From a virus, in IMG/VR virus record IMGVR_UViG_3300005838_000623, positions 28,696 through 92,695 of that record: a DNA stretch of 64,000 nucleotides; one strand, written 5' to 3'. A program made the translations under genes and the position numbers. Shown here piece after piece: positions 1 through 64,000 of this stretch (position 1 is the stretch's first letter; every line of letters starts with the position of its first letter). The notes beneath the pieces were generated by a model. It searched no databases. It was not told where the DNA came from and worked only from the letters and a program-made list of their open reading frames with translations.

Positions 1-1678
1 TACCTTTTTCTTTTAATTTACCATTTACTGTAACAATTAAATTCTTCGCATTAGTTTCTGCTCTTGGAACAGTTGTTACCTTAAACACTTTGTACTCGGA
101 ACCCACGACAATAGTTTGTTGTATTAATTGCCTACTTTCAAATGGAGCTTTTATCCAATTAGAAAGTGTGGAATAAGTGGTTACGGCCGTATTCTTATGT
201 AAAAATCCTGTAGCAAGTCTTACAGATGTTGTAGTGCCTGCTATGGCATCAGATGTATATGAAAAACTATCTCTAACTAAATTATCATTAAAAATAATGT
301 CACCAATGTTGGTGAAGTTTTTATATGTTAGGGCAAACCCTAATTCTGTGTCAGCAATACCGGCACTGTTTACCGCATAACTAAAAATATTTGATCCAGC
401 AAACGTGCTACTTGCGTATGTTGAAAAACTATTTCCGTTTTTATCAAATACGTCAAATAATGGTGCTTGGTTCAATCCAGTTTTTACTTGTCCTTTATTC
501 CATTTGCTATTTTTATAATACCATTGTGTGCCTTTGTTAACAACACCTTGATTAACAATAATAGTATTATCAGTAACAGGGTCTGCTACTATAGTGTTTT
601 TTTCTAAATGTATTACCTCGTTGCCACCAATGGTTACCATTTGTACGTCATATATATGACCATTAACTAATGGGTCAGTGTCGGAGGTGAAGATAACTTG
701 TTGCCCAGCGGCTAATACAACACCGTCAATGTAACCACCAGGTTTGCCTTCTAATTCTGTAAAGGCATCAGTAAAAGTTGCATCAACTAAATCAACAGTT
801 GTTAATAATTTTGTGCCATAATCATATAGTTTAAGATCATTATCGAATTCTATAATAGGGCGTTTTGCTCTTACTGCTGAATCATGTACAGCAATACTTT
901 TATTATAAGTTGCTGTTATTTCAATAATTTCTTCATGGAACCAACGGTTGTTATTACTCCATTGGTTTCCATCTATAGCACCACGTTTAATGGTTAGATA
1001 ATCTTTACTTAATGTAAATACGGCTGATTCTGGTGTATATAATTCACTTAACGGAATTAATCTAATACTGGTGCCTACGTCCGCAACAATATAGTCAATG
1101 TTTGCTTGTGTTGACGGCGTAACTGTGCCAGTAAATCGTACTTTAAGACCTGTTGAAAATTTTAATGTTTTAAGTCCATCTAAAGATATATATGTATAAG
1201 TTTTCTTCCCTACAATATCACTAATAGTAATCGGATCTGTAATGTCACATCTATCTGGACCTGATTGTAACCAATAGTATTTTGTGTAGTTAATAGTTTT
1301 ATCATAGTCAATTGGTGGTGACCACACTGTATATTCATTGCTGAATAATTTGTTATGATTATAATTATCACCACCTTCGGCTGCAATAGAGTTAACAATA
1401 TCAACATATGTTGAGGCAAAATCATATTTTGTTTCAGATAATTCTTTTTTAATAGTAACTGCTGGTTCAAGTTGATAATTTAATCTATCGCTGTCTATTT
1501 CCACAACATAACTATCTGTAGTTTTAAAGTTATCTACATCCCGTCTCCCAACAAACCCATTAATTACATCAACTGTTCCTGGTGATACTAATTGGTCTAA
1601 TGTAGCATTTAAGAATTTTTTATTAACATCAGTTTGGAACTGTTGTGGTAATAAATTTACAGTTTTACGTATGGCCAT
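1..1678 (-). CDS. Large virion structural protein downstream of gp6 (partial, C-terminus off window)
   Basis: Open frame from an ATG at 1678 down to the window edge, 559 codons with no stop. The N-terminus (starting MAIRKTVNLLPQQFQTDVN, then NATLDQLVSPG, and later YYWLQSGPD) resembles the very large structural protein that follows gp6 in T4-like cyanophages; that match is from memory of the family. The gene lies 8 nt downstream of gp6 on the same strand, so it is probably the last visible gene of the baseplate operon. It may take the place of the wedge/arm proteins gp7-gp10 of T4. No enzymatic motif was seen. The true length cannot be judged here. Confidence 0.75.
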   Translation of the reverse strand, partial: MAIRKTVNLLPQQFQTDVNKKFLNATLDQLVSPGTVDVINGFVGRRDVDNFKTTDSYVVEIDSDRLNYQLEPAVTIKKELSETKYDFASTYVDIVNSIAAEGGDNYNHNKLFSNEYTVWSPPIDYDKTINYTKYYWLQSGPDRCDITDPITISDIVGKKTYTYISLDGLKTLKFSTGLKVRFTGTVTPSTQANIDYIVADVGTSIRLIPLSELYTPESAVFTLSKDYLTIKRGAIDGNQWSNNNRWFHEEIIEITATYNKSIAVHDSAVRAKRPIIEFDNDLKLYDYGTKLLTTVDLVDATFTDAFTELEGKPGGYIDGVVLAAGQQVIFTSDTDPLVNGHIYDVQMVTIGGNEVIHLEKNTIVADPVTDNTIIVNQGVVNKGTQWYYKNSKWNKGQVKTGLNQAPLFDVFDKNGNSFSTYASSTFAGSNIFSYAVNSAGIADTELGFALTYKNFTNIGDIIFNDNLVRDSFSYTSDAIAGTTTSVRLATGFLHKNTAVTTYSTLSNWIKAPFESRQLIQQTIVVGSEYKVFKVTTVPRAETNAKNLIVTVNGKLKEKG

Positions 1679-1686
1679 AATATTTC

Positions 1687-4600
1687 CTAACTAGTAACAA
1701 TTGTGCCGCTTGCTCTAATCTTAGAAGCAGTTACAGCATCTATAATTTCTATATCTTCTACTTTAGCATCACTAATAAAAATTTCATTACTGTTGCTTTG
1801 TATTTCAAATAAACTACCAAAATTTTGGTTAGTGCCTTTAGGCACAATTAAAATAGTAGCAATATATGGAGTTAATTGATTATGGATATATGCTGATAAT
1901 TCTGTAAAATAAAAAGTATCGCCAAAGTCCCAATTATTAATATTAAAATAGTCATTAATTGCTTTAATTGTTTGTGTTTTAATCTCAGTATCTGTTATAG
2001 TAGTAGCAGAATTTTTTACAATTTTAAATGATGCTTGCAATGTTGCATCTGACTTACTACCAAATAATGATTTATATTTTACTGGATGAAAAATAATTTC
2101 ATCACTTAACATTTTATAATCTAATAAATTATTAAACTGTGTACTTAATTCACTAGTAGTACTTGTGACAGGTGATATTATAACACCTGTATTGTCTTGA
2201 ATGTATGTTGTATAGGCATTACTATATGCTCTTGTTAATACGTACATGTCAATAATATTACTTAGGCCTGGGTTAATCCGCCTATCTGATGGTGAATTAT
2301 GTTTGTAATTAAATTTAAGTGTTTTACGTCCAGTATATTCTTTATAATCTGTACTGACTAAAAACGTGCTATCAGTTTTATTAAACACTCTAAATGCTTT
2401 ATCTGTAGTTAAGTAAATTACTTCCTTATCAGTAAACAATGTTGTAGAGGCCGCGGCTAATGCTGTTGCTGTGGCATATGTTACGTTAACTGTTTTGGCT
2501 GTTAACTGAAATTGATCTGCTCCACTTGAAGTTGTAAATTTTTCAAGAAATACTAATTTATTATTTGGATTTACTGATGGGGCGACAACTAGTGTAAACT
2601 GATCTGGGTTGTCAGGGATGCCATCAGCATCACTATCCAAAAATGTTACTAGTACTCTGCGTGAATTGGTTGCGCCTGAAAATTCTGTATCCAATCCGTA
2701 AATTTGCCAAATGTGATCTCTATCCATTGCTGTAGAGGAATCAGGCCGGGCATTAATACCAAGTATATTAACTTGATCTGTGATTGTTTTTGCTGTGCGT
2801 GAATTATAAATTTTAACGGAATCATCAAAGTAAAAACGTGTTTCCATGTCGCTTTCAATACTATACTTTAATCCTCTATATGTTGTTGTATACGTTGTTC
2901 CGTTGCTTTTAAGTTTAATTAACCAGCTTGAATCTTTTCGTAATCCAGTTGTATCACCAGCATACGCAAATGAGAAATCAGAAGTTATATCCATATCCGC
3001 CGCCAGTATAAGTATCCACGCTCTTGTTGTAGCATCAAAACGTAAACCAAATTCTTCATGATTAAAGATTTTAGTTAGCATTGCTGTTTCCATAGAGGAT
3101 GGCAAATCTGTTACAAACTGCGGAATAATTTCAGCAACTTCAGCACCGTCACCAATTAGTTCACTAATTGTTACAGGGCCCAGTCCTGTTGCTAAATTGC
3201 CTGCGCCACTGTTGTGTCCATCACCGGTTATACTTTTAATCATTGCCCAAATATTAGCAAACGTGCCCGGATCACCAACACTACCAGTATGTAAACTACC
3301 GTCTGATTTAAAATACTTGCCACTTGGTGCGTTAAATTTTACTAGGGCATTTGCGGTCAAATACTTTCTGTTATCTGACGATGGCGCAGCTGCTCCTATA
3401 GGAACTGATGCTCCTAAACTATTTTTAAAATATCCCGTGCTTGAATTAGTACTTGTGGTACTTTGTTCCCATGTTGTTACACTAGTTGTAATTCTGTCAT
3501 ATTTGTCAAAGTAATAATGTTTACTAGCAACGTTACGTAATACTGGTTCTATTTTGTCACGAATTACTCGTAATATATCCATCTCATTGGCAAATTCAAA
3601 GTCAAATACATTAGAGAAAAATTCCCTAAACAATATACCGTCTGTACCAAATACATTGGTTGAAGAATATTTTGCTGTTGGGTCTACTACATCCAAGTAC
3701 CGAGAAATACCACTTGATGTTCTGTTTGTTGCTTTTGCTTTAATAATATCATTAGTTGTAGTAATTGGAAAAATATTATAATCTTCTCCAGTTACCATGC
3801 GATTTTGAGTGTAGTAACTTTGCGGTGCTTTTATTCTAATATCATCTAGTGTTTCTCGTTGTGCAGAATTACTTATTAGTGTTTCTAAACTTAAAGTCAT
3901 TGTTAAGGAATGTCTAATATTGTTTCTATTAATATATGCAATAATAAGTGTGACATTTTGTAAATCGTCTGTTTTAATAGTATAATTTAAGCCATTTCCT
4001 TTTCTAAAATATCCTCTATAATTCCCTCGTGGAATATCAGAAAAGATACCATCCCCAAATACATAAGAGATTTGATCATTTTCACGTGAGTTAACACTGT
4101 ATAAAGTGCGGGTATCTCTTGCTAAACTATTATAGATAATATTATTACCACTAGATGCCGGAACTTGTGTCCACAATACAGATAGATCATTATTGTCATC
4201 TAATTCATATAACCAAGTATCGTCATTAGTAATATTACTTGTATTAACTAATACTTGCCTGTTAGGTAATGCATCATCTATAGTAAAATCAGCACTTTGT
4301 AATGATCCTTCTTTAAAATATACAAAAAATCCGGTATTACTACTACCGTTGCCCTTTCCGTCGTTTTTATAAAGCATACTAAAAGGAGACACATTACTCG
4401 GCGCATCTTCATAAACATATGGTTTGCCTTTAAATGTGGCATTCACCACCTCAAAGTTCATTGTAATACTATCAACTGATGAGTCAAATGGATATATTGG
4501 GAGTGTGCCTGCTGGTATATTAAGTTGGTATTGTTCAGTTTTAATGTCATTAATAGTGCTTGACATATTCGGTGTGCCAATTTTTTGTGTTGATACCATC

Positions 4601-5088
4601 GCCGCATTTAGTAACAAATTAAATTGCTCTGTATAGTCAATATTATTAATATCATTCCAGGAGATCACTTTATTTGCTAAATTTTCACCATTGGAATCGT
4701 ATACATCTTCTGATGTAGTAATACTTTGTAGTTTTAAATATCCCGATGAATTTGTAGTACGTTTTGCATTGTAACTTACTAGCCTAGCTAATCGTAAAAT
4801 ACTTTCTCTACGTTCAGCAGTTGATAAAAAGTTTTCTCTAGAATTTAAATCTACTCGGTAACTAATATTTTGTCCCATGTATGCAATAAGGTCAATCAAT
4901 GCTACAAATTCTGAACTCTCAATAAAATCATTAAAATCTTCAGGATAATATTGTTTTAGATAATCAATCATTGATTTACGCAATGTCTCAAAATCATAAC
5001 TCTCAAAGTCAGCATTGATAAAAGATTGATATAATACCTTCCAATCTTCTGCTTTGTATATTGTATTTTGTCTTGTTGTTAATGCCAT
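1687..5088 (-). CDS. 6: Baseplate wedge protein gp6
   Basis: 1133-residue homologue of T4 gp6, the baseplate-J-like wedge subunit that forms the ring around the hub. The N-terminal ~120 residues are typical: an acidic start, FVALIDLIAYMGQNISYRVDL, and then a segment on ESILRLARLVSYNAKR. The C-terminal part (DYFNINNWDFGDTFYFTELSAYI) matches the other conserved gp6 end. It is clearly longer than T4 gp6 (about 660 residues), so the middle probably holds inserted domains. Its start codon shares a base with the gp25 stop, showing translational coupling. gp25 and gp6 are usual neighbours in this phage group. Confidence 0.9.
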   Translation of the reverse strand: MALTTRQNTIYKAEDWKVLYQSFINADFESYDFETLRKSMIDYLKQYYPEDFNDFIESSEFVALIDLIAYMGQNISYRVDLNSRENFLSTAERRESILRLARLVSYNAKRTTNSSGYLKLQSITTSEDVYDSNGENLANKVISWNDINNIDYTEQFNLLLNAAMVSTQKIGTPNMSSTINDIKTEQYQLNIPAGTLPIYPFDSSVDSITMNFEVVNATFKGKPYVYEDAPSNVSPFSMLYKNDGKGNGSSNTGFFVYFKEGSLQSADFTIDDALPNRQVLVNTSNITNDDTWLYELDDNNDLSVLWTQVPASSGNNIIYNSLARDTRTLYSVNSRENDQISYVFGDGIFSDIPRGNYRGYFRKGNGLNYTIKTDDLQNVTLIIAYINRNNIRHSLTMTLSLETLISNSAQRETLDDIRIKAPQSYYTQNRMVTGEDYNIFPITTTNDIIKAKATNRTSSGISRYLDVVDPTAKYSSTNVFGTDGILFREFFSNVFDFEFANEMDILRVIRDKIEPVLRNVASKHYYFDKYDRITTSVTTWEQSTTSTNSSTGYFKNSLGASVPIGAAAPSSDNRKYLTANALVKFNAPSGKYFKSDGSLHTGSVGDPGTFANIWAMIKSITGDGHNSGAGNLATGLGPVTISELIGDGAEVAEIIPQFVTDLPSSMETAMLTKIFNHEEFGLRFDATTRAWILILAADMDITSDFSFAYAGDTTGLRKDSSWLIKLKSNGTTYTTTYRGLKYSIESDMETRFYFDDSVKIYNSRTAKTITDQVNILGINARPDSSTAMDRDHIWQIYGLDTEFSGATNSRRVLVTFLDSDADGIPDNPDQFTLVVAPSVNPNNKLVFLEKFTTSSGADQFQLTAKTVNVTYATATALAAASTTLFTDKEVIYLTTDKAFRVFNKTDSTFLVSTDYKEYTGRKTLKFNYKHNSPSDRRINPGLSNIIDMYVLTRAYSNAYTTYIQDNTGVIISPVTSTTSELSTQFNNLLDYKMLSDEIIFHPVKYKSLFGSKSDATLQASFKIVKNSATTITDTEIKTQTIKAINDYFNINNWDFGDTFYFTELSAYIHNQLTPYIATILIVPKGTNQNFGSLFEIQSNSNEIFISDAKVEDIEIIDAVTASKIRASGTIVTS

Positions 5089-5477
5089 TATGCTGTGCTC
5101 AGTGTTGCTTGTGTATTAGAAGTATTAAAGTCAAATAATAAATTTTGTACTATTTGATCAGGTATATATTTTAATTCTAATTGTATCATCATACCATTTT
5201 CATATTGGTCAACCAATACACTTTCCGCTTCTATTCTTGGATCATATGATATAATTTCTTTTATATCATCTTCTATATTTTGTGCTTGTATGTCGGTTAA
5301 TGGTTCATATAATGAATCCCAGATTATTGATCCAAATGTTGGATTAAATAATTTTTCTCCCTTGCGAATGTTAAAATGATTTAGTAAATCTTGTTTTGCA
5401 AGTTCAAATCCACTTAAAGTAAATGAATTAGAGAAATTTTTATTGTGAGTTGAAAACCCTTTATATCTTATCGCCAT
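5088..5477 (-). CDS. 25: Baseplate wedge protein gp25 (lysozyme-like fold family)
   Basis: 129-residue homologue of T4 gp25, the conserved wedge protein of contractile injection systems. The characteristic block is visible: NHFNIRKGEKLFNPTFGS followed by IWDSLYEPLTDIQAQNI, with the family's E and R/K residues in the GEKLF-type motif. Length is normal for gp25 (about 130 residues). It overlaps gp6 by one base and follows gp5 after a 43-nt gap. In that gap, on the minus strand, a CTAAATATTAATT stretch ends at the start codon; this resembles the late-promoter-like boxes seen elsewhere in the window. Confidence 0.92.
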   Translation of the reverse strand: MAIRYKGFSTHNKNFSNSFTLSGFELAKQDLLNHFNIRKGEKLFNPTFGSIIWDSLYEPLTDIQAQNIEDDIKEIISYDPRIEAESVLVDQYENGMMIQLELKYIPDQIVQNLLFDFNTSNTQATLSTA

Positions 5478-5520
5478 AATTAATATTTAGTTATTTTAAT
5501 AATATGCTACTATATAGAAA

Positions 5521-7077
5521 CTATGTATATGTAGCAGCTGTGGGTTTTTCTGTAATATGTGGAGTAGTGCCAGCTTCGGGTGCCGTTGCTGTTTGGTGGC
5601 CACGTTCATCTGGTTCATGCATTGGAACACGTTGCATTGCTGATGTATACTCGTAAGTGCCATCTACCTTAAATGTTTTAGAAGTACTTTCTAAAGTAAC
5701 CCACGGAGTTGCGTATAATGGTATATGAGATGCTTCTTCAGCAGGATTTCCTGCTTCTGTATTAAGTTTAATTGGATGTTCCTTCCCACCACCACTCTTA
5801 AGAAATATACATGCTAATGATGTAACACTAATTGCCTCTTTACTAGTAACATTAAACCAATCTGTTGTTTTAATATTATATGTACCAGTAGTAGTTTGTT
5901 TCATATTGCCATTAATAAAGAAATGAGCATGTCCCTTACCACTTACTGAACTTGGATTTGTTTCAACTCTTAAATTGTGTCCAGCAAGCATAACCAAATC
6001 CTCACCAGATTGTATATGAACATTTTTATCTGCAAGTAAATTCATATTGCCTTCAGTATGCACACTAACATCTTGCTTACTAAAAATATCAATTTGTCCT
6101 GCGTTTGTCATCTCAACCCAGGCACTACCTGTAGCATTGCCTATATAGATAATACCATCTGTATCATTTAATAATATTTGATGACCAGTTCCAGTGCGTA
6201 AACGTATAAGTTGACTTTCACCACTATTGTCACCATCATCCATAATAAAAGTGTGCCCGGTTTTACGTGACGATGGCCATTTATATCCACTATCGTCAAC
6301 TTTACTAACCAACCCTTGGGTTTGTTCTGGGCCGCCGGTATTTAATGGGCCTGGTGTGGAGATTCCAAATACGTTTGAAGGAGATTCTCGTTGAGCACCG
6401 GATGTTGACAGTCCTCTTGCATAATCACCTTGTAACCCTTGTTCTAATAGAGTGTCAATTAATGGGTGTACTGGACGTGGTATGTTGCCCCATGCTTGTG
6501 ATGTCTTATGTCCAATTTTATTATACTCTGCTACTGGTACTTGTGCAGCTTTATCAGCAGATACTGCGCCTTTGCCAGCTGCTGAAAATAATTTTGCTTC
6601 AGTTGTTCTATCAGTTTTATGAAAAGTAGGACTTACAGGAATACCTGGAACCATATGTAACATGAAAGCATCTGGTATATAAGATATAATATATCCTTTC
6701 TCTCTATCTCCCTCGACAAATATTACTAATACTTGGCTGTCAACATCAGGAGTTGGGAACCACATACCATATGATTTGGTAGTATTGTCATAACTCTCTG
6801 GTGTTGCTCCTTGAGCATTTGTTCTGCCATAATATGGCAATGCTAGATTGCATAATACTATATTTTCTATCAATTCATGTTTTTTTGCAGGATTAATTTC
6901 ACTAGATAAACGTTGGCCAACTAAAGCAGGTATATATACAGCAATTCGACCCATGCCGGTATCATCGCCATATCCTTTAACAATTCCTATATATGGACCA
7001 GCATTGGGATTAACTGATTTATTATGTTCGCCGGCCGGCTGGCGCGCCGGAAGGCCTGGACCTGTTGATGTTGCCAT
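5521..7077 (-). CDS. 5: Baseplate hub / central spike protein gp5-like (OB fold plus beta-helix)
   Basis: 518-residue spike protein. Residues about 25-135 look like the gp5/VgrG OB-fold domain (GPYIGIVKGYGDDTGMGRIAVYIP, then WFPTPDVDSQVLVIFVEGD). Residues about 310-385 are a regular run of short beta repeats (IDIFSKQDVSVHTEGNMNL...ADKNVHIQSGEDLVM) expected for the trimeric beta-helix needle. The middle shows no recognisable T4-type lysozyme domain, so this appears to be a gp5 without the muralytic insert, as is usual in marine T4-like phages. The first 20 codons are unusually GC-rich and hold an AscI-type 8-mer. The gene sits between the large hub candidate and gp25. Confidence 0.85.
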   Translation of the reverse strand: MATSTGPGLPARQPAGEHNKSVNPNAGPYIGIVKGYGDDTGMGRIAVYIPALVGQRLSSEINPAKKHELIENIVLCNLALPYYGRTNAQGATPESYDNTTKSYGMWFPTPDVDSQVLVIFVEGDREKGYIISYIPDAFMLHMVPGIPVSPTFHKTDRTTEAKLFSAAGKGAVSADKAAQVPVAEYNKIGHKTSQAWGNIPRPVHPLIDTLLEQGLQGDYARGLSTSGAQRESPSNVFGISTPGPLNTGGPEQTQGLVSKVDDSGYKWPSSRKTGHTFIMDDGDNSGESQLIRLRTGTGHQILLNDTDGIIYIGNATGSAWVEMTNAGQIDIFSKQDVSVHTEGNMNLLADKNVHIQSGEDLVMLAGHNLRVETNPSSVSGKGHAHFFINGNMKQTTTGTYNIKTTDWFNVTSKEAISVTSLACIFLKSGGGKEHPIKLNTEAGNPAEEASHIPLYATPWVTLESTSKTFKVDGTYEYTSAMQRVPMHEPDERGHQTATAPEAGTTPHITEKPTAATYT

Positions 7078-7086
7078 ATTATTTGC

Positions 7087-10000
7087 CTATCTGTCGATAT
7101 CTGTAAAGTATCCGATTTGTTTCCAAGTGCGGGTAATATTACCATATTTACCATGCGTGTTTTGATTTTCTTTACTTGCTGAATTGCCGATATCAAATGC
7201 CGCTTTGCGATCAGCCGCCGCCTGGGATGAAATAATTTCTAATCTTTTTTGTTGCATTAATGAATCATTGGCTCGTACTAATCCTTGATCAACGGCATTA
7301 TAATTACTAGTGTTGGGATGTATTTCGGACCCAACCAATCCCAGTCCTTTCTTGCTAGATAATAAAATACGGCCAGCACCGTCTTGTATTACAACACCAC
7401 TCGTAGTTACATTTGTTGCGACTGTTCTACCTTCCGCCGCCCTCCAAGCTGCTCCTTGTTGTGCTAATCTTTCTTGGCGAGAGGCAGCTACTGGTGATTT
7501 TTCATTTAAAACTGGAGTCATTGTATCACTCATTCTAATACTAAAATTATCATGTGGATTAGCTCTGCCAGCAAATGTAGTAGTATCCACAGAGGTAGTA
7601 GCAATATTTTCTATACCAGCTCTCCTTGCTTCGGCTGCTCTAAACGCCACAGCATTTTTTGGATTATTATTTTGTATTGCATTTGTATTTGCATCCATAA
7701 AAGTATCCTGTGCTCGAGATTCAACTGAGCCTCTACCACCTGAAAATGCATCAAAATTATCTACACCATCTACCGAACTGTTGTTTGCTTGCTCGTTTAC
7801 TAAGGCATTTTTCTGATCAGGCAGGCTTGAAAAATCGTCAACAGGAGGCGTACCAAAAGCTGGTGCATTACCACTTGTTTCAATATCCATGCCTGACTTA
7901 ATTCTGTTGTTTAACCAAGAAAAATCGTCTACTTCGGCATTGGACTTTAGGTCGTTTGGATCTTTATAACTTAATGGATTTGTTGCTTCACGAAATTGAT
8001 TATATTCTCGCGTCATATCCAAAGATTGCAAAAACTCACCATTATTAAAAGTATTCTTAACGGTCCAAACCCTGTAATAGCCACCTAATGTACTATTTTT
8101 AAATCTCTTATCACCTATATTAAAATCTGTTATGCCTGTTGCTTCATTTATATCTTCAGGTGTTCTATATACAAGGTATACATGACAGTCTGCTTGGTCA
8201 CATAATACTGCACCACTAGCAGGATCTACGGCCAGTTTTTTATTATTAGTGCAAACTTTATTCTTTGTTGTCATAGCAAGTATACCATCTTGCTGTAAAT
8301 AAGCTGGATCGCCTATAATGTTTAATGTGGCACTCATCATATCAGAACCAACTTGCCTGTATAAGTTTTCCATTAAAGTGCCAGCAGCTTGTTGTACTCC
8401 TGTTGCGTTATTTGACTTTTTAAATTTGGCCTTCGCATCAGGATTTTGACCACCACCACTTGTCATATCATAACCTGCTTCTTGAGTTCCAGCTGGTGGC
8501 ACGATTGCAACAGATGTTGAGTCACTATCTCCGCTTTTATCGCTTGTACCCAGTCCCATCATTGCCATAAGGAATGAATTTTCAAATTTAATTTGTAAAT
8601 CAAGAATATCAAGATTTTGTCCCATATATTGATATTGATAGTTACGTGCAACTGGTGGCATATCACCATCACCAGGTTTTGCCGTAGCATCAGTAGCCAC
8701 TGGGTCAGTTATTAAAAAAGGATCTATTTGTATAATAGTTGTAGAGGAATATGCGTTTCGTATATTATCATATTCATTTAATTTTTTAGCATATGTTATT
8801 TTCCACCACTTTAATCCTGCGCTTGGATTTTTTAATACTCCCTTTTTACGTAAATCTTTAACAGCAGATGCTTCCATTGCAGCTATTGGATCATTTAATT
8901 GATCAGTAATGTAAGTACTGTCACGTAATAATTGCTCAAGTAATGACAAATATGATTGTCCGTTGTCGGCAATCACCCATCTTTCTTCACCATCAGTGCC
9001 AGTTCCAGTAAATCGGACATTTGTTTTGTGTTTATAAACTTTATCTGCTTCTTTTATCTTTACGCTTGCATGAGGCCCTGGTCGGCGCGTTGCACCTGTG
9101 TGTATCATTGTTTGCTTGGCTACTTGTGGGGGTATAAATCCCTTTGCAATTTCAGGTGCGATAGAAAATTCTATTCTATCAGCAAATTCTTGTTTTGCCG
9201 GGGCGATCACTTTCGGTTCACCAGTCCCAGAAGTTCCTCTTCCCGCAAAACTCCCTGTTGCGGCTTTTGAATTATCTAGGGTTAGTGCGTCCTGTTCTTT
9301 GCTAAATGATTCTTTAATTTGGGTACAAAATTCCTCTATATTTTTTCCTGTTAATGTTTTCATATGCATTGCATTTGTTATGGGATTTTTCTTAACTACT
9401 GCCGATGCTAAAAAATCTAATGCATAATTAGTACCACTCGCTGTTAAGTCAAAAGTCATACCAACTAATCTAACTGGAAGCCATCTTGTTGCTGGTTTAA
9501 TTTTTGTGGGGTTGCCTGCCTCATCATATCCAGTAAACTCAATTTGAATTAATAAAGGTTTCTCTGTCCAATTTGGACCGTCTTCAGTTAATACTGATTC
9601 CATTCGTTCTAATAACGTAGTACCAAGTGGTTCAACCACTTCCATAGAACATTCAAATACGTTAGTAGCTCTAGTATTACCACTCATACCCATCATTGCT
9701 GTAGTTTGAAATGCCGCAATATAAAAATCTACATTAAATGCATTGTGCCGTCTTTCTGTTTGCACACCGCCACTAGCAAATAATACTTTAGTATTATTTG
9801 GCACCCAACCGTGCATCATTTGCCATGAACCGTTTTCCACCATTATATTATATTCTCGATTCGAATTAAATGACAGCACTGATATGTTATAAGTGTAATT
9901 GGCGTAATTGTGTAAAATATTATCAGGTGCTTCTGGTCCTTTTTTATTTTTTACTATAGTTTGCACACCAGAAATACTTTCTACACTATCAGAGGCACTT

Positions 10001-10149
10001 TTAGTTGCGCTTGTTGGTCCCCCTCGTCCAGAATGAACTGGTGACGTAGAACTAGTTGTGCCCGCGGTTGTTGAAGTAGATGAACTTGGTGTTGTAGTAC
10101 TTGATGTGGCGGATGTGGTATCTTTCTCACTGATCCTTATCAGGCCCAT
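7087..10149 (-). CDS. Large baseplate/hub virion structural protein
   Basis: 1020 residues. After a Ser/Thr-rich low-complexity start (about residues 8-45), the region NYANYTYNISVLSFNSN and the later FNVDFYIAAFQTTAMMG...FECSMEVVEPLG look like a family of large structural proteins found between gp53 and gp5 in marine T4-like phages. Position suggests a hub role, perhaps the functional counterpart of gp27, but no direct gp27 similarity is visible. The C-terminal ~350 residues are rich in Asn, Ala and Gln. It is one base from gp53 and 9 nt from gp5, so it is co-transcribed with both. The assignment rests on context and remembered family resemblance. Confidence 0.65.
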   Translation of the reverse strand: MGLIRISEKDTTSATSSTTTPSSSTSTTAGTTSSTSPVHSGRGGPTSATKSASDSVESISGVQTIVKNKKGPEAPDNILHNYANYTYNISVLSFNSNREYNIMVENGSWQMMHGWVPNNTKVLFASGGVQTERRHNAFNVDFYIAAFQTTAMMGMSGNTRATNVFECSMEVVEPLGTTLLERMESVLTEDGPNWTEKPLLIQIEFTGYDEAGNPTKIKPATRWLPVRLVGMTFDLTASGTNYALDFLASAVVKKNPITNAMHMKTLTGKNIEEFCTQIKESFSKEQDALTLDNSKAATGSFAGRGTSGTGEPKVIAPAKQEFADRIEFSIAPEIAKGFIPPQVAKQTMIHTGATRRPGPHASVKIKEADKVYKHKTNVRFTGTGTDGEERWVIADNGQSYLSLLEQLLRDSTYITDQLNDPIAAMEASAVKDLRKKGVLKNPSAGLKWWKITYAKKLNEYDNIRNAYSSTTIIQIDPFLITDPVATDATAKPGDGDMPPVARNYQYQYMGQNLDILDLQIKFENSFLMAMMGLGTSDKSGDSDSTSVAIVPPAGTQEAGYDMTSGGGQNPDAKAKFKKSNNATGVQQAAGTLMENLYRQVGSDMMSATLNIIGDPAYLQQDGILAMTTKNKVCTNNKKLAVDPASGAVLCDQADCHVYLVYRTPEDINEATGITDFNIGDKRFKNSTLGGYYRVWTVKNTFNNGEFLQSLDMTREYNQFREATNPLSYKDPNDLKSNAEVDDFSWLNNRIKSGMDIETSGNAPAFGTPPVDDFSSLPDQKNALVNEQANNSSVDGVDNFDAFSGGRGSVESRAQDTFMDANTNAIQNNNPKNAVAFRAAEARRAGIENIATTSVDTTTFAGRANPHDNFSIRMSDTMTPVLNEKSPVAASRQERLAQQGAAWRAAEGRTVATNVTTSGVVIQDGAGRILLSSKKGLGLVGSEIHPNTSNYNAVDQGLVRANDSLMQQKRLEIISSQAAADRKAAFDIGNSASKENQNTHGKYGNITRTWKQIGYFTDIDR

Positions 10150-10150
10150 A

Positions 10151-10453
10151 TTAAATCTCCAAAGAATTTGTTAAGGTTGCTTGTTGTGGGAGATATATAG
10201 TTACGCCTGTTATAAAATCAAATACAGGATCTTTTAATACATCTGGATTACGCACAGCAAAAACCCACCATAAACCTGATTTACCATATAAATCATATGC
10301 TAATAAATCTGGTCTATTATTATACACAGGATCTATTTCATATATTAAGTCATCTTGCTCGGCATTAAAAGATCGCTTAGCCATTAATCCTAATTTATTG
10401 TTATTTCTAGGAGTAGTATAATATGGACTTGTTGAAGAATATTCACCAGCCAT
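10151..10453 (-). CDS. 53: Baseplate wedge protein gp53-like (LysM-like C-terminus)
   Basis: 100-residue protein. The C-terminal block IYEIDPVYNNRPDLLAYDLY, then WWVFAVRNPDVLKDPVFDF and TIYLP, is the hallmark of the T4 gp53 C-terminal region, which adopts a LysM-like fold in the baseplate wedge. The protein is shorter than T4 gp53 (about 196 residues), having only a short N-terminal arm before the conserved region. Its start overlaps the stop of the upstream tube-like gene by one base, and it is one base from the next gene, so the three are translationally coupled. Confidence 0.8.
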   Translation of the reverse strand: MAGEYSSTSPYYTTPRNNNKLGLMAKRSFNAEQDDLIYEIDPVYNNRPDLLAYDLYGKSGLWWVFAVRNPDVLKDPVFDFITGVTIYLPQQATLTNSLEI

Positions 10454-11175
10454 TAAATAAAGCCTCCTTGACTATCACTACCCAATAAAGAACCATCAGC
10501 AAAGTTTTTAAGACCAAATCGTTTTGCTGTAGCAGCTCTCGAGTATGCTGGTTTCAAGTTACAAGTAAGTGTAGTACTTGCTGGAACCATCGTTTTCCCA
10601 TCACTTGTTGCTATATAATCAACAGTATTTGCCATATCTATTGTGAAGTTAGTAACAACTACAGGAACATTTTTAAAAATATGATCACCATATGCATTTA
10701 ACCTTAACACTGGTGGTGGCGTTCCTGCTTTTGGATCTTGTCCAAAATACATTTTAGTAACTGTTCTCATAAAATGCAATGCGGCTCGAAACATATCTGC
10801 TTCTACTTTGCTATTTGCTGTAAATGGACAAGTTATTTGTATTTCACCAATATTATGGCTTTCAAAAGCTGGATGATCATAATTAGAATGTGTTAATCCT
10901 GTTGAGCCATAACTTGCAGTTTGTTGTATGAAAATTATAGGAGTATATGGAAATATAATACCACCTGCATCTTGAAACTTTGTTGGAAACACAGGTCCTG
11001 TTATTAAGTCGGCTGCTCCAGAACCTACAGTGAGTTTTGTTCGCCAATCTCTTTGTTGTGTTGACGGAAATAAACTAACGGTTGGTGATGTTTGACTTCC
11101 AAAAAGAGAAGCACCAAACGGTATGTGTTTTGCAATCAAGTTTCCTAGTCTTGGTGATAGTCCACGTATAGCCAT
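10453..11175 (-). CDS. Tail tube/baseplate junction protein, gp48-like
   Basis: 240 residues, first gene of the minus-strand baseplate operon. The beta-rich middle (HNIGEIQITCPFTANSKVEAD, PVLRLNAYGDHIFKNVPVVV, TNFTIDMANTVDYI) fits the tube-like fold shared by gp19, gp48 and gp54. The place ahead of gp53 matches gp48 in related phages. Exact assignment to gp48 rather than gp54 or another tube-junction protein is uncertain. A late-promoter-like AATAAATA lies 24 nt upstream on the minus strand, back to back with the gp55 promoters. Confidence 0.55.
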   Translation of the reverse strand: MAIRGLSPRLGNLIAKHIPFGASLFGSQTSPTVSLFPSTQQRDWRTKLTVGSGAADLITGPVFPTKFQDAGGIIFPYTPIIFIQQTASYGSTGLTHSNYDHPAFESHNIGEIQITCPFTANSKVEADMFRAALHFMRTVTKMYFGQDPKAGTPPPVLRLNAYGDHIFKNVPVVVTNFTIDMANTVDYIATSDGKTMVPASTTLTCNLKPAYSRAATAKRFGLKNFADGSLLGSDSQGGFI

Positions 11176-11198
11176 ATTTTTTTCCTAATTTATAACAT

Positions 11199-11206
11199 TA
11201 TTTATT
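11199..11206 (-). promoter_or_regulatory. Late-promoter-like box for the baseplate operon
   Basis: On the minus strand this reads AATAAATA, close to the T4 late consensus TATAAATA. It lies 24 nt upstream of the first gene of the baseplate operon (start 11175). The divergent gp55 gene has its own boxes in the same 89-nt gap. Confidence 0.6.
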
Positions 11207-11234
11207 TGACTTTTTAATATGCATGTATTATAAT
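11206..11234 (+). promoter_or_regulatory. Sigma70-like promoter for gp55
   Basis: TTGACT at 11206-11211, a 17-bp spacer, then TATAAT at 11229-11234. The predicted start is near 11241, about 24 nt ahead of the gp55 start codon. It suggests host-polymerase (early/middle) transcription of the late sigma factor. Confidence 0.7.
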
Positions 11235-11238
11235 ATAG

Positions 11239-11246
11239 TATAAATA
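11239..11246 (+). promoter_or_regulatory. Late-promoter-like box upstream of gp55
   Basis: Exact TATAAATA, 18 nt before the gp55 start codon and just downstream of the sigma70-like promoter. This would allow gp55 autoregulation, but no SD is obvious between it and the start. Confidence 0.45.
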
Positions 11247-11264
11247 TGATGGAGCAAAACATTA

Positions 11265-12104
11265 ATGATATACTTACGAAACAAAGATATATTAGAAGAA
11301 ATACACAAATCAAAAATCAGTTATAGTAGTTATCTAACCTCAATCGACAAAGATTATGATCTAATTCTTCCTAATATAGAAAAAATAAACATACGTTCTG
11401 TTGCACAAGCTAAACGAAATCGTGCCGCAAAAATAGCAAAAGAAAATCATGCTATTGCTACGGCGGAAAACACAAATAAAAAGAAAAAACCTAGACTAAT
11501 AGATTATCAATTTAATTGGAAAAAAGTACTAAAAGAAGATCTTGTATTTAGAATATCATCTTTTGAACACATACCACTACAACATGGACGGGTTAAAACA
11601 CCCAAATCTGTTGCAGATCATTATGAAAAATTACCTTTCCCGCCTTACCAGCACTTTCGTTTCGATGGCAATACTAAGGAAAGTGAATTAACGTGTGTTG
11701 GTAAAAGTCATTGGAAAGGTGACTTAGAAACAGGAGAATTTTGTAAAGATCATGGGGATATGACCGATACATTAGCACGAATGTTTATTAAACTATGTGA
11801 TAGATACGGAACACGATCTAATTGGCGTGGTTATACATACAATGATGAGATGCGTGGTCAAGCAATATTACAACTAGTTCAAGTAGGATTATTGTTTGAT
11901 GAAAGCAAAAGTCAAAATCCATTTGCTTATTATACAGCAATAATTACTAATTCCTTTACTAAAATTTTAAACACAGAGAAGAAAAATCAAAACATTCGTG
12001 ATGATATTCTAGAAATGAATAACATGGCACCAAGTTATACGCGGCAAAATCAAAACTCACCCGCTCGCACAGTACCAGTACCAAGTAAACCAGTTACTAC
12101 TTGA
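11265..12104 (+). CDS. 55: Late-transcription sigma factor gp55
   Basis: 279-residue homologue of T4 gp55, which directs RNA polymerase to late promoters. The N-terminus (MIYLRNKDILEEIHKSK) matches the start of other gp55 proteins. The core NWRGYTYNDEMRGQAILQLV, then NPFAYYTAIITNSFTKILN and EKKNQNIRDDILE, is the sigma region 2-like part. It is longer than T4 gp55 (185 residues): residues about 45-170 form an extra segment including a lysine-rich stretch and a Cys/His-containing block (TCVGKSHWKGDLETGEFCKD). This is the first gene of the plus-strand replication/recombination cluster. A short overlapping frame from ATG 11249 was judged not to be coding. Confidence 0.88.
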   Translation: MIYLRNKDILEEIHKSKISYSSYLTSIDKDYDLILPNIEKINIRSVAQAKRNRAAKIAKENHAIATAENTNKKKKPRLIDYQFNWKKVLKEDLVFRISSFEHIPLQHGRVKTPKSVADHYEKLPFPPYQHFRFDGNTKESELTCVGKSHWKGDLETGEFCKDHGDMTDTLARMFIKLCDRYGTRSNWRGYTYNDEMRGQAILQLVQVGLLFDESKSQNPFAYYTAIITNSFTKILNTEKKNQNIRDDILEMNNMAPSYTRQNQNSPARTVPVPSKPVTT

Positions 12105-12129
12105 CAATTTACTTTAAGTGCGTTATAAT
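12101..12129 (+). promoter_or_regulatory. Consensus sigma70-like promoter for gp47 (leaderless)
   Basis: Perfect TTGACA (12101-12106) and TATAAT (12124-12129) with a 17-bp spacer. The -35 box overlaps the gp55 stop codon. Transcription would begin around 12136, one base from the gp47 ATG at 12137, and no Shine-Dalgarno is present, so a leaderless mRNA is predicted. Confidence 0.8.
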
Positions 12130-12136
12130 AATATAG

Positions 12137-13162
12137 ATGAGTACAGATAATTTATTCAATAAAATAGCAGTATGTACAGACATTCATTTTGGTAATAAAA
12201 GCAACTCTTTAACACACAATAAAGATTGCGAAGATTTTGTAGATTGGTTCATAGCAACCGCACAAGAAAACAATTGCGAAACTGCCATATTTTTGGGAGA
12301 CTGGCACCATCATAGGGCCAGCATTAATGTCAGCACACTGAACTATAGCCTGCGTAGTTTGGAAAAACTAGGCACTTCGTTTGATAATTTTTATTTTATC
12401 ACTGGCAATCACGACCTATATTATAGAGATAGGCGTGATCTCAATAGTGTAGAGTTTGCTAGTAGATTTAAAGGTATTACAATAGTAAATGAACCGTTTA
12501 ATGCGGGAAATTGTGCTATTGTGCCTTGGCTTGTGGGTGATGATTACAAAAAACTAAAAAAAGTAAAAGCAAAATATATCTTTGGACATTTTGAATTACC
12601 ACATTTCTATATGAATGCAATGATACAAATGCCCGAAACTAATGAATTACATGCTGAAGATATGCATAAAGCAGATTATGTTTTTAGCGGCCACTTTCAT
12701 AAAAGACAACAACGCAAGAATGTTGTATATGTAGGCAATTGTTTCCCACACAACTACAGTGATGCTTGGGATGATGATCGTGGGATGATGATGTTGGAGT
12801 GGGATGGTGAGCCAGAGTTTGTTGCGTGGCCTGATGCACCATCATATAAAACATTAAAATTATCGCAGTTATTGGATGATCCTAGTAGCTATCTAACTGA
12901 TAAAACTTATGCTCGAGTTGTTATGGATATCGACATTTCTTATGAAGAGGCAAACTATGTTAAGGAAACATTTGCTGAACAATTTAAAATGCGTGAGTTA
13001 AGTTTATTACCAGATAAAGAGAAACTAGATTTAGATATATTAAATGAAGATATAGAGTTAAATTTTGACAGCATTGACTCTATAGTTATAGACCAACTTT
13101 CTAATATTGAGAGTGAACATTACGATCCACAAATGCTACTAGACATATATAGGAGCATTTAA
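12137..13162 (+). CDS. 47: Recombination endonuclease subunit gp47 (Mre11-like)
   Basis: 341-residue calcineurin-like metallophosphoesterase, the nuclease half of the gp46/gp47 (Rad50/Mre11) complex that resects DNA ends for recombination-dependent replication. Metal-binding motifs run in order: TDIHFGN (D15, H17), GDW (D55), GNHD (N91-D93), GHFE and SGHFHK. The C-terminal ~90 residues are the expected gp46-binding/capping part. Its stop overlaps the gp46 start by one base. It has its own consensus promoter and no visible ribosome binding site. Confidence 0.95.
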   Translation: MSTDNLFNKIAVCTDIHFGNKSNSLTHNKDCEDFVDWFIATAQENNCETAIFLGDWHHHRASINVSTLNYSLRSLEKLGTSFDNFYFITGNHDLYYRDRRDLNSVEFASRFKGITIVNEPFNAGNCAIVPWLVGDDYKKLKKVKAKYIFGHFELPHFYMNAMIQMPETNELHAEDMHKADYVFSGHFHKRQQRKNVVYVGNCFPHNYSDAWDDDRGMMMLEWDGEPEFVAWPDAPSYKTLKLSQLLDDPSSYLTDKTYARVVMDIDISYEEANYVKETFAEQFKMRELSLLPDKEKLDLDILNEDIELNFDSIDSIVIDQLSNIESEHYDPQMLLDIYRSI

Positions 13163-14919
13163 TGCTCGTCCTAAAGAATTTAACAGTTAAGAATTTTATG
13201 AGCGTGGGTAATCAAACCCAAGCAGTAAATCTAAACAGACAAGATCTCACATTAGTATTGGGTGAGAATTTGGACTTGGGTGGTGATGATGCAGGTGCTC
13301 GTAATGGCACTGGAAAAACTACTATTGTTAATGCATTGAGTTATGTGTTGTATGGTTCAGCATTAACTAATATTAAAAAAGATAACCTCATAAACAAAAC
13401 TAATGGTAAAAACATGTTAGTTACTGTTGAGTATGAGAAGGATGGTCAAGACTATCGTATAGAGCGTGGGAGACGGCCCGCTACATTAAAATATTTTAAG
13501 CAAGATGAAGAAAGTTCAGCACAAGGTGAAAATAGGCAAACACAAGAAGAAATAGAACGAGATATAGGGTTGGGACATACTATATTCAAACATATAGTAG
13601 CACTTAATACATACACTGAACCATTTTTAGCGATGCGTGTTGCAGATCAACGCGAAGTAATTGAAGAACTATTGGGTATAACTTTGTTGAGCGAGAAGGC
13701 AGAAAGTTTAAGAGAAGTAGTTAAAGTAACCAAAGATAAAATAACTGAAGAAGAATACGCAATAAAAGGCATAATAAAAGCAAATGAAAGTATAGAGACA
13801 ACAATAAACAGTTTAAGATTAAAACAAAAAGTATGGGAAGAATCAAAAAATATAGAAATAGATAAACTAAACAATGCTATTGATAAATTAGTAGCGGTGA
13901 ATATAGAGGATGAATTAGCATTACATACTAAAAAAGCAAATGTTGAAAAAATAGAATCTAAATTACGTAGTTATGAACGTGAGCGTAAAACATCAGAGAG
14001 TTCATTAAAAAAGTATGAGAGAGAACTTAAAAATTATAATACTAATTTAGCGTCAGCGGAAGAGAAAAAATGTCATGCTTGTGGACAACCATTACATGAT
14101 GAATTACATCAAGAAATGCTTTTAGATATTAACACTGAAATAAATGAACATAAAAGCACAATAAAAAAGGAAAAGAAAAAATTAAAATCTATAACTAAAA
14201 AGATAGACGAAATAGACAATACAGATCTTGGAATAGAAACTTTTTATGAAACTATAGCAGATGCTTATAAACATGATTCAAGTTTAGAGTATTTAAAAAA
14301 GGAATTAGCAGATAAAATAAAGTCAACTGATCCATTTAATAGCCAAATTGAAGATTTACAAGATTCAGTATTACAAGAAGTAAATTATGATAAATTAAAT
14401 AAGATAGTAAGATTACAAGAACACCAAGAGTTTTTATTGCGTTTGCTTGTTAATAAAGATTCATTTATACGCAAGCGTATTATAGACCAAAATTTGGCAT
14501 TCTTGAATAAACGTTTAAGTTATTATTTAGATAGAATAGGATTACCACATACTGTGGAGTTCCAAAATGATTTAAGTGTTGAGATAATGGAATATGGACG
14601 AGACTTAGACTTTGATAATTTAAGCAGGGGCGAACGCAACAGACTTATATTAAGTTTAAGTTGGGCATTTAGAGATGTTTGGGAACATTTATATAGTAAT
14701 ATAAATTTATTAATTATAGATGAATTAGTAGATAGTGGGATGGATACACTAGGATTAGAAGGTGCGATAAGCATACTTAAAAAAGTTTCTAGAGATAGAC
14801 AGAAAAGTGTGTTCTTAATATCCCATAAAGATGAACTGGCGGGGCGTGTTCATAGCGTTTTGACAGTTACAAAAGAGAACGGATTCACAAATTACAGTGA
14901 TGACGTGGAGATAATGTAA
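13162..14919 (+). CDS. 46: Recombination endonuclease subunit gp46 (Rad50-like SMC ATPase)
   Basis: 585-residue SMC-type ATPase partner of gp47. Walker A is ARNGTGKTT (residues 46-54). A long Lys/Glu-rich coiled coil runs from about 180 to 430, broken by a zinc hook CHACGQ near residue 304 (CxxC). The ABC signature LSRGERNR lies near 487 and Walker B LLIIDELVD near 516. Length is normal for T4-type gp46 (560 residues). It is translationally coupled to gp47 by a one-base overlap. Confidence 0.96.
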   Translation: MLVLKNLTVKNFMSVGNQTQAVNLNRQDLTLVLGENLDLGGDDAGARNGTGKTTIVNALSYVLYGSALTNIKKDNLINKTNGKNMLVTVEYEKDGQDYRIERGRRPATLKYFKQDEESSAQGENRQTQEEIERDIGLGHTIFKHIVALNTYTEPFLAMRVADQREVIEELLGITLLSEKAESLREVVKVTKDKITEEEYAIKGIIKANESIETTINSLRLKQKVWEESKNIEIDKLNNAIDKLVAVNIEDELALHTKKANVEKIESKLRSYERERKTSESSLKKYERELKNYNTNLASAEEKKCHACGQPLHDELHQEMLLDINTEINEHKSTIKKEKKKLKSITKKIDEIDNTDLGIETFYETIADAYKHDSSLEYLKKELADKIKSTDPFNSQIEDLQDSVLQEVNYDKLNKIVRLQEHQEFLLRLLVNKDSFIRKRIIDQNLAFLNKRLSYYLDRIGLPHTVEFQNDLSVEIMEYGRDLDFDNLSRGERNRLILSLSWAFRDVWEHLYSNINLLIIDELVDSGMDTLGLEGAISILKKVSRDRQKSVFLISHKDELAGRVHSVLTVTKENGFTNYSDDVEIM

Positions 14920-14944
14920 ATACAAATACCAAAGGAGTATAGAG

Positions 14945-15124
14945 ATGTCGACAATACATGAGCAAATTTTAGATCAAGTAGACAGTTATTTGAAAGAATC
15001 AGCAAAATTCGAAGATAAAGGTGTAAAGGCGGCCGCCGCCCGTGCTCGTAAAGCACTAGGTGAAATAGGCAAACTATCTAAAGCACGTAGAGCAGAAATT
15101 CAAGATAAGAAAAACTCTATGTAA
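14945..15124 (+). CDS. Small conserved basic protein, histone-like helical
   Basis: 59 residues, preceded by an AAAGGAG ribosome binding site. It begins MSTIHEQILDQVDSYLKES and contains an Ala/Arg/Lys-rich helix (KGVKAAAARARKALGEIGKL). A closely similar short protein is, from memory, widespread in T4-like marine phages next to gp46 and has no assigned function. The basic C-terminal half suggests nucleic acid binding, which is inference. The stop and the next start share a base (TAATG), so it is coupled to the nuclease gene. A NotI-type 8-mer lies in the alanine run. Confidence 0.8.
   Translation: MSTIHEQILDQVDSYLKESAKFEDKGVKAAAARARKALGEIGKLSKARRAEIQDKKNSM
15029..15036. other. GCGGCCGC 8-mer (one of four)
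   Basis: NotI-type palindromes occur at 15029-15036, 19066-19073, 56909-56916 and 63631-63638, all within coding sequence (three in Ala/Gly-rich runs). For an AT-rich 64 kb region, random expectation is well below one. Confidence 0.85.
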
Positions 15125-15711
15125 TGCCTAGTAAGCAAAAAATAAAAGGCGCCACGTGGGAACGAGATGTTGCAAAACATCTAACAGAATTATATGGTGA
15201 AACATTTATTCGAGTTCCTCATAGTGGAGCTTACATCGGCGGATCAAACAAAGTACGTAAACAATACCTACATGAGGGAGTAATAAGAACCTTTAAAGGA
15301 GATATTATTCCAGGGCCTAGTATGCCCTATTTAAATGTAGAATGTAAAGCATATAAAGATTTCCCCTTCCATCACTTGCTTACAGGTGATGCAAAATTAT
15401 TAGATGAATGGATTAATCAAGTATTAGATTCAGCAGATGAACATGACTTCAATATGTTAATAATGAAGTTTAATCGAAAAGGCAAATACGTAGCAATAGA
15501 AGACAAACATTTACATCATAGATTTAAAAGGCACATTAATTACAAAGGATGGAATTTTAGTGAATACGACCAATTCTGGAAACTAAATTCCAAAACAGTA
15601 AGATTACAATCAGCGATAAAAAAAAGGCAAATTAAATATAATATGAAATCAATAACACAACCCACTTTTGGCTCCCATAGGCAAGTAAAAGAAACTAACA
15701 TAGCAACCTAA
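15124..15711 (+). CDS. PD-(D/E)XK nuclease, Holliday-junction-resolvase-like
   Basis: 195 residues. Core motifs are in the right order: E13 in the first helix (GATWERDVAKHL), D60 (FKGDIIPG) and E73-x-K75 (VECKAY), the restriction-endonuclease-like catalytic triad. Spacing and the small size suggest a resolvase such as Hjc-type enzymes, fitting its place beside gp46/gp47; a repair or genome-processing nuclease is the alternative. The last ~25 residues after the FWKLNSK segment look like an extra basic tail (Lys/Arg-rich, then Gln/Thr-rich) and differ in character from the domain. The gene ends 6 nt before the structured non-coding region. Confidence 0.75.
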   Translation: MPSKQKIKGATWERDVAKHLTELYGETFIRVPHSGAYIGGSNKVRKQYLHEGVIRTFKGDIIPGPSMPYLNVECKAYKDFPFHHLLTGDAKLLDEWINQVLDSADEHDFNMLIMKFNRKGKYVAIEDKHLHHRFKRHINYKGWNFSEYDQFWKLNSKTVRLQSAIKKRQIKYNMKSITQPTFGSHRQVKETNIAT

Positions 15712-15717
15712 ACGCAG

Positions 15718-16094
15718 TTAAGAGCTGCTCGCCTCGAGCACGTAGCATAGGCACGTGAGTACAAGAATTGGCGAAGTTGCAACCCAGGCTAAGGGCGCCA
15801 AAAGATGTGGATACAAGAAAAAGAAACCACAACTATTTTAATGTTGATACTATAGCATTAAAGTAGTCCCGCTATGACGAAAGTCAGAAGTCTGAGGTAG
15901 GGGGTACAGGGTAACCGCCTCCGTGCTAACGCAATCCTCAATAGTATATAATGAGTTAAACGATGGAAAAAGTACTCATGCTTCTCCTCACCAGGAGAAG
16001 TGTGAATAAAACTTCGGGAAAAAGATAACAAATAAATATTACTAAACGTTCAAGGTTCGAATGTAATGAAGAACCAGTTGAACGTAGTTCAACT
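15718..16094 (+). ncRNA. Structured non-coding RNA candidate / long 5' leader
   Basis: The only gene-free stretch above 300 nt. Stops occur in all frames and the first 240 nt are GC-richer (about 45% by hand count; 55% in the first 60 nt) than the AT-rich flanks. Perfect stems seen: TGCTCG/CGAGCA (15726-15740); TTGGCG/CGCCAA (15768-15801) enclosing smaller hairpins; TGTGG/CCACA (15806-15831); TTTAATG/CATTAAA (15837-15862); TGAC-GAAA-GTCA with a GNRA loop (15875-15886); TGAGG/CCTCA (15893-15940) enclosing GGGGG/CCTCC; ATGAGT/ACTCAT (15951-15979); CTTCTCCT/AGGAGAAG (15981-16000); and a 12-bp bulged stem (16047-16084). The density of stems argues for a folded RNA. I cannot place it in a known class; tmRNA, RNase P and canonical group I features were looked for and not found. 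It may be an independent RNA or the leader of the next gene. Confidence 0.65.
16047..16094 (+). promoter_or_regulatory. Mutually exclusive hairpins at the start codon
   Basis: TTGAAC at 16078-16083 can pair upstream with GTTCAA (16048-16053), extended by GGTTC/GAACC. It can instead pair downstream with GTTCAA (16087-16092) as an 8-bp hairpin (16076-16094) that ends on the base before the ATG at 16095. The two folds cannot coexist, as in switch or attenuator designs. No ordinary ribosome binding site is visible. Confidence 0.5.
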
Positions 16095-16802
16095 ATGCAA
16101 TATACATACGAAACACACTTCGGAAAACAAGAAACTCGAAATGTAATAATAAATTATGTAAGTTTACGCAACGTAGATCCACGGGAAGAATATCTAGCAC
16201 TTGAAAAGGGATTTGCTTTAGATATTGTTAAAGGTAAAGAAGAATGGTTCATGTCGCGTAATACGCGAATTAAATTATCAGAAACAAATTATGATAAGTT
16301 AGATTGGCAGTTGGGGTTAGCATGGCATTCAAATATAAAAGAAATGCCTAGTATGTTTCAAAACATTTTAACAAAGTATATACATCATAATAATTTCAAA
16401 AACATTTGGACTGTTAATGAAGATCATGATCGGTACCGATATATTTTATATTATCATAAAGGTAATATAGTGGCAATAACTAAAATGCTTCATTATCATC
16501 CACCATTTCCATTTGCTGATCATGACATATTAGAAACAAACTTTTTTATATGGAATTATCATGAACCTGAATTACATTTAGGAACTCTGACATTGGAACA
16601 TGAGATTGCTTGGGCAAAAGAATTAGGTTTAAAGTATTTGTATACTGGTCCTGGATATGAGCAAAGTAGCATATACAAATCCAAATTCGACGGTTTTCAA
16701 TGGTTTAACGGAATGGAATGGAGCACCGACGTGGAAAAGTATACACTACTTTGTCAACGGGATAGTAAAATACGGAGTTTTAAAGCGTATACTGAGATTT
16801 AA
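16095..16802 (+). CDS. Arginyl-tRNA-protein transferase-like (GNAT-fold) protein
   Basis: 235 residues. The C-terminal part (LHLGTLTLEHEIAWAKELG, then LKYLYTGPGYEQSSIYKSKF and the following FDGFQWF) resembles the C-terminal domain of ATE1/Bpt aminoacyl-tRNA-protein transferases, where LG-type strand, REIE.ARELG helix, YLYLGYYI and MxYKxxF occur in this order. Those enzymes transfer an amino acid from tRNA to protein N-termini. The usual N-terminal Cys-rich region of ATE1 is not seen, so the substrate could differ or the protein could be another GNAT. It sits directly behind the structured non-coding region and converges (4-base overlap) with the next minus-strand gene. Confidence 0.5.
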   Translation: MQYTYETHFGKQETRNVIINYVSLRNVDPREEYLALEKGFALDIVKGKEEWFMSRNTRIKLSETNYDKLDWQLGLAWHSNIKEMPSMFQNILTKYIHHNNFKNIWTVNEDHDRYRYILYYHKGNIVAITKMLHYHPPFPFADHDILETNFFIWNYHEPELHLGTLTLEHEIAWAKELGLKYLYTGPGYEQSSIYKSKFDGFQWFNGMEWSTDVEKYTLLCQRDSKIRSFKAYTEI

Positions 16803-17347
16803 TCAATATACTTTTTAAATTCTTCTGGAGTGGATTCAAAGCGCCATAGTGTGACCCAACTTAAATGTTCTTTTGTCCAACTTTTGTAATAGTTTGTATT
16901 TTTTGCGAGTGCTAGTGATGCGGAATTTAAAACATCCAGCCTTGCCACTAGAAACAAAGCCGCTTTGCCGAAGTTTAGTTCTAAGCCTTCGTGCGTTTCA
17001 ACGTTGTGTGGGTGATCATCTAATGCTACTAAATTCATAGGCATTAAGTAATCGTTGATTTCATCTGAAATCTTTGTATACTCCTCTGCGGAGTATCTTT
17101 CTGTAGGTGTAATTACTGCTAGAATTTCAACACCTTCGTCTGTCCAAGTATCACCAAACTCCTTTAACTTGTTAAACAAGTCGTCATAAACAATTTCAAC
17201 TCTCATTGTATTGTCTCTTAAAGCTGCTTGAGCATATGGACATGCTGGCAAATTGCCAAACTCTTTGTGCTTCTTGGCTACAAAGTTGTTGATCCAATCG
17301 TATAAAGCGTCGATGATTTTATTTTGTTCAATAATGTCATTTGTCAT
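16799..17347 (-). CDS. Hypothetical protein with NLPACPYA motif
   Basis: 182 residues, function not recognised. The N-terminal segment DWINNFVAKKHKEFGNLPAC-PYAQAALRD recalls uncharacterised proteins of marine phages that share a GN-x-PxCPxA motif with a single cysteine. No catalytic motif or membrane segment is visible. It has the strongest Shine-Dalgarno seen in the window (AGGAGGT, 6-12 nt before the ATG on the minus strand), implying high translation. It is isolated: a 108-nt gap separates it from the tail chaperone genes and it overlaps the arginyltransferase-like gene tail-to-tail by 4 bases. Confidence 0.7.
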   Translation of the reverse strand: MTNDIIEQNKIIDALYDWINNFVAKKHKEFGNLPACPYAQAALRDNTMRVEIVYDDLFNKLKEFGDTWTDEGVEILAVITPTERYSAEEYTKISDEINDYLMPMNLVALDDHPHNVETHEGLELNFGKAALFLVARLDVLNSASLALAKNTNYYKSWTKEHLSWVTLWRFESTPEEFKKYID

Positions 17348-17455
17348 TTTTTACCTCCTATGATCAGAATTATTGTGGGGATTTTACAGCGGGGTTTTAC
17401 TACGGGTGTAGTATTAATATTTAGTCGTCCGGCACAATAGTAAAGTAAGTATGTT

Positions 17456-17668
17456 TTAGAAAAAAGGCATACCAGTGTCTTTTGTTGTTTTTAAATTTTC
17501 AGTAATAATTTCATTAATTATTTTTCTATCTTTGAAAGAAGTGCCGTAGGCTTCCGTAATGGTTATACCGCCTCGCATATACCATGTTATTTTTAGAAGT
17601 TCTTGTTTTATGGCCCCTACTTCTTTCTCGTAATTGTCAATTAATGCAATTACGTCTTCATACCCCAT
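17456..17668 (-). CDS. Tail/baseplate hub assembly protein, gp51-like small ORF
   Basis: 70 residues. The sequence WYMRGGITITEAYGTSFKDR and the C-terminal KDTGMPFF resemble the short conserved protein that follows gp26 in T4-like phages (gp51 position, hub assembly). The gene lies 11 nt after the gp26 stop, in the -1 frame relative to gp26, with no stop between. It may therefore be made mainly as a C-terminal extension of gp26 through frameshifting, like the T part of lambda G-T. An independent ATG (17668) exists, but only a poor ribosome binding site precedes it. Confidence 0.65.
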   Translation of the reverse strand: MGYEDVIALIDNYEKEVGAIKQELLKITWYMRGGITITEAYGTSFKDRKIINEIITENLKTTKDTGMPFF

Positions 17669-17679
17669 GGATAGAAGCC

Positions 17680-18525
17680 TTATACGAAAAAACTTGAATA
17701 ATCAAATAGTAATGGCATATTTGATTCGTGTTCACATTCAGGACATGTTATAACTACAGGAGCAAGTGCTGTTTTTTCTCGTATTGTTTCCAATGTAGCA
17801 GTAATTTTATTAAACAATTTTATACTAGTGTTATTAACAAAATCTATTATTTCTTCTTTGTTTACAACAAGTTGTCCGTCTGGTAATTCTATACCATGGA
17901 TTCCAGAAGTTATAGTACTAATATTAATATCAGTCATATTTTTAAGTATTTTATTATATATTTCTTTTACTTCGTCTGGATCCATACCCTCAGAATTAGA
18001 TGCTAGTTGTATTGCTTGTTGTTCTTCAAAAGCTCTTCGTTGCAATAATGATAATTCTAAATAAGATAATGGTTTAATATGAACTTTTATTTCTCCATAC
18101 GTGATAATAGTAAGTTCATTATTGAATGTAATATTGCTTAATTTGTCAATGTATCCATCCAAATTTAATCCTACAACATGTTCATGATTGCATTCACCAC
18201 ATGTTTGTTCTATTTCCATTTGGTTACCATATGATGCTATACGTATTGCTATTAAAATGTAATCAACATCAGATGCTGGCATTGACCATGCATCTTTGAT
18301 ACTTGGAATACAACTTTGAATAACTTGCGCTACTGCCTCTCCAGATATTAACGCGTCTGGTGTTTTGATGATAATATCATCCTTTGCTGTCATTGGATAT
18401 ACTGGTACTTCTCCCGTTGCTGGCATCTCCAGCGTGCCTTCTGGATAAAATTGCCCTCCACTTGGTAATGTGATGTATATCTCTGGTTGCCTATAATATT
18501 GTATTAGGACACTATCTGTACTCAT
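17680..18525 (-). CDS. 26: Baseplate hub / tail assembly protein gp26-like
   Basis: 281 residues. It matches the T4-like gp26 family: ITLPSGGQFYPEG near the start, PMTAKDDIIIKTPDALISGE, AVAQVIQSCIPSIKDAW and DVDYILIAIRIASYG. Two CxxC pairs (CGEC about residue 113 and CPEC about 262) could bind zinc. gp26 acts in hub/tail assembly rather than as a major virion component. It faces the tape measure gene across a 78-nt divergent gap. The last codons (AGT TTT TTC GTA TAA) contain a slippery heptamer. Confidence 0.8.
   Translation of the reverse strand: MSTDSVLIQYYRQPEIYITLPSGGQFYPEGTLEMPATGEVPVYPMTAKDDIIIKTPDALISGEAVAQVIQSCIPSIKDAWSMPASDVDYILIAIRIASYGNQMEIEQTCGECNHEHVVGLNLDGYIDKLSNITFNNELTIITYGEIKVHIKPLSYLELSLLQRRAFEEQQAIQLASNSEGMDPDEVKEIYNKILKNMTDINISTITSGIHGIELPDGQLVVNKEEIIDFVNNTSIKLFNKITATLETIREKTALAPVVITCPECEHESNMPLLFDYSSFFV
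17686..17692 (-). other. Predicted -1 ribosomal frameshift site (T TTT TTC) joining gp26 to the next ORF
   Basis: On the minus strand the gp26 codons AGT TTT TTC GTA TAA include T-TTT-TTC in the correct X-XXY-YYZ phase. After a -1 shift the ribosome reads CGT ATA AGG CTT CTA TCC and then the ATG GGG TAT of the 70-residue ORF in frame, without a stop. The fusion would be about 356 residues (280 + 6 + 70). Sequence and phasing are observed; function is inferred by analogy with tail-chaperone frameshifts of lambda and many tailed phages. Confidence 0.65.
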
Positions 18526-18547
18526 TCGAAACCCTCAAAATTTGATG

Positions 18548-18555
18548 TATAAATA
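18548..18555 (+). promoter_or_regulatory. Late-promoter-like box upstream of the tape measure
   Basis: Exact TATAAATA, 48 nt before the tape measure start at 18604, in the divergent gap with gp26. Confidence 0.6.
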
Positions 18556-18603
18556 ATAACATATTACAATATTTACCCAATGTAATTAACTACGTATATT
18601 ATT

Positions 18604-21090
18604 ATGGCATTAGATCCAGTAGAACAAGCGGCGATAAATCGAATAAACTCTTTATTTGCGAGTGTCGGTGCGGAAGCAGGCAATGCAGCTAGTAGATTAG
18701 GTGACGTAGCACGAGCTGCAAGCGATGCATCTGGTGGCCTTGGTGGATTTGTATCTTCTCTTGGTAGTGCTAGTTCTGGCGTTACTGGTTCCACTAATAA
18801 AATGACAAGTTCAATGAATGCAAGTGCTGGAAGTATTACGACTTCTGCCGGTATTCTTGCCGACGCATCTCAAAATATTATAGGAAAGATAGCATCTGCC
18901 GTATCTGGAGGAACTGCAAATTTTGCTGATGCTGGCGGACTAGCAACAGGTATGATGGGTGGCGTCACTAAAGCTTCGGGACTACTGGGTAAGAAATTCG
19001 CAGGAATGGCCAAACCTTTAGCTGTAGTTGGTAAAGTCGCTGGTGTTTTAGGTACAGCCTTGGGCGCGGCCGCCAATTATAATAATGATTTATTACAAAA
19101 TTGGCGTGGCTTAACTCGAACTGGTATATCATTACAAGGTGCGATGGAAGAAGTTGGTATAGCACAAGGCAAAGCAAATTTATCATTACACCAACTAAGT
19201 AGCCATTTGAGTAGTAATAGTGAAGCATTTGCTGTGTTAGGTGGAACAGCAAGTGGTGGTGCTGAAGCATTTCTACAACTTCAGTCAACATTACAATCTG
19301 TAGACCTTGGTTATGATAAATCCAGTAGATCTTTTAGGGAATCGTTAGAGACATTGGGTATTACTTCTGATGAAAGTGCTAGTCTTATTACTGATATGCT
19401 TGGAAGCCAAATGCTGGCAGCTAAATTTAGGAATCTAGATGAAAAATCCCAGGCTGAAAGTACTGCTGATTATATTATGAATTTAGATCAGTTATCCAAA
19501 TTAACTGGTAAAAGTAGAGAACAACTAGCACAAGAGCAAAAACAAATGGCCAATGATACTCAATTTCAAGCGGCTATGAATGGAAAATCCGCAGAAGAAA
19601 TGGCTGCTATGCAAAGTGCAATGCAGAGAATTCAAGAGGTTGGCGGGCCAGCAGCTGTTGAAGCATTTAAAGCAAGACTAGCAGGCGTTGTTCCTGCAGG
19701 TAAAGAAGCACGGATGTTATTGGCAACACCAATGGGTAAAGTTGTTGAAGAAATGGCTGGAGAAATGGCCGGCGCATCCGGCGCTGATCAAATAGGCGGA
19801 ATAGCCGACAGTTATACTAATGCGTTGGGTGAAGGTGCTAAACAATCACGTGATATGTTATTACCATTGGCTAAAGCAGGCGGATTAGTAGCAGGCGAGT
19901 TTAGTTCATTATTTGGTGTAATGAACAAAACTGTAATAAGAAATCAAGGATTAATTGACCAACAAGAAAAATTGACAGGAACTGTTGTTGATTTAAACAT
20001 AGCGATGCGAGCAATGTTAGATAGTGTATCTGGCACTAAAAGGGAAGATCCAACAGATCTAGATAGTGAGATAGTACAAGTTGGTTCAGATTTAACTAAT
20101 ACAGTTACTGAAGTGACAACATCATTGCAGGAAATTGTTAACTTCGTACAAGTAAAGTCTGCGGAACTTTCTAGGGATTATGTACCACCTGCACTTAAGG
20201 CGGCGATGGGCGCATGGAATGGTGCAATGGCCCTGGGTGAAGAGGTTGGTGAATTTTTCGGCCAGAGTTGGGACATGCCTAGAAGCGCATATAATCGTGA
20301 TGTACGGAATGTAGAAGGCGATGCTCCCCCAACCCGGGCCAGAAGAGCCCAGGGCCCTACTAATGCGGAAGCTCCCCAGTTGGATAATGCCAATCAGGCA
20401 ACGTTAGACGCTATTGACGCACTCACGGCTCAAAACGCCATCCGTCTTTCCCAGGGGAATCCCGCGTCTGACAAGGGTAGACTGGGTCAGGCAACCAGAG
20501 ACGCTATTGCCCCCGCTACAGAACAAACAAATATGCCCGTGGATCGCCTCGCGGAGATGCAGAATGCAGTTGGCCAGCAACTAATGAATACACTTAATGC
20601 ATTATCAGCTGATGAATTAATGAATGCTGACCAACTTCAGAAAATCCAACAACAGTTTATTGAACGAGAAGTTGCAGCTATTGAGAACTTAGGTTATACG
20701 ATGACGGACTCACAGACTATTACTTCACAAAAATTTGATGAACTTGTGAAAATATTTCAGAAAGCACAATATCAACAAATAACTGGTGCTAGTGACGCAG
20801 ATGTTGACGCAATGCTTTCGACCGCACCTGGCGAGCAAATTGTCGATATTGCTAAAGTGTTAGGAAAGACAATCGAAGACAATAGAGCGGCGGAAGAATT
20901 AGTGAATAGGAAATTATGGGTAGGCACTAGTAATCAAGATTTAGCAACGTTAATTGCTCAGTCTCAAAAAATATCCGCTGACAGGATTATTGAAGCTATT
21001 GAGATGGCAGGCAAAGGTTCTCCTACACCGCGACCATCCAATAACGACATCGCCGGCAACGAATATGCAAAACAAGAAGGCGTCCGTTAA
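18604..21090 (+). CDS. Tail tape measure protein (gp29-like)
   Basis: 828 residues, Ala/Gly/Ser-rich and largely helical, opposite gp26 and before the portal. The composition, the hydrophobic Gly/Ala segment near residues 115-165 (MMGGVTKASGLLGKKFAGMA) and the length fit a tape measure protein, which sets tail length and is threaded through the tube. T4 gp29 has 590 residues, so a longer tail would be predicted. Residues about 570-650 are encoded by a GC-rich patch (20310-20560) with Pro, Arg and Gln unlike the flanks, possibly a recent insert. A NotI-type site lies at 19066-19073. No peptidase motif was seen. Confidence 0.75.
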   Translation: MALDPVEQAAINRINSLFASVGAEAGNAASRLGDVARAASDASGGLGGFVSSLGSASSGVTGSTNKMTSSMNASAGSITTSAGILADASQNIIGKIASAVSGGTANFADAGGLATGMMGGVTKASGLLGKKFAGMAKPLAVVGKVAGVLGTALGAAANYNNDLLQNWRGLTRTGISLQGAMEEVGIAQGKANLSLHQLSSHLSSNSEAFAVLGGTASGGAEAFLQLQSTLQSVDLGYDKSSRSFRESLETLGITSDESASLITDMLGSQMLAAKFRNLDEKSQAESTADYIMNLDQLSKLTGKSREQLAQEQKQMANDTQFQAAMNGKSAEEMAAMQSAMQRIQEVGGPAAVEAFKARLAGVVPAGKEARMLLATPMGKVVEEMAGEMAGASGADQIGGIADSYTNALGEGAKQSRDMLLPLAKAGGLVAGEFSSLFGVMNKTVIRNQGLIDQQEKLTGTVVDLNIAMRAMLDSVSGTKREDPTDLDSEIVQVGSDLTNTVTEVTTSLQEIVNFVQVKSAELSRDYVPPALKAAMGAWNGAMALGEEVGEFFGQSWDMPRSAYNRDVRNVEGDAPPTRARRAQGPTNAEAPQLDNANQATLDAIDALTAQNAIRLSQGNPASDKGRLGQATRDAIAPATEQTNMPVDRLAEMQNAVGQQLMNTLNALSADELMNADQLQKIQQQFIEREVAAIENLGYTMTDSQTITSQKFDELVKIFQKAQYQQITGASDADVDAMLSTAPGEQIVDIAKVLGKTIEDNRAAEELVNRKLWVGTSNQDLATLIAQSQKISADRIIEAIEMAGKGSPTPRPSNNDIAGNEYAKQEGVR

Positions 21091-21148
21091 ACCAAATTAA
21101 AATAATAATAATATAAAATAGGGTAAATAGTAGTAGAGAGTAATTATA

Positions 21149-22825
21149 ATGACTTGGAAGAAATATTTTACACAGCCTAGCAATGTCGTTCCATTGCGTA
21201 ATGGCACACCAGATGTAGGTTTTAAAAACTACAGCTCAATATTACCTGAAGTATATTCAGGACATCCTAATCGTATTGAACGTTATGTTCAATATGATGG
21301 TATGGATCAAGATAGTGAGGTTAATTCAGCACTAGATATTCTTGCTGAATTTTGTACACAAACCAATACGGAATCTGGCATTGCTTTCAAAGTTCATTAC
21401 CATGAAGATGCTACAGATACTGAAGTAGATCTTTTACAATCACAATTACGACATTGGTATAACTTACAAGGGTTTGAGCGCAAAATATTTAAATTATTTC
21501 GTAATGTATTAAAATATGGCGATCAACTTTTCATTAGAGATCCAGAAACGAAAAAATGGCACTTTGTAGATAGTGCTAAAGTAGAAAAGATTGTTGTTGA
21601 TGAAAGTGCTGGCCGAGAAATTGAACAATATACAATTAGAGATATTGCTGTAAATTTTGAAACTTTAGCAGTTACTGAAAAAGATACCACAGGTAGTACC
21701 ATTCCTAACTTAACTAACAGGCAAGGAAGTCCAACAAGTCAAACAATGGCAGATTCGGCAAAATATAGTTATGGTAAAAAGTCTGTTGCTGTAGATGCAA
21801 AGCATATTGTTCATATTAGTATGACAGAAGAAATGGATGGCAGTTGGCCATTTGGTAATAGTATTTTAGAAAATATTTTTAAAACTTATAAGCAAAAAGA
21901 ATTGCTTGAAGATGCTATTATTATATACAGGGTACAACGAGCACCAGAGCGCAGAGTATTTTATATTGATGTAGGTAACATGCCGTCTCATATGGCTATG
22001 GGTTTTGTAGAGCGTGTTAAAAACGAAATACATCAACGTAGAATTCCTACTACAACTGGCGGTGGTACTAAAATGATGGATTCAACTTATAATCCATTGT
22101 CGATAATGGAAGATTACTTTTTCCCACAAACAGGCGAGGGGCGTGGTAGTAAAGTTGAAACATTACCAGGTGGTGAGAACTTAGGCCAAATTGATGATTT
22201 AAAATTCTTTACTAATAAAATGTATCGAGCATTACGTATTCCAAGTAGTTATTTACCATCAGGTCCAGATGAAGGTGTAGCAGGTTATACTGATGGTAGA
22301 GTTGGTACAGCATTAATACAAGAGTATAGATTTAATGAGTATTGTAAGAGATTGCAAACTATTATTGCTTCTGTTGTTGATGATGAGTTTAAATTATTCA
22401 TAAAATCACGTGGTATTAATATTGACAATAGCATTTTTGAAATTAAATTTAATGAGCCACAAAACTTTGCATCATATAGACAAGCAGAGTTGGATAATAC
22501 AAAAATTTCAGCATTTGCACAATTAGAGCAATTGCCATACTTGAGCAAACGTTTTATGATGGTGCGTTATTTAGGATTAACTGAAGAAGAATTGTTACAG
22601 AATACTACAATGTGGCAAGAAGAAACAGGAAATTCACCTAGTGCTAATATTGAAGGTTCTGATATGAGATCAATTGGTATTACTCCAGGTGGATTAGAAA
22701 GTGATATGGGAATGGCAGAAATGCCTGAACTTCCAATGGAAGAAGGTATGGATGGAATGGAAGGTGAGGCAGGAATGACGCCCGGCGCACCTGAAGTAGC
22801 ACCTACAGAACCAACACCAGTTTAA
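21149..22825 (+). CDS. 20: Portal vertex protein gp20
   Basis: 558-residue portal homologue, the dodecameric DNA channel at the capsid vertex. Typical T4-like signatures include YDGMDQDSEVNSALDILAEF, RAPERRVFYIDVGNMP, KNEIHQRRIPTTTGG, MMDSTYNPLSIMEDYFFPQT and EGRGSKVETLPGGENLG. The length agrees with T4 gp20 (524) and cyanophage portals. The last ~45 residues are Met/Pro/Glu-rich and probably flexible. It opens the head operon in the standard order portal, small core protein, acidic core protein, gp21, gp22, gp23. Confidence 0.97.
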   Translation: MTWKKYFTQPSNVVPLRNGTPDVGFKNYSSILPEVYSGHPNRIERYVQYDGMDQDSEVNSALDILAEFCTQTNTESGIAFKVHYHEDATDTEVDLLQSQLRHWYNLQGFERKIFKLFRNVLKYGDQLFIRDPETKKWHFVDSAKVEKIVVDESAGREIEQYTIRDIAVNFETLAVTEKDTTGSTIPNLTNRQGSPTSQTMADSAKYSYGKKSVAVDAKHIVHISMTEEMDGSWPFGNSILENIFKTYKQKELLEDAIIIYRVQRAPERRVFYIDVGNMPSHMAMGFVERVKNEIHQRRIPTTTGGGTKMMDSTYNPLSIMEDYFFPQTGEGRGSKVETLPGGENLGQIDDLKFFTNKMYRALRIPSSYLPSGPDEGVAGYTDGRVGTALIQEYRFNEYCKRLQTIIASVVDDEFKLFIKSRGINIDNSIFEIKFNEPQNFASYRQAELDNTKISAFAQLEQLPYLSKRFMMVRYLGLTEEELLQNTTMWQEETGNSPSANIEGSDMRSIGITPGGLESDMGMAEMPELPMEEGMDGMEGEAGMTPGAPEVAPTEPTPV

Positions 22826-22831
22826 TAAATA
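22824..22831 (+). promoter_or_regulatory. Late-promoter-like box overlapping the gp20 stop
   Basis: AATAAATA with its end only 5 nt before the ATG at 22837; a transcript from here would be essentially leaderless. Confidence 0.4.
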
Positions 22832-22836
22832 CTAAT

Positions 22837-23082
22837 ATGCTTTTACTAGAGATTTTTACAGATATTGACATGAAAGAACCTGACACGGATGATAAGCATT
22901 CACGTTATGATCCTTCTGATGATCAAACTGTAATGAAAAAAGATGATACACGAAAAACTCGTTTAACATTAAAACAAATTAATAAAATTCGTCGAATGCA
23001 AGAATTACGAACATCTGAACAATTAGAAGACGAAAAACAATATGCAATCCAATATGCCCCAGCACCAGCGGCACCTATGTAA
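22837..23082 (+). CDS. Small head (prohead core) protein, gp67-like position
   Basis: 81 residues, charged, helical in the middle (LTLKQINKIRRMQELRTSEQ). It lies between portal and the acidic core protein where T4 has the prohead core protein gp67; similar short proteins beginning MLLLE-like occur at this place in marine T4-like phages. LLLE at the N-terminus would fit the gp21 cleavage rule (hydrophobic-x-Glu), which is inference. There is no ribosome binding site; the late box ends just before the start. Confidence 0.6.
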   Translation: MLLLEIFTDIDMKEPDTDDKHSRYDPSDDQTVMKKDDTRKTRLTLKQINKIRRMQELRTSEQLEDEKQYAIQYAPAPAAPM

Positions 23083-23199
23083 AATTACCCCTTTTCACTC
23101 ATTTTACCCCTATAATCAAGTATATTAGCAAATTATAATTAAATATAATTATATATTTGTAATTTGTACCTTTATGAAATAAAAAGGAGTGATTTCGCT

Positions 23200-23937
23200 A
23201 TGAGTAATAAATTTGAGCAGTTGCTCGATTATATCATCAACGAAGAGCAAGATAAAGCCAAAGAGCTTTTCCATGAAATTGTTGTGGATAAGTCTCGTGA
23301 GATTTATGAAGGCTTGATTGATGAGCAAGATCTTGAAGCTATTGAAGAGGAAATTGAAGAAGTAGAAGAAGAAATTTCCGATAATGAAGTTGATGATTTT
23401 GTTAATGATATTGAGAGCGACGAAGAAGGTATGTCACTAGAAGATGCTGGTGAAGACCTTGAAGACGTTATGGACATGGATGCCGATGCCGATGCAGAAG
23501 GCGAAGAAGAAATGTCCGATGAAGAAACAGATGAAAGGATTAGTGATCTAGAATCTGCATTTGATGATTTACAAGCAGAATTTGACAAGTTGATGGCAGA
23601 AGTTAGTGGTGAAGAAGGTGTCGAAGGTGAGGAAGAACTTGCACCTGAAGAAGACCTAGAATTTGAATCAGTTGAAACTGATGAAGAGCCAGTAGAAGAA
23701 GCCAAAGACGATGACGATGACAAAGAAGAAGTTACAGAAGACCTAACACCAGCACCAGCACCAGTAGGTGATAAGAGTGATAGTGGTTCAGGTCCAGTAG
23801 CAAGTAAGAACCCAATGGACGCAGGTGGTGCAAACGCATCAAACCTTGGATCTAGTAGTTCTGAGTCAGGCGCATCAGACCCAGCAGTACAAAAGGGTAA
23901 AATGTCACCAAAAGCTGAAGTAAAAAACAAGGCATAA
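23200..23937 (+). CDS. Acidic prohead core/scaffold protein
   Basis: 245 residues, extremely acidic (long Asp/Glu runs from residue 45 to 185), then a Ser/Gly/Ala-rich neutral tail. This composition and the position between portal and protease match internal prohead core proteins (T4 gp68/gp67 type), which are cleaved by gp21 during maturation. An earlier in-frame ATG at 23164 is possible, but AAAAGGAG at 23182-23189 fits a start at 23200 (MSNKFEQLL). LxE and IxE sites are abundant. The large Ser-rich antisense frame here is only a mirror of the Asp/Glu codons. Confidence 0.7.
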   Translation: MSNKFEQLLDYIINEEQDKAKELFHEIVVDKSREIYEGLIDEQDLEAIEEEIEEVEEEISDNEVDDFVNDIESDEEGMSLEDAGEDLEDVMDMDADADAEGEEEMSDEETDERISDLESAFDDLQAEFDKLMAEVSGEEGVEGEEELAPEEDLEFESVETDEEPVEEAKDDDDDKEEVTEDLTPAPAPVGDKSDSGSGPVASKNPMDAGGANASNLGSSSSESGASDPAVQKGKMSPKAEVKNKA

Positions 23938-23943
23938 TTTAAG

Positions 23944-24567
23944 ATGACTTATCTAAAAGAACACTTGACATTTGACCAAGCACGTATGGTAACCGAGACT
24001 GATGCAGACGGCAAGGATTTATATATGAAGGGTATTTGTATTCAAGGTGGTGTAAAGAATGCAAACTCAAGAGTATATCCAGTCAATGAAATACAAGACG
24101 CCGTATCAACATTAAATGAACAAATCAATCAAGGCATGTCCGTATTAGGTGAGGTTGACCATCCAGACGATCTTAAAGTTAATTTAGATCGTGTTTCCCA
24201 CATGGTTACAGAAATGTGGATGGACGGACCCAATGGCTATGGAAAACTTAAAGTTCTTCCAACACCAATGGGTAATTTAGTCAAAACAATGCTAGAGTCA
24301 GGTGTTAAATTAGGAGTATCCTCCAGGGGTTCCGGAAATGTAAAGGAATCATCCGGAGATGTTTCAGAATTTGAAATAGTCACGATTGACGTCGTGGCAC
24401 AACCAAGTGCTCCAGATGCATATCCAACAGCAATTTATGAAGGCCTTCTCAATATGAGAGGCGGCCATCAATTGTTAGGAGTAGCAGCTGAAGTACGTGA
24501 GAATCAACAGGCGCAAAAATATCTCAAAGAAGGGATTTTGCGTCTCATAAAGGACCTAAAAATTTAG
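23944..24567 (+). CDS. 21: Prohead protease gp21
   Basis: 207-residue serine protease that cleaves scaffold and capsid proteins at hydrophobic-x-Glu sites. The family's catalytic His lies in GEVDHPDD (H73), and the nucleophile is in GVSSRGSG (S126/S127). NSRVYPVNEI and VLPTPMGNLVKTMLESG are also conserved. Length equals T4 gp21 (212). It sits between the acidic core protein and gp22, 9 nt before the latter. Confidence 0.95.
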   Translation: MTYLKEHLTFDQARMVTETDADGKDLYMKGICIQGGVKNANSRVYPVNEIQDAVSTLNEQINQGMSVLGEVDHPDDLKVNLDRVSHMVTEMWMDGPNGYGKLKVLPTPMGNLVKTMLESGVKLGVSSRGSGNVKESSGDVSEFEIVTIDVVAQPSAPDAYPTAIYEGLLNMRGGHQLLGVAAEVRENQQAQKYLKEGILRLIKDLKI

Positions 24568-24576
24568 GAGAGCATT

Positions 24577-25689
24577 ATGATAGAAGTATTCAAACCACTT
24601 ATCGACAATAACCTAATCTCAGAAGAAGCAAGAGATGAACTTCAGGAGGCTTGGGACACCAAGTTGACAGAAGCTGCTGAGCAAAACAAAGCGGAACTCC
24701 GTGAAGAGTTTGCACAGCGTTATGAGCATGATAAGGAAGCAATTGTCGAAGCCCTAGATACAATGGTTACAGATTCTCTAAAACAAGAAATCCAAGAATT
24801 TGTTGAGGATAAGCAAGCAGTAGTTGTTGAGCGAGTTGCATACAAGACAGCAATTGCAGAGCATGCCGATATGCTTAACACATTCGTAACAAAAAATCTA
24901 ACAAATGAAATGCAAGAGTTTCGCACAGACAGAGGTTCGCAGACTGAAGCATTTGGTAAGTTAGAGGATTTCGTAATCAAAGCATTAAGTGAAGAAATTG
25001 TCGAATTCAATGAAGACAAACAAGACGTAATTGATACAAAAGTTAAGTTAGTATCTGAAGCGAAAGCAAGACTAGCAGAACTTAAGAAGACATTTATTGA
25101 GCGTGGTGCTAAGATGGTGGAAGAGACTGTCACCAAAACTATTAAGGGTGAGATGTCACAATTAAAAGAAGATATCCAAAGTGCTCGTGAGAACAACTTT
25201 GGACGTCAGCTATTTGAAGCATTTGCCGCCGAATATTCAAATTCATATATGAATGAGAAGACTGAAGTAGCAAAGCTAATGAAGCAACTTTCCGATAAGG
25301 AAAACGAACTTGCGGAAGCAAGTAAAGAAGTAACAGAAAAAGATGCACTTGTAGAAGCAAGAGAGAGTGAGATCAGAATTATTAATGATCAAGCAAGCAG
25401 AAAAGAAGTTCTTTCAGAAATGCTTAACCCATTGGCTAAGGATAAGAAAGAAATTATGGAAAGTTTACTTGAATCAGTTCAAACTGATAAACTTAAAGCA
25501 TCTTTCGACAAGTACCTGCCCGCAGTTATTAATGGCGATGGTAGTGGTATAAAACGCAAACTAACTGAGTCAGTAAAGAAAGAAGTTACCGGTGATCGTG
25601 AAATCAAACAAGAAACTCAACCAGAGAACGATATCACCACTTCTAACATTATTGATATCAAGAAGTTGGCGGGATTAGCAGTTAATTAA
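24577..25689 (+). CDS. 22: Main scaffolding protein gp22
   Basis: 370 residues, nearly all alpha-helical and rich in Glu, Lys and Ala, as expected for the prohead core scaffold that directs gp23 assembly and is degraded by gp21. It begins MIEVFKPLIDNNLISEEARDE and has an AGGAGAG ribosome binding site. Coiled-coil-like repeats (QEFVEDK, MQEFRTD, VEFNEDK) recur at about 35-residue spacing between residues 65 and 155. The C-terminus IIDIKKLAGLA resembles the end of the 219-residue protein at 59717. Confidence 0.92.
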   Translation: MIEVFKPLIDNNLISEEARDELQEAWDTKLTEAAEQNKAELREEFAQRYEHDKEAIVEALDTMVTDSLKQEIQEFVEDKQAVVVERVAYKTAIAEHADMLNTFVTKNLTNEMQEFRTDRGSQTEAFGKLEDFVIKALSEEIVEFNEDKQDVIDTKVKLVSEAKARLAELKKTFIERGAKMVEETVTKTIKGEMSQLKEDIQSARENNFGRQLFEAFAAEYSNSYMNEKTEVAKLMKQLSDKENELAEASKEVTEKDALVEARESEIRIINDQASRKEVLSEMLNPLAKDKKEIMESLLESVQTDKLKASFDKYLPAVINGDGSGIKRKLTESVKKEVTGDREIKQETQPENDITTSNIIDIKKLAGLAVN

Positions 25690-25711
25690 TTAAAGAGTTT
25701 AGGAGACACAA

Positions 25712-26878
25712 ATGTCAGAACTATTAACAGAACGTTGGGAAGAAACCAAAGAAGCCTTATGTGAAGGCCTTGAAGGTACGCAACGTAGCACAATGGCAGT
25801 AACTCTAGAGAATACAAAGCAGTATCTCTCAGAAGCTGCAACAGCAGGCGCGACTGCTTCAGGTAACATTGCTACACTAAACCGTGTAATTTTACCAGTA
25901 ATCCGCCGTGTAATGCCATCAGTAATCGCTAACGATATCGTTGGTGTACAACCAATGGCAGGTCCAGTAGGACAAATTCACACATTAAGAGTACGTTATG
26001 CTGATACAAATAACGCAACAGGTACAGCAAATGACGTAACAGCTGGTGATGAAGCATTATCCCCATTCCAGATTGGTCAAGCCTATTCAGGCGATACAAC
26101 CGCCGGATTGGGTGCAGCTACTTCAGCACTAGAAGGCGCCGCAGGTAACCGTCTAAGCATTCAAATCTTAAAGCAACCTGTAGAAGCAAAAACCAGAAAG
26201 CTATCCGCTCGCTGGACTTTTGAGTCTGCACAGGACGCAAATGCAATGCACGGTATCGATATGGAAGCAGAAATTATGAGTGCATTAGCACAAGAAATTA
26301 CTGCTGAAATTGACCAAGAGATTCTTGGTTCACTTCGTGGTATTGCTTCAACTGGTTTTACTTTTGATCAGGCAGCAGTATCAGGTACAGCAACATACGT
26401 TGGTGACGAACACGCAGCTCTAGCAGTTGTTATGAATCGCGCCGCTAACCGTATTGCACAACGCACACGTCGAGGCGCAGGTAACTGGGCAGTTGTTTCA
26501 CCAGCTGCACTAACAGTGCTACAAAGCGCATCAACAAGTGCATTTGCACGTACAACAGAAGGTTCATTTGAAGCACCAACAAATCAAAAGATGGTTGGTA
26601 CATTGAATGGCGCATTGAAAGTATATGTAGATACATACTCTGACGGTGCAACACTAGTTGGTTATAAGGGTTCAAGCGAGGCAGACGCCGCCGCATTCTA
26701 TTGCCCATATATCCCACTAATGAGCTCCGGCACAGTACTAGACCCAGCAACTTTCGAACCAGTCGTAGGCTTCATGACACGTTATGGTTATGTCGCACTA
26801 ACAAATACTGCATCATCACTAGGTAATGCAGCTGACTACCTCGAGAGTATTACTATGTCTAACCTCTCATTCACATAA
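25712..26878 (+). CDS. 23: Major capsid protein gp23
   Basis: 388-residue T4-type major capsid protein. Family blocks: SGNIATLNRVILPVIRRVMP, QPMAGPVGQIHTLRVRYA, RKLSARWTFESAQDANAMHG, EIDQEILGSLR, RRGAGNWAVVSPAALTVLQS and YCPYIPLM. The sequence QYLSE-AAT near residue 41 fits a gp21 cleavage site (L-x-E), so the mature protein would start at A42. It is shorter than T4 gp23 (521), as usual in marine T4-like phages that lack the insertion domain. A strong terminator follows directly. It has a GGAGA ribosome binding site. Confidence 0.98.
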   Translation: MSELLTERWEETKEALCEGLEGTQRSTMAVTLENTKQYLSEAATAGATASGNIATLNRVILPVIRRVMPSVIANDIVGVQPMAGPVGQIHTLRVRYADTNNATGTANDVTAGDEALSPFQIGQAYSGDTTAGLGAATSALEGAAGNRLSIQILKQPVEAKTRKLSARWTFESAQDANAMHGIDMEAEIMSALAQEITAEIDQEILGSLRGIASTGFTFDQAAVSGTATYVGDEHAALAVVMNRAANRIAQRTRRGAGNWAVVSPAALTVLQSASTSAFARTTEGSFEAPTNQKMVGTLNGALKVYVDTYSDGATLVGYKGSSEADAAAFYCPYIPLMSSGTVLDPATFEPVVGFMTRYGYVALTNTASSLGNAADYLESITMSNLSFT

Positions 26879-26896
26879 GTTTATAACTTATTTGAC

Positions 26897-26929
26897 GAAG
26901 AAACCACCCTATTGGGTGGTTTTTTCTTC
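26897..26929 (+). terminator. Terminator after gp23
   Basis: GAAGAAACCACCC, a TATT loop and GGGTGGTTTTTTC: a long stem with a T-run, 19 nt after the gp23 stop. It ends the head operon. Confidence 0.9.
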
Positions 26930-26937
26930 TTGTAATA

Positions 26938-26945
26938 TATAAATA
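26938..26945 (+). promoter_or_regulatory. Late-promoter-like box upstream of 116-residue protein
   Basis: Exact TATAAATA immediately after the gp23 terminator and 27 nt before the next start codon, with AAGGAG between. Confidence 0.7.
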
Positions 26946-26972
26946 TAGGAAAGTCATTAAAGGAGATTTAAT

Positions 26973-27323
26973 ATGGCAACAGTAACAAGAACAAATCCAG
27001 CCGCAACAACAACAGGTGTTGAAATGGTTGGTCCAGATCTAACATTTTTTACAATTGATTATATTGTGGCAGTAAACGGTTCAGCAGGCGCCGCTGGCGC
27101 ACAAGCAGCTACATTGCGTATAATTAACACAATGCATACAATTGTTGCAGCCGGTCCATTGCATAACTCAAATACAGAGCAAACTTTCGCAATTGAGGGT
27201 CCTTTGTTTACCCCAACAGGTGGCACAACATTACAAGCACAAATTAGAGCATTAGGCACAGTAGATGGTGTTTCACTTGCAGGCGCAGTAGTAACAGTAA
27301 AAGATTTAAGTATTGGAACATAA
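26973..27323 (+). CDS. Small virion-associated structural protein (hypothetical)
   Basis: 116 residues, Thr/Ala/Gly-rich, beta-type composition with no charged cluster (MATVTRTNPAATTTGVEMVG, then FTIDYIVAVNG). The family is not recognised. It is flanked on both sides by a terminator plus late box, so it is a single-gene late unit directly after the capsid gene. That placement, with a good AAGGAG site, suggests an abundant structural protein such as a head decoration protein, but this is inference. Confidence 0.6.
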   Translation: MATVTRTNPAATTTGVEMVGPDLTFFTIDYIVAVNGSAGAAGAQAATLRIINTMHTIVAAGPLHNSNTEQTFAIEGPLFTPTGGTTLQAQIRALGTVDGVSLAGAVVTVKDLSIGT

Positions 27324-27346
27324 TTAAAGTTATAAGTTTCAGGAAC

Positions 27347-27372
27347 AAACCACCCACTTTGGGTGGTTTTTT
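27347..27372 (+). terminator. Terminator after the 116-residue gene
   Basis: AAACCACCCA, a CTT loop and TGGGTGGTTT followed by T residues, very like the gp23 terminator in sequence. Confidence 0.88.
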
Positions 27373-27376
27373 CTTG

Positions 27377-27384
27377 GATAAATA
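27377..27384 (+). promoter_or_regulatory. Late-promoter-like box
   Basis: GATAAATA directly after the terminator, 81 nt before the start at 27466; AAGGAG precedes that start. Confidence 0.5.
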
Positions 27385-27465
27385 CAAATGCGTAGTAATA
27401 CACTACGTTTATGGGGAACACCATCCCCGTAATCCATAGAATGGATAACCTTAAGGAGAAACAAA

Positions 27466-28089
27466 ATGGGAAGACCAATTAACAAAAAGCACATTGGTGA
27501 CGGTGTAGGTAAAATTCAAGTCACCGCAGTACGATTCGCAGCCGGCGCAGAAGTAGCTGCCGCAACAGAAGCACATATTATTCAGCAAAAAGGAACTAAG
27601 AAGTTTAAAGTAACTGATGGTTCCAAAACTGAAGTAGTTACCCTAGTAAATAAGAGCCCAGGCTCATTAGCAGCTAGTGAAATGTGTATTAACGTTACAG
27701 ACTCACTTGGTGTATCAAAGCAGATCACAAAATTACGCAACAGAACCTTCCAAGTTGAAGGCACATCTAACGCAAAGTGGTCACGTTCTGCTACTGGTAC
27801 TTCATCAGCAGTTGAAAAAGTTATCACAGGCGCAACAGCCGCCAACCCTGTAGTAATTACAAGTAATGGTCATGGACTTGCAAATGGTACAAAAGTTTCT
27901 ATCCGTGGTGTAGTAGGTATGGTAGAACTTAATGTTGAAACAGCATTTACTGTAGCATCCACAGCTACTAATACGTTTGCATTATCAGGTATTAACGGTT
28001 CTGCTTATACAGCATACACTTCGGGTGGTGTTGCAACAGCTGCCGCTGTAACTTCTGGTTCAATCGTAGTTGACGCACAAGTATCATAA
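27466..28089 (+). CDS. Virion structural protein with HGL-type beta module
   Basis: 207 residues. The C-terminal half holds a motif common in phage structural proteins: NPVVITSNGHGLANGTKVSI, then GVVGMVELN and TFALSGING (an FCCH-like small beta module). The N-terminus (MGRPINKKHIGDG) is basic. It is a single-gene late unit with its own late box, AAGGAG site and strong terminator, like its upstream neighbour. It is likely an abundant head or tail accessory protein; the exact role is unknown. Confidence 0.65.
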   Translation: MGRPINKKHIGDGVGKIQVTAVRFAAGAEVAAATEAHIIQQKGTKKFKVTDGSKTEVVTLVNKSPGSLAASEMCINVTDSLGVSKQITKLRNRTFQVEGTSNAKWSRSATGTSSAVEKVITGATAANPVVITSNGHGLANGTKVSIRGVVGMVELNVETAFTVASTATNTFALSGINGSAYTAYTSGGVATAAAVTSGSIVVDAQVS

Positions 28090-28115
28090 ACTTTATAAAG
28101 TTAGTGATTTTGAAG

Positions 28116-28136
28116 AGGGGCCACGTGGCCCCTTTT
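28116..28136 (+). terminator. Terminator after the 207-residue gene
   Basis: Perfect palindromic stem AGGGGCCAC/GTGGCCCCT followed by TTTTC, 27 nt after the stop. Confidence 0.88.
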
Positions 28137-28150
28137 CTATTTAAAAATTG

Positions 28151-28158
28151 TATAAATA
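28151..28158 (+). promoter_or_regulatory. Late-promoter-like box upstream of tail-fibre locus
   Basis: Exact TATAAATA, 24 nt before the start at 28183; first promoter of the fibre gene run. Confidence 0.7.
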
Positions 28159-28182
28159 ATATAACATTGGAAATAACGAAAT

Positions 28183-29061
28183 ATGGCTAGAAACCTTACG
28201 ACAAGTGGTGATTATACAATTGATGCTGGTACAAATGATATTAAATTAACAGCATCTGATATTACAGTTACTGGTAATTTAGCAGTTACCGGCACAACCA
28301 CTACTATTACAACTACCAACACAGCAATAACAGATAATGTTATTGTTTTGAATAAAGATGAATCTGGTGCAGGTGTTACTGCAGGTACTGCTGGTGTAGA
28401 AATTGAACGTGGTTCAGTTGATAACGCATCAATTATTTGGAATGAAACGACTGATAAATTTAATTTAAAAGTAGGATCAGGATTAGCGGCGTTAGACGTA
28501 CTTAATGTTACCTCATCTGGTGGCTTAACAATAGGCGCAATTACTATCACATCTATATTAGATGAAGATAATATGGCAAGTGATAGTGCTGTAGCATTAT
28601 CAACACAACAAAGTATTAAAGCATATGTTGATACTACAGTTTCTGGCTCAGCTGGTGGTGCTAATACACAAGTTCAATATAATAGTTCAAGTGCATTTGC
28701 TGGTAATTCTGCATTTACATTTAATAGTGGAACAGGAGCAGTAGGAATTACTGGACAATTAAATATAGATAATTTAAGAGCAGACGGCAATACTATTAGT
28801 TCAACAGACACAAATGGTAACATTACACTTAGTCCTAATGGAACTGGAGTGATTACTTTGGGTAAAGCAGCTGATGTAAGCATCCAGTGTAATTTTGCAG
28901 ACCAAGGTAGTGATCCAAGTGCTACAGCAACTAAGAATAAAATTTATTCTAAAGCACCAAGTGGTGGTGGTACAGGATTGTATTTTGTTAATAACACAAC
29001 GAGTGGAGAAATGATAAGTAAAAGTAAAGCAATTGCTTTTTCTTTAGTATTTGGTGGATAA
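28183..29061 (+). CDS. Tail-fibre-type structural protein (short fibre module)
   Basis: 292 residues, Thr/Ser/Gly/Asn-rich. Three blocks recur in the long fibre at 34908: TVTGNLAVTGTTTTI near residue 29, a DNMASDSAVALSTQQSIKAY block near 130, and DGNTISSTDTNGNITLSPNG near 200. These beta-rich modules are typical of trimeric fibre shafts of marine T4-like phages. The C-terminal ~70 residues (about 222-292) are unique and could be a tip domain. The order in the locus is consistent with a set of fibre or fibre-accessory genes read from one late promoter. Confidence 0.7.
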   Translation: MARNLTTSGDYTIDAGTNDIKLTASDITVTGNLAVTGTTTTITTTNTAITDNVIVLNKDESGAGVTAGTAGVEIERGSVDNASIIWNETTDKFNLKVGSGLAALDVLNVTSSGGLTIGAITITSILDEDNMASDSAVALSTQQSIKAYVDTTVSGSAGGANTQVQYNSSSAFAGNSAFTFNSGTGAVGITGQLNIDNLRADGNTISSTDTNGNITLSPNGTGVITLGKAADVSIQCNFADQGSDPSATATKNKIYSKAPSGGGTGLYFVNNTTSGEMISKSKAIAFSLVFGG

Positions 29062-29064
29062 AAT

Positions 29065-29463
29065 ATGGCAGTCACAATAACAAACATAGTAAACGTAGCT
29101 TCAACAGCAGTTTTTACGGCATCAGGTAGTGTTGCGGTTACAGATATAATAATATTTAATACAGATCCTCATGCAGATTCACATTTTCATTGGAAACTAA
29201 ACTTAGTACCTAGTGGTGATGGTGTGACAGTTAATAATGTATTATTTAATTCAGGTGGTGGTGGTGCTCTTACAGTGCCAATTTTACCTGGATCTAGTAT
29301 ACATGTAAATACTGTTTCAGGTATGGTAGCAAATAAATGGCTACTTGCTAATGGTGATAAGTTTTATATTGATTTAGACGCCACATCTAATTCATCTGGA
29401 ACCTGGTCAGGTTCTCCTGCTACAGTTCCAGTAAACGTATTTGTTAATTACATGAGCTTATAA
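29065..29463 (+). CDS. Small structural protein in the fibre locus
   Basis: 132 residues, 3 nt after the previous gene, beta-type and Gly/Thr/Val-rich. The segment DPHADSHFHWKLNLVPSGDG followed by GGGGALTVPILPGSSIHVNT resembles small virion proteins of marine myoviruses. Function is unknown. Tight spacing to both neighbours indicates co-translation within the fibre operon. No enzymatic motif is visible. Confidence 0.6.
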   Translation: MAVTITNIVNVASTAVFTASGSVAVTDIIIFNTDPHADSHFHWKLNLVPSGDGVTVNNVLFNSGGGGALTVPILPGSSIHVNTVSGMVANKWLLANGDKFYIDLDATSNSSGTWSGSPATVPVNVFVNYMSL

Positions 29464-29464
29464 T

Positions 29465-29896
29465 ATGCCTTTTGATAGCACTAGACCAGAATACTTTCCA
29501 CATTCTATTTTTAGATTAGCCGACACTAAAGGCATGGCTGTGCCTACAGGCACAACTGCTCAACGGCCGGTAGCTCCTATTTTAATTAATGGTGCAATAA
29601 GATATAATTCTACTTTAAATGCTATAGAAGCATATATTAATGGTTCTTGGGGAACAATAAGATCAACAGGTACCTCAACTATTACTAAAGACACAGCAAC
29701 TGGCAATAATGTATTAACGGCATTTAATATGTTAAGTGCTAGTGTTGCTGATGAGAATAATGTTTTAATTTTTATTAATAACGTTTTTCAAGAAGCAGAT
29801 GTAGCATATACTATATCAGGAACTACTGTCACATTTACTTCCGCTCCTCCGAACACTCATAAAATAGTAGCATTGAGTGGATTTGATACCGTTTAA
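29465..29896 (+). CDS. Small fibre-module protein (GTTAQRP / GSWGTI type)
   Basis: 143 residues. It consists almost entirely of a module also found in the two larger fibre proteins of this locus: GTTAQRP, then AIRYNSTLNAIEAYINGSWG and a second beta domain ending VAYTISGTTVTFTSAPPNTH. The same two parts occur near the C-termini of the proteins at 33390 and 34908. It could be a free-standing copy of a fibre tip-proximal domain or an assembly partner. It is one base from the previous stop. Confidence 0.65.
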   Translation: MPFDSTRPEYFPHSIFRLADTKGMAVPTGTTAQRPVAPILINGAIRYNSTLNAIEAYINGSWGTIRSTGTSTITKDTATGNNVLTAFNMLSASVADENNVLIFINNVFQEADVAYTISGTTVTFTSAPPNTHKIVALSGFDTV

Positions 29897-29946
29897 TACT
29901 TTTACCAAACTAAATAGTATAAAGTGTTATACAATCGGAGAATAGT

Positions 29947-32900
29947 ATGGCTATAGGTCGCGTTTCAGGCCCGATGTTACAAGCAAACCTTGAGCGTCAA
30001 GGTTCCAACCTAGCATTTGAGACTAATTTATTATATTTAGATGTTACTAATTCACGTATCGGTGTTGGTACAGCATCTCCAGGATTTTCTTTGGAAGTTG
30101 CAGGCGATGCTGAGATTGGTAATGTTGAAATAGACACAAATACTATTACAACAACAAACACTAATGGTAACTTGATATTAAATGCTAATGGTACAGGCAC
30201 TATTGATGTTTCAAGTAAAAAGATTACTAGTGTGGCCACTCCAACAGCAGGAACAGATGCCGCAAATAAAACATATGTAGATTCAGTAGTTGGTACAACT
30301 GATGGTATGGATCTTGATTTAGGTACTCCAACTGACAGTAGTTTAACAGTTGATGGTGCTTATTTAAATTGGCTTACAACTACAAAAGTTACAGATGCTA
30401 TTGATGATTTAAACGAAGTTACAGAAAATATTCGTAATGATACATTTGTTAAATCAACGTCATTTGTTGCAAACGTTACTTCTGGTGGTGCTGGTTTAGT
30501 AGTAACTTTAACTATTACTACTGTTGGTAATCCTAATAGATATGATATTACTTGGGGTGATGGCAATAGTACAAATAACACATCAGATTCTACGCCAACA
30601 CATACCTATGCTACAAACGTAGGCTCACCATTTACTGTAACAGTTCGTGCTTATAATAATGGTGGAGCAGGATCTGGTAGTGAAGCAAGTTCTACAAGAA
30701 CAAGCTACATTATAATTTATACAGCCAACCCAGTTGTAAGTTTTGCCGCATATGCCGCTTCCACAGGTGGCAGTCCAATTACATATTGGGATGACGGTGC
30801 AACTGTTTATTTTGATAATAACACAACAAATATTGGTGGAGCAACCATACAATATACTTGGGATTGGGGCGATAGTGAAAGTGACAATGTTATTTCAAGT
30901 GATAGTGCCGCAGGTGGTAGTGTTGGTGCTAGACTTGCTCATACATTTACAGCAAGCACGGAACAAGAACGAACTAGAACGGTTGAACTAACATTAGATG
31001 CACATAATACTGCGGACCCATCACAAATACCTACTGATAGTAGTACTGCTCATAAGATTTATGATACACATACGCCAACAGTAGGATTAAGTGCTACAAC
31101 AGGTATAAACCAAGAAGGCACAAGTGGATTGCCAATAACATTTACTAATAACACAGAAGCAACTATTGGTAATTTTGCTACTTACGGACAACAATATGTT
31201 TATACTTGGGGTGATGGCACAGCAAATACCACAGTAAACGTAGGTGTTGGAGGTTCAGGTGATACAGGTAATACTTTAGCACACACATTTGCATTAAGTG
31301 GAGCTAACCAAGCGGCTGGTAATGATGTAGATTATACTGGTAACTTACGAGTAACAAGTAGTCATTCAAGTAGTCCGTTTATAAGTGCTAACTTTACTGT
31401 ACACGTAGAGCCCGATGTGCGTTGCAACATTGCGGCAACTGCGGTAACAATAAGTGACCGCTCAGGTGATAATCAATATGATTTGTACGATTTGACTGAC
31501 TATAATGGAAATAATAGAGCACTAGTAAGAGCAACTAATACATCACAAAATGCTGACAGTTATGTATATACTTGGAATGATGGTGACACTAATAATGTTA
31601 CAGAAGATGGTTCAGCCGCGGGTAGTATTGGTGCTACATTAGATCACAGCTATGCTGGCGAATCTGCCGGCAACTATATTGTAAGTGTGTTAGCATCAGG
31701 CACTCCAGATTTAACAGCACAAACTGATACAGATGCTGACCAAACATTTACTATAAACGCAACTCCAGCCGCTCCAGGTAACTTGAGTGCAGAGTCACTT
31801 ACATTGTCAGATTCATATCAAGGCTCAAGTCCAAAATTGTGTTCTGGTTTTGCTGATAATAGTACAAGTAATCCTTTAAGTGCTGGTGCAAGTTTAACAA
31901 CAACTACAGCAAGACGTTATACAAGTGGTACAATTGATACAAATAATGTTACTAATGCTTATAATGGCGGAGCAGGCACACTCACAGCCAAAGTTAATGG
32001 TGTAGATAGAGGTAATAAAACATTTAGTTCAACATTAAATGAAAATGGAACGTTTACTTCACTTGTAGTATCTGACCAACGAGACGCCAACGATACTATT
32101 AGTTCATCAACATACCCAACAGGTTTTTATCAAACATTTGATGCTAAAATTACACAAGCATTGGGTAGTTATACAGTAGGTGTTAATGATGAAAGATTAG
32201 AACATAGTGCTACGGGTAACACAAATTATGTATCAGTTGTTTATGACGATATTACAGCAAGTCCAACAGTTGCCAACGTAGGCACATTGTCAGAAGGAAC
32301 TGCTGGTACAAAACGATATATTTCGGGTGTTCCATATTATAACACAGGCAGTCCAACACTTAACTTGGCAGGTGTCCAAATTAGTAATTTAACTGGCCAA
32401 GCATATAAAGATACTTCTTCAGTAGTTGAAGTTGATAGTGGAACAAATCAAGAAAGTACGTCAAGTAACGCATTTAGTAATCAAAATTACACATATGCGA
32501 ACATTGATGGTGCCTCGACAATGTTAAGCAGTGGTATTCCCGTTGCTGATACTGGTGTTGCGTCAGCATATACTTTAGGCACATTATCCATACCAATTAC
32601 GACAAGTAGTGTGCGAACTGTTGACCGAGCAAAAGTGCGTTGTAGTAATACTAACGGCACAACATCATATTCAAATATTGGCACTACAAATATTCAAGTA
32701 CATAGATCATCACAAAGTGGTATTGTTGAGCAGACTATTGTTGTAGCAGATGCGTTGGGCAATGGCACACATACAGATGACGGAAAACGAGTATTTAATT
32801 TTAGTGCGGCCACTACAGATAATCCTGCAGTTGTTAGTGCAACAAATTATTATACTAGCAGTTTATATAGTGAGAGTGCTGACCCAGGTGTGAGTGGAAC

Positions 32901-33390
32901 TAAAGAAGCAACTATTAGACTTGGCGTAATGAAATATGATGTAACAAATTATAGTTCAGGTTACTTGCCAGTTGGCCCAGATCGTAGTGGTGATACAGGA
33001 GCACAATATTATACTTTTGCTTTTCGTAGACAAGTTGTTAGTAACTTTGATCTTAATATTACTTCAGCAGGTATTGCTGGACTTTGGATAGCCGCTCCAG
33101 GTACTGATATTGATGATGCCAGTGGATTAAATGGCTGGATTGATGCAAGTACAACATATGGTGGTAGTGGTGTTCCTGGAAGTGATACAGGTAACGGTGG
33201 TAATGGTTCAGATGGTTGTGCATTTACTTCAGGTGATAGAATTGCCGCAAGCACAGCATTAAGTGGTGGTTACACAATGACATTAGGCTCAGAAAATATG
33301 TCTAATGCTACAGCAAATGTTGTGTTAGTAAGAATAAAATTAACAACAGGCCAAAGTGTAACGGCTATTAGCGTAGGAGAAGCGAGCTAA
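29947..33390 (+). CDS. Large structural protein with PKD-like repeats
   Basis: 1147 residues. The N-terminal ~110 residues match fibre-type modules (NSRIGVGTASPGFSLEVAGD, TTTNTNGNLILNANGTGTID, AANKTYVD). Four PKD-like repeats follow, each with a W(G/N)DG-type strand and an H(T/S)(Y/F) strand, near residues 203-235, 305-345, 420-460 and 540-575. PKD folds serve as surface binding or spacer domains. The C-terminal half is low-charge and beta-rich. It overlaps the next gene by one base. A host-surface-binding appendage is likely; attachment site on the virion is unknown. Confidence 0.7.
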   Translation: MAIGRVSGPMLQANLERQGSNLAFETNLLYLDVTNSRIGVGTASPGFSLEVAGDAEIGNVEIDTNTITTTNTNGNLILNANGTGTIDVSSKKITSVATPTAGTDAANKTYVDSVVGTTDGMDLDLGTPTDSSLTVDGAYLNWLTTTKVTDAIDDLNEVTENIRNDTFVKSTSFVANVTSGGAGLVVTLTITTVGNPNRYDITWGDGNSTNNTSDSTPTHTYATNVGSPFTVTVRAYNNGGAGSGSEASSTRTSYIIIYTANPVVSFAAYAASTGGSPITYWDDGATVYFDNNTTNIGGATIQYTWDWGDSESDNVISSDSAAGGSVGARLAHTFTASTEQERTRTVELTLDAHNTADPSQIPTDSSTAHKIYDTHTPTVGLSATTGINQEGTSGLPITFTNNTEATIGNFATYGQQYVYTWGDGTANTTVNVGVGGSGDTGNTLAHTFALSGANQAAGNDVDYTGNLRVTSSHSSSPFISANFTVHVEPDVRCNIAATAVTISDRSGDNQYDLYDLTDYNGNNRALVRATNTSQNADSYVYTWNDGDTNNVTEDGSAAGSIGATLDHSYAGESAGNYIVSVLASGTPDLTAQTDTDADQTFTINATPAAPGNLSAESLTLSDSYQGSSPKLCSGFADNSTSNPLSAGASLTTTTARRYTSGTIDTNNVTNAYNGGAGTLTAKVNGVDRGNKTFSSTLNENGTFTSLVVSDQRDANDTISSSTYPTGFYQTFDAKITQALGSYTVGVNDERLEHSATGNTNYVSVVYDDITASPTVANVGTLSEGTAGTKRYISGVPYYNTGSPTLNLAGVQISNLTGQAYKDTSSVVEVDSGTNQESTSSNAFSNQNYTYANIDGASTMLSSGIPVADTGVASAYTLGTLSIPITTSSVRTVDRAKVRCSNTNGTTSYSNIGTTNIQVHRSSQSGIVEQTIVVADALGNGTHTDDGKRVFNFSAATTDNPAVVSATNYYTSSLYSESADPGVSGTKEATIRLGVMKYDVTNYSSGYLPVGPDRSGDTGAQYYTFAFRRQVVSNFDLNITSAGIAGLWIAAPGTDIDDASGLNGWIDASTTYGGSGVPGSDTGNGGNGSDGCAFTSGDRIAASTALSGGYTMTLGSENMSNATANVVLVRIKLTTGQSVTAISVGEAS

Positions 33391-34670
33391 TGCCCATTTC
33401 CGATAGCCAGAAAGTTGATTACCTTTGGAAAAAGATTGGTTACTCTGCTACTAAAACAGATACAAATACTGCTAAAAAAGCACCCAATGAAGCCATAGCA
33501 AGTCCGTTGCCATTACGTGGTGACAAAGTAATGAAAGATGCTGGAAGTATTCCAGCAGTTATGCCTGGTAGTAATGCATCTCCGGTAACAGTATATCTAA
33601 CAACTGCTCCAGATGAATGTACTGTTGACGGTACTTCAGCCGCAAATAGAACTTGGAAAACTGGACTAACAGATTGGATTAGTCCTGAGTTTGGTTCAAC
33701 CTACCAAGTTAAAGTTTATATTCATACTACTGGTAATCCGGGCTCAGCCGCATCAGGTGGTGACCAAGTGTTTGCTACTGGTTCCGGCAACAACGATGAA
33801 TGGTTTTTTGATTACCAAAGTGGTGTATTACATTTTGTTGGTACAAACTTACCTAATGGTATTAGTTTTACTGGTAAAAGTTGTTATATAAGCGGTGCAA
33901 GATACACTGGCGAGTTTGGTGTTGGTGGTGATTTAGGCAATTTTACATTTGTTACTAACACTGTGTCAACAAGTGGTTCAAATGAGAACTTAATTGTTGA
34001 TCCAAATGGAACAGGTACGTTAGTTATATCAGCAACTAACTCAATGCGTCCTCCAATAGGCACAACAGCCCAACGTCCTGGTAGTCCAACTGCTGGTGAT
34101 TTTCGTTATAACTCAACTGAAACTAAATTAGAATATTATAATGGATCTGCTTGGACTTTATTACAAGCATCTTCAAGTTCTACTATGACAAGTGAAACAT
34201 TTACTGGTAATGGAGTTTTAACAGCATTTACTTTAGCAACTACACAAACAACAGCAAATGTCATTGTCAGTATTGAAGGTGCCATTCAACGACCAACAAC
34301 TGCTTATGCTGTAAGTGGCACTACCTTAACATTTACTGAAGTACCAGCAAATGGTGATGTAATTGAAGTAAGAAAAGTTAATACATTATCATCAGTTTCT
34401 TCACTTCAACTTTCAGATACAGATGGTGATACTGTAGTACAAGTTGAAGAATCAGGTGACGAAGATAAAATACGAATGGATACAGGAGGTACTGAACGAG
34501 TTGTTATAGATAGCACAAAAATTGAAACAAAAGTACCTGTACAATTCCCTACATATACAACCACACAACGCAATGCATTATCAGGTGTAGCAGATGGTAT
34601 GGTTATTTACAATTCCACCACTAGTAAGTTCCAAGGACGAGCGGGTAGTTCTTGGATAGATTTCCACTAA
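33390..34670 (+). CDS. Virion structural protein, fibre-associated
   Basis: 426 residues. The N-terminal half (ISDSQKVDYLWKKIGYSATK, then DEWFFDYQSGVLHFVGTNLP) is a conserved structural domain of marine T4-like phages. The C-terminal half carries the shared modules GTTAQRPGSPTAGDFRYNST, EYYNGSAWTLL, TAYAVSGTTLTFTEVP and VQVEESGDEDKIRMDTGGTE, close to those at the C-terminus of the long fibre. It is translationally coupled to the PKD protein. A role as fibre or as connector between baseplate and fibre is likely. Confidence 0.7.
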   Translation: MPISDSQKVDYLWKKIGYSATKTDTNTAKKAPNEAIASPLPLRGDKVMKDAGSIPAVMPGSNASPVTVYLTTAPDECTVDGTSAANRTWKTGLTDWISPEFGSTYQVKVYIHTTGNPGSAASGGDQVFATGSGNNDEWFFDYQSGVLHFVGTNLPNGISFTGKSCYISGARYTGEFGVGGDLGNFTFVTNTVSTSGSNENLIVDPNGTGTLVISATNSMRPPIGTTAQRPGSPTAGDFRYNSTETKLEYYNGSAWTLLQASSSSTMTSETFTGNGVLTAFTLATTQTTANVIVSIEGAIQRPTTAYAVSGTTLTFTEVPANGDVIEVRKVNTLSSVSSLQLSDTDGDTVVQVEESGDEDKIRMDTGGTERVVIDSTKIETKVPVQFPTYTTTQRNALSGVADGMVIYNSTTSKFQGRAGSSWIDFH

Positions 34671-34907
34671 AATCTATATTCTACATACCTTCCATTAAGA
34701 AAAAACTACTGCTACAATTTCTTAACCTACACAATAAATACAATACTGCTGTATATGCTCGAGCATATATTTTGTATGATCTTTATTATCTACTATTAGA
34801 ATAGAAGTAAAGGGGCCTTCAGAGTATAGAAGGTGTCATTCCACTATATGTATATACGGTATTTTACAAGGTCTTAGCGGACCTTTTTAAGGAATGGAGA
34901 AAAATAA
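34671..34907 (+). promoter_or_regulatory. Long structured leader of the tail-fibre gene
   Basis: 237 nt without a gene. It contains AATAAATA at about 34735, an 18-nt perfect palindrome at 34752-34769 followed by T residues, a CCTTC/GAAGG hairpin at 34816-34833, and an AAGGTC/GACCTT hairpin with T-run at 34868-34888, only 19 nt before the ATG. The last one looks like a terminator placed inside the leader (possible attenuator), though it could simply end upstream transcription. GGAG precedes the start. Confidence 0.55.
34868..34888 (+). terminator. Terminator-like hairpin in the fibre leader
   Basis: AAGGTC, six-base loop, GACCTT, then TTT. It sits 19 nt upstream of the fibre start codon. Confidence 0.55.
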
Positions 34908-37900
34908 ATGGCTTTAACTAGATTAGGAACAGATCAGATCGCTGATAGTGCTATTACTAACGCCAAGATCTCTGCTTCTGCCGATATTGCTGGCAGTAAG
35001 TTAGAAGATGATATGACGTATGGTAGTAACTTGACGGTTTCTGGTAACCTAGTAGTAAATGGTACAACTACAACAGTTGATACTACAAACATGTCTATTG
35101 AAGATCCACTTTTAGTTTTTAGTTCAGGCGCAAGCGGTTCAGCATCTGTTGACGCTGGTTTTGTTGTAGAACGTGGTGATGATACAAACGTTGGTCTTAT
35201 TTGGGATGAATCTGCAGATAAGTTTAACTTTGTCACAACTAACGAAACTGGTAGTACAGCAGGCAACGTAACAGTCGCCGGTCAAGCAAACATCATTGCT
35301 GGTAATATTGAAGGAACAATTACTACAGCCGCACAAAACAGTATTACTTCAGCAACTGGATTAGTTTCAGTTGGTGCAATTGGTACTGGTTCATGGGCAG
35401 CTACAGACGTAGCGGTAGCACATGGTGGTACTGGTAGTTCAACCGCCGGTGGCGCACGAACAAACTTAGGTGTAGTAATTGGTACAGACGTACAAGCATA
35501 TGATGCCGAGTTGGCAGCTATTGCTGGTTTAACATCAGCAGCTGATAAGGGTATTCAATTTACAGGAAGTGGCACGGCCGCAGTTTATGATTTAACAGCT
35601 GCCGGTAAAGCATTGTTAGACGATGCAAATGCCGCCGCGCAATTAGTAACTTTAGGTGTAACAGCAACAGCTGCTGAAATTACAGCATCTATTGATGGTG
35701 ATACATCCGCAACAGCAACAACACTAGCAGATGCAGACCGTGTCGTAGTTAACGATGGTGGTACAATGAAGCAGGTAGCATTGACAGACTTCGAGACTTA
35801 TTTTGAAGCAGGTCTTGATACATTGAATGCTGTAACTTCAGCATCTTCACTAGCAACAGTGGGTACAATTGGTACAGGTGTATGGCAGGGTACAGATGTA
35901 GGTGTAGCACACGGTGGTACAGGTGCTTCAACCGCAGCTGCCGCGTTGTCTAACTTAGGTGCTGGTACCGAAGATTCACCTCAGTTTACAGGTATTGAAT
36001 TAGGTCACGCAACTGATACAACAATTACGCGATCTTCTGGTGGTGTATTAGCAGTTGAAGGTAATGTAATTTATCATGCAACTGGTACAGATATCCCTGT
36101 TACAGATGGTGGTACAGGTAGTTCAACAGCAGCTGGAGCATTGGTCAACTTAGGCCTAGCCGCAACAGCCGCAGAAATTAACATCATGGATGGTGGTACT
36201 TCAGCAACAAGCACAACACTAGCAGACGCTGACCGTTTCGTTGTCAACGACAACGGCACGATGGTTCAAGTAGCAATGACTGATCTTGAAGTATATATGG
36301 AAACAAGTCTTGATACATTGAATGCAGTAACTTCAGCATCTGCTCTAGCAACTGTAGGTACTATTACCTCAGGTGTTTGGTCAGGTACAGCAATTGTAGA
36401 CGCAAAAGTCGACAACGACTTAACTATTAGTGGTGGTTCAGTGGACGCAAGTATTGTTGGTGGTTCAACACCAGCAGCTGGTACATTTACAACACTAACA
36501 GCCAACGATCAGTTGGTAGTAGCCGCCGGTGTATCAATCACTGGTGATACAACAGACGAAATTACACTAAATGTTAAAGGTGTAGGTTCACAGACAGCCA
36601 ACTTAATGACTGTCGAAATTTCCGACGGTACAGATAAATTTCAAATCGCTTCCGACGGTTCAGTAGTAGTAGGTCAGGATCTAACACTAGCTTCTGGCGC
36701 AACAGTAAATGCTATCCTAGATCAGGATACCATGAGTGGTGATAGTGCAACTTCACTAGCCACACAACAATCAATCAAAGCATACGTAGATTCAAGCGTT
36801 GGTGCATCTGCACTAACAATTGGTGCAGACGCGGGTTCTGATGATACAGTAACAGTTGGCACAGATACACTTAACGTATCTGGTGGTGCTAACATTACAA
36901 CAACAGTAAGTGATAATGATATTAGCATCGCATTAGATGCAACTATCACAAGTGGTATCACAGCTCTTACAGCTGGTCAGTTGAATGCTGATAATATCCG
37001 TATTGACGGAAACGTTATTAGTTCAACAGATACAGATGGTAACATTACACTTACACCAAATGGTACTGGTGACGTTGTTATTTCCGGTGACTTAACAGTT
37101 AACGGCACAACAACAACAGTAAACTCCACAGTTGTAACATTGGATGACCCAATTATGCAACTTGGTGGTGACTCTGCTCCTGGCTCAGATGATGACAAGG
37201 ATAGAGGTGTTGCATTCCGTTGGCATAACGGTTCAGCCGCTAAAAACGGTTGGTTTGGTTATGACGACAGCATAAGTAAATTTACATTTGTCCCTGATGC
37301 AACAATTACTTCAGAAGTTATTTCTGGTACAGTTGGTAACGCAATCTTCGGTAATATCGAAGGTACAATTACAACAGCTGCACAAAACAGCATTACTTCG
37401 GCAACTGGCATAGCAACTCTTGGTACTATTACAACAGGTGCATGGCAGGGTACAGACGTAGGTGTAGCACATGGTGGTACAGGAAGCTCAACAGCATCCG
37501 GTGCACGAACAAACCTAGGTGTGGCAATTGGTTCAGATGTACAAGCATATGATGCACAACTAGCAGACGTTGCTGGTTTGGCTGTAACTGACGGTGGTAT
37601 GATTGTTGGTGACGGTTCTAACTTTGTACTTGAGACAGGCGCAACACTACGAACATCCTTGGGTGTTGGTACAGGTGATTCACCTCAGTTGACAGCAGTT
37701 AATGTTGGTCACGCAAGTGATACAACACTGGCACGCTCATCAGCAGGTGTCTTAGCAGTTGAAGGTAACGTAATTTACCATGCAACTGGTACTGACGTAC
37801 CTCTAACAGATGGTGGTACTGGTAGTTCAACCGCCGGTGGCGCACGAACAAACTTAGGTGTAGTAATTGGTACAGACGTACAAGCATATGATGCCGAGTT

Positions 37901-39998
37901 GGCAGCTATTGCAGGACTAACTTCAGCAGCTAATAAAGGTATTCAGTTTACTGGTGACGGAACAGCCGCAGTTTATGATTTAACAGCAGCTGGTAAAGCA
38001 CTTCTTGATGACGCAAATGCCGCAGCTCAGTTAGTAACACTTGGTGTAACAGCAACAGCCGCTGAAATTACAGCAGCTGTAGATGGTAGCACCTCAGCAA
38101 CAAGCACAACACTAGCAGATGCAGACCGTGTAGTTGTCAATGACAACGGCACAATGGTCCAAGTAGCATTGACAGACTTCGAAACTTATTTTGAAGCCGG
38201 CCTTGATACTTTGAATGCTGTAACAAGTGCAAGTGCATTAGCAACAGTTGGTACAATTACTGGTGGTACATGGGCCGCTACAGACGTAGCAGTAGCACAT
38301 GGTGGTACAGGTAGTTCAACAGCCGGTGGTGCACGAACCAACCTAGGTGTAGTAATTGGTACAGACGTACAAGCCTATGACGCTGAATTGGCAGCCATTG
38401 CTGGTTTAACATCAGCAGCTGACAAAGGTATTCAGTTCACAGGCAGTGGCACAGCCGCAGTATATGACCTAACAGCCGCTGGTAAAGCATTGTTAGACGA
38501 TGCTAACGCCGCCGCACAATTAGTAACATTGGGTGTAACAGCAACAGCAGCTGAAATTACAGCGTCTATTGATGGTGATACATCTGCAACAGCAACAACG
38601 TTGGCAGACGCTGACCGCGTAGTTGTTAACGACGGTGGTACAATGAAACAGGTAGCATTGACTGATTTCGAGACATACTTCGAAGCAGGCCTTGACACCC
38701 TAAACGCAGTAACATCTGCAAGTTCATTAGCAACTGTTGGTACAATTGGTACTGGTGTATGGGAAGCTACAGACGTAGCCGTAGCACACGGTGGTACAGG
38801 TGCTTCATCCTTAACCGCCAACAGCCTATTAACAGGTAATGGTACAGCTGCTATTCAAGCAGAAGCAAACATTACTTATGATGGCACAACGTTTGGTGTA
38901 AATGACGCAGCTACCTTCAACGAAGGTGGTGCCGATAATGACTTCCGTATTGAGTCAGCAAACCAAGCAAATATGTTCGTAGTAGATGCAAGTGTAGACG
39001 CAATTGGTTTACTAACAGCAACACCTAACGCAGGTACAGTACTTGACATGAGTGGCTCAACAGAGTCCTTTTTGTTACCTTCTGGTACAACAGCTCAACG
39101 TCCTGGTACTCCAGCCGCAGGTATGTTCCGTTATAATTCAACAACAAGTAAGTTTGAGTATTATAATGGTTCTGGTTGGAAGGGAGCCACAACAGAGTTT
39201 ACAATTGTAAGAAGTGAAACAGCAACTGGTGACGGTTCAACAACAGCATTTACAGGCTTAAATTCAAGCCTAACAACTGCTGGTTGTGTTGTAACTATTA
39301 ACGGTGTTGTACAACTTCCAACAACAGCATATGCTATTAGTGGTACAACTATTACATTCACACAAGCACCAGCTAACAGTGATAAAATTGAAATTCGTGA
39401 GTTTACAACAACGACTTCAGTTAACGCATTAGAAGATGCAGACGGTGATACAAAAATTCAAGTTGAAGAGTCAAGTGACGAAGATATTATTCGCTTCGAC
39501 ACTGGCGGTACAGAGAGAATGACTCTAACTGCCGCAGGTCATCTTGTTCCAACATTGGACGCAACATATGACCTAGGTACCTCATCCCTCAAATGGCGCA
39601 ATATGTACGGCGTGTCAACATCAGCACAATATGCTGACTTGGCAGAACTGTATGAAAGTGATGCGACATATGAGCCAGGTACTGTTGTTTCCTTTGGCGG
39701 TGACGCTGAAGTAACAATGTCTACTGAAACTATGGATTCACGGATTGCTGGTGTAGTAAGTACTAACCCAGCCTACTTGATGAATAGTGATTTAGAAAAT
39801 GGTGTAGCAATAGCACTAACAGGTCGTGTACCTGTTAAGGTAATGGGCACAATCCGTAAGGGTGATATGCTAGTTGCCGCAGGCGAAGGCTATGCAAAGG
39901 CAGAGGCAAATCCAAGAATGGGTTCCGTAATTGGTAAGGCTCTAGAAGACTTCAACGGTACAAATGGTATCATCGAAGTTGTTGTAGGTAGACTATAA
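34908..39998 (+). CDS. Long tail fibre protein with internal repeats
   Basis: 1696 residues. It begins with a domain on AITNAKISASADIAGSKL typical of fibre N-termini. The shaft consists of AHGGTGSSTAGGARTNLGV-type modules; one 164-residue unit occurs with identical protein sequence at residues 163-326 and 1122-1285, with a variant copy around 967-1120. GNLVVNGTTTTV modules occur twice. A GTTAQRPGTPAAGMFRYNST module lies near residue 1390. The C-terminal ~130 residues (SAQYADLAELYESDATYEPG... RVPVKVMGTIRKGDMLVAAG) form a beta-rich tip domain found in other marine phage fibres. Its own leader and a strong terminator make it a single-gene unit. Confidence 0.88.
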   Translation: MALTRLGTDQIADSAITNAKISASADIAGSKLEDDMTYGSNLTVSGNLVVNGTTTTVDTTNMSIEDPLLVFSSGASGSASVDAGFVVERGDDTNVGLIWDESADKFNFVTTNETGSTAGNVTVAGQANIIAGNIEGTITTAAQNSITSATGLVSVGAIGTGSWAATDVAVAHGGTGSSTAGGARTNLGVVIGTDVQAYDAELAAIAGLTSAADKGIQFTGSGTAAVYDLTAAGKALLDDANAAAQLVTLGVTATAAEITASIDGDTSATATTLADADRVVVNDGGTMKQVALTDFETYFEAGLDTLNAVTSASSLATVGTIGTGVWQGTDVGVAHGGTGASTAAAALSNLGAGTEDSPQFTGIELGHATDTTITRSSGGVLAVEGNVIYHATGTDIPVTDGGTGSSTAAGALVNLGLAATAAEINIMDGGTSATSTTLADADRFVVNDNGTMVQVAMTDLEVYMETSLDTLNAVTSASALATVGTITSGVWSGTAIVDAKVDNDLTISGGSVDASIVGGSTPAAGTFTTLTANDQLVVAAGVSITGDTTDEITLNVKGVGSQTANLMTVEISDGTDKFQIASDGSVVVGQDLTLASGATVNAILDQDTMSGDSATSLATQQSIKAYVDSSVGASALTIGADAGSDDTVTVGTDTLNVSGGANITTTVSDNDISIALDATITSGITALTAGQLNADNIRIDGNVISSTDTDGNITLTPNGTGDVVISGDLTVNGTTTTVNSTVVTLDDPIMQLGGDSAPGSDDDKDRGVAFRWHNGSAAKNGWFGYDDSISKFTFVPDATITSEVISGTVGNAIFGNIEGTITTAAQNSITSATGIATLGTITTGAWQGTDVGVAHGGTGSSTASGARTNLGVAIGSDVQAYDAQLADVAGLAVTDGGMIVGDGSNFVLETGATLRTSLGVGTGDSPQLTAVNVGHASDTTLARSSAGVLAVEGNVIYHATGTDVPLTDGGTGSSTAGGARTNLGVVIGTDVQAYDAELAAIAGLTSAANKGIQFTGDGTAAVYDLTAAGKALLDDANAAAQLVTLGVTATAAEITAAVDGSTSATSTTLADADRVVVNDNGTMVQVALTDFETYFEAGLDTLNAVTSASALATVGTITGGTWAATDVAVAHGGTGSSTAGGARTNLGVVIGTDVQAYDAELAAIAGLTSAADKGIQFTGSGTAAVYDLTAAGKALLDDANAAAQLVTLGVTATAAEITASIDGDTSATATTLADADRVVVNDGGTMKQVALTDFETYFEAGLDTLNAVTSASSLATVGTIGTGVWEATDVAVAHGGTGASSLTANSLLTGNGTAAIQAEANITYDGTTFGVNDAATFNEGGADNDFRIESANQANMFVVDASVDAIGLLTATPNAGTVLDMSGSTESFLLPSGTTAQRPGTPAAGMFRYNSTTSKFEYYNGSGWKGATTEFTIVRSETATGDGSTTAFTGLNSSLTTAGCVVTINGVVQLPTTAYAISGTTITFTQAPANSDKIEIREFTTTTSVNALEDADGDTKIQVEESSDEDIIRFDTGGTERMTLTAAGHLVPTLDATYDLGTSSLKWRNMYGVSTSAQYADLAELYESDATYEPGTVVSFGGDAEVTMSTETMDSRIAGVVSTNPAYLMNSDLENGVAIALTGRVPVKVMGTIRKGDMLVAAGEGYAKAEANPRMGSVIGKALEDFNGTNGIIEVVVGRL
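35394..38762 (+). repeat. Long internal repeats in the tail-fibre gene
   Basis: Three copies of a ~490-nt unit: 35394-35885, about 37795-38275 and 38271-38762. Copies 1 and 3 encode the same 164 residues, although their DNA differs at more than 30 third-codon positions in what I compared. Copy 2 differs at some residues (SAANKG, AAVDGST). Confidence 0.85.
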
Positions 39999-40031
39999 GT
40001 TAAAAAGTTTACGACAATAAAGTTGTAATTG

Positions 40032-40057
40032 ATGGAGGGGCGAATTCGCCCCTCCAT
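40032..40057 (+). terminator. Terminator after the long tail fibre
   Basis: A perfect 26-nt palindrome centred on GAATTC with a GGAGGGGCG arm, 33 nt after the stop. The downstream T-run is weak (TATCTTT). Confidence 0.8.
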
Positions 40058-40066
40058 TATCTTTAG

Positions 40067-40074
40067 AATAAATA
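40067..40074 (+). promoter_or_regulatory. Late-promoter-like box
   Basis: AATAAATA right after the fibre terminator and before the GGAG of the 250-residue gene. Confidence 0.5.
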
Positions 40075-40087
40075 TTGACAGGAGAAT

Positions 40088-40840
40088 ATGATGGTAAACA
40101 AATATGTTACTGATTATGATGGTGAATATGTAGTATCCGGTATTGTAGTTAAAAATGGACGTAAACACCAAGATAGATTTTGGATCCCTCGTTCGGTGTC
40201 CAATAGTGATCATACAAAAGTAGCATATGTAGTTGGCAATGGCAAATCTCGAATAGAATATTCTGGAGTTGCGATGAAGTTAAGTTTTCTTTCAACAGCA
40301 GGAGGCGGCCATTTTGGAAAATATAAAGGACAATGTTATGGTTGTAATAGAATTTACCAAGATTGGAAGCCAGATTTTCTTGTAGTAACTCATCCTGAAT
40401 TAACAACTGAAATAGTTGAAAGTGGCTATGCTGAAGATAATATTGTATTTGGCAGAGCAAAAAGTGTATTAGACCATCCTGAACATGTATCTCTTATACC
40501 ACATGATCCACGAATGAATGCTGGCGCCACAGCAACATATATTGCTTGCTTTCACGGACATAAGAAAATTTACTTATATGGATTTGATAATCAACCTGTT
40601 GATCAAAAAACAAACAATAATGTATATGCTGGTTCAGAATTTTATGGTCAAGCAGATGAAAATCCAGGTGATGAAGTTTGGATTAATAACATGAAAAGAA
40701 TATTTGACACATATAATGATGTTGATTTTGTAAGAATAACTGCAGAAGGCATGGAAGAAGAAATGCCTGAAGCATGGAAATGGTGTCGTAATTTCCGCCA
40801 ATTAAAAGTATGGGATTTTGTAATAGAAGCAGATATTTAA
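40088..40840 (+). CDS. DUF115/MptE-like or sialyltransferase-like Rossmann protein
   Basis: 250 residues. The pattern VAYVVGNGKSR, then GQCYGCNRIYQDWKPDFLVV and ATATYIACFHGHKKIYLYGF resembles the phage proteins with a GNGxSR nucleotide-binding loop and a GCN.IY..W.PD motif, assigned to DUF115/MptE-like or GT29-like folds. It may act in sugar or glycan modification, but that is inference from fold similarity. Two adjacent ATGs exist; the second (40091) has better spacing from GGAG. It converges with the Nudix gene, overlapping it by 4 bases. Confidence 0.5.
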   Translation: MMVNKYVTDYDGEYVVSGIVVKNGRKHQDRFWIPRSVSNSDHTKVAYVVGNGKSRIEYSGVAMKLSFLSTAGGGHFGKYKGQCYGCNRIYQDWKPDFLVVTHPELTTEIVESGYAEDNIVFGRAKSVLDHPEHVSLIPHDPRMNAGATATYIACFHGHKKIYLYGFDNQPVDQKTNNNVYAGSEFYGQADENPGDEVWINNMKRIFDTYNDVDFVRITAEGMEEEMPEAWKWCRNFRQLKVWDFVIEADI

Positions 40841-41259
40841 ATTGTTTCTACTATAGTTTTAATCTTATCTTTGATTGAATCTAGTTTAAGGGTTGAAAAA
40901 ACACCAGGATGTAATGGCCCTGGCCACCCTGCCATAGTAACCCAAGCAAACCCACAATGTTCTCCATTTAAAATGGGTATAAATTCCTTATCTATTATTA
41001 GTATAAACGTGTGATAAAAGAAGTGCCCATCTTCTGAAGTAAACAGTTCAATAGGAATTGTTTTCTCTATATCGGGCAAGTGTCCTACTTCCTCGAAAAT
41101 TTCCCTTTTTAAACCATTAATAGTTGTTTCACCATTTTCTACTTTGCCGCCTGCGAAACCCCATCTGTTTTTATATTTTTTATCATTCCTTAATAAAAAT
41201 AGAAAACGTTTTGTGTCGCGGCAGTAGAAAATACCACCTGCTCCGGTAACTTGCTTCAT
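40837..41259 (-). CDS. Nudix hydrolase
   Basis: 140 residues. A complete Nudix box spans residues 38-59: G38-x5-E44-x7-R52-E53-x2-E56-E57-x-G59. The box binds Mg2+ and the diphosphate of nucleoside-diphosphate-linked substrates. MutT-like nucleotide cleaning or NADH/mRNA-cap processing are the usual phage roles; the substrate cannot be told from sequence. It is downstream of gp15 in the minus-strand neck operon (22 nt gap). Confidence 0.9.
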   Translation of the reverse strand: MKQVTGAGGIFYCRDTKRFLFLLRNDKKYKNRWGFAGGKVENGETTINGLKREIFEEVGHLPDIEKTIPIELFTSEDGHFFYHTFILIIDKEFIPILNGEHCGFAWVTMAGWPGPLHPGVFSTLKLDSIKDKIKTIVETI

Positions 41260-41281
41260 ATTAATAATTATATAAAATTTA

Positions 41282-42724
41282 TTATGGAAGTAGGGAAATA
41301 GACCACAAGCCAGTTAAATATTCGCCTTCATAGGATTTAATCCATTCTGCCCCAGTATCAGAACCAGTCCATTTATATTGAATACCAGTTTTTGTATTGG
41401 TTACATAATGGATGCCTTTGTTAGCACTAGCATCATATGATACTGACCAATTCGTACCATCATATTGTATAATATCAAATTTACTCGCTTGTATGTCATC
41501 AGCAGTAGCATCAGGCCATCCTGCTGGCCCGCCAGTTGTGTTAATTGTTGAACCAAGATCTTCTAATATTAAATAACGTTGTCCATTAACGGCCGCGGGT
41601 AAACCATCTCCCGGAGTGTTTTTCAATGGGTTAATAACAGCATTAATGGCGGTTTGTGTATTTGCTGGAATTGTGTCAGAGTCTACTGTAAAGTTAAGTA
41701 TGGTTTCATCAACTTGATTTATAGATACTGTGCCAACAACTTCTGTGAAATCTGTACCAATATCTTCATTTTGAAATTTAGTTAATAATTTTACTTGACT
41801 AATTCCGTCTTTTAGTTCTCCATATTGTGCTATGATTTTCCGCCAGGGAATATCATCACCATATTTTACAGGTAGATGGTCAAAAGTTGAATCTACTTTT
41901 GTGTCACCACTAATTGGTTCACTAATTGACAATGCTTTTAATTCTCCATTCAGCAATAATACACCATAGTTTAATGGAGTATAGTATTGTCTACTTCCCA
42001 TAAGTTTTGTATCATCTAATACGCTACTTGCTAAATCACCAGCACCATCAAATATACCCATAACAACTTTGGAAATAACACCGAGACGTTTGATAATTGC
42101 TGGAGGATTAATCCAAATTGGTATCTCAAACGTCATTGTGGCAACGTCTATCATATCTTCTATACCAACTGGAACAGTTCTGTTACTAAATGCAATTTCA
42201 GTTAATTCAACATATGATAAACTTGTCCAGTCAACATAATTGTCTGTAGTTTGTATTTCTAAACTTGGATTAAACATATAGAATAATTGTTCTATAATTT
42301 GCATTTTTTGTTCAGTATTACTAGTCCATATATCAGCATTAACAGTTAGTCTATATGGACTCGGCATACTGCGTTCAATAGTATAACTATCACCAGGTCC
42401 TGCTGTATATGATGCCGTATCTTTATCATAAAAACGTTCCTTAACATGTACTTTGTCTAAATGGCTCGGTGATTGTATCCTGTCTCTGTCAAATGTTACA
42501 TTTGTTATATAACAAGAGATTTGTGGTACGGTGTTGAGAGCATTTTCACTATTTTTGTGAATAATAGATGCTACCTGGCGAGAAATGTCTCCATATTTTA
42601 CAGGAACTTGTATTAGAGCAGAGTTGCCAGCAGAATCTTTGCCAGTCTCTACATAAAAATGACTCAGTAGTCTAATAAATTGAGCAAGATACCGACGCAT
42701 TTGGCCGTCATAATAAAAATCCAT
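41282..42724 (-). CDS. 15: Tail sheath stabilizer / tail completion protein gp15
   Basis: 480 residues. The N-terminal 250 residues are gp15-like: YYDGQMRRYLAQFIRLLSHF, VPVKYGDISRQVASIIHKN, TVPQISCYI, and PYRLTVNADIWTSNTEQKMQ with IIEQLFYMFNPSLEI. gp15 caps the tail tube and sheath and joins the tail to the neck. It is longer than T4 gp15 (272 residues); the C-terminal extension carries small beta modules (VNGQRYLILEDLG, YDGTNWSVSYD, KWTGSDTGAEWIKSY). The start overlaps the gp14 stop by one base. Confidence 0.85.
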   Translation of the reverse strand: MDFYYDGQMRRYLAQFIRLLSHFYVETGKDSAGNSALIQVPVKYGDISRQVASIIHKNSENALNTVPQISCYITNVTFDRDRIQSPSHLDKVHVKERFYDKDTASYTAGPGDSYTIERSMPSPYRLTVNADIWTSNTEQKMQIIEQLFYMFNPSLEIQTTDNYVDWTSLSYVELTEIAFSNRTVPVGIEDMIDVATMTFEIPIWINPPAIIKRLGVISKVVMGIFDGAGDLASSVLDDTKLMGSRQYYTPLNYGVLLLNGELKALSISEPISGDTKVDSTFDHLPVKYGDDIPWRKIIAQYGELKDGISQVKLLTKFQNEDIGTDFTEVVGTVSINQVDETILNFTVDSDTIPANTQTAINAVINPLKNTPGDGLPAAVNGQRYLILEDLGSTINTTGGPAGWPDATADDIQASKFDIIQYDGTNWSVSYDASANKGIHYVTNTKTGIQYKWTGSDTGAEWIKSYEGEYLTGLWSISLLP

Positions 42725-43938
42725 TATTTGTCCTCTCTAGCACTTAATATATTTGATAAACTTTGTTTAGAATCAATCTTAGTTCCATCTGATAGTGTAA
42801 TTGTTGTTTTATTATTAAAATGTTTAGTTTTGTGTGTTGATCTTGTGCTAGTATTTGTAATATCCATACGTATATTATCTTCAACGTGTACCCATTTTTT
42901 GCCATTGTAAATGTATAATCTATTAGGACTATAATCTGTTCTCAATATGTATTCACCTTTAGTTGGATTAGCAACAAAACTAGTTAATGCTTTTACTGGT
43001 GCTCCGTTTGGTGGAACTCCATCGCCTGCCAAGTAATGTTCTAGTTTTTTCACCGGCCGGCCATAATATGTATCGCCAGTTACTGCGGCCGGTGCCGGTG
43101 AGGAAGCATCTGCGTCAACTGTTATTCCAACATCGTCAGTAGATACTAATAGTATTGAACCATCTTCAGCAGCTGGTGCAATCCAAAATCGTGTTGTGTC
43201 ATAACCACTACGTCCATCTACGATATCTTGTGTAAATGGCGCCATAGCTTCTGCTTGTTTTACAACAGCATCATTTATTTCTAAGTTTTTAGAGTAATCA
43301 CTTAAAATTTGTTTTAGTGATTCGTCTCCATCACCAGACTCAATGTCACCAAGTATATCTCTATATTCTTGTGCGTCTACTAATGGTATGCATTTTACAC
43401 GCCATAGATGTGGATACCAAGTTTGACTAAATCCTTCAGCTGCCCGGTTACCATCCTGTATTACATAGTAGCGTTTTAAACTCTCATATACTTTATCGAC
43501 ACTTTCATCTTCTAGTGCATAATCATCTTTTAAGTGCGGCAATTCAATAACATCACCACTTATAAGTTTTCTACCAAGTACTTCAACCATATCAATTAAA
43601 TGAAAAGTAATGAAGACAGTATCATTTTGTAAAAATAAACCGAATTGACTCAAATCAAAATCTATATCTTGTACATTATAGACTCCTTTCATGAACGTTA
43701 CGTCTTTTTCATATTTCCGATCACGATTCTCTAAAAATAATAAATCTTGTATATTTGTAATGGAATTATTAGTGTGCATGGGCTGATCAGCTTTTTTCTG
43801 ATCACCTTGATTGACAGGACCCATATATTTGTGTATATTAATACCAGTGCCGCCAATGACAAATTGCTCACGAATACGATTATCCATGAATTTGAAGTCA
43901 TTTCCTTTAGTTGGTTTCCACAGTGAAAGTCTTGGCAT
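42724..43938 (-). CDS. 14: Neck protein gp14
   Basis: 404 residues. The start MPRLSLWKPTKGNDFKFMDN followed by GGTGINIHKYMGP is the standard gp14 N-terminus of marine T4-like phages; LENRDRKYEKDV and WYPHLWRVKC-PLVDAQEY are also typical. gp14 joins head and tail with gp13. It is longer than T4 gp14 (256) and ends in a module with YNGKKWVHVED and a basic tail. The gene is first in the minus-strand neck operon; its start lies inside the -35 box of the divergent gene at 43993. Confidence 0.9.
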   Translation of the reverse strand: MPRLSLWKPTKGNDFKFMDNRIREQFVIGGTGINIHKYMGPVNQGDQKKADQPMHTNNSITNIQDLLFLENRDRKYEKDVTFMKGVYNVQDIDFDLSQFGLFLQNDTVFITFHLIDMVEVLGRKLISGDVIELPHLKDDYALEDESVDKVYESLKRYYVIQDGNRAAEGFSQTWYPHLWRVKCIPLVDAQEYRDILGDIESGDGDESLKQILSDYSKNLEINDAVVKQAEAMAPFTQDIVDGRSGYDTTRFWIAPAAEDGSILLVSTDDVGITVDADASSPAPAAVTGDTYYGRPVKKLEHYLAGDGVPPNGAPVKALTSFVANPTKGEYILRTDYSPNRLYIYNGKKWVHVEDNIRMDITNTSTRSTHKTKHFNNKTTITLSDGTKIDSKQSLSNILSAREDK

Positions 43939-43960
43939 TTTCTAACTCTTATGTTATAAT
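43932..43960 (+). promoter_or_regulatory. Sigma70-like promoter for the 392-residue gene
   Basis: TTGGCA (43932-43937), a 17-bp spacer and TATAAT (43955-43960). Predicted start is near 43967, 26 nt before the ATG at 43993. Confidence 0.6.
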
Positions 43961-43992
43961 ACTATTTAGCACTATATATATGAGGCAATACT

Positions 43993-45171
43993 ATGGCAAG
44001 AAAGAAACAAAAGCGAGTATCTAAAAAGAAAGACGGGTTGTTCTCTGAACCTGTATTTGATGATATTGTTGTAGAAGGTGAATTGATGGATATTGACGCT
44101 GATCAACTTCAAAATATCAATATTAGAATTAATAAAGGTTTAAACTTTTACAATTATCATTATACTTCAAAGCATTCCAAGCAACCACTAATACAATGGA
44201 TGGAATCACAGAAAATAGTAGATAAAGAATCTATTAAAAAAATTAGAGCGGCCAAAGATTGGCAACTAGGTAATACAGTGGGCTCTGTAGCAAGAATGCT
44301 AAACAATGGTTGTCCTCCAATGGATAATCTTTTATTGGCTATTAGAAAGAAAATAAAAGAGATATCAGATACTGTTGTGATAGAAGATGAAAAAGAAGAA
44401 ATTAAACAACTTGCTCCTGCAATATCCATACAGGAACGTATGAAATTAAATCTAGATGATTTTCTTGGCAAGCAAGTAGAAGGTGAGATTGATGATTTCT
44501 TTCAAAATAAATTTAAGAGTGATTTTAAGATGTCAAACGCTTTGCTAATTGGTGAGATTACTGGTAAGGCGGCGGCATTAATACCTGCTATATATGCACA
44601 AGAAGTCGTAGACTTTAATACCTTGCTCAATCCTGTAGAGAAAGATGATGAATATGAACAATTGGTAGAAGCATATCCGTATAAAAAAGCGGAGATAAAA
44701 CGTATATTAGAGTTTTATAATATGATTATAGATGATGCAATACATCATTCTAATATACAAAAAGCAAATCGTAAAATCAGAGTTAAAAAAGCACCATCAA
44801 AAGAAAAGCAAATTGCTAAATTAAAATACAAAGCAAATGATGACAGATATAAATTAGTATCAATTGATCCTAAAAATATTATAGGTGCTAAAGAGTTGTG
44901 GGTGTTTAATATTAAAACACGCAAAATTGGCAAATATGTTTCTACAAATGGATTTAGTGATGGTGAGTTGGGAATTAAAGGAACTAGTATTACTGGATTT
45001 GATACTAATACTAGTATGCAGAAAACTTTACGCAAACCTGAAGAGTCACTTAAAGAATTTGCTAGTGCTGGTAAGGTAGTATTGCGTAAATTTTTAAATA
45101 ATTTAACAACTACAGGTATTAAACTAAATGGGAGAGTTAATAGCGATGTTATATTGCTGAAGGTATTTTAA
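43993..45171 (+). CDS. Conserved hypothetical protein with basic N-terminus
   Basis: 392 residues, function not recognised. The start is highly basic (ARKKQKRVSKKKDG), suggesting nucleic acid contact. The middle is charged and helical (WQLGNTVGSVARMLNNGCPP; DDEYEQLVEAYPYKKAEIKR), and the C-terminal ~100 residues look beta-type (YKLVSIDPKNIIGAKELWVF, KIGKYVSTNGFSDGELGIKG). It lies between gp14 and gp13 yet has its own sigma70-like promoter, which hints at early or middle expression rather than a neck role. A late box lies within its 3' end for the next gene. Confidence 0.65.
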   Translation: MARKKQKRVSKKKDGLFSEPVFDDIVVEGELMDIDADQLQNINIRINKGLNFYNYHYTSKHSKQPLIQWMESQKIVDKESIKKIRAAKDWQLGNTVGSVARMLNNGCPPMDNLLLAIRKKIKEISDTVVIEDEKEEIKQLAPAISIQERMKLNLDDFLGKQVEGEIDDFFQNKFKSDFKMSNALLIGEITGKAAALIPAIYAQEVVDFNTLLNPVEKDDEYEQLVEAYPYKKAEIKRILEFYNMIIDDAIHHSNIQKANRKIRVKKAPSKEKQIAKLKYKANDDRYKLVSIDPKNIIGAKELWVFNIKTRKIGKYVSTNGFSDGELGIKGTSITGFDTNTSMQKTLRKPEESLKEFASAGKVVLRKFLNNLTTTGIKLNGRVNSDVILLKVF

Positions 45172-45177
45172 TAAATA
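45170..45177 (+). promoter_or_regulatory. Late-promoter-like box at the gp13 start
   Basis: AATAAATA overlapping the upstream stop codon and ending 5 nt before the gp13 ATG; a nearly leaderless transcript is implied and no ribosome binding site is seen. Confidence 0.45.
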
Positions 45178-45182
45178 CATAT

Positions 45183-45947
45183 ATGGCAAGTAAAGAATTA
45201 ACTAAATTAAAAACTGCGATGTTTAACAACGTCAAATTGCGACTTGGTGCTCAAATTATTGATATTGAATTAGATAATGAGCATTTAGAAGTAGGTTTAG
45301 AAAATGCTATTAATAAGTATCGTCAATTAAGTTCAAATTCTGTAGAAGAATCTTACGGCTTCCTAAAACTTGAGAAAAATAGACAAGATTATTTTTTAGA
45401 TAGTAATGTTTTAGAAGTAAGACAGATGTTTCGTAGAACAATTGGTAGCACAACAGGTGGTGGTGCTTCTAATTTTGAACCATTTGAAGCAGGTTACATG
45501 AACATGTATATGCTTAAAGCAGGTAATGTTGGTGGTTTAGCAACATATGAAATGTTTAGTGGTTATCAAGAAACTGCCGCTAGAATGTTTGGTGGTTTTC
45601 TTAATTATGTATTTGATCCAGTCACAAAAAAATTAACTATTGTACGTAAAATTGATAGTGATGAAGGTGAAGATGTTTTGATGTGGATGTATAACCAAAA
45701 GCCAGATGAAAATCTTATACAGCATCATATGACTAAAAAATGGATGGAAGATTATACACTTGCTATGTGTAAACAAATACTTGGTGAATCCCGCTCCAAA
45801 TTCTCAACTATTGTTGGTCCACAAGGTGGCACTACTATGAATGGTAGTGAATTGAAAGCAGAAGGACAGCAAGAAATAGCAGAGTTGGTATTGCAACTTC
45901 ATAATTATGAAGATGGTGGTGTACCAATGTCATTTATCATCGGTTAA
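45183..45947 (+). CDS. 13: Neck protein gp13
   Basis: 254 residues. Homologue of gp13 (head-completion/neck): LGAQIIDIELDNEHLEVGLE, RQLSSNSVEESYGFLKLE, VLEVRQMFRR and the C-terminal signature ILGESRSKFSTIVGPQGGTT with LHNYEDGGVPMSFIIG. Length is close to T4 gp13 (309) and cyanophage gp13. It is encoded on the strand opposite gp14, an unusual split of this normally adjacent pair. Confidence 0.85.
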   Translation: MASKELTKLKTAMFNNVKLRLGAQIIDIELDNEHLEVGLENAINKYRQLSSNSVEESYGFLKLEKNRQDYFLDSNVLEVRQMFRRTIGSTTGGGASNFEPFEAGYMNMYMLKAGNVGGLATYEMFSGYQETAARMFGGFLNYVFDPVTKKLTIVRKIDSDEGEDVLMWMYNQKPDENLIQHHMTKKWMEDYTLAMCKQILGESRSKFSTIVGPQGGTTMNGSELKAEGQQEIAELVLQLHNYEDGGVPMSFIIG

Positions 45948-45972
45948 TAAATTTCTTTAATTAAATATTACT

Positions 45973-46824
45973 ATGACTCAGTCTCCATTGAAGTTCTATG
46001 TGATTGCGTATGCCAGCGGGCATAAAGGAAATCAATTAGCATATAACTTAATTTCAAAATTTCCAGAACAATTTGAAGTAAAATATTGTAATGAAGATGG
46101 ACATAAACGTGGAGATTGGGGGCACGATTTTTTAGAACATTATTTTTCAGACATATATTGGACACATGAATCATTGCCTGTTGATAAAAATGTGTATTTT
46201 AGTAATGTATTATATCACAAATATGTTGATGAAATTATAAAAGATCTGCGTCGCAGATTGCAAGATAATGATAGATATCCTCATAATAATAAATGGAAGA
46301 TTGTATTAACTCATGGTAGTTCTATTATACAACTACATGCAATACGTAATCAAATACTAGATGGTCTTGGTGGTACTTTACATCTCAATAGAGAACAACT
46401 AGGACATTGTGTGCATATTTCTCAAGTAATGTGTGATGATTTACAACAAAATGCTGAATATTTTCATAGGCATCATGAAAGTAATAATGGTTTTGGTGAT
46501 TATTTTCATGATTTGCGTAGTTATGCTATTGGCGAGGGTGGTTATATGTTTTTTCGTGATCAAATAGAAGCAACTTTTGAAACAGATACAATTATAGAAA
46601 CTAAAAATATAAATGACGAATCCTTTTATACTATAGAAAATTTGTTTAAATCACGGCCATATATGACTACTAATATTGTAGAACAATGGACTGAAAATAT
46701 TACTGTAGAAGAAGACCCATGGATTTATACTAATATAGCATATAAATTACAAACATTGGGATATCTAATACCCCCAGATAGAATTTATAAAAATAAAACA
46801 GATTTACTTGCAATCTGTGGTTAA
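45973..46824 (+). CDS. Hypothetical protein, P-loop/sulfotransferase-like N-terminus
   Basis: 283 residues, function not recognised. The N-terminus KFYVIAYASGHKGNQLAYNL-ISK shares a KF-x4-Y-x2-G-x2-G-x2-L-x-Y pattern with the protein at 53857, so the two look like paralogues. A strand, Gly loop and helix at the start recall the phosphosulfate-binding loop of sulfotransferases, but no full motif set is visible. His and aromatic residues are abundant. It lies between gp13 and the dNMP kinase. Confidence 0.55.
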   Translation: MTQSPLKFYVIAYASGHKGNQLAYNLISKFPEQFEVKYCNEDGHKRGDWGHDFLEHYFSDIYWTHESLPVDKNVYFSNVLYHKYVDEIIKDLRRRLQDNDRYPHNNKWKIVLTHGSSIIQLHAIRNQILDGLGGTLHLNREQLGHCVHISQVMCDDLQQNAEYFHRHHESNNGFGDYFHDLRSYAIGEGGYMFFRDQIEATFETDTIIETKNINDESFYTIENLFKSRPYMTTNIVEQWTENITVEEDPWIYTNIAYKLQTLGYLIPPDRIYKNKTDLLAICG

Positions 46825-46836
46825 TTATGTTATAAT
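46808..46836 (+). promoter_or_regulatory. Sigma70-like promoter for dNMP kinase (leaderless)
   Basis: TTGCAA (46808-46813), a 17-bp spacer and TATAAT (46831-46836). The ATG at 46843 is 6 nt after the -10 box, so the transcript would start at or next to the ATG; no Shine-Dalgarno is present. Confidence 0.65.
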
Positions 46837-46842
46837 AATAAA

Positions 46843-47499
46843 ATGATTATAGGACTTGTTGGATTAAAAGGTTGTGGTAAAGATACCGTAGCAGATTATT
46901 TTTTAGCACAACATGATAATTGGATTAAAGGCAGTTTTGCTGATTCCCTTAAAGATACCTGTGCTTGTGTATTTGGTTGGGATAGAGAATTATTAGAAGG
47001 TAGCATCCACAAAAGCAGAGAGTGGCGGGAAAAAGTAGATACGTGGTGGGCAGATAGATTAGATAAACCTGGTTTTACACCGCGTGTAGCATTACAACTT
47101 GTTGGCACAGATTTGTGGCGTGATCAATTTCATGATGATATTTGGTTATTAAGTTTCGAGAAAAAACTATTAGACATTCAGGAAAATGTTATTATAACTG
47201 ACTGTCGTTTTCCTAATGAGATAGAGTTAATTAAACGATTAGAAGGTAAAATTGTTAGAGTTAAACGCGGTGAAGATCCACCATGGTGGGATACTGCTGT
47301 TGAAGATAATGCGAAACGAGAAAATATTGCACATAATCCTATGATGCCAAGAGTATATCCTGAAGTTCATGCTAGTGAATTTTCGTGGACAGGATGTACT
47401 GAAGATTACGTTATAGTTAATAATGGAACTTTAGAAGATTTAGCAGAAGCAGTTAAAAGTCCGGAATTAAGTCGCCTTGTCTCCAACCTTTCCCAGTAA
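46843..47499 (+). CDS. 1: Deoxynucleoside monophosphate kinase (gp1-like)
   Basis: 218 residues, homologue of T4 gp1, which phosphorylates dNMPs for DNA synthesis. The P-loop is GLKGCGKDT (residues 7-15). The segment LKDTCACVFGWDRELLEG, with VALQLVGTDLWRDQFHDDIW and VIITDCRFPNEI, matches the family. It has an early-type promoter and is likely leaderless. It converges with the HNH gene, overlapping it by 47 nt at their 3' ends. Confidence 0.88.
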   Translation: MIIGLVGLKGCGKDTVADYFLAQHDNWIKGSFADSLKDTCACVFGWDRELLEGSIHKSREWREKVDTWWADRLDKPGFTPRVALQLVGTDLWRDQFHDDIWLLSFEKKLLDIQENVIITDCRFPNEIELIKRLEGKIVRVKRGEDPPWWDTAVEDNAKRENIAHNPMMPRVYPEVHASEFSWTGCTEDYVIVNNGTLEDLAEAVKSPELSRLVSNLSQ

Positions 47500-47809
47500 T
47501 ATATAAAATTCTGTGACAATTAGCACACACTGTTTTTAAGTTTTTCCAATCGTTGTTTTTTCTATTTCCATCTTGATGATATACATCTAGTTGTATAGAA
47601 TGATCTGCGTTGAATCCACATCTTTCGCATTGAATTTTTTTAGTATACCCGCTAGCTTTCCATTCTGTATGGGATGTTGTTTCTAGTTTTTTGTCCTGTC
47701 GTATGCACTTATCACATTGAGTTCTATAATGTGCTATACCTTTTTTATAATAATTTACAGCAACAGGTCGCATACCACATTGACAGAGTGGTCTTTCAGC
47801 ATGTTTCAT
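47453..47809 (-). CDS. HNH endonuclease with two zinc-binding pairs
   Basis: 118 residues. An N-terminal zinc finger (C9, C11, C32, C35) is followed by a Cys4-supported HNH core (C61, C64, C95, C98) with H78, N90 and H99 as the probable HNH residues (LDVYHQDGNRKNNDWKNL, then CANCH). Such enzymes are free-standing homing or DNA-nicking nucleases; a packaging role is less likely since terminase is distant. A late box (AATAAATA) lies 5 nt before its start on the minus strand. It overlaps the dNMP kinase tail by 47 nt. Confidence 0.85.
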   Translation of the reverse strand: MKHAERPLCQCGMRPVAVNYYKKGIAHYRTQCDKCIRQDKKLETTSHTEWKASGYTKKIQCERCGFNADHSIQLDVYHQDGNRKNNDWKNLKTVCANCHRILYITGKGWRQGDLIPDF

Positions 47810-47814
47810 AATAG

Positions 47815-47822
47815 TATTTATT
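47815..47822 (-). promoter_or_regulatory. Late-promoter-like box for HNH gene
   Basis: Minus-strand AATAAATA, 5 nt upstream of the ATG at 47809, another box-at-start arrangement. Confidence 0.4.
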
Positions 47823-47883
47823 TTATGGAACCCTTTTCAATACCCTTTATGAGTGTGTATCGACGCGTATTTTAATGTATTCA

Positions 47884-47891
47884 AATAAATA
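47884..47891 (+). promoter_or_regulatory. Late-promoter-like box for tail sheath
   Basis: AATAAATA followed by CTAG, 65 nt before the sheath start; AGAGGA precedes the ATG. Confidence 0.6.
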
Positions 47892-47956
47892 CTAGTATCA
47901 AAATACATCAAATAAAGATGTAGAATTTTAATTAAAATTTTATAGAGGAAAAAATT

Positions 47957-50900
47957 ATGGCTTTAGTATCCCCAGGTGTAGAAGTTTCGGTAACGAATGA
48001 GTCAGCGTATGTTACTTCTGATCCAGGCACAGTGCCTTTGATTCTTGTTGCAACATCACAAGATAAAACACAAGGTTCAGGTTCAGGCACAGCGGCAGGA
48101 ACAACCGCGGCAAACGCAAACAAAGTTCAGTTAATGACTTCACAACGAGAATTAGCCACAACATACGGTACCCCTACTTTTTATAAAAGTACTTCAGGTA
48201 CCATGTTACATGGCTACGAATTAAACGAGTATGGTTTGCAAGCTGCATATTCATACTTAGGTTTGGCCAACAGAGCATATGTATTACGAGCAAATGTAAA
48301 TTTGAGTGAATTAGCAGGTTCTGCTTCAACTCCATCAGGCACACCAGTTACAGGAACACACTGGTTAGACCTCACAAGCACAAAATGGGGCATTCATGAA
48401 TGGAATGCAACAACTCAAGTTTTTACAAATAAGGTACCCAAATTAGTAACATTAGCCACTGAACATAGTGGTGGTGTACCAGTTGCTTCGTTCGGCTCAA
48501 TTGGTGAGTATGCTGTAGTTACAACGACAACAAGTAACGCAGTATATTACAAAAATAGAAGTAATACATGGAAGTTAGCAGGCGATGGTACGGCAACAAC
48601 TGCCGCACATTCAGGCGCAACTAAAGATGCTACATGGGCATCTAGTCATCCTACAACTGCAGGCACGGTGGCAAGTCCACCAGCAATGGCATCAGGTGAT
48701 GCTATTCTTATTAACACAACTGTAATTAGTGTTTCAGCCATGGCTGACGCAGCTGCCGTTGTTGCCGCAATCAACGGAGCAATGGACGGTAGTACAGCAG
48801 CTAAAAAAGGTGTTCAAGCCGCTGTAGTTAACAACAAGATTGAAATTTATGCTATTGGCTCATCCGCAAGTAATGGTACATTAGTAGATGGTAAGGTTGC
48901 ATTGGCCAATTCAGCAGGTACACCATTGGCAACATTAGGTTTAACTGCTGGAACATATGCAAGTCCAGTAACCCAATCAAGTTCTTATACAATAGTTCCA
49001 AGTTGGGAAACAACAGCAACAACATCACGTCCAACAGGCAGTACTTGGATGAAGTTGGATAAACAAAATAATGCCGTTGATATGGTTATTAAATCATATT
49101 CAGCTACAACTAAAGTTTGGACAGCACAAACAGTTACAGCATACGATACAATCGTTGCCGCAACAACAGGTTTGGGCAGTTCAGATCCAAGAACAATTGC
49201 AGTAGGTACATTATTTGTTGATCATGATGTTAATGAAGTAGAAGCATTGTCATTAAAACCATATCGCCGTGCAAGAAATACAGCAACACAAGTAATTGGT
49301 GCTACAACTTCACCAAGTTTTGTAAATGCTGAAACATTTACTATTGGTGGTACAACAGTAACATTAGGTGGTACAACTGCAACAGATTTTGTTGCCGCCG
49401 TAGCACTTGCTAGTATTACAGACGTATCAGCCGTAGTAGAATCATCTGGCGCAGTAAGTATTTCACATGCTAAAGGTGGTAATTTAATATTGCGTGATAC
49501 ATCAGGTACACCACTAGCAGATGCTGGTATTAATAATGTATTAACCAATGTTTATTCATTACCGAATGCTGATTTAATTGGTACAAACTGGGAAGAGTTA
49601 ACATATGAAGCAAAAACAACCGAACCAATTACAGATCCATCTCATGGTACTTATTGGTATGATACAACATTAGCAGCTGATATTATGGTTCATGATGGTA
49701 CAACTTGGAAAGGTTATAGATCAATAAATCCTGATTTCCGTGGCTTTGATTTAACAGCAACAGATCCAGCAGGTCCACAGTTTGCCGCATCAGCACCATT
49801 AAAACAGTCGGATACAACCGCACTTGTAAATGGTGATTTGTGGATTGATACCTCAGATTTGGAAAATTTTCCAAAACTATATAGATATCAAACATTAAAA
49901 TGGGTGTTAATTGATGGTTCAGATCAAACATCAAGTAATGGTGTGTTGTTTGCTGATGCAAGATGGCAAACAGAAGCAGATGCAATAGCAGGTGGTGTAT
50001 CAGCAATTGGTGCAGGTACAGCAAGTAGTATTGTTTCACTATTAACTGATCATTTCTTAGATCCAGACGCACCAAACCCAGCAAGTTCACCACGTGGCAT
50101 GTTATTATGGAATACACGTCGTAGTGGATACAGTGTTAAACGGTATATCAAAGAGGCCATAAACACAACTACATATGCCGCAGGAAACCCGCGTTTTGGT
50201 CCAGCAGATTCAATTGGTGATTACTATCCAGATCGTTGGCAGAATGCCGCAGGTAATAAAACAAACGGTTCTATGTATGCCGGTCGTAAATCACAACGTC
50301 AAGTTGTAGTTGCCGCAATGAAGTCTGCAATTGATGCAAACACAGATATCCGAGAAGAGCAACGTCAGTTTAACTTACTTGCCGCTCCAGGTTATCCAGA
50401 GTTAATTGCTAATATGGCAACACTAAACACAGATAGAAAAGAAACAGCACATATCATTGCCGATTCACCTCTACGTTTATCAGCTAATGCCGCTGATTTG
50501 CAAGTTTGGAGTAAAAACTCTAATGCCGCAACAGACAACGGCGAAGATGGTTTAGTAACTAATAATGCTTATATGAGTGTATACTATCCTTCAGGATATT
50601 CAAGTGATCTAGCAGGTAACGCAATTGTAGTACCAGCAAGTCACATGATTTTACGTACAATGGCTTATAATGATAGTGTTGGTTACCAATGGTTTGCCGC
50701 CGCAGGCACAAACCGTGGTAAGATTTCTAACGCTACTGCTATTGGTTATATTGACACAGCTACTAACGAATTTCAAAGTATAGCTGTACGTGAAGGACTA
50801 CGTGATGTATTATATGCTGACAGAATTAACCCAATTACCTTTATTAATGGTAGTGGTTTAATGAATTTCGGTAATAAATCCCGCGCTTCAACATCTTCTG

Positions 50901-51223
50901 CAATTGACAGAGTTAACGTTTCAAGGCTTGTTTCATACATGAGGCGCCAATTGGACCTCATGGCCAAACCATTCATCTTCGAACCAAATGATGAACTTAC
51001 ACGTAATGAAATTAAAGGTGTAATTGAGTCGTTTTGTAACGAATTGATGGCAAAACGAGCACTTAACGATTACTTGGTCGTATGTGATGATTCTAATAAT
51101 ACAGCAACACGCATCGATCGTAACGAACTATACGTAGACGTAGCGATTGAGCCAGTTAAATCATTAGAATTTATTTACATTCCAATAAGACTTAAAAATA
51201 CAGGTGAAATAGCAAAATTATAA
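47957..51223 (+). CDS. 18: Tail sheath protein gp18
   Basis: 1088 residues, much longer than T4 gp18 (659). The N-terminus (ALVSPGVEVSVTNESAYVTS) and the C-terminal ~300 residues (RSGYSVKRYIKEA..., DRINPITFINGSGLMNFGNK, FEPNDELTRNEIKGVIESFC, EPVKSLEFIYIPIRLKNTGE) are sheath family. Residues about 130-660 are an insertion region with repeated small modules: HWLDLTSTKWGIHEW, STWMKLDKQNN, GTYWYDTTLAADIMVHDGTT and GDLWIDTSDLENFPKLYRY. These are probably exposed on the outside of the tail. A strong terminator follows. Confidence 0.95.
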   Translation: MALVSPGVEVSVTNESAYVTSDPGTVPLILVATSQDKTQGSGSGTAAGTTAANANKVQLMTSQRELATTYGTPTFYKSTSGTMLHGYELNEYGLQAAYSYLGLANRAYVLRANVNLSELAGSASTPSGTPVTGTHWLDLTSTKWGIHEWNATTQVFTNKVPKLVTLATEHSGGVPVASFGSIGEYAVVTTTTSNAVYYKNRSNTWKLAGDGTATTAAHSGATKDATWASSHPTTAGTVASPPAMASGDAILINTTVISVSAMADAAAVVAAINGAMDGSTAAKKGVQAAVVNNKIEIYAIGSSASNGTLVDGKVALANSAGTPLATLGLTAGTYASPVTQSSSYTIVPSWETTATTSRPTGSTWMKLDKQNNAVDMVIKSYSATTKVWTAQTVTAYDTIVAATTGLGSSDPRTIAVGTLFVDHDVNEVEALSLKPYRRARNTATQVIGATTSPSFVNAETFTIGGTTVTLGGTTATDFVAAVALASITDVSAVVESSGAVSISHAKGGNLILRDTSGTPLADAGINNVLTNVYSLPNADLIGTNWEELTYEAKTTEPITDPSHGTYWYDTTLAADIMVHDGTTWKGYRSINPDFRGFDLTATDPAGPQFAASAPLKQSDTTALVNGDLWIDTSDLENFPKLYRYQTLKWVLIDGSDQTSSNGVLFADARWQTEADAIAGGVSAIGAGTASSIVSLLTDHFLDPDAPNPASSPRGMLLWNTRRSGYSVKRYIKEAINTTTYAAGNPRFGPADSIGDYYPDRWQNAAGNKTNGSMYAGRKSQRQVVVAAMKSAIDANTDIREEQRQFNLLAAPGYPELIANMATLNTDRKETAHIIADSPLRLSANAADLQVWSKNSNAATDNGEDGLVTNNAYMSVYYPSGYSSDLAGNAIVVPASHMILRTMAYNDSVGYQWFAAAGTNRGKISNATAIGYIDTATNEFQSIAVREGLRDVLYADRINPITFINGSGLMNFGNKSRASTSSAIDRVNVSRLVSYMRRQLDLMAKPFIFEPNDELTRNEIKGVIESFCNELMAKRALNDYLVVCDDSNNTATRIDRNELYVDVAIEPVKSLEFIYIPIRLKNTGEIAKL

Positions 51224-51241
51224 TATGCTATTATTATTTTT

Positions 51242-51262
51242 GGGGCGGCGTAAAACCGCCCC
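51242..51262 (+). terminator. Terminator after gp18
   Basis: GGGGCGG, 7-nt loop, CCGCCCC, 18 nt after the stop. The T-run is upstream rather than downstream (ATTATTTTTG), so it would serve as a terminator better on the minus strand, or as a processing/stability hairpin between sheath and tube messages. Confidence 0.6.
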
Positions 51263-51270
51263 ATGAATAG

Positions 51271-51278
51271 GATAAATA
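51271..51278 (+). promoter_or_regulatory. Late-promoter-like box for tail tube
   Basis: GATAAATA, 22 nt before the gp19 start, with AGGAG between. It gives the tube its own late transcript. Confidence 0.65.
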
Positions 51279-51300
51279 TTGATAATAACAGGAGAATAAT

Positions 51301-51909
51301 ATGTCCGTAGCGTCATTAACAAAATTTACAGTACCAATTAGTGGTGCTGGATCAATGGGTACATTGATGCCGAAACTAAAATATCGCTTTAGAGCGATAG
51401 TTGAGAATTTTGGCGTTACTACTCCACGATCAGAGATTACAAAGAACGTAATCGATATTACACGCCCAAACGCTTCTTTCGAGAACCAAGTTTTGGATGT
51501 GTATAACTCAAGAATTAATATATTAGGCAAACATACATGGGAACCAGTCGTAATCAACTTACGAGATGATGTAAATGGTGAAATGACACGCAGAGTTGGT
51601 GAACAGATGCAGAAGCAATTCGACTTTTTCGAACAGATGAGTCAAGTGTCAGGTGTAGATTATAAATTTACTACAAAGTACGAAGTACTTGATGGTGGTA
51701 ATGGATCTACTGCACCAGTAGTTTTAGAAACTTGGGAAATGTATGGTTGTTATATTGAAAACGTAAACTATAACGATATGAGTTATTCAGCAAGTGAGCA
51801 TGCCTCAATTCAGTTAACAATACGTTTTGATAATGCCCTTAATACACCAATTGAAACCGGTATAGGTGTAGCAGTTGGTAGAGGAACAGGAACAATTGCC
51901 ACAGGTTAA
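51301..51909 (+). CDS. 19: Tail tube protein gp19
   Basis: 202 residues, major subunit of the inner tail tube. Family blocks: PKLKYRFRAIVENFGV, NVIDITRPNASFENQVLDVY, NSRINILGKHTWEPVVINLR and DDVNGEMTRRVGEQMQKQFD. Length is normal (T4 gp19 is 163; marine forms are about 200). It has its own late box and AGGAG site after the sheath hairpin, allowing strong independent expression. Confidence 0.96.
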   Translation: MSVASLTKFTVPISGAGSMGTLMPKLKYRFRAIVENFGVTTPRSEITKNVIDITRPNASFENQVLDVYNSRINILGKHTWEPVVINLRDDVNGEMTRRVGEQMQKQFDFFEQMSQVSGVDYKFTTKYEVLDGGNGSTAPVVLETWEMYGCYIENVNYNDMSYSASEHASIQLTIRFDNALNTPIETGIGVAVGRGTGTIATG

Positions 51910-51914
51910 TACTA

Positions 51915-52997
51915 ATGGCATCCTTTTTTAATAATTTCTTGCATGGTTTGGCAGCTGGCGATCACGTCAAAGACTACCGCCATGCAAGTAATTTATTTTC
52001 TCATGATAATTTTAGGTTAGCACCTAAATTCAGATATCTTTATCATTGTGTAATTGTTTTAAATAAATCAGTAACTCAACAAACATATAATCAAGCCGAA
52101 CTTGGTTTTATGGTTAAATCAGTAGATTTGCCAGGTATTTCAATTGATGTTGAAACACTAAATCAATATAATAGAACTGCTTATAATTATGGTAAAGTAC
52201 ACTATTCACCAGTCTCTATTACATTTCATGATGACAACTCTAATAATGTTCGTAATTTTTTAGCCAATTATTATTCATATTATTTTGGTGATGGCAATAA
52301 AAGTTCAGCAGAGTATAATATAAGAACAGCTGGTGGATTGCGTAATACATTTGAAGAGAATGCTCAAATTCCAGGCGGCTCATGGGGTTTAGATTCAACA
52401 TTTACTAGATCATATGGTCTTAATTTGATAAAAGAAATCATTATATATTCATTGTCTAAAGGAAAAGGTACATCATATACATTAAAAAATCCTGTTATAA
52501 CTGATTATAACCATGGATCACATGAAGCGTCTGATAGTTCAGGCCCTATGGAACATACCATTAACTTAAATTATGACGCAATAGTATATGGTGATGCAAA
52601 TATTGGCCAGATACCAAATTTTGGCGATGGATTTTATGACAAGGCACCAAGTTCGTTATCAGGTGGTGGTAGAGGTTCAAATAGTGTTATTGGTCCAGGC
52701 GGTATGTTTGATAAAGGTATGGATATTTATGGTAATCTTAAGACTGGCAATTTGATAGGCGCAGCTGTTGGTGCTTTTCAATTGAGAGAACAAGTCAGAG
52801 CCAATGATGTTAGAGATATTCTTAAAAATGAACTAAAAGATTCATTGCCTAGTGCTATTGATTTAGTAACTAGGAATGTTGGAAATTCATTCCCAACAGC
52901 AACTCTAAGAAAAGCAGCTGAAATTCGTGGAGCAGAATCTGCAGGTAGTGGAGATTCTGGTGGTGCTAGTGGTCCAGATTTAGGTGGTAGTACATAA
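51915..52997 (+). CDS. Tail-tube-like structural protein (gp54/tube initiator candidate)
   Basis: 360 residues, 5 nt after gp19. The segment AGDHVKDYRHASNLF, with VKSVDLPGISIDVETLNQYN, PVSITFHDD and FLANYYSYYFGD matches a conserved structural protein of marine T4-like phages with tube-like beta architecture. Tube-like folds in T4 are gp19, gp48 and gp54; position behind gp19 suggests a tube initiator or junction protein, which is inference. The C-terminal ~110 residues are Gly/Ser-rich with a helical stretch. It overlaps the next gene by one base. Confidence 0.65.
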   Translation: MASFFNNFLHGLAAGDHVKDYRHASNLFSHDNFRLAPKFRYLYHCVIVLNKSVTQQTYNQAELGFMVKSVDLPGISIDVETLNQYNRTAYNYGKVHYSPVSITFHDDNSNNVRNFLANYYSYYFGDGNKSSAEYNIRTAGGLRNTFEENAQIPGGSWGLDSTFTRSYGLNLIKEIIIYSLSKGKGTSYTLKNPVITDYNHGSHEASDSSGPMEHTINLNYDAIVYGDANIGQIPNFGDGFYDKAPSSLSGGGRGSNSVIGPGGMFDKGMDIYGNLKTGNLIGAAVGAFQLREQVRANDVRDILKNELKDSLPSAIDLVTRNVGNSFPTATLRKAAEIRGAESAGSGDSGGASGPDLGGST

Positions 52998-53404
52998 TGG
53001 CTGAATATACAAATTTTGTAGAAAACACAAGTTTGCCAATACATGAAAATGCTGATGGTAATTTTTCTAGTGATGTAAAGCAGAGAAAGTTTTTTGATAA
53101 TTATTATACTAAGGTAGATTCTGTAGATCCGGCACAATTTGACATTGTACGAGGATTTTTACTTGGACAAGGGCTAGAAGTATCAACGGTTGATAATTTA
53201 ACTATTACATTATTAGAAGTAGCGAAAGAACAACAATTGGATCCAGTTGAACTTATTGATCAATTGGAATTGGTTGACGATAAAATTCAACTTAATAATA
53301 TATTATGTATATTATTAAATTCAACACGTAATCGTACTAGTGTATTAGGTTATGGCCAAGCAACTGTAGTTAATACAAATATACAACGAGCAATACTGGC
53401 TTAA
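52997..53404 (+). CDS. Conserved virion-associated protein
   Basis: 135 residues. It resembles a short conserved protein found between tube and gp4 genes in T4-like marine phages: KFFDNYYTKVDSVDPAQFDI, FLLGQGLEVSTVDNLTITLL and NSTRNRTSVLGYG. Predominantly helical; function is unassigned in the family. It is translationally coupled to the upstream tube-like gene and 3 nt from gp4, implying co-expression with tail and head completion genes. Confidence 0.6.
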   Translation: MAEYTNFVENTSLPIHENADGNFSSDVKQRKFFDNYYTKVDSVDPAQFDIVRGFLLGQGLEVSTVDNLTITLLEVAKEQQLDPVELIDQLELVDDKIQLNNILCILLNSTRNRTSVLGYGQATVVNTNIQRAILA

Positions 53405-53407
53405 GTC

Positions 53408-53845
53408 ATGGCAAAATTTGCCCAAGGTCGTTTCCTTCCTAAAAATGGCAAGAAATATGTAGGAACAAAAAGCCCAAAATATAGAAGCGGTTGGGAATAT
53501 GCTTTTATGCAATTTTGTGATAATCATCCAGGCATCACAGAGTGGGCAAGTGAATCAATTAGAATACCTTATAGAAATCCACTAACAGGTAAACAAACAC
53601 AATATGTTCCAGATTTTCTTATTGCATATAATGATAGTAGTGGTAAACGCAGAGCAGAGCTAATAGAAATTAAGCCTAAAAGTCAAACATTGGCAGAACA
53701 TGCTGGTAAAAGCAAATATAATCAAGCACACGTAGCAGTGAATCACGCAAAATGGGAAGCGGCAAATAAATGGTGTCAACGTCAAGGTATTCGTTTTAGA
53801 ATAGTAACTGAGGACGATATTTTTCATCAAGGTAAGAAACGCTAA
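53408..53845 (+). CDS. 4: Head completion protein gp4 (nuclease-like fold)
   Basis: 145 residues, homologue of T4 gp4 (gp50/4), required for finishing DNA-filled heads. The N-terminal MAKFAQGRFLPKNGKKYVGT and KYRSGWEYAFMQFCD are typical. PD-(D/E)XK residues are present: E30, P68-D69 and E87-x-K89 (LIEIKP). Length matches T4 gp4 (150). It closes the tail tube gene run, ahead of the radical SAM cassette. Confidence 0.93.
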   Translation: MAKFAQGRFLPKNGKKYVGTKSPKYRSGWEYAFMQFCDNHPGITEWASESIRIPYRNPLTGKQTQYVPDFLIAYNDSSGKRRAELIEIKPKSQTLAEHAGKSKYNQAHVAVNHAKWEAANKWCQRQGIRFRIVTEDDIFHQGKKR

Positions 53846-53856
53846 TAAGTATTAGT

Positions 53857-54603
53857 GTGTTCGTCTTACCTGAATTCAAGTTTATATTTGTATGTTATCC
53901 GCACGGAGCAGGTGGAGAATTTCTGTCCTATATTATAAGTAAATCTGATGAGTGTAATACTTTAGATAGGCGTAAAATAGGTGATAGGCATAAGGTTGAT
54001 GATATATTTAATCAAAACTTATTACGTATGGACTTTAAACCAGAAAGACTATATGATTATAAAGATACTACTACATTAGATAAGGACAAATATGTTGTAG
54101 TTCCTACACATTATAGAGAAGATGACATATGGAAGTATTTTAAGAATTATAAGTTTATTAATATAACATATCCTGCTTCTAAAGAAGGGCATAATCAAGT
54201 ATTACGTAATATTAAGCGTAAAGTTTGGAATCAACCACAGCCTACACAATTAGAATTCTTTGGCATGTTGTTACAATTAACTACAAATAATGATAAATCA
54301 TGGTATATTAATACACATTATAATATGAATACTATAGATATTATACTTGCCTCACGCAAACAAGAACTAACAGATAAAAATAGAAAAAAATTAGAAAAAG
54401 AGTGGGATAAGGCAGAGTATAGCTATCATTCTGTTGTTGATAGAAATTTAAATATAAGTTATGATGACTTAGATACTCGTCAACAGCACTTATTCTCGCA
54501 GAGTAGAATATTAAGGCAAATAAGTGATTATTGTGATATAATTATACGAGATGAAATACATCAAGAGTTTAATAAAAAAATAGAAAATGACAAACAAATA
54601 TGA
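53857..54603 (+). CDS. Hypothetical protein, P-loop/sulfotransferase-like N-terminus
   Basis: 248 residues with a GTG start. The N-terminal EFKFIFVCYPHGAGGEFLSY-IIS has a strand, a Gly-rich loop and a helix like sulfotransferase phosphosulfate-binding loops, and it matches the pattern of the protein at 45973 (probable paralogue). The rest is Lys/Tyr/Asn-rich without a clear motif. The start has no Shine-Dalgarno; TAATAAGTATTA precedes it. It overlaps the first radical SAM gene by 17 nt, tying it to that cassette. A modifying transferase is possible but unproven. Confidence 0.55.
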   Translation: MFVLPEFKFIFVCYPHGAGGEFLSYIISKSDECNTLDRRKIGDRHKVDDIFNQNLLRMDFKPERLYDYKDTTTLDKDKYVVVPTHYREDDIWKYFKNYKFINITYPASKEGHNQVLRNIKRKVWNQPQPTQLEFFGMLLQLTTNNDKSWYINTHYNMNTIDIILASRKQELTDKNRKKLEKEWDKAEYSYHSVVDRNLNISYDDLDTRQQHLFSQSRILRQISDYCDIIIRDEIHQEFNKKIENDKQI

Positions 54604-55480
54604 TTTAAAATATTTAGATGTAATGGTGCAATATGCTTGCAGTTTATCTTGTAGAGGTTGTATAGTAATGTCCAATTATAATCGTAAAGGTCATGTTCCT
54701 TGGAGTGATGGTGAGCAGTGGTTTAAAGAATGGAGCAAGCGATTTACAATACGAGAGGTTAATTTAATGGGTGGAGAGCCACTGCTTAATAAAGATTTAA
54801 AAAGTTGGCTATTTGGTGTTAGAGAGTATTTCCCTACAGCACGAGTTAAATTTATTACAAATGGATTTCATTACCTTGTGCGTCCAGATTTATATAGTTG
54901 GTGTAAAGAATTAGGAAATGTTTTAATACAGACTAGTTTACACTTTTATCCGCCCCCTGAAGAATATATTAACAATGTTAAATTTTTCTTAAAGCATTCT
55001 GATTGGGAAGTGACGGCAACCCCGTTTGATCCACCTGATAAACTTATTAAATTAAAAGATAGAAATGCTGACATAAAATGGCATATGAATATGTTTGGTG
55101 AATTTAGGCGCCCGTTTATGGGGGAAGGTCCTAGATTAATGCCTGCTAATAATGAAGATTTTGTTGGTGCTTATAAAGTTTGTGGAGCACCAAATTCGCC
55201 TACATTGTATAAAAATAAATTGTACAAGTGTCCTGCTGTTGCTAATTTAGATGATACATTAGCATTGTTTAATATACGAGATTCTGAAACATGGCAACCA
55301 TACCTTAATACAGGTTTAAGTTATGATGATAATTTAGATGAGTTTGTTAACAACATTAAAAAACCAAACTCTATAGTATGTAAGGCTTGTAGCAATAATC
55401 CAGATGAAATAGAATATGATCATTATGGACAAGGAAGTGTTATAACACGGAAACAATATAATGCAATATTTGCTAACTAG
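54587..55480 (+). CDS. Radical SAM protein 1 (SPASM-like C-terminus)
   Basis: 297 residues. The [4Fe-4S] motif CSLSCRGC is at C18, C22 and C25, and the SAM-binding GGEP at residues 62-65. Cys-containing blocks near the C-terminus (CGAPNSPTLYKNKLYKCPAV, then CKACSNN) resemble an auxiliary-cluster SPASM/twitch region, common in peptide- or protein-modifying radical SAM enzymes. Substrate unknown. The gene overlaps its upstream (17 nt) and downstream (20 nt) neighbours, indicating one co-translated unit. Confidence 0.88.
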   Translation: MTNKYDLKYLDVMVQYACSLSCRGCIVMSNYNRKGHVPWSDGEQWFKEWSKRFTIREVNLMGGEPLLNKDLKSWLFGVREYFPTARVKFITNGFHYLVRPDLYSWCKELGNVLIQTSLHFYPPPEEYINNVKFFLKHSDWEVTATPFDPPDKLIKLKDRNADIKWHMNMFGEFRRPFMGEGPRLMPANNEDFVGAYKVCGAPNSPTLYKNKLYKCPAVANLDDTLALFNIRDSETWQPYLNTGLSYDDNLDEFVNNIKKPNSIVCKACSNNPDEIEYDHYGQGSVITRKQYNAIFAN

Positions 55481-56255
55481 TGGTTGCGGAATAAGTCAAC
55501 GAGAATTTAAACATTATCCAATTTGGGTACATTTCCCTATTCTTACACATAAATTAAAACATTTGTCTATGGGAGGACCTGCGGTAGGTAATGAGTTTAT
55601 AGGACGAGTGTGTAAAAAACATATACTAGAAAACTTGGATAAAGAGTTAGTAGTAATAATACAATGGACTAGTATTGGTAAATTAGATATGTTTGTTGAG
55701 GATACTGAAGTCTTAAAGCAAATAAAAACATTTAATTTAAGAAATTTTATTGTAGACATGAAAGCAAATGTTGTAGACGATAAAGGGTTTTGGGCAAGTA
55801 GTCATAGTCAAGACAATATAATCAAAGAGTTATATATACAATCTAAAATATATGATCATTTAAAAGACTTAGAACAAATACTTGATGTACAAAATTTGTG
55901 TGAGTTACATAATATTCCTTATTATTTCTTTTATGGATATCCTTTTGATTTTGAATTTATAGACAATACAGAAGAATTATCACATTTACGGAATAATATT
56001 AAATGGGATAAGTTTGTAATACATACGCCAATATATGATTTATATAAAGAAAGTGATCATTATCAGTATCGCATATTTGAAGATCCAAGATTCATGTCTC
56101 CAATGCCATCTTTTCATATAGAGTTTTATATTAAACATATTGCACCAATTTTAGATATGCATTTTACACCAATAAATTTTGATATAGAAAAATTAAAAGA
56201 ATATTGTGTTGAAATTACAAATAAAATATATTATGAGTATAAAAATGTACATTGA
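55461..56255 (+). CDS. SGNH-hydrolase-like protein
   Basis: 264 residues. The N-terminus LTSGCGISQREFKHYPIWVH, then LKHLSMGGPAVGNEFIGR and VVIIQWTSIGKLDMFV, resembles an SGNH-like family of marine phages in which a GCS-type nucleophile loop, a GN loop and a QWT/R segment occur in order. Here the nucleophile position reads SGCG, so catalysis is uncertain. It lies between two radical SAM genes with overlaps at both ends, so it probably acts in the same pathway, for example on a glycan or peptide group. Confidence 0.5.
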   Translation: MQYLLTSGCGISQREFKHYPIWVHFPILTHKLKHLSMGGPAVGNEFIGRVCKKHILENLDKELVVIIQWTSIGKLDMFVEDTEVLKQIKTFNLRNFIVDMKANVVDDKGFWASSHSQDNIIKELYIQSKIYDHLKDLEQILDVQNLCELHNIPYYFFYGYPFDFEFIDNTEELSHLRNNIKWDKFVIHTPIYDLYKESDHYQYRIFEDPRFMSPMPSFHIEFYIKHIAPILDMHFTPINFDIEKLKEYCVEITNKIYYEYKNVH

Positions 56256-57333
56256 TGCAAACAAAGTAACTTTATTACATGTTGAACTTACTAGTAGATG
56301 TAATGCATCTTGTCCAGGTTGTCTACGTAATAATAATGGATTTGGACTTCGTCCTGGTCTAGATTTAATGGATATACCAGTTAAAACTGTTATGCAGGAA
56401 ATGATTAAACTCCCAAATTTAAAAGTTTTACATTTATGTGGGAATCTTGGCGATCCAATTGCTTATAAACATTTTATACCATTACTAAAAAAAGTTGAAC
56501 AATATAATAAAATTCAATTACATTCTTCAAGACAGCAGAAATATATAGACATACATACAAATGGTAGTTTGCGATCAGTAAAGTGGTGGGAAGAATTAGG
56601 GGAAAATTTATATAATAATTTTTATAATTCGCATCAAGTTGTTTTTGGTATAGATGGTTTAGAAGATACGCATAGTATACATCGTCAAGGAACTAATTTT
56701 AATAAAATAATAGATAATGCTAGAGCATTTATAAATGCTGGTGGTGTAGCGGAGTGGCAGTATTTAAAATTTAAACATAATGAACATCAAGTTGATGAAG
56801 CAAGACAGTTATCACAAGATATGGGATTTAAACAGTTTTTCGTTATGCGGCCGTTTATTACACCAAATGCAAGGCATTGGAAAACTGGTGAACTATTGTC
56901 TGGAAAACGCGGCCGCGGCGGCGGCGGGGGCGGTGGTTCAAACGATGGATATGGTGGTACTGGTGGGCAAGGCGGTGGTGCGAACGGCTGGCCTCAAAGT
57001 GGGCTAGGTACAGACGGTCTGGGTGGCGGTGGGTTGCAACAATCTTATACATATACTGATAGGCAAGTTTTGAATGATGCTGTTGATGGAAGTTTCACAC
57101 TTAATAATTATGTTAAAGAAAAAGATTGTATGCATGTAGATATAGATAGAGATGATACTGGAAATTATAGTTTATTTTTATCTGTTACTGGAAAAATCTT
57201 GCCATGTTGTCACTGGAACAATGATTTATCGCACAAAGAAAAATATGATATAGATACATTAGATATTAAAGAAGAGTTTAATAATAATGATTATCGATTA
57301 ACGTGCCGTATAATATGCGGATCCTGTAAATAG
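56233..57333 (+). CDS. Radical SAM protein 2 with polyglycine insert
   Basis: 366 residues from ATG 56233 (an upstream in-frame ATG at 56206 would overlap the previous gene more deeply). Cluster motif CNASCPGC at C23, C27 and C30; GNLGDP replaces the usual GGEP, as in some SPASM enzymes; CCHW near residue 324 and C-terminal C-x-I-x-C-x2-C suggest an auxiliary cluster. Residues about 224-269 are a Gly-rich insert (runs of 7 Gly, repeated GGTGG, GGG) encoded by very GC-rich DNA in an AT-rich gene. It contains a NotI-type site (56909-56916). Confidence 0.85.
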   Translation: MSIKMYIDANKVTLLHVELTSRCNASCPGCLRNNNGFGLRPGLDLMDIPVKTVMQEMIKLPNLKVLHLCGNLGDPIAYKHFIPLLKKVEQYNKIQLHSSRQQKYIDIHTNGSLRSVKWWEELGENLYNNFYNSHQVVFGIDGLEDTHSIHRQGTNFNKIIDNARAFINAGGVAEWQYLKFKHNEHQVDEARQLSQDMGFKQFFVMRPFITPNARHWKTGELLSGKRGRGGGGGGGSNDGYGGTGGQGGGANGWPQSGLGTDGLGGGGLQQSYTYTDRQVLNDAVDGSFTLNNYVKEKDCMHVDIDRDDTGNYSLFLSVTGKILPCCHWNNDLSHKEKYDIDTLDIKEEFNNNDYRLTCRIICGSCK

Positions 57334-57337
57334 TATT

Positions 57338-57826
57338 ATGACTAAAAAATTAGAAGAATTATTTGATTTGGAAACACCTGTTGAAGAAAAGCAACCAGAT
57401 AGTAATATAGCAAAAACAGAAGCTAAAAAACTTAGAAAAGTTTTGTCTGATGTAGATAAAATAGATAGTGCATTGCCAATGGTGCGTAATTTAGAAGCGA
57501 CAGATCAAGAAATGGATAGTATTGCTACTAAATCTGTAGATACGTTTAATGACTTAATGGACTTGGGTATGAATGTAGAGGCACGGTACGCGGGCAAAAT
57601 ATTTGAAGTTGCTGGCACTATGATGAAAAATGCTATAGATGCTAGAGCTGCTAAAATAGATAAAAAATTGCGTATGGTTGAATTACAAATTAAAAAACAA
57701 CGAGTAGATCAGCAAGGTAAAGATCTTGATCCATATGGTGAGACAATGGATGGAGAAGCAATCATAGTAGCAGATCGTAATGAATTAATTAAACAAATTT
57801 TAAATCAAAATAATGACAAGAAATAA
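57338..57826 (+). CDS. 16: Terminase small subunit gp16-like
   Basis: 162 residues, helical, with the block FNDLMDLGMNVEARYAGKIF, EVAGTMMKNAIDARAAKIDK and KKLRMVELQIKKQR. This is like the gp16 small terminase of marine T4-like phages, where a short acidic N-terminus precedes a helical oligomerisation region. gp16 regulates the gp17 packaging motor. It is unusual in lying inside a radical SAM cassette and ~2.7 kb from gp17. The start follows a TAAATAGTATT box with no leader, and its end overlaps the next gene by 14 nt. Confidence 0.75.
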   Translation: MTKKLEELFDLETPVEEKQPDSNIAKTEAKKLRKVLSDVDKIDSALPMVRNLEATDQEMDSIATKSVDTFNDLMDLGMNVEARYAGKIFEVAGTMMKNAIDARAAKIDKKLRMVELQIKKQRVDQQGKDLDPYGETMDGEAIIVADRNELIKQILNQNNDKK

Positions 57827-59087
57827 TATTTGTATATTGCCGTGGGTGTCTATAGCAGTAATGCCTACGGGGAATGTATATCCGTGTTGCATGACAACTA
57901 ATTATAAATCGGCTGGTAATGTGAATGATTCTACTTTGGAAGAAATATGGAATGGCGAACGGATGCAGTATATTAGAACTTCTATGCTTGAAGATAAAAA
58001 ACTTGATATGTGCTCGGAATGTTGGAAGGTAGAGGAAAAAGGAAATGAACATAGTACTCGTAATTGGGCAAATAGAAATTTTAAACATCATTTTAACTTA
58101 TTAGATAATACGATAGATGGAAAAACAGATTTAAATTTAGTTTATACTGATATAAGATTTTCAAATAAATGTAATCTTATGTGTTTTTATTGTGGGCCTG
58201 TTTTTAGTAGTAAATGGGAGGCCTTTAATAAGAAGCAGTTTAAAAATTATAAACCACTACCACCAATTAGTGACACAAAACAGTTATTAAGTAGTTTATT
58301 AGAGCATAGTTCTAGTTTAGAGCAAATATATTTGGCAGGTGGCGAGCCCAGTATAATGGATGAAAGTTATACTATGCTTGAAATGATGATAGATATAGGT
58401 ATAGCAAGCAATATTAAATTATTATTGAATAGTAATATGTCTAATAAGACATATAAACATAATGGAATTGTTAAAAACTTTTGGGATTTGATTTCTCAAT
58501 TTAAAGAAGTAGAACTATCAGCAAGTATCGATGAAATAGAAGAACGTGCAGAATGGATACGTTATGGTGAAAAATGGGACAATATTGTAGAAACTAATGA
58601 TTATGTAAAGCAATATCCTAATATTAATGTACACTATTCTCCAGTTATGTCAATATTTAATTTTCATAGATTGCCTGAGATGTTTTTATATTGGCAAGAT
58701 AAAGGATGGATTGACAAGCATTTTAATATAATATTGCCTGCTGAACCTGGGTTTGGTACAAATGCTGATTTTAAGTTTTTACCTTATGAATTTAAATTAC
58801 AAACTAAAGAGAAATTAGAAAAATTTATGAAAGATGAGGTTCTAGTAGTACGAAACCAACCACTTGCTAATACAATATCCAGTTTAATTACTTCAATGAT
58901 TGATTATAATGACAATTCAAAGACTATCCGCTTTAAGCTTCCAAACGACAGTACCGAAAGCACTTCCCTGCGCGTCACCAGAAGTTTAGAGCAAGTAAGT
59001 TGGGATATTAATTTACATGACAAAGTAAGAAAAGCACAGTTTAGTGATATATTTCCAGAACTAAATTTTTTAAAAACAACTAAATAA
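57813..59087 (+). CDS. Radical SAM protein 3 (twitch/SPASM domain first)
   Basis: 424 residues. An N-terminal auxiliary-cluster part (ILPWVSIAVMPTGNVYPCCM with C25-C26, later MCSECWKVEE) precedes the radical SAM core CNLMCFYC (C120, C124, C127) and AGGEP (residues 176-179). This order, SPASM/twitch before the SAM barrel, is typical of a family known from marine phages and annotated as twitch-domain radical SAM proteins. The substrate is unknown. The gene overlaps gp16, so packaging and radical SAM genes are co-expressed. Confidence 0.88.
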   Translation: MTRNNICILPWVSIAVMPTGNVYPCCMTTNYKSAGNVNDSTLEEIWNGERMQYIRTSMLEDKKLDMCSECWKVEEKGNEHSTRNWANRNFKHHFNLLDNTIDGKTDLNLVYTDIRFSNKCNLMCFYCGPVFSSKWEAFNKKQFKNYKPLPPISDTKQLLSSLLEHSSSLEQIYLAGGEPSIMDESYTMLEMMIDIGIASNIKLLLNSNMSNKTYKHNGIVKNFWDLISQFKEVELSASIDEIEERAEWIRYGEKWDNIVETNDYVKQYPNINVHYSPVMSIFNFHRLPEMFLYWQDKGWIDKHFNIILPAEPGFGTNADFKFLPYEFKLQTKEKLEKFMKDEVLVVRNQPLANTISSLITSMIDYNDNSKTIRFKLPNDSTESTSLRVTRSLEQVSWDINLHDKVRKAQFSDIFPELNFLKTTK

Positions 59088-59100
59088 GTATTATACCTTA

Positions 59101-59715
59101 ATGAGCAATATTATGAAAAGTTTGAAAACATATATAACAGAAGCAAAGACAGAGTATCCTTTTAGGTTAAAGTTTGCTGTAGATCTTACAGATGAACACT
59201 TAGATACTCTAGAAAGTTGCCTACAAAGATATGGTGTAAAAAGCGTATCTAAAGCAACCAAAACAATCATGCAAAAGCATCCAATGGATTTTGGTAACTT
59301 GCCAGCCGGCGAGATACACATTGTAGATATTGTATTAGAATATCCTACAACTCCAGACACACTAACCTCTTACTTACACAGTAAATTAGGTGTCCCACAA
59401 AGTCACATTGTAGTACGTAGTCCAAACCATCCTGAAGAAGTTCAAAATGACAAGGACCAGAAAGCGGCAGATGATAAGGATCCAGACGCAAAGCCAGAAT
59501 CTCTATTAGATAGTGATTATGAAGATAGCGATAATGAAGTTGTAGCAGGACAAGAACATACTGACGCAATGCTAGACGCAGAAGATAAAAAGCGCAAGGG
59601 CAGATTGTTTGATATGATTAATTTTGAAAAAGATCCAAGTAGTGAAATTGAGCATGATCCAGATGAACTTCTCAAAGCTCCACAAGGTACAAAATCACCA
59701 GTAGGAAGTAACTAA
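59101..59715 (+). CDS. Conserved phage protein with acidic C-terminal half
   Basis: 204 residues. N-terminal domain of about 110 residues (FRLKFAVDLTDEHLDTLESC, then GEIHIVDIVLEYPTTPDTLT) followed by an Asp/Glu/Lys-rich disordered half. The start SLKTYITEAK contains an I-T-E site that would suit gp21 cleavage, hinting at an internal head protein. A second in-frame ATG at 59113 is possible. It is followed immediately by a second acidic protein; both could be packaged in the capsid. Function is not established. Confidence 0.6.
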   Translation: MSNIMKSLKTYITEAKTEYPFRLKFAVDLTDEHLDTLESCLQRYGVKSVSKATKTIMQKHPMDFGNLPAGEIHIVDIVLEYPTTPDTLTSYLHSKLGVPQSHIVVRSPNHPEEVQNDKDQKAADDKDPDAKPESLLDSDYEDSDNEVVAGQEHTDAMLDAEDKKRKGRLFDMINFEKDPSSEIEHDPDELLKAPQGTKSPVGSN

Positions 59716-59716
59716 A

Positions 59717-60376
59717 ATGGAAGGTACAAAATATAATTTAAGTATTACAACAAGTGGCGAAAATGGCGACCATGCTTCAACTAATATTAGCACAAGTAAT
59801 CCAGCACAACTTGCAGATATATTGCAACTAGCAGGAATGCAAGGTGGACATCCAGTTGCTCTTAGCGCACCTGAAGCACCAGCACTTGAAGCACCAGCAC
59901 CTGAAGAGCACGGCTCGTGTGACGTATGTGGCGGTATGCATGAAGATGATGAGCATGTTATAGAAGGCGATAGTTGGGATAATGAGCCAGATGAAGTGAC
60001 ACTTGCTCCAGATAGTTCAGAAGGCAATGACTTACATAAAGTAAAGAAAACCTATCCAAAAGTGAATGGTGGTGATAATCCAATGGCTTTAGAAGCTGCA
60101 GAAAGTAAACTTCGAGAAAAATGGGAAGACTTTTTAGCAGAAGACATGGAATCACATTCTGAAACAGAACTAGCAAGTCCTTGGAAAATAACAGAACAAA
60201 GCGAAGCACAAAAAGCAGCCTTTCAAAAAATGCTTGATGCTAAAAACGGTAAGAAAGAAGAAACTACTGAAGAAACAGAAGAAGAAACTGTTGATGAAGC
60301 CGCCGGCAAGGCCTGTAAAAACAAGAAACATGTTCCAGAAGATACATTAGATTTAAAGAAACTAGCAGGCATTTAA
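59717..60376 (+). CDS. Acidic protein with CxxC and KKLAG C-terminus
   Basis: 219 residues, function not recognised. An Ala/Pro/Glu-rich linker precedes CDVCGGMHEDDEH, a possible metal-binding CxxC-x2-H cluster. The C-terminal third is acidic and helical and ends DTLDLKKLAGI, strikingly like the scaffold gp22 end (IIDIKKLAGLA). A shared binding partner in the prohead is an attractive guess. It is one base from the previous stop, so co-translated. Confidence 0.6.
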   Translation: MEGTKYNLSITTSGENGDHASTNISTSNPAQLADILQLAGMQGGHPVALSAPEAPALEAPAPEEHGSCDVCGGMHEDDEHVIEGDSWDNEPDEVTLAPDSSEGNDLHKVKKTYPKVNGGDNPMALEAAESKLREKWEDFLAEDMESHSETELASPWKITEQSEAQKAAFQKMLDAKNGKKEETTEETEEETVDEAAGKACKNKKHVPEDTLDLKKLAGI

Positions 60377-60377
60377 C

Positions 60378-60530
60378 ATGCTCTTAGCAGAGTTACTTAC
60401 TAATGAACGTAAACTAACGGGTGGAGAAAAACGTTCAAAGGAAGCATGGGTTAAAAAATTAAAGCCACATATTGATGATGAAAATATGTTATATGCTGTA
60501 GCAACTAATAACGCTAAGAAAAAGAAGTAG
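60378..60530 (+). CDS. Small basic protein (50 residues)
   Basis: 50 residues, MLLAELLTNERKLTGGEKRS to a KKKK end, one base after the previous stop. LLAE at the N-terminus fits a gp21 (L-x-E) site, and the very basic remainder suits a small internal head or DNA-binding protein. It lies directly before the large terminase. No ribosome binding site is needed if it is translated by coupling. Short but well placed in a gap otherwise unexplained. Confidence 0.6.
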   Translation: MLLAELLTNERKLTGGEKRSKEAWVKKLKPHIDDENMLYAVATNNAKKKK

Positions 60531-60557
60531 TAACCCCGATCTCTGTTAAATAGTGGT

Positions 60558-62141
60558 ATGGCCAATAAATCTCTTGACGGCAATTTAGTTAAACGAGCAC
60601 ACACTCGAGAATCATATACTGACGAACAACTGCTAGAGTTGGCAAGATGTGCAGATCGTGACACTGGTCCTGACTATTTTATAAACAATTTCTTTTGGAT
60701 CCAACATCCACGTCGCGGCCGTATTCCATATAAAGCGTATGGGTATCAAACAAGATTACTTGATAGTTATCATACTCACAGATTTAGTATAAATTTAATG
60801 CCTCGGCAAACAGGCAAAACCACAACTGCCGCAGGTTATATATTGTGGTACGCAATGTTTATACCCGATAGTGCAATATTAATCGCCGCACACAAATATG
60901 CAGGTTCCCAAGAAATTATGCAACGTATACGGTATTCGTATGAAGACGTGCCAGACCATATACGCCCAGGTGTATATAGTTATAACAAAGGTAGCATAGA
61001 CTTTGATAATGGTAGTAGAATAATTAGTACAACAACTACTGAAAACACTGGACGTGGTATGGCACTTAGTATGCTATACTTGGACGAGTTTGCGTTTGTA
61101 AAACCTAGCATTGCGAGAGAGTTTTGGACAAGTATTTCACCTACATTGGCAACAGGTGGTAAAGCAGTTATAACATCAACGCCCAATAGTGATGAAGATC
61201 AGTTTGCTATGATTTGGCGTCAAGCAAATAAAACTATAGATGAAGACGGTAATGAAACCAATATAGGACGCAATGGATTTTTTGCGTTTAGATCATACTG
61301 GAATGAACACCCAGAGCGTGATGCTAAATGGAAAGCAGAAGAAATGGGACGCATTGGTGCAGAACGTTTTGCTAGGGAACATGATTGCGAATTTATTATT
61401 AATGATGAAACATTGATAGATTCGAGGACATTATCAGCGTTGCGCCCAACGGATGTTTTAGAGAAACACGGACAAGTTAGGTGGTTTGATAAACCTAAAA
61501 AAGGACATAATTATTTGGTGTCACTTGATCCAAGTTTAGGTACAGGTGGAGATAATGCCGCTATCCAGGTATTTGAAATACCAACTATGAAACAAGTTGC
61601 AGAATGGATGCATAATAAAACACCAGTACAAGGACAAGTGAGAATACTGCGGGATATTACTAATTATATTACAAATGAGATAGATCATAGAGATGAATCA
61701 CAGCCAGCTGTTTGGTATAGTGTAGAAAATAATACATTAGGTGAAGCGGCTCTTGTAGTTATTGATGATCTCGGTGAACAACAATTTGGTGGAGTATTTT
61801 TAACAGAAACACGCAAGCATGGCAACACGAAACGTTATAGGAAGGGGTTTAACACCACACATAAAAACAAATTATTAGCATGTAGTAGGTTAAAAAACCT
61901 TGTAGAAACAGATAAAATAACGTTAAGAAGTAAGAATTTAATATCGGAACTAAAGACATATATTGCTCGCGGCCAAAGTTATGCCGCTAAAGATGGTGAA
62001 ACAGATGATTTAGTTGCCGCAACATTATTGGTTATAAGGATGAGCTACGAAGTAAGGCAATGGGATACTGGGTTATTTGACAGACTTAAAGATGGCATGG
62101 ATCAAGAGCATGATATGCCAATGCCTTTTATAATAGTTTAA
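60558..62141 (+). CDS. 17: Large terminase subunit gp17
   Basis: 527 residues, DNA packaging motor with ATPase and nuclease domains. Walker A PRQTGKTT (residues 82-89), Walker B MLYLDEFAF (from residue 172) and the nuclease motif SLDPSLGTGGD (around residue 322) are all present. NNFFWIQHPRRGRIPYKAYG near the N-terminus and SVENNTLGEAAL are also conserved. Length is close to T4 gp17 (610) and cyanophage homologues. TTAAATAGTGGT runs into the start codon, with no Shine-Dalgarno. Confidence 0.97.
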   Translation: MANKSLDGNLVKRAHTRESYTDEQLLELARCADRDTGPDYFINNFFWIQHPRRGRIPYKAYGYQTRLLDSYHTHRFSINLMPRQTGKTTTAAGYILWYAMFIPDSAILIAAHKYAGSQEIMQRIRYSYEDVPDHIRPGVYSYNKGSIDFDNGSRIISTTTTENTGRGMALSMLYLDEFAFVKPSIAREFWTSISPTLATGGKAVITSTPNSDEDQFAMIWRQANKTIDEDGNETNIGRNGFFAFRSYWNEHPERDAKWKAEEMGRIGAERFAREHDCEFIINDETLIDSRTLSALRPTDVLEKHGQVRWFDKPKKGHNYLVSLDPSLGTGGDNAAIQVFEIPTMKQVAEWMHNKTPVQGQVRILRDITNYITNEIDHRDESQPAVWYSVENNTLGEAALVVIDDLGEQQFGGVFLTETRKHGNTKRYRKGFNTTHKNKLLACSRLKNLVETDKITLRSKNLISELKTYIARGQSYAAKDGETDDLVAATLLVIRMSYEVRQWDTGLFDRLKDGMDQEHDMPMPFIIV

Positions 62142-62149
62142 TATAAATA
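62142..62149 (+). promoter_or_regulatory. Late-promoter-like box after gp17
   Basis: Exact TATAAATA starting right after the gp17 stop and ending 9 nt before the ATG at 62159. Confidence 0.55.
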
Positions 62150-62158
62150 CTATACGTT

Positions 62159-63547
62159 ATGAAAGAAATAGAACGCATTGCAGAAGATTTATTTAATAAA
62201 TTAAGATCAGTATATCCAACATTGCAAATTGGAGATGCTAGTGCGAATAAAATACTAGAACCAGAAGAGGCTCGCTTTTTTGATTTTGTATTTGAATCTA
62301 ATGGTGCAGATGTTGGTTCTGTAACTATTAGTTTAGTTGATGACCAATTTAAAGTATATTACAGTAAAGAATTAACAGAAAGTTTGGGTGAAAATAAACA
62401 GCAATGGTTTAGTTTTTTACGTGAAATGCGTCAGTTTGCAAAAAGACGATTAATGACATTTGACGTAAGAGATATTACAAAATCTAATCTAGAGCGTAAA
62501 GACTTTGAGTTTTTACGTACACAACAACAAGAATTTAGGGATTCTGATATGAATGAAGGCAAAATGTACGGTAGCATTAAAAGCAGTTACCAAGATTTAG
62601 GCGAAACAGCAAAAATTATTGTAAGGCATAAACGCCCTGTAGATGAGGACGTTAGAGGTTCACGCAGTAGACACATTAGTAAAATTTTTATTGAAAATAC
62701 TGACGGCGAACGTATGCTTTTACCATTTAAAAACTTACTAGGCGCAAGAGCAGCCGCAAGGCACGTTAGTGAAGGCGGGCAACTACATGATGATATTGGC
62801 GCACATATTACTAACACAGTGGGCCAAATGGGACAGTTAAAGAATTTTATTAATTACAGTAAACGAAATAAATTGGTTAATGAGGATACTGTTGATATTG
62901 TAGAAAGTGTACGCGATGCGTATAACAATGTTAGGCAAGACTTAACTAGAATGACCTCACGTCGTGGTTATAGTAACTTTGCTGAAGGCTTTGAGCCAAT
63001 AGAAGTAACATTATCTGAAGACGACTTAGACGCAATGAAAGACCAATTTACTGTAAAGAAGCATGATGATAATGTTTTTGAATCCCTACCACTTATCAAC
63101 AGCATTTACAAAACTGCTATGGAAAATAAAGCAAATACACTAAACCAAATTAGAGAGTTTATTGATAGTGGTGATCTAATGTTAGAAAGTTCACCTGATA
63201 GTGATATGTTAGCACGGTCAGTACAACATTCAGATGTAAGAGGTTTAGTACAAGCGGCGTTGGAAGATATTAATACACGTATTGTAGATAATAATATCAT
63301 TAAAGAGTTTGCACAAGCACACCTTAACAAAGAACTTACAGAGTCAGAAGAAAGTGCGTTAGCAGTTCAATTGGCTAAAAAATATGTAAGTGATTTAGGA
63401 CGCATTGCTGAAGATGCAGAGTATGCAGAGCGTGTACGACACTTCCAAGTTGAAGACAATGAGTTTGTTGACGAAGCACAACTAGTTGACGAGTGGGCAG
63501 ACAGCATTGTAAACAAATTGGAAGAAAGTTTACGTGCGCCTCAGTGA
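62159..63547 (+). CDS. Conserved hypothetical protein
   Basis: 462 residues, function not recognised. The N-terminal ~120 residues (FNKLRSVYPTLQIGDASANK, FKVYYSKELTESLGENKQQW, REMRQFAKRRLMTFDVRDIT) and YGSIKSSYQDLGETAKIIVR resemble a conserved protein found after gp17 in marine T4-like phages. The rest is mainly helical and charged. No catalytic motif. Its end overlaps the next gene by 14 nt. A virion or packaging accessory role is possible. Confidence 0.6.
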   Translation: MKEIERIAEDLFNKLRSVYPTLQIGDASANKILEPEEARFFDFVFESNGADVGSVTISLVDDQFKVYYSKELTESLGENKQQWFSFLREMRQFAKRRLMTFDVRDITKSNLERKDFEFLRTQQQEFRDSDMNEGKMYGSIKSSYQDLGETAKIIVRHKRPVDEDVRGSRSRHISKIFIENTDGERMLLPFKNLLGARAAARHVSEGGQLHDDIGAHITNTVGQMGQLKNFINYSKRNKLVNEDTVDIVESVRDAYNNVRQDLTRMTSRRGYSNFAEGFEPIEVTLSEDDLDAMKDQFTVKKHDDNVFESLPLINSIYKTAMENKANTLNQIREFIDSGDLMLESSPDSDMLARSVQHSDVRGLVQAALEDINTRIVDNNIIKEFAQAHLNKELTESEESALAVQLAKKYVSDLGRIAEDAEYAERVRHFQVEDNEFVDEAQLVDEWADSIVNKLEESLRAPQ

Positions 63548-64000
63548 AATTGTCGACGACGGCACTTATCGAGGAGGAAGTTATAGATCTGGCACTGATA
63601 CTAGAGTTGGACAAGATGTAGGTATCATTGGCGGCCGCTCAGGTAATTTATTTCGTGGTGTTGAGCCTGATGGTAGTAGTTCTAGTGGTAATGTCACAGC
63701 TGTGACAGCCGCCCCAGTCCCAAGCACCAACAATTTAGACCCACATACAAGTCCAAATAAGATAAAGATTGATGTTCCAGCCAGTCAGGGAGCAGGGCAA
63801 GGTTCAGGCGTAGCAACAGCGGCAGGTACACCTGGTTATGCGGCACCACCCGTAGGAGTTCCGGGTGCAGTAGTACCAAATGAAGATCCAGTAGTTGACT
63901 ACACCGCACCAGTTACACAAGCACTGGTAACTCCATCAGAAACTGAAGATCCAGTAGTTGACTACACCGCACCAGTTACACAAGCACTGGTAACTCCATC
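63534..64000 (+). CDS. Partial Gly/Pro/Val-rich protein with tandem repeats (C-terminus off window)
   Basis: Open frame of 155 codons to the window end, probably starting at GTG 63534 (VRLSEIVDDGTYRGGSYRSG) inside the end of the previous gene. It is low in charge and rich in Gly, Ser, Val, Pro and Thr, suggesting an extended structural or linker protein. The last 119 nt are tandem 63-bp repeats encoding a 21-residue unit with DPVVDYTAPVTQALVTPS. Function unknown; no ATG start is available nearby. A NotI-type site lies at 63631-63638. Confidence 0.55.
   Translation, partial: MRLSEIVDDGTYRGGSYRSGTDTRVGQDVGIIGGRSGNLFRGVEPDGSSSSGNVTAVTAAPVPSTNNLDPHTSPNKIKIDVPASQGAGQGSGVATAAGTPGYAAPPVGVPGAVVPNEDPVVDYTAPVTQALVTPSETEDPVVDYTAPVTQALVTP
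63882..64000 (+). repeat. Perfect 63-bp tandem repeat
   Basis: Unit 1 at 63882-63944; unit 2 begins at 63945 and is identical over the 56 nt visible. In frame with the partial protein, adding 21 residues per unit. Confidence 0.9.

Follow-up and report, generated by a model that had tools for sequence, protein, structure and literature searches.

The CsrB/RsmZ regulatory RNAs present repeated loops to a dimeric protein. The RNA described here is closest in spirit, though not by homology, to two other RNAs, GOLLD and ROOL. GOLLD is a large structured phage RNA whose 3' part is conserved and whose 5' part varies, and ROOL is a pseudoknotted, ornate RNA of phages and prophages; both form homo-oligomeric nanocages (PMC12286853). 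We analysed 64,000 nucleotides of a viral record from IMG/VR (hereafter the window), of which positions 15712-16094 on the + strand almost certainly encode a conserved structured RNA, as judged by comparing sequences. Like GOLLD, it is large, structured and phage-borne, with a conserved 3' and a variable 5' part, and like ROOL it is pseudoknotted, ornate and carried by phages (PMC12286853). It is shorter than GOLLD, however, and the GOLLD model matches neither 15500-16300 at E≤10 nor any relative; the present RNA occurs once per aquatic contig, often at a gp46/gp26 junction, and is multi-copy in RaK2-type phages. The ROOL model does not match either, and the present RNA was not found in a bacterial genome collection. 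With CsrB/RsmZ it may share repeated loops for a dimeric protein, which here is a candidate partner only; in contrast to those RNAs, its repeats are not consistently GGA, its two loops sit on a rigid pseudoknotted core and the motif differs between lineages.

An Rfam covariance-model search, which the preliminary description of this locus had proposed, was run and found no family. No Rfam 15 model reached its gathering threshold on the RNA, nothing credible appeared in 15500-16300 up to E≤10, and none matched among the relatives; only chance matches were seen (rliB outside the feature, E 0.82; RefA5, E 6; mir-929, E 2.4). GOLLD and ROOL were taken as included in Rfam 15, since the profiles of the 2025 paper came from Rfam (PMC12286853). 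ARAGORN reported 0 tRNA or tmRNA genes across the window, with no Rfam match to either, and no group I or group II intron model matched at E≤10; the homologues that we read were intergenic. A known cis-regulatory motif, the freshwater-2 RNA (RF02980), also lies in the window (27391-27468, 63.9 bits) as a short leader directly before an ATG, and does not match 15712-16094. We found no published description of the RNA in the literature searched. Fremin, Bhatt and Kyrpides reportedly carried out a large structured-RNA screen of viruses in 2023, whose supplementary lists might contain part of the RNA, unnamed. Those passages of the CBB phage genome paper that we found report promoters and terminators and no such RNA. 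With no Rfam family, no annotation in the phage records read and no published description found, we consider the RNA to be new.

The element is about 380 bases long, with an approximate 5' end and a 3' limit just ahead of the ATG at 16095. Its parts and its immediate neighbours are as follows.

15124-15711, + strand: upstream neighbour, outside the RNA, a PDDEXK_15/RusA-like nuclease (PF24608, E 5.9e-28; phrog_244, E 1.5e-19)
15712-16094, + strand: whole RNA module, a unit conserved across IMG/VR homologues; the ATG at 16095 directly follows the 3' twin hairpin
15714-15728, + strand: 5' hairpin GCAG(ttaagag)CTGC, with compensated stem changes in L044 and L048 (GCGG..CCGC)
15766-16032, + strand: match to covariance model R1 (105.4 bits, E 8.1e-27), a model built from aquatic relatives without the window
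15832-15867, + strand: hairpin H5, an inverted repeat of 12 bp, 92% complementary, with a 12-nt loop bearing one pseudoknot strand; double changes in 8/9 pairs (helix 5)
15847-15853, + strand: pseudoknot 5' strand ATACTAT, partner 15941-15947 (permutation test, 83 distinct sequences)
15894-15897, + strand: helix H6 5' strand GAGG, partner 15936-15939; 99.7% paired, with AU/UA/GC exchanges
15900-15922, + strand: invariant hairpin H7, GGGGGTACAGGGTAACCGCCTCC, with helices 7 and 8 100% paired; source of the motif for collection scans
15924-15933, + strand: hairpin H9, TGC..GCA, with double changes at all three pairs and up to 5 pair types
15936-15939, + strand: helix H6 3' strand CCTC (covariation analysis of helices)
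15941-15947, + strand: pseudoknot 3' strand ATAGTAT (inverted repeat, mutual-information scan, permutation test)
15965-15972, + strand: DR1, first direct-repeat copy, GGAAAAAG (identity covariation)
15981-16000, + strand: hairpin H10, CTTCTCCT(cacc)AGGAGAAG, an inverted repeat between DR1 and DR2; helix 10 is 99.7% paired
16017-16024, + strand: DR2, second direct-repeat copy, GGAAAAAG (identity covariation)
16054-16094, + strand: 3' twin hairpin, GGTTC-GAATGTAATGAA-GAACC then AGTTGAAC-GTA-GTTCAACT (pattern search of 97 loci)
16095-16802, + strand: downstream neighbour, outside the RNA, with weak similarity to an arginyltransferase C-terminus (PF04377, E 1.7e-4, 22.6 bits, under the curated cutoff of 25)

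The RNA thus begins with a 5' domain, followed by the pseudoknotted core and then by the two identical, co-evolving loops with a hairpin between them, and it closes with the 3' twin hairpin. Hairpin H7 is centred on GUAC-MGGNYAACC-GC, and the core also contains the conserved unpaired stretches CCGTTG, GTGAAAAAG and TAACTTAAG.

The preliminary description had placed an unclassified structured RNA in a gap without a reading frame at 15718-16094, and its coordinates were nearly exact; as a whole its observation proved correct, even understated. ORFs of ≥60 aa are absent from 15712-16094 (the longest, 57 aa antisense and 32 aa sense, are both spurious), and the reported GC enrichment was seen again, at 0.39-0.44 in the RNA against roughly 0.27-0.37 for most neighbouring windows. 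Both stems singled out there are present, the GNRA one as TGAC-GAAA-GTCA at about 15875-15886 and the 8-bp one, with its 4-nt loop, at 15981-15988 x 15993-16000, and the two neighbours carry the labels first given to them, the downstream one as a sub-threshold match. A single-sequence fold of 15700-16100 reached -113.5 kcal/mol, while dinucleotide shuffles averaged -86.3 ± 6.0 (z = -4.56, 0/100); a trimmed version gave z = -3.98. Stems of a single sequence are by themselves little proof; comparison of about 100 homologues shows that the structure did not arise by chance. A degraded gene was considered and rejected on account of the absence of a long ORF together with the pervasive compensatory changes described below.

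We asked how the RNA is distributed among uncultured viruses. The flanking proteins, used as queries, led to 53 viral loci, and reading of the spacers showed that the RNA adjoins a PD-DEXK gene in three lineages and that in many freshwater contigs it lies upstream of the arginyltransferase-like gene with a reverse gene in between. A motif taken from the RNA, GGTAG-NNN-GTACAGG-NN-AACCGC, matched 22 stretches; a relaxed form matched at least 120, at least one of them by chance (L128, within a GC-rich region, which was dropped). Model R1, built from 28 aquatic relatives with the window left out, matched 99/99 chosen loci at E≤1e-6, and the RNA is present in at least 100 IMG/VR contigs. Exactly one R1 match was found in each of 13 aquatic contigs of 125-347 kb and of 9 more of 40-95 kb, contigs that are possibly incomplete. 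Scans of bacterial and archaeal genome contigs gave 0 motif matches and later 12, none backed by the covariance model; these scans thus give no evidence for a host RNA. The source record of the window has 92,695 bases. Since an IMG/VR contig of 322,647 bases that has the same RNA encodes both flanking proteins with 100% identity, the window is most likely part of a jumbo phage.

The covariation check suggested at the outset was then passed by the homologues. In 99 model-aligned sequences (95 distinct), an alignment fitted to the structure and hence biased towards it, 98.1% of cells keep the consensus pairing, against 82.1% when shuffled, and 577 cells show double changes, against 128. The covariation score was 0.440 against 0.145 for shuffled alignments (0/500) and ≤0.089 for slid controls. 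Covariation in homologues and the lack of an Rfam match together strongly support the reading as an unclassified structured phage RNA. The pseudoknot is not part of the covariance model. Between the H5 loop and the strand after H6, the mean best complementary run was 6.99, compared with 4.57 ± 0.12 when partners were permuted (83 distinct sequences), which describes a covarying pseudoknot of about 7 bp. Its strands differ by lineage, ATACTAT x ATAGTAT in the window and AAACTGT x ACAGTTT in the L045 type. Among cultured phages they read ACTGTAT x ATACAGT in Munch and CTTGAAT x ATTCAAG in RaK2; the six cultured-phage entries had their strands chosen by eye and serve as illustration only.

A mutual-information scan ranked five further column pairs beside the base pairs. 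They share a constant offset of 89 and are pairable in only 0.00-0.06; they correspond to the two copies of an 8-nt repeat that flank hairpin H10. The window has GGAAAAAG/GGAAAAAG as DR1/DR2, and relatives have AGATAATG/AGATAATA, GGATGATG/GGATGATA, AGATCAAG/AGATCAAG, ACATGAAG/ACATGAAG and ACGAAATG/ACGAAATA. Over 24 distinct pairs, DR1 and DR2 agree at 7.1 of 8 positions against 4.71 ± 0.24 when shuffled (0/2000). DR1 and DR2 therefore co-evolve as identical, not complementary, sequences. In cultured phages both repeats are CGTCAR (CTTCAAG in RaK2), the last repeat base (A or G) agrees between DR1 and DR2 in 9/9 aligned cultured copies, and the repeat is nearly unchanged among the paralogous copies of Munch. 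DR2, read off the sequences by eye, is not consistently within a stem. The complement of the repeats is no commoner inside or near the RNA than that of shuffled repeats; since there is no anti-repeat nearby, the partner of DR1 and DR2 is probably in trans.

Downstream of DR2, a pattern search found a first hairpin with GA/GA(A) mismatches soon after the repeat in 88/97 loci, and a second immediately after the first in 83/97, with 43 distinct stem sequences. The first-hairpin pattern occurred in 0/97 control regions, and its sole other match within the 64 kb, at 24998, has no second hairpin after it. As for promoters, a consensus TTGACA-17-TATAAT stands ahead of the RNA in L087 and a near-consensus promoter at the right distance in L115; several cultured-phage copies, those of Munch included, are preceded by sigma70-like TTGGGACA...TATAAT-like sequences. 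A convincing promoter was sought and not seen ahead of the window RNA, so that read-through from upstream is possible there. A TTAGGCAYA-like motif, possibly a phage promoter or processing signal, is repeated in the 60 nt before the RNA in aquatic loci, e.g. L139 and L080; single copies are found in the window (about 15679) and in L044.

The genes around the RNA were surveyed in 41 dereplicated aquatic loci with simple ORF calls, a few of which are possibly spurious; family names for the relatives' neighbours were read from the sequences, not by profile search. The order in the window is late sigma factor, SbcD/gp47-like, SbcC/gp46-like, Hc1-like, PD-DEXK, RNA and arginyltransferase-like, followed by reverse-strand genes including T4_baseplate (gp26-like). 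Of the 35 aquatic loci in which an upstream ORF was called, 33 have it directly 5' of the RNA and on the same strand. A next downstream gene was called in 35 loci; it is encoded on the opposite strand in 27 of these, and is often the same baseplate gene. The upstream gene varies, the commonest being GIY-YIG endonuclease-like; in freshwater loci such as L007, a GIY-YIG (SegE-like) gene is commonly found no more than about 60 nt ahead of the RNA, in the place held by the PD-DEXK gene in other lineages. In the window, a 59-aa protein of the histone H1-like Hc1 family (14945-15124, E 1.4e-11) is an unusual neighbour for a phage recombination operon. The product of 16095-16802, weakly similar to the C-terminus of arginyl-tRNA-protein transferases, has relatives in 38 IMG/VR loci; it has no PHROG and no match among 50,697 phage records.

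Blastn searches of the same 50,697 phage records with the RNAs of the window, L007 and L163 gave no credible match. A divergent relative, L151, provided a bridge: it matches Salmonella phages Munch, 7t3, SE_PL and PHA46 and Erwinia phage Hallingskeid, and with the copies of Munch and Hallingskeid as queries, 69 and 77 phage records, respectively, were matched, among them 121Q, PBECO4, RaK2, K64-1, GAP32, CBB and Serratia BF. Using a second covariance model, R2, built from cultured phages alone, we counted 5 copies in Munch, Hallingskeid, GAP32 and BF, 4 in 121Q and 3 in RaK2; CBB and XaC1 have 5 each. Cultured phages of E. coli, Salmonella and Klebsiella thus carry 3-5 dispersed same-strand copies, mostly where no gene is annotated: in Munch, 5/5 copies lie within 575-692 nt stretches without an annotated gene, and fetched copies of 121Q, GAP32, RaK2, BF and CBB occupy similar gaps. 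Small ORFs are annotated across the RNA in some records (e.g. Hallingskeid, 7t3 and another RaK2 copy). R1 scored 39.8 bits in Munch, 36.0 in 121Q, 26.7 in BF and 25.5 in RaK2, and R2 scored 39.9 bits on an aquatic contig of the L050 lineage; because each model finds some members of the other lineage, the two form one family. Its features (H5 with the pseudoknot, the H6-H7-H9 core, DR1/DR2 and the 3' twin hairpin) are all found in the window. The family spans T4-like aquatic phages and ~350-kb RaK2/121Q-type phages. Neither R1 nor R2 had a significant match in T4, Pelagibacter phage HTVC008M, Salicola SCTP-2, Pseudomonas PA5oct or Sinorhizobium Phosso.

All supported copies in Munch, Hallingskeid, GAP32, BF, CBB and XaC1 are on one strand per genome. 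Copies are spaced more evenly than random in Munch, Hallingskeid, GAP32 and BF (P 0.0004-0.002, spacing variation), those of Hallingskeid being 65-79 kb apart (P about 4e-4). The even spacing in the 5-copy genomes is suggestive; copy positions are probably largely shared by descent among the cultured phages, so that the spacing counts about once. At the 182-kb copy of Munch, the upstream genes are annotated as an ATPase and a recombination endonuclease, and the downstream one, on the reverse strand, as 'base plate'; this copy retains the gp46-RNA-<gp26 arrangement of the window. This shared arrangement suggests that the gp46/gp26 junction is the ancestral site and that the remaining copies are later duplicates.

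We propose, with a probability of about 0.45 and from sequence comparison, that the RNA is a stable trans-acting phage RNA whose two identical loops are gripped by one partner, likely a dimeric phage protein. Transcription would start at a sigma70-like promoter of its own, or else the RNA would form the 3' tail of the upstream operon; in either case the transcript would end or be trimmed at the twin hairpin. The rigid core would position DR1 and DR2 for simultaneous binding by one partner, most likely a homodimeric RNA-binding protein that the phage encodes; the outcome may be an RNP, or sequestration of the protein by a CsrA/RsmZ-like logic. A shared partner would lead DR1 and DR2 to change together as identical sequences and the paralogous copies in one phage to have nearly the same repeat. 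A trans-acting RNA is favoured because of the conserved core, the variable neighbours, the opposite-strand downstream genes and the multi-copy state, and a single partner reading both loops because of the identical-loop co-evolution. The dimeric-protein step is drawn from the repeat pattern; an RNA partner in trans, or recombination between the two repeats at the DNA level, could likewise maintain their identity.

The suggestion in the preliminary description that the RNA might be a leader does not hold for the family: no conserved place 5' of a same-strand gene was found, the downstream gene being on the opposite strand in 27/35 dereplicated aquatic loci, and in cultured jumbo phages the RNA is dispersed in 3-5 copies, of which several directly follow sigma70-like promoter sequences. 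It is to be set against this that the downstream gene of the RNA in the window runs in the same direction, its start codon directly adjoining the last hairpin. If the RNA acted in cis, it might rather be a 3'-end or processing element of the upstream operon (a 3' UTR stabiliser, a terminator or an RNase-processing module). Its place directly 3' of a same-strand gene in 33/35 aquatic loci, the convergent gene that often comes next (27/35) and the resemblance of the twin hairpin to a transcript end all fit such an element; but the RNA stays while the upstream genes differ (GIY-YIG-like endonuclease, PD-DEXK, SGNH hydrolase-like, tail-fibre-like), the cultured phages have several copies with promoter-like sequences, and a pseudoknotted core with co-evolving loops far exceeds the needs of a 3' end, which makes this account rather unlikely. 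Unlikely, too, is an architectural assembly made of RNA alone, as with GOLLD and ROOL, in which the RNA would self-associate into an oligomer with DR1/DR2 and the twin hairpin as subunit contacts. The setting is that of the GOLLD and ROOL nanocages, large pseudoknotted RNAs of phages (PMC12286853), and identical loops could make symmetric contacts; however, Rfam gives no match to either RNA, and the repeats are mostly not self-complementary, so that simple kissing between identical loops fails as an explanation.

The direct repeats and the one-strand, evenly spaced copies of the 5-copy genomes could also belong to a DNA-level or replication element, a transcript priming several origins with DR1/DR2 as iteron-like sites. 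Against this, the covariation sits in RNA pairing, pseudoknot included, aquatic contigs of 320-350 kb have a single copy, and the spacing carries the weight of about one observation if the cultured copies are largely orthologous, as is probable; a search for replication origins by GC skew found no switch at the Munch copies. We regard such an element as quite improbable. Least probable is a ribozyme or intron-like RNA (a divergent group I/II or a permuted, circle-forming intron) with the repeats as two substrate sites. Its compact pseudoknotted core with conserved unpaired stretches and the endonuclease genes that often adjoin it would suit this idea, yet no intron or ribozyme family matched at E≤10, no internal guide complementary to the repeats was found, and no gene was split at the site in the loci read.

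Returning to a trans-acting RNA with one partner, it is about an even chance that the family represents a phage RNA machine of a new class that is widespread among T4-like and giant phages, whose two identical loops co-evolve with a single partner specific to the phage, and of which large enterobacterial phages carry several copies, evenly spaced and on one strand. Such a class would have escaped notice even in the cultured phages of E. coli and Salmonella. That the RNA is shared by uncultured lake and marine phages and laboratory-growable E. coli phages, in up to 5 copies, points to a giant-phage function. Identical-loop co-evolution is an unusual pattern; it suggests that the partner can be found, and it would escape comparative methods seeking only complementary changes. 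Since 121Q-type phages grow on E. coli (one record gives K-12 MG1655 as host), expression, partner and requirement are directly testable. Lastly, PA5oct (MK797984) has a stretch of about 1.5 kb beside a RusA-like gene (L266, 1479-2991) that matches neither R1 nor R2; it contains only tiny scattered ORFs and may hold another unlisted RNA.
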